DNA of 34,471 nucleotides from a virus: positions 1 through 34,471 of the IMG/VR virus record IMGVR_UViG_3300027770_000153. One strand, 5' to 3'. Each line of letters starts with the position of its first letter. The first letter of the stretch is position 1. The position numbers were made by a program, and so were the translations under genes. Under the pieces are notes generated by a model, which worked only from the letters and a program-made list of their open reading frames with translations, did no database searches and was not told the DNA's origin. This document shows, in pieces, positions 1 to 34,471 of the stretch.

Positions 1-7
1 TATAATA

Positions 8-16
8 TGTAAATAT
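8..16 (-). promoter_or_regulatory. Variant of the recurrent ATATTTATA motif at the window edge
   Basis: On the minus strand this reads ATATTTACA, one base off the ATATTTATA motif found in most sizeable intergenic gaps of the window. It starts 25 nt after the stop codon of the 119-aa gene. Elsewhere the motif usually lies 20-27 nt before a start codon, so a further minus-strand gene probably begins just outside the window. The promoter role is inferred from recurrence and position only. Confidence 0.3.
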
Positions 17-41
17 ACGAATAATAATTTAGATTACCAAA

Positions 42-401
42 TTATTGTTTAGAAAATTGTAAAGTGTTTGGAAGATATGTATATAAATTACGCATAGTCA
101 AACATCCTAATTTAATTGATTTTAAATTTGATTCCGAAATCTCATCATTAGTTCCATATATTCTCCACATTATAGTTACTGCTATATAAAATGGATTTTG
201 TAAAAATGATGCATATTCATTTCTATCTATTTCAAAAATAGGTGCGCCATTATCATTTGATTTTTGTATAAAATATCTATCAATATATCCTTTTTTATAA
301 TCAATATCCTCTGGCATTGGTATAATTGTTTCAATTTTTTTATATTTAAACAAGTGTCCATTTTTAATTATACTATTATATCTATCTATTTTAATTGCCA
401 T
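42..401 (-). CDS. Conserved-type small phage structural protein, function unknown
   Basis: A 119-aa soluble protein with no signal peptide or membrane segment. The N-terminus MAIKIDRYNSIIKNG is followed by an acidic/aromatic central part (KKGYIDRYFIQK, then FEIDRNEYASFL) and a C-terminal stretch that includes YLPNTLQF. Small proteins of this general look sit beside baseplate genes in T4-like marine phages; that comparison is from memory and untested. It begins 13 nt after the hub gene's stop with no promoter motif between them, so it is probably co-transcribed as the last gene of the tape-measure/baseplate unit. The ATG is preceded by an AT-rich leader without Shine-Dalgarno. A minor baseplate or tail-completion role is likely, but no specific function can be assigned. 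Confidence 0.75.
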   Translation of the reverse strand: MAIKIDRYNSIIKNGHLFKYKKIETIIPMPEDIDYKKGYIDRYFIQKSNDNGAPIFEIDRNEYASFLQNPFYIAVTIMWRIYGTNDEISESNLKSIKLGCLTMRNLYTYLPNTLQFSKQ

Positions 402-414
402 ATTATAATATTAT

Positions 415-3210
415 TTAATATTTTTGATTTAAAGTAAATGTTTTTGGTTGAGATGGATTTACATATGGTATTTTCGTTGCATCTTGTTGCGCCACAATAC
501 CAAAAGCTGGTGTGGTTGTTGCTACTCCATTTCCCAATTTATTTACAGATGTAGAACTACCATCAGATTTTAATGCTGATTGTAATGCTCTAAATCCACC
601 AGTTATTGTAGTTGTCCATACCATATTAGTTAAACTATGCTCTATTTGCTGAACTTGAAATATTCCATGGGATGCATATTTGCTTGGAATTCCTCTTATA
701 TGAAATGTATCTCCAAATCGTATTCCACTTATTCCCAATGTTTTAAATGTATAATGTATTGGCAAAGGATGCGATAATCCACCTTTGGAAACAAATACAT
801 CATTTTTTAATCTATCAAATAAAGATGTATCATCAAATGTGTAAATACGAAATCTTTCATCAAATGTTGTACTATCTATTAAACCTGCCTCATCTGTCAT
901 AGCTGATGGTATTGTTACTAATTCAGGATTTGGTACTATTTCAATTTTTGATAAATTATTACTAATTGCAGTTTGTTTTGCATCATTTTCATCTTTTGCT
1001 ACTTGCCATTTTTCATCTCTAGCTTTATCCAGCTCATCTTCTAAAGCTCTTACTTCTTTTATTTTATCTTCTTGCTCTGTTGTTTTATCAGCCAATGCTT
1101 TACTAGGTACTGTTATTACATATTGACCTAATCCAGTTCCTACAATTTGTGTTGTTGTTTGGTCTGATAGAGCTTGTTTTTCATTGTAAAGTTTATCTAA
1201 TGCGGCATTACCCTCTGCTATTTTATCTTTAAGGTCTTCAATCTTTGCTTTTACTTTTTGCTCCGGTGTTGCTGGTATTTTTGCTAATTCTTCCATTTGT
1301 GCATTTGCTGCATCATCTTCCTTTTCCTTTTCTGTCTTTGCTGGTTTTGTTAAATCGCTTGGTTTTTTTGAAAATAAATCTTGCTTTGATTCAAAAAATC
1401 CATTTGGAGCAGTACTAATATGTGGCATACTTGGTTGAGTTGCTTTACCTAATCTTTGTGAAACTATTTGATTAGTCATTTCAGATGGTATTGATATTTC
1501 CAATGTTGATTCTAAAAAAGGTGAAAGAACTCCACTATGCCAAAATATTTGAGTTTTTTCTTTATTTGGATTATCACCTATCCAATTTTCATCAATTACA
1601 CTTAATGCAATATCTCCTTTTTTTAATCCAAGATTTGCATCATCACTTTTTAGTTGATGCTCTACTATTTGAAAATGCCAAAAATTATTTACTGCAGATG
1701 ACATTTCATTTAATATATCTAAGAATACCTCTCTTACAGTTTTATTTGGTTGATTAATTTTTTCAACAAACATATTTAAATTAACATAAAGATTTTTTAA
1801 TCTTCCCCAATATTCTTTTTTCTCTGCAACCGTATCACCATCATTATTTGAACTATCTAATGGAACTTGCTCTACAAATCGTACACCAGCTATTGATGCA
1901 TCGATTGGATTTGCTGGTGTCTTTCCTACCATTAAAACCCCACCTGCTTCTTGTGTTATTTCATCGGTATTCCAAAAGTATTGTCTAAAATCAGGAATAT
2001 CACCAGGAATAATTAATGCAGATGATTTTGTTGAAAACATAAAAGGAAATGCTCCTATTTTTGATTTTGAAATATCAATTTTTACACTTACCGATTTATC
2101 ACCAAAAAGATATGATGTTAATGCCCCATTTCTATTCAAAATTTCAACAGCCATATCCATCCTAATATATTTATGTGGTGACCATAATTTTTCTTTTGGA
2201 ATTTCAATTCCTTTAACATTTATTGTACTACCAGATCCCTTTTCTGAAAATAATGGTCTATCAAATGACCAAAATCCACCATTACTATCAGTTACAATTG
2301 CATCTATTATTGCTTTATCTAAATTTATAAATTGTTCAACTACAGAAGATGGGTTATAATTTTGTACCTCTTGTATTTGTCTATGAGATGGCAATGAATT
2401 AAACATATTTGCCCACCTTCTTTCCTTTACATCTGAATTAGCAGCTTCTAATTTTGATACCCCATATGGGTTTAATTTTTTAGAATTACCTACATTTTCT
2501 ATTTTTCCATTTACTTTTTGAAGTTGTATATGAGTGTGAGATTGTAAATATGTTGGTAATCCGGGTGCTCCCCTTAAATTAATTTTGACATTAAATTGTT
2601 CACCATCATTAGAAACACTACCACCAACTATAAATCCAAAAAACGTATCATAGTCACCACCAGATGCCATTCTTATTTCATGTAATTTTTCATAGTTAAG
2701 ATTTCTTTCTGTAGTTTGTTTTAGTATTCCAGCAATTTTCCCACTCGTATCTATCATCTTCAATCCACCTTCGGGTGTATTCCATCCCCACTCTACGCAA
2801 ATTGTATATCCAGGTTCTAAAAAATATTTTTGAATTATTTCCATTTGAGTTAATGAAAAACATTTAATTTCTAAAGTTGCTTCTTTTGATATTTGGTCCT
2901 TTCCTTCTTTAACTTCAAATGATACAACTCCAGGAGATGGTCTTAATCCCCTATCAGTTCCACCACCTACCGGATTTCCATCCCAATCCGTTCCAATACT
3001 TCCAACAGAATTAGGACTACCATATATTGATGCACCTTCTCCTGCTGCTTTAAATAATGGATAATTATTATTGGATGAAATTATTAATCCATTATTAGCT
3101 CCAGCAAATACTCTAAGCCAAACATTAAGATTTGTTGCTTTATGTGTATCTGTCCTACTTCTAAGATTTGCAGCTATTTTTGGTTCTATATTTGATAAGT
3201 GAGGCCACAT
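415..3210 (-). CDS. Baseplate hub protein, gp27-like, with coiled-coil insertion
   Basis: A 931-aa protein, much larger than T4 gp27 (about 390 aa). The N-terminal 200 residues contain the line LEIKCFSLTQMEIIQKYF and a VEWGWNTPEGG turn. The C-terminal part, about residues 830-885, has GIRFGDTFHIRGIPSKY followed by GIFQVQQIEHSL and TTTITGGFRAL. This resembles the end of hub (gp27 / late-control D type) proteins, where the beta-barrel fits under the tail tube. Between about residues 607 and 752 lies a highly charged Glu/Lys/Ala-rich segment predicted by eye to be coiled coil, which ordinary hubs lack. Its ATG overlaps the stop of the LysM gene by one base (TAATG), so translation is probably coupled. 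Gene order after the tape measure supports a central baseplate role. The exact T4 equivalent is inferred, and a wedge component is the main alternative. Confidence 0.65.
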   Translation of the reverse strand: MWPHLSNIEPKIAANLRSRTDTHKATNLNVWLRVFAGANNGLIISSNNNYPLFKAAGEGASIYGSPNSVGSIGTDWDGNPVGGGTDRGLRPSPGVVSFEVKEGKDQISKEATLEIKCFSLTQMEIIQKYFLEPGYTICVEWGWNTPEGGLKMIDTSGKIAGILKQTTERNLNYEKLHEIRMASGGDYDTFFGFIVGGSVSNDGEQFNVKINLRGAPGLPTYLQSHTHIQLQKVNGKIENVGNSKKLNPYGVSKLEAANSDVKERRWANMFNSLPSHRQIQEVQNYNPSSVVEQFINLDKAIIDAIVTDSNGGFWSFDRPLFSEKGSGSTINVKGIEIPKEKLWSPHKYIRMDMAVEILNRNGALTSYLFGDKSVSVKIDISKSKIGAFPFMFSTKSSALIIPGDIPDFRQYFWNTDEITQEAGGVLMVGKTPANPIDASIAGVRFVEQVPLDSSNNDGDTVAEKKEYWGRLKNLYVNLNMFVEKINQPNKTVREVFLDILNEMSSAVNNFWHFQIVEHQLKSDDANLGLKKGDIALSVIDENWIGDNPNKEKTQIFWHSGVLSPFLESTLEISIPSEMTNQIVSQRLGKATQPSMPHISTAPNGFFESKQDLFSKKPSDLTKPAKTEKEKEDDAANAQMEELAKIPATPEQKVKAKIEDLKDKIAEGNAALDKLYNEKQALSDQTTTQIVGTGLGQYVITVPSKALADKTTEQEDKIKEVRALEDELDKARDEKWQVAKDENDAKQTAISNNLSKIEIVPNPELVTIPSAMTDEAGLIDSTTFDERFRIYTFDDTSLFDRLKNDVFVSKGGLSHPLPIHYTFKTLGISGIRFGDTFHIRGIPSKYASHGIFQVQQIEHSLTNMVWTTTITGGFRALQSALKSDGSSTSVNKLGNGVATTTPAFGIVAQQDATKIPYVNPSQPKTFTLNQKY

Positions 3211-3500
3211 TAGTTAGTAAAGTTTCTTAATATTTGTAAGTAATTTTGAGGTACTCTTAATATAGTGCCTTCTGTAAATGCAAATACCGCATTATGTATA
3301 TTATTTGCCGATGCTATAATCCACCAAAGAGATGAATCATTATAAAATTGATGAGCCAATGTATCCAATCTATCACCTGTTTCAGTAGCTACATATATAT
3401 CATCATCTCTTAATGGTATATTAGGATATATTACTGATTTATATACTTCCCTACCATCAATTGTTTTTTTAATTTGATTATTATCGTATCTACTTATCAT
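3210..3500 (-). CDS. LysM-domain baseplate protein, gp53-like
   Basis: A 96-aa protein with one LysM-like domain at about residues 36-84. It starts at YVATETGDRLDTLAHQFY, passes LWWIIASANNI and ends at EGTILRVP, matching the beta-alpha-alpha-beta LysM layout (the usual GDTLxxIA, NxI and GxxLxIP blocks). Small LysM proteins are standard parts of contractile tails: T4 gp53 ends in a LysM domain, and related injection systems use LysM adaptors near the spike and wedge. The gene lies 6 nt after the preceding baseplate gene and overlaps the hub gene's start by one base, so the three should be made together. It probably joins hub to wedge in the virion. Peptidoglycan binding is less likely for a protein this short with no enzymatic partner. 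Confidence 0.8.
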   Translation of the reverse strand: MISRYDNNQIKKTIDGREVYKSVIYPNIPLRDDDIYVATETGDRLDTLAHQFYNDSSLWWIIASANNIHNAVFAFTEGTILRVPQNYLQILRNFTN

Positions 3501-3506
3501 AATTTA

Positions 3507-5567
3507 TTAAAATTGATTTATTACTGCTGCGTTACCCAATGCATTATTAGTAATACCAGCTTCTGATTCCAATTCCTTTTGAGTAACTTGTTTAGTTTGT
3601 CCATACTCATCTTTTATAAAATACTGCTTTGTCCCAGTACCACCATTTAAATTTATTGGTTCTGGCGCCATTTTTGCTTGTAGTGATATTTTATCTGATA
3701 ATTTCATATTTAATAACTTATCCGCCGATGCTTTACTTGCAGCTGCTATATTATTTGCATTCGCTATAACACCATTACCCATTGTTTTTAATTTTTTAGA
3801 ACTAACCACAGTTACATCTTGTAGTGTATTTGGTGGTGGTGGTGTGGATACTGGTTCTCCTACAATAACTTTTCCTGCCGGACTATTACTATATCCATAA
3901 TGTGTTGTAGTTAATTCGTTTGTGCTTGATTTACTTTCAACAAATTTTAATGTGATACCAACATCAATAATAGTAGGTAATTTATAATTTGCTGCCGTAG
4001 ATTTTTTCTCAGCTACATTAACACCATTATCGCTTAATGCTACAAATGGTATTCCAGTTTCCCAAACATTATTATCATCTATTGTATAAATTAAAGAATC
4101 AATAAAACATTCTTTATGCTTAAACATATTACCTAAAGTAAATTTTAAAAATGGAGGAATTGTATAAACACCGCCACTACCACCATATGTTGGATATACT
4201 AATGATGATAAAAAATTTAATCGTTTCCATGCAGCTATATGTTCTTCTACTGATAATGAATATACTTTAAAATTAAATTGTACACTTCTTTCAATTCCAC
4301 TGTATGTATAAAAATTAAATGGATTTCCTATAAATTTTTGAGAATCCCAAGATGGTGAATATGTCTCAGTTAATCCAGTAATTGTTGCTCTAAATTGTAC
4401 GGTTCTATCTTTTGCTATTGAATAAAATTTTAATGCAACAAAATCTAAATCATCATATGATTTAAAAGTTCCCTCATCAGTACCAATTCCATCTTTATCA
4501 GGTTGGTATGTAATTAATGTATTTAATTTATCTATATTTTTACCATATGTTTGATGCCCATTATCAGTTTCGTTTGTTGGCAATCCTAACTTTGCTTGTA
4601 ATGAATATTGATTAAATCTTTTCTTTTGAACTTTTGTATATACACCATCTCCCTGTTTTTTTAATATATCTGTTTTTTCAGGAAATCTTCCATCATCTTG
4701 AATTACTGTCCATGAGGTTGATAAATCATTTCTATCATATATGTTATCATCTCTACGTTTTTTTGAATTAGAATACAAATTTTCTCTAGTACTAGAAGAT
4801 TGCATTGGATTTGAAGCAAATAAGAAAAATTCATCTAACCGAATTTTATCTCCCCATCTAACCGAAGCATAAATACCATAACTATTACCTTGATTTTTTG
4901 CTAAATTTATTTGTCCAGAATTACCACTACCTAATAGTAAATTTTTTAATGCTTTTTTACCTGCTTCTGCAGCTGCACCAGGTATATTATCTCCTATTTG
5001 GCCAGTAGTACCATTTATATTTTGAGATATAAATTTACCTAATAGACTTCCAGCTGCATTTTTTTTAATTTTATCTAATACTATCCTTGTTTTATACGAA
5101 GGAATAGATTTGTTATTAAATTCTGTTTTATTTAAATATATTTTAGTTGGTGTTATATTTTGCGGAACACCCAATACTGATTTTACTGAATTGATTGCTC
5201 CCCTAACTGAATTTACCAAACCGCCTAACAATCCACCATTACCAGCTGATACATTATTTGCACTTTTCATTTCCTCAACATCATCACTTTGTTGTAATGT
5301 GAATCTTGCTATTTTAGTACCATATATAATTGGTGAAGATAATTTACTTATTATTCTCAATCCTGTTGTTTCTTCTTCTATTAAAGTTTCTTTACCAACA
5401 ATTGATGCTTTTCTTCTAATTGCTGTTGCTGCTTTAAAAGGTAATCTCATTAAACCAGCTGCTGATGTTAATTCATTATCTTTACTATTACGGACAGCAT
5501 ATTGTTGCTCAGCGGTAATACCACTGCTTAATTTTTTACTTCTAAATAATTCTTCTATCGTTGGCAT
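3507..5567 (-). CDS. Baseplate tube-cap / tube-initiator-like protein (gp48/gp54 type)
   Basis: A 686-aa protein. The best-ordered part, about residues 370-520, contains LDFVALKFYSIAKDRTVQFR, a TETYSPSWDSQKFIGNPFNF block, SGIERSVQFNFKVYSLS, and IPPFLKFTLGNMFKHKECFI followed by IDSLIYTIDDNNVWE. This pattern recurs in tube-fold baseplate proteins of marine T4-like phages and fits the tube cap/initiator that joins hub to tube. The N-terminal 200 residues are basic and Gly/Asn-rich (GGLLGGLVNSVRG), and the tail after residue 560 is low in complexity with a PPPP run. In T4 the tape measure gene 29 is followed by 48 and 54; here too it directly follows the tape measure, 9 nt after its stop. Family assignment rests on pattern memory and gene order. 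A wedge protein is the alternative. Confidence 0.6.
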   Translation of the reverse strand: MPTIEELFRSKKLSSGITAEQQYAVRNSKDNELTSAAGLMRLPFKAATAIRRKASIVGKETLIEEETTGLRIISKLSSPIIYGTKIARFTLQQSDDVEEMKSANNVSAGNGGLLGGLVNSVRGAINSVKSVLGVPQNITPTKIYLNKTEFNNKSIPSYKTRIVLDKIKKNAAGSLLGKFISQNINGTTGQIGDNIPGAAAEAGKKALKNLLLGSGNSGQINLAKNQGNSYGIYASVRWGDKIRLDEFFLFASNPMQSSSTRENLYSNSKKRRDDNIYDRNDLSTSWTVIQDDGRFPEKTDILKKQGDGVYTKVQKKRFNQYSLQAKLGLPTNETDNGHQTYGKNIDKLNTLITYQPDKDGIGTDEGTFKSYDDLDFVALKFYSIAKDRTVQFRATITGLTETYSPSWDSQKFIGNPFNFYTYSGIERSVQFNFKVYSLSVEEHIAAWKRLNFLSSLVYPTYGGSGGVYTIPPFLKFTLGNMFKHKECFIDSLIYTIDDNNVWETGIPFVALSDNGVNVAEKKSTAANYKLPTIIDVGITLKFVESKSSTNELTTTHYGYSNSPAGKVIVGEPVSTPPPPNTLQDVTVVSSKKLKTMGNGVIANANNIAAASKASADKLLNMKLSDKISLQAKMAPEPINLNGGTGTKQYFIKDEYGQTKQVTQKELESEAGITNNALGNAAVINQF

Positions 5568-5576
5568 CTTATATTA

Positions 5577-7967
5577 TTATGCTTGTCCTAATGCAAAGTT
5601 ATTTCTAGTACCTTTACTTACATTACTTGCTATATTTGCTGTAACCTTTGAACCATCCATATATACATCATTTGATTTATTTGCCATATCTTTTCTCATT
5701 TGTTTCATCTCATCTACTAATATATTAATTGCATGTGATGTAGCTACTCCACCAAAAGGTGTTACAGCTCCCACTTTTCCCGCTTTAGATGCTTCATCCA
5801 ATTTAGATGTTATGCCAGGTGCCATAGCAACATCATCGTTTTTAGTTCCTTTGTATATAGCACCTTCTGCGGTTGTTACAGTTGGACCTTCACCAGCAGG
5901 CATTTTTAAATCACCTACATGTTTTGCTTTTGTAGCCATACTCAGCATTCCAGCAACTATTGCACCAGCACCAATCAAACCTAATCCAAATGGAATTTTT
6001 GATAATGATTCAAATATACCACCAATTGCACCAACCAACATAGTAGAAGCTGTCCCAGCTGCTTCAAGTGCAACTGTTCCAAAGTATAGAGCCAACGTAC
6101 CCACTAATGGTAATAAGATATACATATTGTTAAGTATTTCACTAATAATAGATGCTAAAAATTTAACAGGTGCGAGTACTACTTCTAATATAGGCCCTAA
6201 TGCTGTAAATATAGGTACTAATGCTCCACCTACTGTAGCAACTATACCTTTAAAACTATTTTCCATATCAGTCAATTGCCCCGTTATCTTTTGTCCTTGA
6301 ATAAACTCATCAGTTTTTTGCTTAAGTTGTTCATCATTTAAATCTTTTACATCTAATCCAGCAGAAATAGCCGCTTCTGCATTTTTCTTATCTTCACCAG
6401 TTAAATGAGCAAGTTTTTCTTTCATTAATAATTGCTTATTAATATCTTCAATACTCATACCAGCTGCTTTTGCTAATGCTTTTTGTGCAAATATGTCTTG
6501 GTTTTTAAATCCAATTCCCTGATTTAATTGATTTAGGATTTCTTCTTGTGCTTCTACCGTCTTACCGGCATATGCTAAACCTCTAGCGGTAGATAAATTG
6601 AATTGTCCGCCAACAAATGTTGCTGCTACTAATTCATCTTCAATACCACTTTCAAAATTTAATAATTCCTCTGCTGTTTTTGCAACTTTAGTTAATGTTG
6701 TACCTAACTGATGCGCTTGTATTACTTGATTTTTAAGTGCAGTAACATCTCCTTTAAAAAATGTAGAGGTTGCTTCTGCATTATCAGCAATATCTTCCAA
6801 TACCTCTTTAGGAGATACTTTACCTTGCTGAGCCAATGATGCAATTTGTTGTTGTAAGTTTGCGGAGGTTTCACCACTAAGTCCAGCTACTTGCTCAAAC
6901 ACACCCTGTACTTTAGCTGCAGTTTCCGATGTTACCCCAGTTCTAGCTTGTATCCCACCCAATGCTGCGTATGTTGCAGTTGAAAAGTGAGTCATATCAC
7001 CAAAAACGTTTGCTAAATCATTACTTACATCAAATATATGTTTTAATTCTACACCAGCTCCTCTATACGCAACTTCAATTTCGTGTGCTTGGTGTGCAAG
7101 ATGCTCTGTTTGCTTAACAGTCATTCCGGAAGTCTTCCTATAATCTTCACTTGCCTTATCTAATTCCTTAAATGATTCAAGACCAGCTAGTAAAGCCGCT
7201 CCTACTAATAAGATGGCCACTGCAGGACCATTCAACATTGCTTTTCCTAATTTTTTAGTAAAATCAATTGCACTTTTTAATGATTCTGGTGCTTCATTAT
7301 ATAATTCGTTTTGTGCTTCTTTTAATTCGTTTAATCTTTCTTCTTTATGATATAATGATTCTTCTATATGAAGATTATCAAGTGCTGCTTTATATTGTTC
7401 TTCTGTATAAAGTAATCTATCTTCTTCTAATTCTTTTCTTTTTAATGCAAATTTATTTTGAAAAATGGCCTCTCCTTTAGCCTTCGCTGCTGCTTCCGCT
7501 TGTTCTTTAGTCGCATCTGATATTTCGGTTAATTTTGCTACTCTTTCAACAGACGCTTCCAATTCCTCTCCAGATAAATCTTTTTGTCTGAGTTGTTCTT
7601 TTATAATTTCAACATTAAGAGAAGAATATGCTCTAGCTCCGACAGATGTTCCTGTTAAATTATCTTTTACTTCTTTACTATATCGTGCAAAACTTTTGGA
7701 AAAATTTAAAGTTTGTTTATCTAACTCAATTAATTTATTTTTTTCATTTTTTAAAAACCCAAGCGTACGTCTTTCATCCTTAAACGCTTTTTTCTTAGAT
7801 TCTATAATATTATCTATTTGTCTCTTTTCGTCTTTACTTGCTGTTTTTTTCTTTTGTTGCTCTGCAGCAATCTCAGCCTCCAAATCTTTTATTATTTGTA
7901 ATTGCCTAATAATTTCAGGAAAATTTTTATATTTTACTTCGTCAATTGTACCTTTAGATGATGCCAT
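5577..7967 (-). CDS. Tail tape measure protein
   Basis: A 796-aa protein with the tape-measure layout. The N-terminal third (about residues 1-235) is long, charged, helical and coiled-coil-like (EIAAEQQKKKTASKDEKRQI; KRKELEEDRLLYTEEQYKAA). A hydrophobic segment follows at about 244-263 (GPAVAILLVGAALLAGL), then an Ala/Gln-rich helical middle (GVTSETAAKVQGVFEQVAGL). A long hydrophobic cluster lies at about 570-680 (VGGALVPIFTALGPILEVVL; FGLGLIGAGAIVAGML), and the C-terminus is soluble. Tape measures set tail length and many enter the host envelope at DNA ejection through such hydrophobic parts. T4 gp29 is 590 aa, so the tail may be longer than in T4 if the usual length rule holds. The neighbours, tube and sheath upstream and tube-cap/hub downstream, agree. 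A weak copy of the intergenic motif lies 4 nt before the ATG. Confidence 0.85.
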   Translation of the reverse strand: MASSKGTIDEVKYKNFPEIIRQLQIIKDLEAEIAAEQQKKKTASKDEKRQIDNIIESKKKAFKDERRTLGFLKNEKNKLIELDKQTLNFSKSFARYSKEVKDNLTGTSVGARAYSSLNVEIIKEQLRQKDLSGEELEASVERVAKLTEISDATKEQAEAAAKAKGEAIFQNKFALKRKELEEDRLLYTEEQYKAALDNLHIEESLYHKEERLNELKEAQNELYNEAPESLKSAIDFTKKLGKAMLNGPAVAILLVGAALLAGLESFKELDKASEDYRKTSGMTVKQTEHLAHQAHEIEVAYRGAGVELKHIFDVSNDLANVFGDMTHFSTATYAALGGIQARTGVTSETAAKVQGVFEQVAGLSGETSANLQQQIASLAQQGKVSPKEVLEDIADNAEATSTFFKGDVTALKNQVIQAHQLGTTLTKVAKTAEELLNFESGIEDELVAATFVGGQFNLSTARGLAYAGKTVEAQEEILNQLNQGIGFKNQDIFAQKALAKAAGMSIEDINKQLLMKEKLAHLTGEDKKNAEAAISAGLDVKDLNDEQLKQKTDEFIQGQKITGQLTDMENSFKGIVATVGGALVPIFTALGPILEVVLAPVKFLASIISEILNNMYILLPLVGTLALYFGTVALEAAGTASTMLVGAIGGIFESLSKIPFGLGLIGAGAIVAGMLSMATKAKHVGDLKMPAGEGPTVTTAEGAIYKGTKNDDVAMAPGITSKLDEASKAGKVGAVTPFGGVATSHAINILVDEMKQMRKDMANKSNDVYMDGSKVTANIASNVSKGTRNNFALGQA

Positions 7968-7971
7968 TTTT

Positions 7972-7980
7972 TATAAATGT
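7972..7980 (-). promoter_or_regulatory. Weak variant of the ATATTTATA motif before the tape measure gene
   Basis: The minus strand reads ACATTTATA, one mismatch from the recurrent motif, but it is only 4 nt from the tape measure ATG instead of the usual 20-27. It may simply be an A/T-rich translation leader. I list it for completeness with low confidence. Confidence 0.15.
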
Positions 7981-7989
7981 AATTATATT

Positions 7990-8214
7990 TTAATAAAGAC
8001 CATATTTTTTTAATATAGCTAATGTTGACGGTGCTAATGTTTTTTTCATTCTTTCTCCAGCTTTATCATTAATATCTCCAATATCTTTATCTAGTTTTTT
8101 TAAAATTGGGTCATTATCTATAACTTTGCGTATTTCTGCTGGTGTTTGTTTTTTACCAAAAAAACTGAAAAATTCATTTAAATTTTTTCTTGATATTTTA
8201 TATTTCTTTGCCAT
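7990..8214 (-). CDS. Small helical phage protein, possible tail assembly factor
   Basis: A 74-aa, very basic, mostly helical protein. Visible blocks are MAKKYKISRKNLNEFFSFFG, PAEIRKVIDNDPILKKLDK, DIGDINDKAGERMKK and the end LAILKKYGLY. There is no membrane segment or known domain. It sits between the gp26-like/overlapping pair and the tape measure, a position where tailed phages often place tail assembly chaperones and small baseplate factors. It starts 25 nt after a copy of the ATATTTATA motif that itself follows an intrinsic terminator, so it probably opens the transcription unit leading into the tape measure (22-nt gap). No specific function can be given; a short initiator or hub-assembly factor is a guess from position. 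Confidence 0.7.
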   Translation of the reverse strand: MAKKYKISRKNLNEFFSFFGKKQTPAEIRKVIDNDPILKKLDKDIGDINDKAGERMKKTLAPSTLAILKKYGLY

Positions 8215-8239
8215 ATATGTATTTGTTTAAGTTATTATC

Positions 8240-8248
8240 TATAAATAT
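8240..8248 (-). promoter_or_regulatory. Candidate phage promoter motif ATATTTATA
   Basis: An exact copy of the recurrent motif on the coding strand, 25 nt before the 74-aa gene's ATG and 12 nt after the terminator hairpin of the preceding unit. Hairpin followed by motif is the arrangement also seen before the 253-aa gene and the sheath gene. The promoter role is inferred. Confidence 0.4.
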
Positions 8249-8302
8249 CTTATAAACAAAAAAGTTAGGATTTAGGGGAAATTACCTCTTAATCCTAACT
8301 TT
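8249..8302 (-). terminator. Rho-independent terminator after the 72-aa reading frame
   Basis: A perfect 12-bp stem: coding-strand AAAGTTAGGATT (8302-8291) pairs with AATCCTAACTTT (8272-8261), across an 18-nt loop. A run of six T (8263-8258, the first three inside the stem) and TTTATA follow. The 5' arm lies inside the last codons of the 72-aa frame, so stop codon and terminator are interleaved. It would end the unit that starts at the gp26-like gene. Confidence 0.75.
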
Positions 8303-8500
8303 AGATGCTTTATTTGCTGTTTCTACTTGCTCATTCTCTTTTTTCTTAGCATCTACTAATTTATTGTAGTAGAAATTTCTAAGATGGGTTGGCATTTTAT
8401 ACAAATCCATTACCGTAAACCCATTTCCATAATTCACCATCTCAAATATTTGAGTGTGAAGATTTAAACTATGATTTTTCGGAAGGCCAAAAAAACCCAA
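8282..8500 (-). CDS. Small tail/baseplate assembly protein, overlapping and possibly frameshift-fused
   Basis: A 72-aa reading frame in the +1 frame relative to the upstream 253-aa gene, which it overlaps by 32 bp. Its visible core is LHTQIFEMVNYGNGF and MPTHLRNFYYNKLVDAKKK, a helical block ending in a charged tail, of a kind found after gp26-like genes in marine T4-like phages. No ATG opens the frame before residue 21 (8440). The earliest start is TTG at 8500, immediately before the run of seven T. Two readings fit: independent translation from TTG or ATG-8440, or entry from the upstream gene by +1 (or -2) slippage on TTTTTTT, giving a fused protein of about 315 aa like the lambda gpG/gpGT tail chaperone pair. 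An indel error in the homopolymer would also produce this picture. The frame ends inside a terminator hairpin. Confidence 0.6.
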   Translation of the reverse strand: MGFFGLPKNHSLNLHTQIFEMVNYGNGFTVMDLYKMPTHLRNFYYNKLVDAKKKENEQVETANKASKVRIKR

Positions 8501-9230
8501 CTCCCATCGTAATGGGAACTACCTCGGTTTCTCCATCTTCATGGATGTGGGTGAATACCATATCAACATCAGGTGATATGGATTTTATGTAATTTCTTAA
8601 AGCCTTACTATCTTTTGCTAACATACCATTAACAAATTTAGATATTGCTGATATATCGTTATTACCATCTACACTTTTAATCATGTGACGTAATCTAGTA
8701 GTAATTTCAAACGATGAATCTTTGTTTAATTTTTCCAAAGCATCTATATCTTTTTGAATTGCCAACTCATCACCATGTGTAAGTAATTTGAATGTTATTT
8801 TCTTACCATTTGAAGGTAATGTAAATTCAAATTCATTTTTGTTGTTAAAAATAGATGTATCTACTTCCTTTGTTTGTACTTTTGATAAGTCAACAACAGC
8901 ATCAATTTGCTCACCTGTTTTTTGTGAGTAAAAACTAATTGGGTAATCTGCTCCGTATCCTAACAATCTAGTTGCAAGTACTATAGCGTTTTTGTCACCA
9001 ATTATAATATCATTTGGATTTACATTATCAACAATAATAGATTCAAATAGTTTATCTAATACTATTCCTTTTCTAATTAAATTTGTTGATGCAAGTATAT
9101 CTTCCTCTTTTGCGGTCATATACTTTATAGTAATTTGTCCAGATGAAAGAGGACTCTCTTTTGGATAAATCTTTCCTCCTGATGGTAAATCTAATACCTC
9201 CGTTGGAAAATCATATGTTTTTTCTGTCAT
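8469..9230 (-). CDS. Baseplate hub assembly protein, T4 gp26-like (T4_baseplate family)
   Basis: A 253-aa soluble protein. The N-terminal signature VLDLPSGGKIYPKESPLSSG, then ITIKYMTAKEEDILAS, then LIRKGIVLDKLFESII and GDKNAIVLATRLLGYGADY, is the typical opening of the T4 base-plate protein family (gp26 type): a LPSxGxxYP motif, MTxKEEDIL, and GDRNAILxxxRxxGYG. T4 gp26 is 208 aa; this version is slightly longer. In T4, gp26 helps assemble the central hub. The C-terminus, GVGFFWPSEKS, overlaps the next frame at a T7 run. The gene has its own candidate promoter motif 27 nt upstream and lies beyond the tail-tube terminator, so it probably starts a new unit with the 72-aa frame. The start ATG is preceded by AAAACAAAGTAAAGTT, with no strong Shine-Dalgarno. 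Confidence 0.8.
   Translation of the reverse strand: MTEKTYDFPTEVLDLPSGGKIYPKESPLSSGQITIKYMTAKEEDILASTNLIRKGIVLDKLFESIIVDNVNPNDIIIGDKNAIVLATRLLGYGADYPISFYSQKTGEQIDAVVDLSKVQTKEVDTSIFNNKNEFEFTLPSNGKKITFKLLTHGDELAIQKDIDALEKLNKDSSFEITTRLRHMIKSVDGNNDISAISKFVNGMLAKDSKALRNYIKSISPDVDMVFTHIHEDGETEVVPITMGVGFFWPSEKS
8487..8498 (-). other. Candidate programmed frameshift site GGGTTTTTTTGG
   Basis: On the coding strand the 0 frame reads GGG TTT TTT TGG and stops at 8469. The overlapping frame reads GGT TTT TTT GGC and continues for 68 more codons. Seven T in a row (8495-8489) would let a Phe-tRNA re-pair after skipping one base. I see no clear stimulatory stem right after it. The site is inferred from frame geometry and gene context. 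Confidence 0.45.
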
Positions 9231-9257
9231 AACTTTACTTTGTTTTAAGTTTGTATA

Positions 9258-9266
9258 TATAAATAC
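9258..9266 (-). promoter_or_regulatory. Candidate promoter motif variant GTATTTATA
   Basis: One mismatch from the recurrent ATATTTATA. It lies 27 nt before the gp26-like gene's ATG and about 30 nt after the tail-tube terminator, the same terminator-then-motif order seen at 8240 and 12263. The promoter role is inferred. Confidence 0.35.
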
Positions 9267-9292
9267 ATAGTTTTTAAAAAATTAGAAAGCAT

Positions 9293-9321
9293 AAAAAAGG
9301 GGATTCTTTTGAAATCCCCTT
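9293..9321 (-). terminator. Rho-independent terminator after the tail tube gene
   Basis: A 9-bp stem with four G-C pairs: AAGGGGATT (9297-9305) pairs perfectly with AATCCCCTT (9313-9321) around a 7-nt loop. On the minus strand it is followed by a run of six T (9298-9293, overlapping the stem base). On the plus strand it is followed by ATTTTTGTT, so it could also act in the other direction. It begins 18 nt after the tube gene's stop codon. Confidence 0.85.
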
Positions 9322-9339
9322 ATTTTTGTTATTTTTAGA

Positions 9340-9828
9340 TTAGTATTCAAGAATAGCGTAATCGTAAGATAATGTTAATTCAATTGTTGCAGGTTCGTTA
9401 GAATCAAATGATACATCACCAAAGTTTGCTTGCTGAATGAATGCACCTTTAATTTTCCACTGTTCAATTTTATCGCCAACTGGACCTAACATATAGAAAT
9501 CCAAATCTTTCTTATAAAAATCTGCGTATCCACGTCTACCAGTGATTGATTCATGTCCCAATCTAATCCACTCCATTACTGATTGTGCAGCCGATGGTAC
9601 AATTGGGTCATAAAGAGTAATTGTAATATCTTGCCACTCACCTTTACCTTGCAACTTTCTTTTAATGTTGATATGGTCTAAAGTGATTGTTTCAAATTGA
9701 ATTGAAGGTCTTGCTGCTGCTTTAACCATATATCCAGGTACACCATCCCACTCTAAGATGTATCTGTTTTTCATTTTTGGTTCGAAGTTCGTATAGAACA
9801 TCTTATCAAACTCTAATATTTCTGCCAT
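9340..9828 (-). CDS. Tail tube protein, gp19-like
   Basis: A 162-aa protein, the same length class as T4 gp19 (163 aa). It polymerises into the inner tail tube through which DNA passes. Signature parts are FYTNFEPKMKNRYILEWDGV near the N-terminus, the strand ITLDHINIKRKLQGKGEWQD, ITLYDPIVPSAAQSVMEWIR (residues about 70-90), KDLDFYMLGPVGDKIEQWK and the C-terminal strand DSNEPATIELTLSYDYAILEY taken in two parts. These match the two-sheet tube fold with its alpha-loop. It directly follows the sheath gene (51-nt gap with a motif variant) and ends before a strong terminator, which suits a protein needed in many copies. The leader TATAAAATAAAAAGAATAAA has no Shine-Dalgarno. Confidence 0.93.
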   Translation of the reverse strand: MAEILEFDKMFYTNFEPKMKNRYILEWDGVPGYMVKAAARPSIQFETITLDHINIKRKLQGKGEWQDITITLYDPIVPSAAQSVMEWIRLGHESITGRRGYADFYKKDLDFYMLGPVGDKIEQWKIKGAFIQQANFGDVSFDSNEPATIELTLSYDYAILEY

Positions 9829-9850
9829 TTTATTCTTTTTATTTTATATT

Positions 9851-9859
9851 AATAAATAT
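9851..9859 (-). promoter_or_regulatory. Candidate promoter motif variant ATATTTATT
   Basis: One mismatch from the recurrent motif, 22 nt before the tail tube ATG, inside the 51-nt sheath-tube gap. If it is active, the tube gene has its own promoter as well as read-through from the sheath gene. Inferred. Confidence 0.3.
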
Positions 9860-9879
9860 CCACTTTTTGTTTTTCTATA

Positions 9880-12204
9880 TTATGCTGAGAAACTTGCTCC
9901 AGTTGGTAAGATGTTGAAATCTATTACGATAAATTCCGCCGTCTTAGCCGGTTGTAAGAAAATTTGTCCTGCTAATATATTTCTATCAATTACATCAGGT
10001 GTGTTATTACTTTCATCCATTACAACTCTGAAAGCGTATAAACCTTGTCTTTGTTGAACTGCCTCTAAGTAAGGGTTCACAGTGTTTAAGAATCTATTAC
10101 GAGTTGTAGATGTATTTTGTTCAAACACTAAATAACGAGATGTAGATGCTACAAACTTCTTAAGAACAATAAGTAATCTTCTAACATTGATTCTATCTAA
10201 AGCTGATGCCTTATCTTGCAATGTTTTCTGTCCAAATGCTACAATACCTTGTCCAGGGAATGCTGCGATTGGGTTTACTTTGTTCTCATATAGAGTATCT
10301 CTTTCAGAATGTGTTAATCTATTTAAAACACTAACTGCTCCAGTGATACCACCTCTATTCAAACCAGCAGGTGCGAACCATTCTGCTGCTAATCTATCGT
10401 TAGCTGCGAAAACAGCGGGCATTAATACTGATGGTGGAACACTCATCAATTTGTTTGTGTTTGTATCTATTGTCTTAACCCAAGGATAGTAAGTTGCTAC
10501 ATAGTTAGAATCAACTGCGTTTGCTTGGTCAGTTGCTTCAGTTATCGTATCATCAAAATCATTGAAGTCAGCTATATAAAATGCATCTTGTCTACTTTCA
10601 ACCATATCAATTGCTTTTGTTACAATTGCAGGGTGTAAACTTCTTACAATACCCGGTGTTACTACCATATTGATATCCCACTCATCAGGGTTAGATACTG
10701 CGTTGATTGCTTTAGTATATGCTACTGAACCAGATGATGTTGAAGTTGCGCAATTAAATCCTTGCGTATTTGCATTACCCCAATCAGTATCACCAGCTTT
10801 AGCTTTAGTTACAGTTGGATTCATACCATCAAAACCTTCTTGGAATGCTAATACAAATTGTCTTTTAACCATATCAGTTGATGCCGAACCGGTCATTACA
10901 TATGATAATTGTGAATCAAATGCAAATGTTGTATTTGAACCCGTTTGAGCTCCAGTTGGTATTGCTTTTAGATATTGTTTGTTATCCATACTAACACCAG
11001 TTGTTTCAAAATCAAATCCACTAAAATAAATTGGGGATGATGATGAGTTACCAGTAGAATTAGTTTGATATGTTACTGCAGGTATTAAAAGTGATTCTGC
11101 ATTATTCGTTGCTGTAATTGGATTTGTATATGCTCCATGTCCAAATGGTGCTGCTGATATTGGGAATGAACCTGCTGCTGATACAACTACTCTTACATAT
11201 TTTGATTTGTTTGAGTAATCACCATTTTCAGTTATTTTACCATCAGAATCAATTGTATTATATCTATCACCAATTCTTCTAGCTATATAGTTAGGAGATG
11301 CTGCATCTAAGTTTACATTATTAAATGTTTCTATTACACTCTTTCTCTTATCAGTATCACTATATGAACGAATTGTTACAGTAAAAGTTGAATAATCAGT
11401 TGCTCCATCTTCACCAGCTGCTTTTACATTAGAAATACCAACTTTGTATTTTGTGTTATAAACATCACCATGTCCTAAAGTTACAAAATTAAATAAATCG
11501 TATCTTTCACCACTAATCAATTGAGATTTAACTATTGGTGTTTCTGCTGCAGTTGTATTATATGCAAAGTCCTGAGTTGGTAATACCACTCTAGTTATTA
11601 CAATATTATTCCCAGCAGAACCAGTATAGTATCCCGCCACACTTTCAAAGTATGAATATGCATATGCTGATTTAGCTCCAAATGGAGATTCACCAAATAC
11701 ATCTGCTAAATCGTTTGTTGCTGATGGTAATATTGATGCCGATACATTTACCCCAGCAGTTAATGAGTTGATTACAAATGAACCATCTGCATTAGAATCA
11801 CTAACTACACTTGCTCCAGTAAAACCAACTTTTTCATCTCCTACTTTAGTTGAGTGTAATACACCAATTAATTTAGTACCTACTGATTGAGTAGATGAAC
11901 CAGAAGCAAATATTGCTAAAGGAGCTATTTGTTGGTAACCACCAACACCACCTACTCTTACCACAGTTACTTGACCTGCTTCTCTTAAATAGTTTTGTAC
12001 TGCGTACTCACTATAATAAGTTCCATCAGGAGTACCAAAGGTATCTTCAAATTCTGATTGTGTTCTTATAATTGTTGGAATAAATGCAGGTCCTTGCTTA
12101 AAAGGTCCTATAATTGCTGCTCCAATTTCTCCAATTCCTTGTGTTAAAAAGGATAAATCATTTTCTCTTGTGAAAACGCCGGGTGATACGATTCTTTCTG
12201 ACAT
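9880..12204 (-). CDS. Contractile tail sheath protein, gp18-like
   Basis: A 774-aa protein, larger than T4 gp18 (659 aa). The N-terminus has the classic sheath opening: VSPGVFTRENDLSFLTQGIG, AAIIGPFKQGPAFIPTII, then EFEDTFGTPDGTYYSEYAVQ and LREAGQVTVVRVGG. The C-terminus, about residues 640-774, carries INVRRLLIVLKKFVASTSRY, LVFEQNTSTTRNRFL and GQIFLQPAKTAEFIVIDFNI, the conserved inner domain that binds the tube and swaps strands with neighbouring subunits. The middle (about residues 100-450) is a Ser/Thr/Ala/Gly-rich beta region with little conservation, probably the outward protruding domains, and accounts for the extra length. It contracts to drive the tube into the host. The unusually structured leader has a candidate promoter and a hairpin, and the tube gene follows directly. 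Confidence 0.95.
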   Translation of the reverse strand: MSERIVSPGVFTRENDLSFLTQGIGEIGAAIIGPFKQGPAFIPTIIRTQSEFEDTFGTPDGTYYSEYAVQNYLREAGQVTVVRVGGVGGYQQIAPLAIFASGSSTQSVGTKLIGVLHSTKVGDEKVGFTGASVVSDSNADGSFVINSLTAGVNVSASILPSATNDLADVFGESPFGAKSAYAYSYFESVAGYYTGSAGNNIVITRVVLPTQDFAYNTTAAETPIVKSQLISGERYDLFNFVTLGHGDVYNTKYKVGISNVKAAGEDGATDYSTFTVTIRSYSDTDKRKSVIETFNNVNLDAASPNYIARRIGDRYNTIDSDGKITENGDYSNKSKYVRVVVSAAGSFPISAAPFGHGAYTNPITATNNAESLLIPAVTYQTNSTGNSSSSPIYFSGFDFETTGVSMDNKQYLKAIPTGAQTGSNTTFAFDSQLSYVMTGSASTDMVKRQFVLAFQEGFDGMNPTVTKAKAGDTDWGNANTQGFNCATSTSSGSVAYTKAINAVSNPDEWDINMVVTPGIVRSLHPAIVTKAIDMVESRQDAFYIADFNDFDDTITEATDQANAVDSNYVATYYPWVKTIDTNTNKLMSVPPSVLMPAVFAANDRLAAEWFAPAGLNRGGITGAVSVLNRLTHSERDTLYENKVNPIAAFPGQGIVAFGQKTLQDKASALDRINVRRLLIVLKKFVASTSRYLVFEQNTSTTRNRFLNTVNPYLEAVQQRQGLYAFRVVMDESNNTPDVIDRNILAGQIFLQPAKTAEFIVIDFNILPTGASFSA

Positions 12205-12233
12205 TTTGTTTCTTCTATTTGTGTTTTAATTGC

Positions 12234-12259
12234 GTATTAGTAATTACTTACATTAATAC
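12234..12259 (-). other. Hairpin in the sheath mRNA leader
   Basis: The coding strand reads GTATTA, AT bulge, GTAA, loop GTAA, TTAC, TAATAC: 10 base pairs with a 2-nt bulge and a tetraloop. It lies between the candidate promoter motif (12263-12271) and the sheath start (12204), in the longest leader of the window (58 nt from motif to ATG). It could stabilise the 5' end or tune translation. It is all A-T rich, so the stability is modest. Confidence 0.35.
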
Positions 12260-12262
12260 TCA

Positions 12263-12271
12263 TATAAATAT
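12263..12271 (-). promoter_or_regulatory. Candidate promoter motif ATATTTATA before the sheath gene
   Basis: An exact copy of the recurrent motif, 5 nt after the foot of a 22-bp hairpin that follows the 134-aa gene, and 58 nt before the sheath ATG. The extended form TATATTTA is close to the Bacteroidota -7 element TAnnTTTG except for the last base. The promoter role is inferred from recurrence. Confidence 0.4.
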
Positions 12272-12276
12272 AAAGA

Positions 12277-12324
12277 AAATGTCCAAAACACAAATTTATT
12301 ATTAAATCTGCACTTTGAACATTT
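12277..12324 (-). terminator. Long strand-specific hairpin between the 134-aa gene and the sheath gene
   Basis: In the minus-strand RNA, 22 consecutive pairs form between 12324-12303 and 12298-12277 around a 4-nt AUAA loop. Five of the pairs are G-U wobbles, which become C-A mismatches on the plus strand, so the structure fits the minus-strand transcript only. It starts 19 nt after the stop of the 134-aa gene and is followed by UCUUUAUAUUUAUA. It may act as a terminator or as an RNA processing/stability element. The stem is A-U rich and the U run is interrupted, so termination may be partial. Confidence 0.5.
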
Positions 12325-12343
12325 ATAATTTTGTTTTAGTTAA

Positions 12344-12748
12344 TTAATAACCCGGAACAGAACCAGACGTTGTTGGATATGAAGTACTTCCAGATGTTGG
12401 AGACCAAGGTAAATCCATAGTAGTCACTTCAATTCTAGCGTATTTCTTATGGTCTATTTCTTTTTGAATTTGTCCGTTTATATGACCCATATAATTAGTT
12501 TCAGTAGAACCACTAACTACATTTTTAACCCATCCTAATACTAAATTTTCAGTAAGGTCTTGGTAATCAACAAACCCATCACCATTAAGGTCTTGAGGTT
12601 TGAACGGTGTTGCACCATTAAAAACTCCGAAATTACCATCAGTATCAGTACCAGTTAATTTCCAATTAGTACCAACAACAATATTTTCAAAATTTTCACT
12701 GTTTTGTTTTTTTAATCCTACTAATTCCCATTTATATGTTAATCCCAT
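12344..12748 (-). CDS. Virion-associated protein with a dockerin/EF-hand-type calcium loop
   Basis: A 134-aa protein. The start MGLTYKWELVGLKKQN, a GTNWKLTGTDTDGNFGVFNG block, and DLTENLVLGWVKNVV resemble a small protein family of marine T4-like phages in which a short linker precedes DLTEEQVIGWVK. Here the linker contains DLNGDGFVDYQD (residues 53-64), which fits the 12-residue Ca2+ loop: Asp53, Asn55, Asp57, Asp61 and Asp64 at positions 1, 3, 5, 9 and 12, with Gly58 at position 6, as in dockerin loops. A single loop is unusual, since EF-hands and dockerins normally pair. The tail is Ser/Thr/Pro-rich (SPTSGSTSYPTTSGSVPGY). The gene stands alone between a motif copy and a long hairpin. The family comparison is from memory; its role in the tail is unknown. 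Confidence 0.75.
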   Translation of the reverse strand: MGLTYKWELVGLKKQNSENFENIVVGTNWKLTGTDTDGNFGVFNGATPFKPQDLNGDGFVDYQDLTENLVLGWVKNVVSGSTETNYMGHINGQIQKEIDHKKYARIEVTTMDLPWSPTSGSTSYPTTSGSVPGY

Positions 12749-12768
12749 AATATTTGTTTTTTATATTG

Positions 12769-12777
12769 TATAAATAT
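12769..12777 (-). promoter_or_regulatory. Candidate promoter motif ATATTTATA before the 134-aa gene
   Basis: An exact copy on the coding strand, 20 nt before the ATG of the 134-aa gene and 14 nt after the stop of the 143-aa gene. The flanks are A/T-only for several bases. The promoter role is inferred. Confidence 0.4.
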
Positions 12778-12791
12778 ATCTATTTTATTTT

Positions 12792-13223
12792 TTAAACTTC
12801 CAATGAACCACTATAATAATCAGTAGTTAATAAATGTCTATATGTTTGTGCCATATGGTCTAATTCAGATGGTACTTCCAAAAGAAATATACATCTATGG
12901 TCCATACCAGCAGTACCAATACTTGCTCCATATTTATTATCAGCTGGATTTTTTCCTATAAATCCAATTGGTTTTGAACCCAATTCTCTAGAAGATTTAT
13001 CTTTCCAAATAGTTACACCAATTTCAGCAGTATATCCAGATTTCCAATAAACTGCTGTTTCTGGGGAATTTGCTCCAAATGTAATTCCATTAGGTCTTGT
13101 TGGGTCTGGAGGTGCGGGCGTATCCTGCATTCTTTTTTCTACCTTTATATCAGTAACAACGTGATATGCGTTTTCAATAACAACACCAGTTCCTGGTATT
13201 TCGTAATCTTTTAAAAGTGCCAT
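12792..13223 (-). CDS. Phage structural protein of unknown function, next to the S74 fibre
   Basis: A 143-aa soluble protein, probably beta-rich. Visible blocks are the start MALLKDYEIPGTGVVIENAY, VVTDIKVEKRMQDTPAPPDP, YWKSGYTAEIGVTIWKDKSS, and a C-terminal MAQTYRHLLTTDYYSGSLEV. The AYHV...KVEKR...GY...VTIWKDK layout resembles small proteins found beside fibre and sheath genes in marine T4-like phages (from memory). It lies 3 nt after the S74 fibre's stop, so it is translated from the same message. It could be a fibre adaptor or a small tail component; nothing catalytic is visible. Confidence 0.75.
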   Translation of the reverse strand: MALLKDYEIPGTGVVIENAYHVVTDIKVEKRMQDTPAPPDPTRPNGITFGANSPETAVYWKSGYTAEIGVTIWKDKSSRELGSKPIGFIGKNPADNKYGASIGTAGMDHRCIFLLEVPSELDHMAQTYRHLLTTDYYSGSLEV

Positions 13224-13226
13224 AAT

Positions 13227-16200
13227 TTATTCTTTATTATTAAATATTAATTTATTTAAAATTTCTTTCAATTCTTTAATTTCTTCTGATTGCTTTTTTA
13301 TTATTTCATTTTGTTCTTTAAATCCTTCAATAAATAATCCTGCAAAACTTCCGTAAGAAATACCAAATTCATCATTTACATCATCATAGGTAACAACTTC
13401 TGGAAATATATCCACAGTTTCCTGAGCTATTAATCCTGTTTGTCTTTTTTCTGCCATTTCAGTTGTAATGTTTGCAGCTTCATCCATTATTCTATTGTAA
13501 TAAACACCTCTCAATTTAAGAATTTTTTCTAATGCAGATTCAATTGTTACAATATTAGTTTTCTTTCTAGCATCAGAATAAGCTACTATATTACCTGTTG
13601 AATATATACCACCAGATACATACATACCATATGAAGGTGATGTTGAAGAAGTATTTACACCCGTACAGTTATATGGAAAATAGTGATAGAACATCCATCT
13701 ACCAGATTGATAATAACAACCACCATTACCACCAGTATCAAACATACCGGTAACAGGAGTATTACCTACGTCTTGTAAAATACCTGTGTATGAGTTTTTA
13801 TATCCATCCATTCTCCAAGTTCCATATGTGGAGTTATTTGGATACCAATGTGCACTATTTGTGCCTGTGTAGAATCCAACATCTGCCACATACATCCACT
13901 TATACTTAAATGAATAATTTGATGAACCTGCTAATTGAATACACAAATCACTCATATCGTAATCGGAATAAACTCTTGTTCCTTCATAAGAACCAGCGTT
14001 TGCTCCTAATTTAATACCAGTATGATATGCAATTCTTAAATCCGGATACGGATAACTCCATCCACCACCTTCTTGGAATATATTATATGCATTTGTACCT
14101 TGCCCAGAGTTACCACCCGTTCCAATAAAATCTATACGAGCTACTCTTACATAGTTGTTGAATTCACCACTACTCATTTGAGAATATCCAGTTGGGTCAG
14201 TATAATATGCTGTATTATTACTATCGTAAAATATTGGTGCTCTTAATGAGTTACCTCCAGTTAAATAATCGTTAGCATAAACCGTACCACCAGTATACCA
14301 CTCCATTACTCTCCAGTTAGAACCACTACTATTCATAGTGTTTAAGTAAAGATTTCCTGCTGTACTAAATCTGAAGTATGATGACCCAAATGATGTGTTT
14401 GGTCTACTAAAGTAATAAGGTCCAGAACCATCATGGTATGTGTTATCCACATTAAATCCAAATCCTCCCCAATCCCAAGTGTTACCAGGTTCAGAAACCC
14501 ACATTTGCAATTGACATAATCCAGTACCAGCTCCGTTGTTTCCAGGTAATAATCTAAGTCTAGAAGTAGTATTACCATGAGCTCCACTCATTCTCAATCC
14601 ACCATATATTTCGGTAAATCCGTTAGGGTCTATATAATATCCAGTATTATTGGTATCATAGAATATTGGTGCTCTAAAACTTTCTGTGTTTTCCGTATAT
14701 CTTTCAATTACATGTCTAGTAAACCAAGAACCACCACCGCCAGGAGTTTCTCTTAAGTAAACAGTAGTACCTTGAGGTTTATACCACTCACAAGAACCAC
14801 TACCCCATTGATGAATACGGAACATAGCAGGTTCAGTAGAGAAGTTACCAGAAGTTGATACCTCTAACGAACGGAACGAACCATGTGGTTTGCCCCATCC
14901 TTGTCCATAAGGGTCATGCGTCCACCAACCACTATTATCAGTATATATACCATTTGTATCACCACGTACTTTGTAACCTAAAAATTCGTTAGTTCTACTA
15001 CTACCATTAGGGTCTACAAAAAATCCAGTATTATTACTATCATAGAATATTGGTCCTCTAACAGAACCGGCCATTTCTAAATAGCTACTTTGTACAAAAC
15101 CATTTTGCACATTACCGATACGGAATTCAATAAATGATTCAGCTCCTATACAAAAATATGGATTATTATAAACACCAGGTCTTCCCCATGCTGCCCCAAC
15201 TCTTACATTAGAACTAACACCTTCAGCGTTTAAGACGTGAATACCAGAAGTATCTCCGGTAAAAGTTACACCAGCCCCATTCAAATTTAAATTAAATGTA
15301 GCGTTAGGGTCTAACCAATATGCGGTGTTATTTTGGTCGTAAAATATTGGTGCTCTTGAACTACCATTTGAATATGAGTTACCACTTCTATCAACATAGA
15401 AGTCAGTAGTACCCCAAGAACCATTTCTATGTCCGTGGTCATGATTAATTCTGAAATATGATGAGTCTGCGTATCCATATCCACAAGACCAAGTATTACT
15501 ATCATATCCATTAGAGAATAAAATAGAAGGTCTATCAGTACCGCCATTTGCTTCAATACGGAATTCTCCAGTTATACCCCAAGAGTGGTTACCATAACTA
15601 TTTGTTACCAACATAGTACTATTATTACCAGGTGCTGAACCTGTTTTTGTAATAGTTACAACTTGTCCATTTGATTGTCCGAAGTTACTGAATCCATCCG
15701 GATTTACATAATATGCAGTATTATTTCTATCATAGAAAATTGGTGCTCTAGCACTTGTATTAAATTCTACATATGAACCATCTTGATTTGGATAGTTTCT
15801 TTGTGACCAATCCCAGCTACTTCCATTAACAGCACCTCTACCACCATACAAATACCATGCCCCATCGGTAGCTATGTGTTGTAACATATATCCTAAGTTA
15901 CCATTAGTTGATGTTTGATATATAGAAGCGTAAGTACCAGTAATAACAAGTTGTGCATGAGATGAACCAAATGGATTACTACCCCAATTTCCATTAACAT
16001 TAAGGTATTGTAAATTAGTACCATCAAGTCCATCAAAATAGTATCCAGTATTAGATATATCATAATATCTTGGTGCCAAAACACCATAGTCTGCTCTTAG
16101 ATAATTATCACTCTTACCAAATGAACCAATTTCAGTTCCTGTAAATGGTGAGTTATTAAAAAATCTAGTTCCACCATATTGAGATGCTGCGCCAATATCA

Positions 16201-19200
16201 ACACCAGTATGCCATGCTAATTGTAAGTGATTACCAGAATAATATCCATTGTTATAGTTTCTAACATGAATCATATAATATGGTTGCGAATCACTTCTCT
16301 GTCCCCAAGTAATACCACTATCTGTTGATGCTTGTGATGGGTCAGTTGTGGAATTTGAAAGATTTATATGTCTTGTCGTACCACTACCACTACCTGTTCT
16401 AGCTATAAATGTACCACCACTATCATACCAATAATCTTGATAAACTGCTGGAGTTCGTAAACTTGATTTTACCCATACTATACCATCATTTCTTACTTCA
16501 AATGCTGCTCCTCCAGTACCAACACCACTTATAGCAAATCCTTCAGTTGCTCCACCACCAGTCCAAATAATATTTTTTAATGCCGCTCCTAAATTTGTTG
16601 TACTTGTTGTTGTTCTAAATCTAGCTCCCCATACATCCGGTTCACTATTAACAGAAATCAATGCGTTATTGGGAATATTTAAAGTAGATGTTAATGTTAA
16701 TATACTAAATCTAGAAGTACTTGCAGGGTCAGCTAAGTAAGTACCATCATTATTATCAATAAATTGAGTTGCGTAAATAGCTCCCAATACAGTTGTATTT
16801 GCAGCTAATGTGTTATCAATTTCTTCAATTTTAAATCCTGCTATTTCAGCCTGTCCACTATATCCACTATATAGATAATTGTGTAACCAACCTAATTGCA
16901 TGAATTTTGCATATCCATACCAAGTATACCCAGCACCAGATCCAGCTGGTCCAATTGTCATTGTATATTCCGTCCAAGACGCAGGTGGAACGCCATTCCA
17001 ATAATAAGGTTGTCCCCAGCCACCATTATCAGGCTGTCCGTAATTGTAAGTTGCTTGCGTAAATGAAAGATAACAATATGGATTACCAGACGTTGCTCTA
17101 ATCCAAGCTGAAACTTTGTAAGTTTTAGTTGGGTCAATTGCTACCCATCCAGATTGTCTATGTCCACTCCACGCACCACTACCAGCAAATGCAACATCAC
17201 CAATAGGTGCATCACTTAATCCACTTCTATATGTTGTATCGGGCCAAATAAATCCACCATCTGCTCCACTCCAGTTTCTAGTAAAATATTTACCATCCGG
17301 AACAAACATACCAAATAAAGATGAACCATTATTAGTCCTAGTTGAAATATTACCTCCAGTTTTTACAACAGATAATATTGATGTACTATTAGGGTCTAAA
17401 TAATATGAATTATCACTATAATCATAATATCTCTGTGCGTACATATAACGATATGCTGTCATATCACCATTTGCCATATCCATTCTTAACATTACAGTAT
17501 TCGTACCACCACCAACATTATTTTCAATACCAGATGTTTGTGCTCTAGTAAAATCAATTGCGTTTATTGGATTGTTATGCCAAATACCCCAAGGTGTAGA
17601 TTCTTCTTTATAAATCCAAGGAGAGGCCTCACCACCACTACCAGGATTTCTAGAACGAAGGAATACAGGATATGTAGTTGAGTTAGTTGGTGTCATTGTA
17701 ATACCTTCTGCAGAAGCACCACCATTCATAATAATATTTGAACCATTATTAGCAATAGTAACACTACTAGCAAAATACCCAGCACCACTTTCGTTTACTG
17801 AAAATAATTCGTTTGTTGATTTTACTGCGTTATTACCTACTATGAATTTTCTATCAGTTTCATTATTATTAGAATCAATGCTAACAACAACATTCCCAGC
17901 ACCAGCCATATATAATGGGTTACCAGATGCATTATTTTGTAAAAGAACTACATCATATGTGTTATCTCTATATAAACCTGCCCCAGTATCAGATAGATAA
18001 AGTGCACCCCCATTAGCTCCCGTATTTACATATATTGGGCCTGATGACCTAAATGAGTTATCTGTTTGGTTAAATTGCCATTGAGAACCTGCAGCTGTTG
18101 CCGTTCCCATATGAATACCAATTGTATCTAAATTACTATATGCACCTGCTGTACCTTGGAAATAACTTATACCATATGCATCAGCGTTACCAAATCTCCA
18201 AATTGGATTTCTGACATTACTAGCATATGTTGTACTATAAAATCCAGATGTACCAGCCGCATATACTCCAGTTGTTGATATTATTTGATTAAACGTTACA
18301 TTATCTGATGTTCTAACATTTTGATTCATTAAATAAACCTCAGTTGCTCCTATACCAGTATCTATTGTACCAGTTATTACGATATTACCACTACCACCAA
18401 TATTACCAGCTACATAAGTATCTGCATCATGATACCATCTCAATCCACTCTCATTCCAATAAAATTGTCTTGTAGCTTGAGTTCCTCTTTTAACTTCTAT
18501 GCCAGCATTTTCAGTTGGTGTAGTTGCTGCCGTTATATCTGCATTTAATGTGATGATATTATCACCTACATTTAAAGTTGTTGTATTAATATATGTTGTT
18601 GTACCACTTACAGTAAGGTCACCACTAATTGTAGCGTTACCGGTTACTGCCAATGTAGTACCATCAAAAGTTAAGTTTGCATTTACATTTGCATTTGGTG
18701 CTCCACTTGCTGCTAATGTAATTACACCATTTGTAGTTGTGCCTGTCAATGATAATAATCCAGAAGAACCTGATGTACCACGTGTACCTGATGTGCCACT
18801 TGTACCACTACTTCCTGATGTGCCAGAAGAACCTGCCGTTCCACCACTACCACTTGTGCCAGAAGTTCCTGATGAGCCGCTTGTACCAGAAGTTCCTGAT
18901 GAGCCATGTGTACCTGATGTGCCACTTGTACCACTACTTCCTGATGTGCCAGAAGAACCTGCCGTTCCACCACTACCACTTGTGCCAGAAGTTCCTGATG
19001 AACCGCTTGTACCAGAAGTTCCTGATGAGCCACTTGCTCCAGAAGTTCCTGATGAGCCACTTGTGCCACCACTACCAGAAGTTCCCGATGTTCCACTACT
19101 ACCGCTCGTGCCAGATGTGCCACCACTTCCACTCGTGCCACTACTTCCACTCGTACCACTACTTCCAGCTGAACCGCTTACTCCGGATGTACCACTACTA

Positions 19201-21182
19201 CCGCTTACACCAGAAGTTCCTGATGAGCCACTAGTCCCAGAAGTTCCTGATGAGCCACTTGCTCCAGATGTTCCACTACTACCACTTGCTCCAGAAGTTC
19301 CTGATGAGCCACTAGTCCCAGAAGTTCCTGATGAACCTTGTACTCCACTTATTCCAGAAGTTCCTGACGTACCGCTTGTGCCAGATGAGCCAGCAGAACC
19401 AGAAGTTCCTCTTAATCCCGCTATACTAATTGTCCAAGATGATGCAGTTGTTGTACCTAAATTATAATCAGCTGCTATGGCAAATGATGTACCACCTGTG
19501 ATAGTTACAGTTCCTTCAAAATAGTTTGAAACAGTATTTACAGCTCTTACTCTAACTCCAGTTATAAATGCACCTTGCTGATTTGTTGTTAATGTTATTG
19601 TTCCAGTTGATGCCGGTGTTGCTGATGTAGTTGATGTTACATTACCATATCCAGCTCCAGTACTTCCCGATGTGCCAGATGTACCAGCCGAACCGGATGA
19701 ACCTTGTACTCCACTTATTCCTGATGTACCAGACGTTCCCGATGAGCCACCACTACCACTTGTTCCCGATGAGCCACCACTACCACTTGTTCCCGAGGTA
19801 CCACTTCCTCCACCTGCTCCACTTATACCAGATGAACCACTACTTCCTGATGAACCACTACTTCCCGATGTACCTGCACTACCAGAAGTTCCTGATGTGC
19901 CACTTGTTCCCGATGTTCCATTTGTACCACCACCTCCAGTTATACCACCACTACCAGCACTACCGCTTGTTCCAGAAGTTCCCGATGAGCCACTTGTTCC
20001 TGAAATTCCTGATGAACCACCAGTACCACTTATACCAGATGTACCTGCTGATGCATTTGTGCCAGAAGTACCTGCTGACCCAGAAGTACCTGCTGACCCA
20101 GAAGTTCCCGATGTGCCACTACTACCGCTTGTGCCAGAAGTTCCAGCTGAGCCCGTTGTACCACCACTACCAGAAGTTCCTGCTGAACCCGTTGTGCCAG
20201 ATGAACCTGTTGAACCGCTTGTGCCAGATGTTCCTGATGTGCCAGAACTTCCACTAGTCCCGCTACTTCCGCTTGTTCCACTAGTCCCGCTACTTCCAGA
20301 TGTTCCAGCTGACCCAGTTGTACCCGATGAACCTGTTGAACCAGAAGTTCCCGATGTACCAGCACTGCCAGTAGAGCCGGATGTACCACTACTTCCAGAA
20401 GTTCCTGATGTGCCACTACTACCGCTTGTTCCAGAAGTTCCAGAAGTTCCCGATGTGCCGGCTGAACCAGTTGTTCCCGATGTGCCAGAAGTTCCTGATG
20501 TACCAGACGTTGCTGCTGCTGTTTTAAAACCAATTTTACCAGTTGTAGAATTATAAACTAATACATCATTTGATAAATCGGGTGATAAAGAACCTACTCC
20601 GAATGATAATGAACCAGTAATTCCTACACTACCAGTAAATTCTTGCTTATCATTTTGTGCATCACCAAACTTTGATGAACCACTTGCGTATATTATAGAT
20701 GATGAAATATATGTTGTAAATAATTCTAATGTATTTATTTTTCCAGCTACATTTATATCACCTTTAAAAATACCACTACCAGTTACAATAAGATAATCTC
20801 TTATAGTTACTGAATTATTTATTTCCAATCCCCTATTTGGAGAAATTATTGCTGTTGCTGAACCCGATTTTAATCTATCTAAATCACCAATAGATGCTGC
20901 GTTTATATTAAATAATCCACTACCATCACCTTTAAATAAAGATGCTGATATTGATGATGAAATATTAGCCGAGCCACTAATTTGTGTATTTGCTTTTATT
21001 TGTAATGAAGAACCACTAGTTACTCCAATTATATTTGTTTGTACTGCAGATGAAGTAAAATTTCCTACAACACTTACAGATTCAGATGAGGCATTTAAAA
21101 TAGAAGAACCACTTACAAAAAGTGATATACTATTTACACTAGTCTGATTTAAACCATTTGGATTATTACCGTTAAACGCCAT
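13227..21182 (-). CDS. Giant tail fibre / receptor-binding protein with collagen-like shaft and C-terminal S74 chaperone
   Basis: A 2651-aa fibre. Order: N-terminal beta modules (1-220; ISSSIIYASGSSKFGD and LKSGSATAIISPNRGLEI are shared with the other giant fibre); Gly-X-Y shaft at about 227-511; an 80-residue globular insert (512-591); a second shaft at about 592-808; a VGDNIITLNADIT / ENAGIEVKRGT module common in phage fibres; a jelly-roll-like segment at about 1280-1456 (AIDPTKTYKVSAWIRAT) resembling carbohydrate-binding modules; and a region from about 1260 to 2330 with about eight copies of a RAPIFYDxNNTxYYxDP motif. It ends with a peptidase S74 intramolecular chaperone (about 2536-2651): SDARKK with Ser2536 and Lys2541 as the cleavage dyad, RQTGLIAQETVDIFPEVV, and a terminal coiled coil. 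The family is known to trimerise fibres and then cut itself off at the Ser. It is likely to bind a host glycan. Confidence 0.9.
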   Translation of the reverse strand: MAFNGNNPNGLNQTSVNSISLFVSGSSILNASSESVSVVGNFTSSAVQTNIIGVTSGSSLQIKANTQISGSANISSSISASLFKGDGSGLFNINAASIGDLDRLKSGSATAIISPNRGLEINNSVTIRDYLIVTGSGIFKGDINVAGKINTLELFTTYISSSIIYASGSSKFGDAQNDKQEFTGSVGITGSLSFGVGSLSPDLSNDVLVYNSTTGKIGFKTAAATSGTSGTSGTSGTTGSAGTSGTSGTSGTSGSSGTSGTSGSSGTSGSTGSAGTSGTSGSTGSSGTTGSAGTSGSSGTSGTSGSSGTSGSSGTSGTSGTSGSTGSSGTTGSAGTSGSGGTTGSAGTSGTSGSSGTSGTSGSAGTSGSAGTSGTNASAGTSGISGTGGSSGISGTSGSSGTSGTSGSAGSGGITGGGGTNGTSGTSGTSGTSGSAGTSGSSGSSGSSGSSGISGAGGGSGTSGTSGSGGSSGTSGSGGSSGTSGTSGISGVQGSSGSAGTSGTSGSTGAGYGNVTSTTSATPASTGTITLTTNQQGAFITGVRVRAVNTVSNYFEGTVTITGGTSFAIAADYNLGTTTASSWTISIAGLRGTSGSAGSSGTSGTSGTSGISGVQGSSGTSGTSGSSGTSGASGSSGTSGASGSSGTSGTSGSSGTSGVSGSSGTSGVSGSAGSSGTSGSSGTSGSGGTSGTSGSSGTSGTSGSGGTSGSSGTSGASGSSGTSGTSGSSGTSGTSGSGGTAGSSGTSGSSGTSGTSGTHGSSGTSGTSGSSGTSGTSGSGGTAGSSGTSGSSGTSGTSGTRGTSGSSGLLSLTGTTTNGVITLAASGAPNANVNANLTFDGTTLAVTGNATISGDLTVSGTTTYINTTTLNVGDNIITLNADITAATTPTENAGIEVKRGTQATRQFYWNESGLRWYHDADTYVAGNIGGSGNIVITGTIDTGIGATEVYLMNQNVRTSDNVTFNQIISTTGVYAAGTSGFYSTTYASNVRNPIWRFGNADAYGISYFQGTAGAYSNLDTIGIHMGTATAAGSQWQFNQTDNSFRSSGPIYVNTGANGGALYLSDTGAGLYRDNTYDVVLLQNNASGNPLYMAGAGNVVVSIDSNNNETDRKFIVGNNAVKSTNELFSVNESGAGYFASSVTIANNGSNIIMNGGASAEGITMTPTNSTTYPVFLRSRNPGSGGEASPWIYKEESTPWGIWHNNPINAIDFTRAQTSGIENNVGGGTNTVMLRMDMANGDMTAYRYMYAQRYYDYSDNSYYLDPNSTSILSVVKTGGNISTRTNNGSSLFGMFVPDGKYFTRNWSGADGGFIWPDTTYRSGLSDAPIGDVAFAGSGAWSGHRQSGWVAIDPTKTYKVSAWIRATSGNPYCYLSFTQATYNYGQPDNGGWGQPYYWNGVPPASWTEYTMTIGPAGSGAGYTWYGYAKFMQLGWLHNYLYSGYSGQAEIAGFKIEEIDNTLAANTTVLGAIYATQFIDNNDGTYLADPASTSRFSILTLTSTLNIPNNALISVNSEPDVWGARFRTTTSTTNLGAALKNIIWTGGGATEGFAISGVGTGGAAFEVRNDGIVWVKSSLRTPAVYQDYWYDSGGTFIARTGSGSGTTRHINLSNSTTDPSQASTDSGITWGQRSDSQPYYMIHVRNYNNGYYSGNHLQLAWHTGVDIGAASQYGGTRFFNNSPFTGTEIGSFGKSDNYLRADYGVLAPRYYDISNTGYYFDGLDGTNLQYLNVNGNWGSNPFGSSHAQLVITGTYASIYQTSTNGNLGYMLQHIATDGAWYLYGGRGAVNGSSWDWSQRNYPNQDGSYVEFNTSARAPIFYDRNNTAYYVNPDGFSNFGQSNGQVVTITKTGSAPGNNSTMLVTNSYGNHSWGITGEFRIEANGGTDRPSILFSNGYDSNTWSCGYGYADSSYFRINHDHGHRNGSWGTTDFYVDRSGNSYSNGSSRAPIFYDQNNTAYWLDPNATFNLNLNGAGVTFTGDTSGIHVLNAEGVSSNVRVGAAWGRPGVYNNPYFCIGAESFIEFRIGNVQNGFVQSSYLEMAGSVRGPIFYDSNNTGFFVDPNGSSRTNEFLGYKVRGDTNGIYTDNSGWWTHDPYGQGWGKPHGSFRSLEVSTSGNFSTEPAMFRIHQWGSGSCEWYKPQGTTVYLRETPGGGGSWFTRHVIERYTENTESFRAPIFYDTNNTGYYIDPNGFTEIYGGLRMSGAHGNTTSRLRLLPGNNGAGTGLCQLQMWVSEPGNTWDWGGFGFNVDNTYHDGSGPYYFSRPNTSFGSSYFRFSTAGNLYLNTMNSSGSNWRVMEWYTGGTVYANDYLTGGNSLRAPIFYDSNNTAYYTDPTGYSQMSSGEFNNYVRVARIDFIGTGGNSGQGTNAYNIFQEGGGWSYPYPDLRIAYHTGIKLGANAGSYEGTRVYSDYDMSDLCIQLAGSSNYSFKYKWMYVADVGFYTGTNSAHWYPNNSTYGTWRMDGYKNSYTGILQDVGNTPVTGMFDTGGNGGCYYQSGRWMFYHYFPYNCTGVNTSSTSPSYGMYVSGGIYSTGNIVAYSDARKKTNIVTIESALEKILKLRGVYYNRIMDEAANITTEMAEKRQTGLIAQETVDIFPEVVTYDDVNDEFGISYGSFAGLFIEGFKEQNEIIKKQSEEIKELKEILNKLIFNNKE
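18760..20504 (-). repeat. Collagen-like Gly-X-Y coding repeats in the S74 fibre
   Basis: Two blocks of 9-bp-type repeats encode G-T-S, G-S-S, G-S-A, G-S-G triplets (residues 227-511 and 592-808), interrupted by an 80-residue domain encoded at about 19410-19650. Synonymous codons vary from triplet to triplet, so DNA identity between neighbours is lower than protein identity. The region is visibly richer in G+C than the rest of the window. Confidence 0.9.
18782..19033 (-). repeat. 126-bp near-perfect direct tandem duplication
   Basis: Positions 18782-18907 and 18908-19033 are the same 126 bases (42 codons, 14 triplets) with one internal difference that I can find (gag/gaa) and a change at the end of the unit. 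Each copy encodes the order GTxGSSGTSGTSG then GSGGTAGSSG. It keeps the Gly-X-Y phase, so it lengthens the shaft without breaking it. Confidence 0.85.
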
Positions 21183-21198
21183 TTAATATATCTTTTTA

Positions 21199-21531
21199 TT
21201 ATGTCAATTCTAATACCGAAACAATTACATCTGCCGAAGCTGCCAATGATGATGTAACTGATATAAAGTCTGTTGCTTCCAATACAACCTTTTGGTCTCC
21301 GCCTACCATAACATTTGAACTACCCTGTACAATCAAAGCATTTTTTACTAAAAATACACATTTATTTCCACCATTATCTCTAAGCATTACACTTACAGAA
21401 ATATTTTGTGTTGCTGTATTTGCTACGTTTACACCAATTACTGTTGCTGCTGTTCCTGCTGGTGTTTCATAAACTTTAACACCAGATGTACCTATTGAAC
21501 TTGTTATACTATTTTTAAATGTATTTGCCAT
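21199..21531 (-). CDS. Small beta-sandwich virion protein
   Basis: A 110-aa protein made of alternating short hydrophobic strands: GVKVYETPAGTAATVIGVNV, then ISVSVMLRDNGGNKCVFLVK, VMVGGDQKVVLEATDFISV and ADVIVSVLEL. Similar small proteins occur in structural gene clusters of marine T4-like phages, where they are probably head or fibre decoration or adaptor proteins; this is from memory. It lies 17 nt before the S74 fibre start and 15 nt after the 92-aa gene, so it is in the same unit. The 305-aa gene at 33367-34284 looks like this fold with a large helical insertion. No signal peptide or membrane segment. Confidence 0.75.
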   Translation of the reverse strand: MANTFKNSITSSIGTSGVKVYETPAGTAATVIGVNVANTATQNISVSVMLRDNGGNKCVFLVKNALIVQGSSNVMVGGDQKVVLEATDFISVTSSLAASADVIVSVLELT

Positions 21532-21545
21532 TTTATTTTATTTTT

Positions 21546-21824
21546 TTATCCTAATGCTATCGCAAATGCTATTGCCGAATCTAATACGTTTACACCGTCT
21601 ACTAAATATCCACCTTGCGTTAAATATATAGAGCCTGTTATTATTTGAGAACCAGTAATAGATAATTTTTGATTTACATTCAAATAATCAAATGCAGCTT
21701 GTGACACATCAATAGTACCCTTAAACGAACCAGTAAAGGACCCAGTAAATGAACCACTTAAATTTGCGTACGCATTTGAAGCTTGTGTAATTGAACCTGA
21801 AAATATTGGACTATGTATTACCAT
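21546..21824 (-). CDS. Short fibre-like structural protein
   Basis: A 92-aa protein rich in Gly, Ser and Thr. GSFTGSFTGSFKGTIDVSQ and LSITGSQIITGSIYL resemble the short beta modules of the two giant fibres. It ends in VNVLDSAIAFAIALG. It may be a small fibre tip, a fibre adaptor, or the remnant of a larger fibre, since the modules are the same type as in the giants. It opens the unit that runs into the S74 fibre and has a motif copy 26 nt upstream. The role is inferred from composition and position. Confidence 0.65.
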   Translation of the reverse strand: MVIHSPIFSGSITQASNAYANLSGSFTGSFTGSFKGTIDVSQAAFDYLNVNQKLSITGSQIITGSIYLTQGGYLVDGVNVLDSAIAFAIALG

Positions 21825-21850
21825 TTATATCTATATACTTTTGTTATAGG

Positions 21851-21859
21851 TATAAATAT
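21851..21859 (-). promoter_or_regulatory. Candidate promoter motif ATATTTATA before the small fibre genes
   Basis: An exact copy on the coding strand (extended TTATATTTATA), 26 nt before the 92-aa gene's ATG and 14 nt after the chaperone gene's stop. It would drive the unit that contains the S74 fibre. Inferred. Confidence 0.4.
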
Positions 21860-21873
21860 AAACTATTTTCCTT

Positions 21874-22317
21874 TTAAGGTTTCACAGGCCAAGTTATACT
21901 AAATGGATTAGTTTGAGATGTAATATCTCTTAAAGATTGCCTATATTGAGACCAAATTACTTTTGTTTCAGATGGAATATCTGCTAATTGTGTCCAATCG
22001 CATTCTGCCAATAATTCATTTCGTTGAATTCGTATTATTTCCCATTGATTTTCTACTCTATAAGAAATTTCATTTGCGGTAGCATCGGTTTTTATCCAGC
22101 TTTTATAATAAACCCCATCAATTAAAGTAGGAGTTCCTTCCGTAATATTTTTTGTATGGTCAACCGGAATTGGAGTTGGTTGTACTACATGCATATCCCA
22201 TTCTATTAAAGATTCATCACTAATAATTTCAGGAAGGCTTACATTTGGAAATGCTAGTCTTAATTCATTAATAGTATATGGATAATTAATTGTATTGTTT
22301 ATAATTCTTAAGTACAT
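21874..22317 (-). CDS. Phage tail (fibre) assembly chaperone-like protein
   Basis: A 147-aa soluble protein. The C-terminal 50 residues carry the pattern of the phage tail assembly chaperone (APC) family: QRNELLAECDWTQLADIP (98-115), IWSQYRQSLRDITSQ (121-135) and NPFSITWPVKP at the end, that is RNxLLxxxDWTQL, WxxYRQxLRDI and WPxxP. The N-terminal 95 residues include VYYKSWIKTDATANEI and vary in this family. Such proteins help fold or trimerise tail fibres and are usually encoded right after the fibre they serve. Here only one base separates it from the PKD/LRR gene (TAATATG), and the 3354-aa fibre is just upstream, so either could be its client. It is not itself expected in the mature virion. 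Confidence 0.8.
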   Translation of the reverse strand: MYLRIINNTINYPYTINELRLAFPNVSLPEIISDESLIEWDMHVVQPTPIPVDHTKNITEGTPTLIDGVYYKSWIKTDATANEISYRVENQWEIIRIQRNELLAECDWTQLADIPSETKVIWSQYRQSLRDITSQTNPFSITWPVKP

Positions 22318-22318
22318 A

Positions 22319-23221
22319 TTATTTAAAGTTTATAGGTATTGATGCATAATTTGTTAATCCAGTACAATTTGTAAATGCAGATGTTCCTGCTGGTGTAGGT
22401 ATTCTATTCCACAATTCAGGAGCAGTTCCTGTTAAAGCATTTGTTGTAGAACTCATATTATATAAATTAGTAAAAGTTGTTACTGCAGTATTATATGTAA
22501 ATTGTAAAACATTAGTTATTGCTCTAGAATTTCTAAACGTTCCAGAAAAACTAGTCACATTTATATTTTGGTCAAATAATGTTAATGGTACTGTTGTTAA
22601 TGCTTGGCATGCAAAGAAACAAGATGCAAATGAAGTTACTAAAGGAACATTATCAAATAATCCAGTTGGTATAGATGTTATTGTTGATATTGATGCAAAT
22701 GTGCTATTAAATGTTGTTGCTTTTGGTGAATAATTAAATATATCCGAAGGTATTGATGTTATTCTAGTACCATTCATAAAATTAGAAAATGTAGCTACCT
22801 CATCTAAACCAGTATATCCACCTACTGCACTTAATGATGCACTTCCAGGTATTGCTGTTAAATTTATACAACCATAAAAATTTACACTTCGTAATCCAAC
22901 AGTTCCCCATTGTACTAATTCTGTTATAAGATTTCTAATTGCTGAATTATTATTTACTGCAAATCCTGGCATAAAACCACTTATTGTCACAATATATGTA
23001 CCCACACTAGCATAAGTATGAATTCTATTTACTGAATTAGATGCAGTTATTAAAGGTGATGAACTACTATCTCCCCAATTTATATATAAAGATGGCGTTA
23101 ATCCACCATAATCTATTAAAGGACAAGTAAATACCGTGTTTACTGATGTTGTTGTTATTTTAAAAACAAATGGAAACGCTTGTGCTGAATCTGATGGTAT
23201 TAATTTTCTTGCTATACTCAT
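22319..23221 (-). CDS. PKD plus BspA-like leucine-rich repeat protein, probable adhesin / receptor-binding protein
   Basis: A 300-aa protein. Residues about 20-82 look like a PKD-type beta-sandwich: SLYINWGD (44-51) and RIHTYASVGTYIVTISG (66-82) match the WGDG and HxYxxxGxYxVxL landmarks. From about residue 110 to the end are repeats of about 26-28 residues with the pattern ITSIPxxLFDxxxxVTSFxxxF: ITSIPSDIFNYSPKATTF, ITSIPTGLFDNVPLVTSF, and LTTVPLTLFDQNINVTSF. These are BspA-like/DUF285-type repeats. Both modules are typical of bacterial surface proteins that bind proteins or glycans; in a phage, between a fibre and a chaperone gene, receptor binding is the natural guess. It has no signal peptide. 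It starts 12 nt after the 3354-aa fibre's stop. Confidence 0.75.
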   Translation of the reverse strand: MSIARKLIPSDSAQAFPFVFKITTTSVNTVFTCPLIDYGGLTPSLYINWGDSSSSPLITASNSVNRIHTYASVGTYIVTISGFMPGFAVNNNSAIRNLITELVQWGTVGLRSVNFYGCINLTAIPGSASLSAVGGYTGLDEVATFSNFMNGTRITSIPSDIFNYSPKATTFNSTFASISTITSIPTGLFDNVPLVTSFASCFFACQALTTVPLTLFDQNINVTSFSGTFRNSRAITNVLQFTYNTAVTTFTNLYNMSSTTNALTGTAPELWNRIPTPAGTSAFTNCTGLTNYASIPINFK

Positions 23222-23233
23222 AAATTTTAATTA

Positions 23234-26200
23234 TTAACTAAGATTTTTTCCAACTACAAATCCATAATATGTAGTTCCATTATCAAATGTAAAGAATGTC
23301 AATACATCCGTACCAGATGATGTTAATATAGGTGCGATACCACCAGTCCATTTAACACTAACAGGCCACGTAATAGAATATGCTCCTGCGTTTACAGACA
23401 CAAAAGTAAATCCGAATGCATTTGATGCTGGTGCGTTTACTAATGATATTGTTGCAGTACCATTAAATTGTCTTCTGAAATTATTTGCCGTTGAAAGGTC
23501 TAATGTTACACTTCCACCAGTTCCCAAATTATTATAAGTTTCTCTAAATGTTGTAGATGAAATATTTCCTACTACAGATAAAGTTGTACCATCAAATATT
23601 AAATTACTTTCAACATTTGCACCCACCGGTGTTGCGTTATAAGTTATTATACCATTATCAGTTGTTCCAGTTAATCCAAATCCAGATGAGCCCGATGTAC
23701 CAGAAGTTATTCCAGGCGCAGATGTACCAGAAGTTCCTGTGGCCCCAGACGTTCCTGATGTTCCAGAAGAAAAGCCCGGAGCGTTTGTACCACTTGTCCC
23801 ATTTATACCGCTTGTGCCTGTTTGTCCAGAAGTTCCCGATGTGCCAGAAGAATATCCAGGTGCGTTTGTACCAGAAGTTCCAGCAGTGCCACTAACTCCA
23901 GAAGTACCAGAAGTTCCCGATGAAAAGCCCGGAGCGTTTGTACCAGAAGTTCCAGAAGTACCATCTACACCAGCATTACCAGTTGAACCATTTATTCCTG
24001 ATGTACCACTACTTCCAAACATTGTTCCATTTAAACCAGAAGTTCCCGATGTGCCACTTGTACCAGAAGTTCCCGATGTGCCACTTACTCCAGAAGTTCC
24101 TGATGTGCCAGAAGTTCCCGATGAACCAAACATTGTACCATTCAATCCAGAAGTTCCTGATGTGCCGCTTGTGCCAGAAGTTCCCGATGAACCACTTACT
24201 CCAGAAGTTCCCGATGTGCCAGATGTACCACTACTTCCAAATAGCGTACCATCTAATCCAGAAGTTCCTGATGTGCCAGAACTTCCTGATGTGCCAGCTG
24301 AGCCTGATGTGCCAGATGTTCCCGAAGTACCACTACTTCCAAATAACGTACCATCTAATCCCGATGTCCCAGAAGTTCCTGATGAGCCACTCACTCCAGA
24401 AGTTCCTGATGTACCACTTTCTCCAGAAGTTCCCGATGAACCACTTTCTCCAGATGTACCACTACTACCAAAGAAAGTTCCATCTAATCCACTAGTACCT
24501 GATGTACCATCCATACCAGAAGTTCCTGATGTACCAGCTCCAGAAGTTCCTGATGTGCCATCACTTCCAGAAGTTCCCGATGAACCAAAGAAAGTTCCAT
24601 CCAATCCAGATGTTCCCGATGTGCCGCTTGTTCCTGATGTTCCAGAAGTTCCAGCTCCACTAGTTCCAGAAGTACCATCACCACCACTCGTACCACTACT
24701 TCCAAAGAAAGTTCCATTTAAGCCCGATGTTCCAGATGTGCCGCTTGTTCCTGATGTTCCAGAAGTTCCAGCTCCAGAAGTTCCTGATGAGCCACCACTT
24801 CCAGATGTTCCACTACTACCAAAGAAAGTTCCGTTTAATCCAGAAGTTCCAGAAGTACCCGATGTACCATTTTGTCCAGAAGTTCCTGAAGTTCCATCAC
24901 TACCATTTATTCCACTTGTGCCAGAAGTTCCGCTTGTGCCGCTTGTACCACTACTACCAAAGAAAGTTCCGTTTAATCCAGAAGTTCCTGATGTACCACT
25001 TACTCCCGATGTACCACTACTTCCACTTGTGCCAGAAGTTCCACTACTTCCAAAATATGTTCCATCAAGTCCAGAAGTTCCCGATGTACCATTACTACCA
25101 TTTATTCCACTTGTGCCAGAAGTTCCTGATGTACCGCTTGTTCCCGATGTGCCATTACTTCCAGAAGTTCCCGATGAACCATTACTTCCAGATGTGCCGC
25201 TTGTACCAGCACTACCATTAGTACCGCTCGTACCGCTTGTGCCGCTTGTACCAGAAGTTCCATTACTTCCCGATGTGCCACTTGTACCATTTGAACCGCT
25301 CGTGCCGCTTGTGCCATCACTACCACTTATTCCAGAAGTTCCCGATGTACCAGAAGTTCCATTAGAGCCGCTTGCTCCAGAAGTTCCATTAGAGCCGCTT
25401 GTGCCAGAAGTTCCATTAGAGCCGCTTGCTCCAGAAGTTCCTGCTGAACCATTTGTGCCAGAAGTTCCATTACTACCATTAGTTCCTGATGTGCCAGAAG
25501 TTCCATCACTACCACTCGTTCCTGATGTGCCGCTTGTTCCTGATGTTCCATTAGTACCAATACCACTCGTACCACTACTACCACCACTACCATTTGTTCC
25601 AGAAGTTCCTGATGTGCCATCACTACCACTTGTACCGCTTGTGCCAGAAGTTCCCGCTGAGCCCGTTGTACCACCACTACCAGACGTTCCCGATGTGCCA
25701 GAAGTTCCTGATGAGCCGGATGTACCAGACGAACCATCTGAACCCGATGTGCCAGAAGTTCCGGCGCTTCCAGTAGTCCCAGAAGTTCCTGATGTGCCAC
25801 TACTACCGCTTGTTCCAGAAGTTCCGCTACTGCCAGATGTACCAGCTGAACCAGTTGTACCCGATGACCCCGTTGAACCAGAAGTTCCTGATGTACCCGC
25901 CGAACCAGTTGTGCCAGACGTCCCACTACTTCCACTTGTGCCACTACTTCCTGAAGTTCCTGAAGTTCCGCTTATACCATCACTACCAGAAGTTCCTGAT
26001 GTGCCAGAAGTTCCTGATGAGCCAGATGTGCCAGATGAACCTCCACTTCCAGACGTACCACCACTACCAGAAGTTCCCGATGAACCTGCTGCTCCACTAC
26101 TTCCGCTTGTGCCAGAAGTTCCTGATGAGCCACTACTTCCACCCGTACCCGTTGAGCCGGATGTTCCTGCGGTGCCGCTTGTACCGGATGAACCACCTGT

Positions 26201-29200
26201 ACCAGTTGACCCAGAAGTTCCCGATGTACCACTACTACCCGTTGACCCAGAAGTTCCTGATGTGCCACTACTACCACTTGTTCCCGATGAGCCGCTTGTT
26301 CCACTACTACCAGCAGTACCGCTACTACCAGTCGAACCACTTGTGCCGCTTGTACCAGATGACCCACTACTTCCGCTTGTTCCAGAAGTTCCTGATGTGC
26401 CAGATGTTGCTGATGTACCGCTTGTGCCAGAAGTTCCTGATGTGCCGCTTGTTCCACTACTGCCAGAAGTTCCCGATGTGCCGCTTGTGCCAGAAGTTCC
26501 CGATGTACCATCCGAACCAGTTGTTCCTGATGTGCCAGAAGTTCCCGATGAACCATTACTACCACTTGTGCCAGAAGTTCCCGATGTACCATCCGAACCG
26601 GTTGTGCCAGAAGTTCCCGATGAACCACTTTCTCCCGATGTGCCAGATGTGCCAGCTGAACCAGTCGAACCAGCTGAGCCAGCCGTACCAGCAGAACCTC
26701 CTGTACCAGAAGAACCTTGTACACCTGCTATATTTCTTTTTTCTAATCTTTTTGTTATACTATTCCAAACTACTACATCTTCGGATGAACCAGATATAAG
26801 TGCATTTATTGATAAGCTACCACTCACACCTAAACTACCACTAATTGTAAGTGATGCATTTATTGTTTGGTCTTTATTAATTTGTAAAAAAGATGCCGTA
26901 TCAGTATTACCAGAAGATAATGCAAACATTGCGTAAGATGCTGTATATGCCAATGATGCAGTACCAACAAACATTGAAGCCGTTTGTGTTTTTTGTATAA
27001 AGTTTGTTGTATCTAATGCGCCCCCACCACCTAATATAGTTACCAATACACCATTTGAACCAGATGATGTCACATCAACACCAGAACCAGTAAAATGAAT
27101 TTTTCCTACTTGTGCTTTTACTAATGAACTGGTTTGGTATATAAATAATTCAGTACCACCACCAGCTCCTGCGTTTAATGCATATGATGCGGTTAATGCG
27201 TAAGAAGAACTTACTGCACTAAACACCGCCATTGACGATGTTTGAGAATTTCTAACTAAATTTTGAATATCACTCAATGCTGATAATGATGCTGAATCAA
27301 ATCCGGTAACATTTTTTGCTGTTTCTGCAACGAGTGCGTATGATGCAGAAAGTACAGAACCAATAACTCTATCACCCTGTATTGTACCACTAATTAAAGA
27401 ACCACCACTACCAATTACAACATGCCCAGAAGTTAATCCAGAAAATTTAACTTGAATAGTATTTGCATCTATCGATTTAATTGTACCAGCCATAATCTGG
27501 TCTTCCGAACCAGTTGCATATACCTGAACTATTGGATACAAAATATTTAAATTATGTATAACAGTCAAATCACTTACATTACTAAACCCTACAGTTTGAG
27601 TTAATGATGTTTCAGGTTGTGGAATATAATGTCCTCTAGTTGGGTCAAATCTTAAAATATTATAATCAATACTTGCCGTAGGTCCATTTCCCTGATATGC
27701 GTATGTTCCTAATAAACCTCCACTTACTATTGGAGAATATATTGAGGTACTTCCAGTTATTTTATTAGCTCTTAGATTATTTCCAACATATACATCTCCC
27801 CAAATACTAGCTGATGCGTTTACTATAAATCCTTTATCAGGAGAAATTGATGCAGTAAATGAACCACTTTTTAATATAAATGTTTCAAATGATATATTTG
27901 CTAAACTAATATTTGTTAAACCACTACCATCTCCAACATATGCAGAACCACTTTGGAGTACCATATTCCCACCACTAACAAATACCGAACCACTTACAGT
28001 TAATGAACCAGAAAATATTCTAACAGATGTATTTACCTCAAATCCTTTATTTGGAGAAATTATACCCTGAGCTGAACCAGATTGAATTCTATCTAACTTA
28101 AGGTCTTGTAATGCGTTTGCAGGAATATTAAATAATCCACCACCATCACCAATATAAAGTGCGGCAGTTATAGCTGTATTTACATTTAATTGATTTGGAC
28201 TTATTATAGCTTTACCAGAACCAGATTGAATTCTATCTAATTGAAGGTCTTGTAATGCTGATGCAGGTATATTGAACAATCCACCGCCATCACCTTCAAA
28301 ACGAGATGCTGATATTGAACCACTAATATTAACCGAACCAGTAAATATAGAACCATAGTAAGAACCAGAATTAGAACCTACGCTAGAAAACGTACCTTTA
28401 GTTGTAACAACAAATTGTATTCCACTTTGTACGGATGCAGTTGCTGAACCACTTGCTATTAATGGTGCTGCTGATGCTTGTACGTTTGTTAATTGAGAAC
28501 CATCTCCACTAAATGAAAATGCTTTAACACTACCACTTACATCAATAGAACCAGTAAATCTAGAACCAATAGCTGAACCAGTTGCTCCAGTTGTTACTAC
28601 AAAAGAATTTCCACTTTGAACCGATGCAGTTGCAGAACCACTACCAATGAAAGGTGCTGCAGCTGCTTGTACATTACTAATATATCTACCATCACCTAAT
28701 ATAAATTGAGCTTTTAAACTACCACTAACATCAACACTACCAGTTATAAGAGTACCAATTTGATAATCTAAACCAGAACCTGTTGCTCCAGTTGTTATTA
28801 TAAATGTATTTCCACTTTGTACGGATGCCGTTGCTGAACCACTTGCTATCAATGGTGCTGCGGTCGCTTGAACATTTGTTAATTGAGAACCATCTCCTAT
28901 AAAATTAAATGCTCTTAATGAACCACTAACATCAACCGAACCAGTGAATTGAGAACCAAAATTAGAACCACTAAAAATATTAGCTGCTATTACTCTAAAT
29001 CCAAATACAGGAGATACGGATGCTGTTACAGAACCTGATTTAATTTCAGTACTAATAAGTGCATCTTCTGTTAATGCTGAACGAGGAATATTTCTTAAAT
29101 AAGTACCAGTACCATATATGAATGAAGATGAACCAATATAAATTGCTCCACTAACATCATTTACAAATAAACTACCACTAATATCAACTGAACCAGTAAA

Positions 29201-32200
29201 TCTAGAACCAATTTGTGTAGTAAACGAACCAGATTCATCAATTGAAGATGTAAATGGAGTTGTTACTCTAAATCCAAAATCCGGAGATACGGATGCGGTT
29301 ACTGAACCTGATTTAATTTCTGATGATACTAATGCATCTTCTGTCAATGCTGCTCTAGGAATTTGTCTTAAATAAGTACCTACTGCATATAAGAATGAAG
29401 ATGAATCTATTCTAATACTTCCACTAAAATCAGAACCACTTACAAATGATGCTACTCTAAATCCAAAATTAGGAGATACAGAAGCCGTTACACTACCACT
29501 AGCAATTCTAACAGTATCCCCAGATATTGCTGATTGAGGTATATCAAACAAACCTTTACCGCTACCACTAAACATAGATGCGGTAACATTACCAATTACT
29601 TTTGTTTCTCCAATTAATTTTATTTCAGCAGGAACATATAATGCATCAACCACATTAATAGTACCAGCCATTGATGAGTGAAATTGACAATTATAATAAA
29701 GTGTATTAGGTGCACTACCAGAAACTAAAAAATTTATAGTTCCATTATCAGCTCCATTATTTGTTACCCAAGTATCGTATGTATTACTAGGGCCAGTACT
29801 ATTTACTGTTTTAATTAAGAATGGATGTCCTACTGCTTTTACATTAAATGTATAGTTTAGATTTCTAACTAAAGTTAAAGTTGGGTTTGAACCACTTACT
29901 AATGCATTACTTATATTATATAGACCACTACCATCATTTGTAACAATAAATACCTTATCTATTTCATAATCAGGTATTGCTCTTGCTGATGATGATACAA
30001 TAAAACTTCCACTAATTGTAGAAAATGTATTTACTCTAAGTCCATAATCAGGACTAATAGATGCAGTTGCCGAACCACTTGCAATTCTATTAATTTTAAA
30101 TGATAGAGCAGATTCAGGAATATCAGATAATCCAGCACCGCTACCACTAAAAAACGAACCAGTTTCAACTCTAATATATCCACCACTTACAAATAAGCTT
30201 CCGCTAAATTGTGAACCACTATCTATTGATATTACTCTAAATCCAAAATTAGGTGATACAGAAGCAGTTACACTACCACTTTTAATTTCAGTAGATATTA
30301 ATGCATCTAATGTTAATGCTGAACGAGGAATATCTTTTAAACCAGCACCACTGCCACTAAAAAATGAACCAGTCCCAACTCTTATATTTCCGTAATTTAC
30401 AAATAAGCTTCCAGTAAATTGAGAGCCACTTTCTAATGATTCAACTTTAAATCCATCATTTGGAGAAACAGATGCGGTTACACTACCACTTACAATCCTA
30501 AATACTTCCGATGATAATGCAGAACGAGGAATATCAAATAATCCAGCACCACTACCACTAAATACAGATGCAGATATTGAACCAGAGAAATTTGATGTAT
30601 TTGCAAAGACTTGAAATCCTTTATTTGGAGAAATCGATGCAGTAACACTACCACTAAATATTTTTGAAGTATCTAAATTAGAAAGTGCTGAAATCGGTAT
30701 ATCAAATAAATTTTTACCACTACCACTAAATGAACCCGAATTTAAAAATACACCAGCTCCACTTATAAACAAGCTTCCACTAAATTGTGTACCCTTTTCA
30801 GTAGATTCTATTTTAAATCCATATAAAGGAGATACAGATGCAGTTACACTACCAGATGCTATAAATGTTGATAATAGTGCATCCGGAGTTAATGCTGTTC
30901 TAGGAATATTAAATAATTTTTCACCACTACCACTAAAAAATGAACCAGACCCTAATGAAATATTTCCACTTACAAATAAGCTTCCAGTAATTCCCAATCC
31001 GCCAATAATAGTAGAACCAAAATCAGTAGAGGTAACTACAAATCCCAAATTAGGTGCTACAGATGCCGTTACTGAACCCGATATAATTTTTGTTGCTACT
31101 TGCGGTGGTACAATAATATTTGTTAATCTACTACCATCTCCTTGAAACGAACCACTAATATTAGAACTACTGATTTCGTTGGAAATAATAATATTTGCTC
31201 TAAGGCTTCCACTTATATCAACAGATGATGTAAATTGAGAACCATATACAACAGACCCACTTATATTAGTTTTATTAGTTTCAACTCTAAATCCATAATC
31301 AGGATCAACAGAAGCAGTTATACTACCACTAGCTATTCTAGTTGAATCTCCTGTAAATGCAGAACGAGGTATATCAAATAATCCCTTACCACTACCACTA
31401 AACATTGATGCAGTAACAGTTGATTTAAATACAACTTCTTTACCTACAATTAACGAACCTGTGATATTTGTAGTTCCAATAATTTCAGTATCACTTATAA
31501 TTTTAAATTCAGCCGGTCTTTGTATGATACTATCAACTATATTAATAGTGCCCGCCATTGCTAAATGGAATTGGCAATTATAATAAAGTGTATTTGGTGC
31601 ATCATATGGTACTACAAATGTTATTGTTCCATTATCAGTTCCATTATTTGTTACTCCAGTATTATAAAGATTTCCTGTGCCTGTTGAACTTATTGTTTTA
31701 ATATAAAATGGATGACCTGATGCATTTATATTAAATGTATAGGATAACCCCCTTACTAAATTTAATGTTGGATTATTTCCAAAAGCTGCATCAGCAAATG
31801 TATATGCAAGTGTACTAGCATTAGTTACATTAAAGTTAGTATTTAATGATTCTGTTGCGTAATATGTAGCAGATGATGATATTATCATACTTCCACTAAA
31901 TGTAGAAAATGTATTTACTCTAAGTCCATAATCAGGACTAATGGATGCAGTTACACTTCCACTACCAATTTTTGAAAGGTCTAAATCTTTTAATGCTTTA
32001 ATTGGTATATCAAATAATCTAGCACCACTACCTGAATAAGATGAGCCAGATGCTAATTCAATACCTCTAGCCCCACTAACAAATAATGAACCGGTAAATT
32101 GAGAACCACTATCTACAGAAACAACAATAAATCCAAAATTTGGAGATACAGATGCTGTTACAGAACCGCTTGTAATTAAAGTACTTAATAAAGCATCGGG

Positions 32201-33298
32201 TGATAGTGCTGAACGAGGTATATCGGATAAACCCTTACCACTACCACTAAAGAATGAACCAGTTTCAACTCTAATATATCCACCACTTACAAATAAACTA
32301 CCACTAAATTGTGAACCAATATTAATTGATTCTACTTTAAATCCAAAATTAGGTGATGTTGATGCAGTTACACTACCACTAGCTATTAATGTTGCTGTTA
32401 ATGCATCAGGTGTTAATGCTGACCTAGGAATATCAAATAAACCTCTACCACTACCAGTAAACATTGATGCGGATACTGAAAAATCAAATTGTGCAAATGT
32501 ATTAACTTTAAATCCAGTATTTGGTGCAATAGATGCCGTTGTAGAACCACTAGCTATTAATGTTGCTGTTAATGCAGGTAAATTAAATAATCCACCACCA
32601 TCTCCAGTAAATAAAGATGCTGATATACTACCAGTTATTCTAACACTACCAGTAAATTCAGAACCACGTAATGCCGATTCAACTTTGAAACCATAATCCG
32701 GAGTTACCGATGCAGTTACACTACCACTAGCTATTCTAAATGCATCTCCACTAAATGCCGAACGAGGAATATTAAATAAACCACCACCATCTCCAGTAAA
32801 TGAACCAGATATAGAAGCTGTTATTTGTTGTGCTTTAAGTGAACCAGTTATTATAACACTTCCACTAATATTTAGAGAACCAGTTATTTGCTGTACATCG
32901 GATATATCATCACCAAATTTATTTGAACCGGATGAATATATTACAGATGATGAAATATAGGATAATATTAATTGCTCCGCATATATAGAATCTCTTACAT
33001 ATAAATTTCCTTGAATTGATGTATTTGTATTTACTTGTAATCCTAAATTTGGGGAAATTGATGCAGTTGCCGAACCAGATGCTATTTGTTTAGCAGTTGG
33101 TGCAAATTGTATAAATCCTCTATTTCCTTCACTATCTGATACAAGAATAGCTGGATTATCATAAAGAGAGGCTGAAAATGATGGTACACCAAAATTCGGC
33201 TCCGCTTGAGATGGGTCAAGAAACTGATATCTGTCTGCGGTTACATTTTTTGGGGATACTACTCTTACCCTTCCTGTTAATAAATTACTTATTGCCAT
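23234..33298 (-). CDS. Giant tail fibre / virion spike with beta repeats, two cupredoxin domains and a 1000-residue collagen-like shaft
   Basis: A 3354-aa protein, the largest gene here. The N-terminus (1-60; TADRYQFLDPSQAEPNFGVP) resembles the virion-attachment end of marine-phage fibres. About residues 60-1820 hold about 22 copies of a beta-rich module (IASGSVTASVSPNFGF, then GSQFSGSLFVSG and GSGxGLFDIPRSAL). Two cupredoxin domains are embedded: about 478-591 with His529, Cys575, His578, Met581, and about 1107-1220 with His1158, Cys1204, His1207, Met1210. A junction rich in SASYAL-type repeats leads to the Gly-X-Y shaft, about 2192-3206. A globular C-terminal tip follows (about 3206-3354; GSVTLDLSTANNFRRQF, ITWPVSVKWTGGIAP, TYYGFVVGKNLS), a domain widely found at fibre ends. 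No enzyme motif is visible. It is probably a trimer and long enough to reach far from the virion. The start ATG follows GGGAAAG, one of the few Shine-Dalgarno-like leaders. Confidence 0.88.
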   Translation of the reverse strand: MAISNLLTGRVRVVSPKNVTADRYQFLDPSQAEPNFGVPSFSASLYDNPAILVSDSEGNRGFIQFAPTAKQIASGSATASISPNLGLQVNTNTSIQGNLYVRDSIYAEQLILSYISSSVIYSSGSNKFGDDISDVQQITGSLNISGSVIITGSLKAQQITASISGSFTGDGGGLFNIPRSAFSGDAFRIASGSVTASVTPDYGFKVESALRGSEFTGSVRITGSISASLFTGDGGGLFNLPALTATLIASGSTTASIAPNTGFKVNTFAQFDFSVSASMFTGSGRGLFDIPRSALTPDALTATLIASGSVTASTSPNFGFKVESINIGSQFSGSLFVSGGYIRVETGSFFSGSGKGLSDIPRSALSPDALLSTLITSGSVTASVSPNFGFIVVSVDSGSQFTGSLFVSGARGIELASGSSYSGSGARLFDIPIKALKDLDLSKIGSGSVTASISPDYGLRVNTFSTFSGSMIISSSATYYATESLNTNFNVTNASTLAYTFADAAFGNNPTLNLVRGLSYTFNINASGHPFYIKTISSTGTGNLYNTGVTNNGTDNGTITFVVPYDAPNTLYYNCQFHLAMAGTINIVDSIIQRPAEFKIISDTEIIGTTNITGSLIVGKEVVFKSTVTASMFSGSGKGLFDIPRSAFTGDSTRIASGSITASVDPDYGFRVETNKTNISGSVVYGSQFTSSVDISGSLRANIIISNEISSSNISGSFQGDGSRLTNIIVPPQVATKIISGSVTASVAPNLGFVVTSTDFGSTIIGGLGITGSLFVSGNISLGSGSFFSGSGEKLFNIPRTALTPDALLSTFIASGSVTASVSPLYGFKIESTEKGTQFSGSLFISGAGVFLNSGSFSGSGKNLFDIPISALSNLDTSKIFSGSVTASISPNKGFQVFANTSNFSGSISASVFSGSGAGLFDIPRSALSSEVFRIVSGSVTASVSPNDGFKVESLESGSQFTGSLFVNYGNIRVGTGSFFSGSGAGLKDIPRSALTLDALISTEIKSGSVTASVSPNFGFRVISIDSGSQFSGSLFVSGGYIRVETGSFFSGSGAGLSDIPESALSFKINRIASGSATASISPDYGLRVNTFSTISGSFIVSSSARAIPDYEIDKVFIVTNDGSGLYNISNALVSGSNPTLTLVRNLNYTFNVKAVGHPFLIKTVNSTGPSNTYDTWVTNNGADNGTINFLVSGSAPNTLYYNCQFHSSMAGTINVVDALYVPAEIKLIGETKVIGNVTASMFSGSGKGLFDIPQSAISGDTVRIASGSVTASVSPNFGFRVASFVSGSDFSGSIRIDSSSFLYAVGTYLRQIPRAALTEDALVSSEIKSGSVTASVSPDFGFRVTTPFTSSIDESGSFTTQIGSRFTGSVDISGSLFVNDVSGAIYIGSSSFIYGTGTYLRNIPRSALTEDALISTEIKSGSVTASVSPVFGFRVIAANIFSGSNFGSQFTGSVDVSGSLRAFNFIGDGSQLTNVQATAAPLIASGSATASVQSGNTFIITTGATGSGLDYQIGTLITGSVDVSGSLKAQFILGDGRYISNVQAAAAPFIGSGSATASVQSGNSFVVTTGATGSAIGSRFTGSIDVSGSVKAFSFSGDGSQLTNVQASAAPLIASGSATASVQSGIQFVVTTKGTFSSVGSNSGSYYGSIFTGSVNISGSISASRFEGDGGGLFNIPASALQDLQLDRIQSGSGKAIISPNQLNVNTAITAALYIGDGGGLFNIPANALQDLKLDRIQSGSAQGIISPNKGFEVNTSVRIFSGSLTVSGSVFVSGGNMVLQSGSAYVGDGSGLTNISLANISFETFILKSGSFTASISPDKGFIVNASASIWGDVYVGNNLRANKITGSTSIYSPIVSGGLLGTYAYQGNGPTASIDYNILRFDPTRGHYIPQPETSLTQTVGFSNVSDLTVIHNLNILYPIVQVYATGSEDQIMAGTIKSIDANTIQVKFSGLTSGHVVIGSGGSLISGTIQGDRVIGSVLSASYALVAETAKNVTGFDSASLSALSDIQNLVRNSQTSSMAVFSAVSSSYALTASYALNAGAGGGTELFIYQTSSLVKAQVGKIHFTGSGVDVTSSGSNGVLVTILGGGGALDTTNFIQKTQTASMFVGTASLAYTASYAMFALSSGNTDTASFLQINKDQTINASLTISGSLGVSGSLSINALISGSSEDVVVWNSITKRLEKRNIAGVQGSSGTGGSAGTAGSAGSTGSAGTSGTSGESGSSGTSGTTGSDGTSGTSGTSGSNGSSGTSGTSGTTGSDGTSGTSGTSGTSGTSGSSGTSGTSGTSGTSGTSATSGTSGTSGTSGSSGSSGTSGTSGSTGSSGTAGSSGTSGSSGTSGSSGTSGTSGSTGSSGTSGTSGSTGTGGSSGTSGTAGTSGSTGTGGSSGSSGTSGTSGSSGAAGSSGTSGSGGTSGSGGSSGTSGSSGTSGTSGTSGSDGISGTSGTSGSSGTSGSSGTSGTTGSAGTSGTSGSTGSSGTTGSAGTSGSSGTSGTSGSSGTSGTSGTTGSAGTSGTSGSDGSSGTSGSSGTSGTSGTSGSGGTTGSAGTSGTSGTSGSDGTSGTSGTNGSGGSSGTSGIGTNGTSGTSGTSGTSGSDGTSGTSGTNGSNGTSGTNGSAGTSGASGSNGTSGTSGSNGTSGASGSNGTSGTSGTSGISGSDGTSGTSGSNGTSGTSGSNGTSGTSGTSGTSGTNGSAGTSGTSGSNGSSGTSGSNGTSGTSGTSGTSGTSGINGSNGTSGTSGLDGTYFGSSGTSGTSGSSGTSGVSGTSGTSGLNGTFFGSSGTSGTSGTSGTSGINGSDGTSGTSGQNGTSGTSGTSGLNGTFFGSSGTSGSGGSSGTSGAGTSGTSGTSGTSGTSGLNGTFFGSSGTSGGDGTSGTSGAGTSGTSGTSGTSGTSGLDGTFFGSSGTSGSDGTSGTSGAGTSGTSGMDGTSGTSGLDGTFFGSSGTSGESGSSGTSGESGTSGTSGVSGSSGTSGTSGLDGTLFGSSGTSGTSGTSGSAGTSGSSGTSGTSGLDGTLFGSSGTSGTSGTSGVSGSSGTSGTSGTSGTSGLNGTMFGSSGTSGTSGTSGVSGTSGTSGTSGTSGTSGLNGTMFGSSGTSGINGSTGNAGVDGTSGTSGTNAPGFSSGTSGTSGVSGTAGTSGTNAPGYSSGTSGTSGQTGTSGINGTSGTNAPGFSSGTSGTSGATGTSGTSAPGITSGTSGSSGFGLTGTTDNGIITYNATPVGANVESNLIFDGTTLSVVGNISSTTFRETYNNLGTGGSVTLDLSTANNFRRQFNGTATISLVNAPASNAFGFTFVSVNAGAYSITWPVSVKWTGGIAPILTSSGTDVLTFFTFDNGTTYYGFVVGKNLS
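23681..26725 (-). repeat. Collagen-like Gly-X-Y coding repeats, about 1015 codons
   Basis: The repeats encode nearly uninterrupted G-T-S, G-S-S, G-T-N, G-S-D and G-S-A triplets from Gly2192 to Gly3206 of the 3354-aa fibre. Proline appears only in a few NAPG interruptions near the end. Ten copies of a G-[LN/LD]-G-T-[F/L/M/Y]-F-G-S-S-G interruption lie in about 23990-25080. Codons are shuffled synonymously. The opposite strand is free of stops over 3 kb as a side effect. Confidence 0.9.
27800..33120 (-). repeat. About 22 diverged copies of a beta-rich fibre module
   Basis: Each copy is marked by a line like IASGSVTASVSPNFGFRVES, usually followed by a GSQFSGSLFVSG strand and the turn GSGxGLFDIPRSAL. 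Copies 6 and 13 are directly followed by a cupredoxin domain, and the two cupredoxin domains are 629 residues apart, so a multi-module block appears to have been duplicated. Three late copies (28430-28860) are a shorter sub-type with SATASVQSGN. Confidence 0.8.
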
Positions 33299-33319
33299 GC
33301 GTTACTTTCCCAGCTTTGT

Positions 33320-33348
33320 TATAAATATAGAGAATCCCTTATAAATAT
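33320..33348 (-). promoter_or_regulatory. Double candidate promoter motif ATATTTATA before the giant fibre
   Basis: Two exact copies on the coding strand, at 33348-33340 and 33328-33320, exactly 20 bp apart, with the nearer one 21 nt before the giant fibre ATG. This is the only gap with two copies, and it precedes the longest gene. It may be a tandem promoter. The role is inferred from recurrence. Confidence 0.45.
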
Positions 33349-33366
33349 CAATCAATGATATTATTG

Positions 33367-34284
33367 TTATTCATTCGCACTTTCTAACAAGGAAAGAACT
33401 ACGGTCAAATCAGTTGAACCAGATACTATAAAACCATATGTTTCTTCTAATACTAATTTACCAGAAACCACCGGTGAAAGTGAATCTGCTGGCGGTATTG
33501 TTACGTTTGTTACTAATCTTACAGCTTCTTGCTCTACCAATACAGGAGCTTCAATAGTTTTTTTAATTATATCTACTAAAGAATTTACAACATATATAGA
33601 TGCTGATATTCCCGATTGCGTTCCATTTGTAAATCCACTTAATACGGATTGTGTAACTCCACTTTGAAATAATAATGGTGAATCGGTAGAACCAGTTACA
33701 GATTGGTTTTTTATAATTTGATTTGATAATACTTTTAGGTAATCTAATGCAAATATAGATGCAGAATATTCTGTTGTATCAATTGCAGATACACCATTTT
33801 TATCAAAATAAGCTTTTGCTGCTTTATTTGTTCTAATTGTTGTATTATTAGCTATGTCATATTTTATTGCATCAACATCATCTAAAGTATTTTGTTCAAA
33901 ATAGTCAGATATAAAAGTATATGGAGTTTCGGATAAATTATTTTGGTATGATGTGTATGCTGCTATTTCTTTTCTCAAAAATTGTCTATTTGAATTAAGT
34001 AATATAGATGCACTAGCAAAACTTCCACTAAAATTTAATAATGATACAGAAGAACTTACAAATGAACTACCGCTGTATATTGCCCCAAATTGAGGTACGG
34101 GTATTTCTTTATTAGATGTTACAAATATAGTAACAGGTTGAGTTATTAAACTATTATTTGTAATTTGACAAGATAATACAATCGATGATACGCCATCGGG
34201 TGTTGTATATATTTCATCAGGTTCTCCAGTCAATCCTGTTACTACTGACTGAAACCGATTTAAAGGTACGAATACTGTTGCCAT
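33367..34284 (-). CDS. Virion structural protein: small beta-sandwich with a helical insertion
   Basis: A 305-aa protein. The N-terminus (1-65; FVPLNRFQSVVTGLTGEPDE, YTTPDGVSSIVLSCQITN, PVTIFVTSN) and the C-terminus (252-305; EAVRLVTNVTIPPADSL, SGKLVLEETYGFIVSGS, DLTVVLSLLE) together resemble the complete 110-aa protein at 21199-21531. Between them is an insert of about 190 residues, first beta/Ser-rich then helical (QFLRKEIAAYTSYQNNL, NNTTIRTNKAAKAYFDKNG, FALDYLKVLSNQIIKNQ). Similar N-termini occur in structural proteins of marine T4-like phages (from memory). It lies 26 nt after the partial upstream gene and 68 nt before the giant fibre. It is probably a virion adaptor or decoration protein; the exact role is unknown. 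The leader AAAAAAATAAAAAGA has no Shine-Dalgarno. Confidence 0.75.
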   Translation of the reverse strand: MATVFVPLNRFQSVVTGLTGEPDEIYTTPDGVSSIVLSCQITNNSLITQPVTIFVTSNKEIPVPQFGAIYSGSSFVSSSVSLLNFSGSFASASILLNSNRQFLRKEIAAYTSYQNNLSETPYTFISDYFEQNTLDDVDAIKYDIANNTTIRTNKAAKAYFDKNGVSAIDTTEYSASIFALDYLKVLSNQIIKNQSVTGSTDSPLLFQSGVTQSVLSGFTNGTQSGISASIYVVNSLVDIIKKTIEAPVLVEQEAVRLVTNVTIPPADSLSPVVSGKLVLEETYGFIVSGSTDLTVVLSLLESANE

Positions 34285-34310
34285 TTCTTTTTATTTTTTT
34301 CTTTTCTTTT

Positions 34311-34471
34311 TTATATTTGTAGTGCTAATGAGAACGGAGTTACTAATGAGAATAGAGATTTACTAAATGTTCTACCCACCAAAGTACCCGTTGCCTGATT
34401 AATACTCAATCCAGTACCAATTCTAAAGTCACCAGTTTCGTTACCAGATGTAAAGTAGATTCTACCTCCAC
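34311..34471 (-). CDS. C-terminal end of a phage structural protein (partial at window edge)
   Basis: An open frame of 52 codons runs in from the window edge and stops with TAA at 34313-34311. It reads through YFTSGNETGDFRIGTGLSIN, QATGTLVGRTFSKSLFSLV and ends TPFSLALQI. The FRIGxxLxINQATGTLxGRTF pattern occurs at the ends of large structural/fibre proteins of marine T4-like phages (from memory), so the missing upstream part is probably another virion fibre or neck/tail protein. The start codon and length cannot be seen. Only 26 A-rich bases separate it from the 305-aa gene, with no promoter motif, so the two are probably co-transcribed. Confidence 0.7.
   Translation of the reverse strand, partial: GGRIYFTSGNETGDFRIGTGLSINQATGTLVGRTFSKSLFSLVTPFSLALQI

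Follow-up and report, generated by a model that had tools for sequence, protein, structure and literature searches.

Rusticyanin, AcoP, plastocyanin and the N-terminal cupredoxin domain of the Hyphomicrobium denitrificans nitrite reductase (2dv6) are type-1 cupredoxins, and they share the fold and the order of the ligands with a predicted domain that we have found twice in a giant phage tail fibre. The identity to these proteins is low (about 14-22%) and, unlike them, the phage domain is located in a virion fibre and has no known redox partner. The ligand loop of amicyanin has the spacing C-x2-H-x2-M. The same loop is found in the C-terminal domain of the copper nitrite reductase 9cck_A, in the azurin 2xv0 and in the phage domain. 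In contrast to amicyanin and 9cck_A, the first His of the phage domain is part of a GHPF motif that resembles the HPxHxH of multicopper oxidases, enzymes in which HPxHxH and HCH are the motifs of the trinuclear cluster.

There is prior evidence of phage fibres that carry metal. T4 gp37 bears iron at HxH sites, and metal sites have been reported or proposed for this protein and for the fibre of Alteromonas phage R22Y, as we propose here, but those sites hold iron, coordinated by octahedral His, and involve no cupredoxin (PMC11705849). The passages of that article considered here concern iron only (PMC11705849), and those of PMC10966104 contain no mention of metal, cupredoxin or plastocyanin, the one "copper" in them being an EM grid. 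Among the matches listed in the open-licence PMC literature no paper places a cupredoxin in the tail of a phage. As a type the domain is known, and its location in the virion and its spread through cyanophage tails are undescribed among those matches.

Two predicted cupredoxin domains in a giant tail fibre

We have analyzed the IMG/VR virus record IMGVR_UViG_3300027770_000153 over its whole stretch of 34,471 nucleotides (the window). The neighbours of the fibre gene (Table 1) include genes for tail sheath, tail tube, baseplate hub and a baseplate wedge subunit, so that it belongs to the tail module of a phage with a contractile tail, and the collagen-like part of its product lies towards the C-terminal side (Pfam Collagen, E 7.6e-95). 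The initial annotation had described two segments 629 residues apart, with the ligand sets His529/Cys575/His578/Met581 and His1158/Cys1204/His1207/Met1210 and a His-to-Cys spacing of 46 in both; a script run on the open reading frame returned the same residues and the same distances. The two copies are 58% identical. C575 and C1204 are the sole cysteines of the fibre, and its eight His include the four of the two ligand sets.

Table 1. Positions in the window of the fibre gene, its predicted cupredoxin domains and their putative copper ligands
Feature	Position	Strand	Basis
Giant tail fibre gene, 3354 aa	33298-23234	minus	PHROG tail-fibre families and Pfam Collagen
Predicted cupredoxin domain 1, aa 478-591 (114 residues)	31867-31526	minus	AlphaFold2, Foldseek, VIA
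Codon of putative ligand His529, in GHPF	31712..31714	minus	sequence script
Putative ligand loop C575-x2-H578-x2-M581	31556..31576	minus	sequence script and AlphaFold2 strand order
Predicted cupredoxin domain 2, aa 1107-1220 (114 residues)	29980-29639	minus	AlphaFold2, VIA
Codon of putative ligand His1158, in GHPF	29825..29827	minus	sequence script
Putative ligand loop C1204-x2-H1207-x2-M1210	29669..29689	minus	sequence script and AlphaFold2

Both copies were modelled with AlphaFold2. For domain 1, with an alignment that included 62 family members, the model had eight strands, a mean pLDDT of 95.1 and a pTM of 0.88. The first His (residue 52 of the model) is in the loop between strands E42-48 and E54-57, the Cys (98) ends strand E93-98, and the second His and the Met (101, 104) precede strand E105-111. 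Domain 2 was modelled as aa 1047-1280, that is with 60 residues on either side, from 38 sequences; its strands follow the same order, and the block-mean pLDDT was 92-97 for residues 61-170 of the model, with poor prediction towards the outer ends of the flanks. In the models the two copies show the eight-strand, Greek-key-type beta sandwich of the cupredoxin fold, and the strand positions put the ligands in the canonical loops of a type-1 site. Structure prediction had been suggested as a check of the proposed copper sites, and its outcome agrees with them in fold and in strand position. Both segments are thus predicted to be true cupredoxin domains, by fold and by putative site.

Comparison of the domain 1 model with the PDB by Foldseek gave 24 chains at E<=1e-3. 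The titles of 23 of them name copper proteins or cupredoxins (one title is silent), among them AcoP (E 4.8e-5), rusticyanin, nitrite reductase, laccase, CueO, purple cupredoxin and plastocyanin; the query-normalised TM-scores were moderate (0.44-0.58). The top VIA-align match was 2dv6_A for both domain 1 (Z 11.0, rmsd 2.3 over 93) and domain 2 (Z 10.5, rmsd 2.6 over 97).

Sequence relatives and family assignment

A single-sequence search of the PDB gave just 4 matches, with E values of 0.97 or worse, and profiles were needed. The family profile retrieved 9cck_A (E 4.2e-4, improving to 2e-4 with a wider profile) through its C-terminal cupredoxin domain, with YICTLHPWMKG aligned against the family YYnCqxHxxMxG. 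The alignment has no His opposite the first His of the family, so this sequence link covers the Cys-His-Met loop only. The wider profile also reached auracyanin B (E 0.012) and the azurin entry with the shared loop spacing, and six of its 12 matches at E<=10 were copper proteins. Matches to the interleukin-21 receptor (four times), a ribosomal protein and a laminarinase were taken as chance.

PF00127 matched neither the window domain at E<=1, nor any of 62 relatives at E<=0.01, nor any of another 10 proteins at E<=0.05, so that by this test the domain is a cupredoxin by predicted fold and site, not a member of the plastocyanin/azurin family. Pfam and NCBIfam named no copper family for the window domain. 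The rusticyanin family TIGR03095 matched one of the 62 relatives (E 0.006) and left the window domain without a match. For the At5g54830-like family PF25489 the window domain scored 17.3-17.7 bits, under the curated cut-off of 27, and 23 of the 62 relatives matched at E<=0.01; with a best value of 1.5e-6, some of them may pass that cut-off. A multicopper oxidase or laccase was considered and rejected, as GHPFYIK / GHPFLIK and YNCQFH are devoid of the extra His of the trinuclear-cluster motifs. None of the members scanned was assigned to a copper family by Pfam, and the domain gains a name from this analysis.

Distribution of the domain

The phage family phrog_677 (gp9, the baseplate wedge tail-fibre connector) matches the domain over positions 288-412 of 412 (E 4.5e-28). 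In the gp9 of S-SSM5 the layout is T4_gp9_10_N followed by the cupredoxin-like domain. The ligands were the same as in the fibre in the gp9 domains that were read, but gp9 has a single copy together with T4_gp9_10_N, and in the window fibre both copies are internal and Pfam reports no T4_gp9_10_N; the two proteins share the C-terminal gp9 domain only. A tblastn search with domain 1 found 337 phage records, all but one named Synechococcus, Prochlorococcus, cyanophage or marine. With the S-SSM5 gp9 domain we found 349, at least 80% of the query being covered in 335 of them, and most, not all, of the 40 matches listed were annotated as gp9 or connector. The domain is therefore the C-terminal domain of cyanophage gp9, present also in other fibres, in a phage subtilase and in bacterial surface proteins. 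The initial annotation had described it within a giant fibre, a frame that was too narrow.

In the phage subtilase (L258, 89-4909; Peptidase_S8, E 6.4e-28) there are two copies of the domain, and two structure matches in BFVD are titled S8/S53 peptidases of cyanophages. A domain-bearing frame of MED4-213 (L357, 2596-6264) looks subtilase-like by eye; it has no Pfam family, and the subtilase link consequently rests on L258 and the BFVD titles. Another domain locus, L356 (514-3306), was listed with the subtilase-linked ones. A few genes away from a domain-bearing gene we observed piuC of P-SSM2 (product "ferrochelatase"; L193, 11140-11733) and, in MED4-213, a 2OG-Fe(II) oxygenase (L357, 1362-1952). 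The "PetE" of Synechococcus phage S-SCSM2R (PQ898602.1, XQU50115.1) belongs to the same family by tblastn, with HPF...CTIHGSM. It differs from the fibre in being a single-domain gene of 168 aa, which adjoins a gene annotated as S8 peptidase, and, since no Pfam family was found for it at E<=0.05, the plastocyanin label is loose.

Outside these phages, short "beta-sandwich" proteins of pithovirus-like and marseillevirus-like contigs in BFVD (A0A481Z6J5 and A0A481YVH3 among others) match the domain model in structure comparison, with E values down to 1.3e-8. Two patterns, one of which spans the Cys loop, were run against 84,980 bacterial and archaeal genomes and gave 31 loci, which include marine alphaproteobacteria, Bacteroidota, acidobacteria and actinobacteria. 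The Bacteroidota relatives are lipoprotein-like, with CHRD or DUF7282 in the two scanned. The domain follows or accompanies collagen-like stretches. In the actinobacterial loci L192 and L191 such a stretch comes immediately before the domain, and the two are paired as they are in the fibres of phages (detected by Pfam in L192). Several marine alphaproteobacterial loci of PS1/OCS116 type (L166, L170, L181 and others) have two tandem domains, the upstream one being longer, and two loci in cell genomes (L179, L190) look by eye like binned phage fibres.

Conservation of the site and its losses

Conservation of the ligands was read from a rescoring of all the loci with a profile in which the ligand columns, four in number, were masked; this removes the scoring bias, not the fetching bias. 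The patterns that covered the Cys loop were one of six, one of two and one of two in the sets used to fetch loci, and a further one that was made from a site-less copy; as most fibre loci came from sets with one Cys-loop pattern, intact sites were favoured. In the first masked rescoring 143 of 158 distinct domains read HCHM, nine had alignments cut short and six differed. The nine, which appear as "H---" rows, are alignments that end early and were discarded as losses. With further loci added, 130 of 137 viral domains were HCHM, five were site-less, one partial and one misaligned. The cellular domains gave 29 of 39, the rest being eight partial, one with Asn for the first His and one, the bacterial relative L183, with Gln for Met. 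Gln is the axial ligand of the stellacyanins. An apparent "TCHN" variant in five loci turned out to be an alignment offset, the true reading being NHP...C-x2-H-x3-M.

The five viral losses read QSGM, QSQM, HDLL, HSDM and HSNM. Cys and the second His are gone together in all five and neither was ever lost alone, as expected of a metal site, suggesting that selection acts on the metal and not on either residue by itself. All five are first copies of fibres; a later copy is intact in four of these fibres, and the fifth, L206, has an intact later domain in the tree. Of the 15 non-ligand columns that are best conserved, the site-less domains retain 14-15 (the intact ones have a mean of 14.6 and a minimum of 9), which implies that the fold has no strict need of copper there. 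The tree requires 4 changes at the fewest, at least two being forced by well supported branches, and, of its four end branches flagged as long, two belong to site-less copies. Descent of the five losses from one event is not supported, the tree of 71 rows over 108 columns resolving poorly.

Among 113 columns (166 full domains in 115 clusters, partial rows and the TCHN loci omitted) the ligands rank 5, 7, 12 and 15 in conservation, the last two being tied with two other columns. For the gp9-type loci the fetching query ended short of the Cys, and one of its six patterns included the first His. HPF and C-x2-H-x2-M, with the four ligands, are present in all 80 (68 read by a pattern that requires HPF and 12 by eye), and 79 of the 80 open frames have one single Cys, although these loci are closely related, with 33 distinct tails among the 68. 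These data support selection acting on the putative copper site, as had been argued from the two window copies. Invariance of the four ligands among homologues, which had been named as a check, holds for nearly all the viral domains and fails in the five site-less ones and in two cellular variants. Free loss of Cys or His with the fold kept had been named as what would speak against the site: five first copies do keep the core, but the losses always take Cys and the second His jointly.

Use of cysteine points in the same direction. Proteins were classed as fibre-type by being long viral open frames with the domain, not by individual annotation, and several of them are cut by the end of the locus. 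In 32 of 36 unlike frames of this kind no Cys was found beyond the ligands. When L143 and L258, which are not fibre-like (by eye for L143, a subtilase by Pfam for L258), are omitted, 62 of the 64 Cys in the remaining 34 proteins are ligands, over 101,582 residues, indicating that these fibres avoid cysteine save at the ligand position; with these two included the count is 65 of 99.

Possible role of the putative copper site

The explanation that we favour, and hold to be more probable than not, is a cupredoxin with a type-1 copper site that acts as a copper-stabilised structural or adhesive module of the fibre. Each 114-residue segment would hold one copper ion in a His-Cys-His-Met site with the short, amicyanin-like loop, taken up with high affinity to judge from known cupredoxins. 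Copper acquired outside the cell would lock the ligand loops and stabilise the tip of the domain, which could then serve as a rigid joint or as an adhesive face. The collagen-like part suggests that the fibre is trimeric, and the domains would be copper-loaded beads in a trimeric, collagen-like shaft; in gp9 the copper-bearing domain would be at the joint of the long fibre. Copper binding is what analogy with cupredoxins leads us to expect of the domain. The structural or adhesive role, which we put forward with less certainty, is favoured because the domain recurs in parts of the particle, with no redox partner in view, and because a copy can lose the metal and still retain its core.

A redox role would suit a conserved site capable of redox chemistry equally well. 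Electron exchange at the host surface might aid adsorption or triggering, for instance by sensing an electron-transport protein or by oxidising a surface group, and the retention of the full four-ligand set, soft Met included, would agree with it, as would the closest folds, which are those of electron carriers (rusticyanin, AcoP, plastocyanin) and copper oxidoreductases. Nevertheless, there is no known partner, Pfam finds no copper-protein family among the 16 other window proteins scanned, the trinuclear-cluster histidines are absent and the first copy is site-less in five sequences; we consider a redox-active virion site unlikely. A soft metal other than blue Cu(II) seems more unlikely still. 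Cys/His/Met sites can hold Cu(I) or Zn, and the site might bind Cu(I) only, Zn or Hg, but the fold, the ligand order and the Met-to-Gln variant all follow type-1 copper proteins.

We also give little credence to the site being a functionless fossil in a plain beta-sandwich spacer, passed between tail genes with its ligands. The mobility of the domain across architectures and the five copies that keep the core with no site are what such a spacer would leave; against this, the ligands are among the most conserved columns and are intact in all 80 gp9-type loci, the site losses are few and joint, and Cys is otherwise almost absent from these fibres. Finally, the fibre might offer copper as a lure or cargo to a metal-uptake receptor of the host outer membrane, the counterpart of the iron "Trojan/Ferrojan horse". 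Iron-bearing fibres such as T4 gp37 with its HxH sites are described (PMC11705849), and the domain is found in tail parts of aquatic phages. Yet there is no receptor evidence, and a connector (gp9) and bacterial surface-type proteins have the domain too. A type-1 site, being buried and tight, would be a poor donor, and we judge this use of copper to be improbable as well.

Coming back to a copper-stabilised module, a wider proposal can be made tentatively, with the odds somewhat against it: that this is a family of virion type-1 copper domains spread through aquatic phages, chiefly in gp9 and fibres, and that the virions are blue-copper particles in which copper is a cofactor of adsorption, possibly redox-sensitive, that ties infection to environmental copper. 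If the site is loaded, copper would be a built-in part of the tail of many marine cyanophages. T4 has six gp9 trimers, and with T4-like copy numbers loaded sites would amount to up to 18 copper ions per virion in gp9 alone.

Relatives of the window phage

We found no grounds for regarding the phage of the window as a cyanophage. The annotated tail proteins closest to it come from Microcystis phage Mel-JY01 and from Flavobacterium immuto phages, and neither psbA (PF00124) nor plastocyanin (PF00127) was present in any of 13 larger related contigs, all of them possibly fragments. Two other IMG/VR records, the contigs IMGVR_UViG_3300027754_000232 and IMGVR_UViG_3300009181_000195, contain domain 1 with 100% identity. 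A second giant fibre gene of the window (13227-21182, minus strand) encodes 2651 aa and has collagen-like repeats and, at its C-terminal end, a Peptidase_S74 chaperone domain. The collagen-like repeats of the first fibre have, in antisense, an open frame of 1065 aa (23739-26936, plus strand), which is perhaps a by-product of the codon pattern of the repeats.
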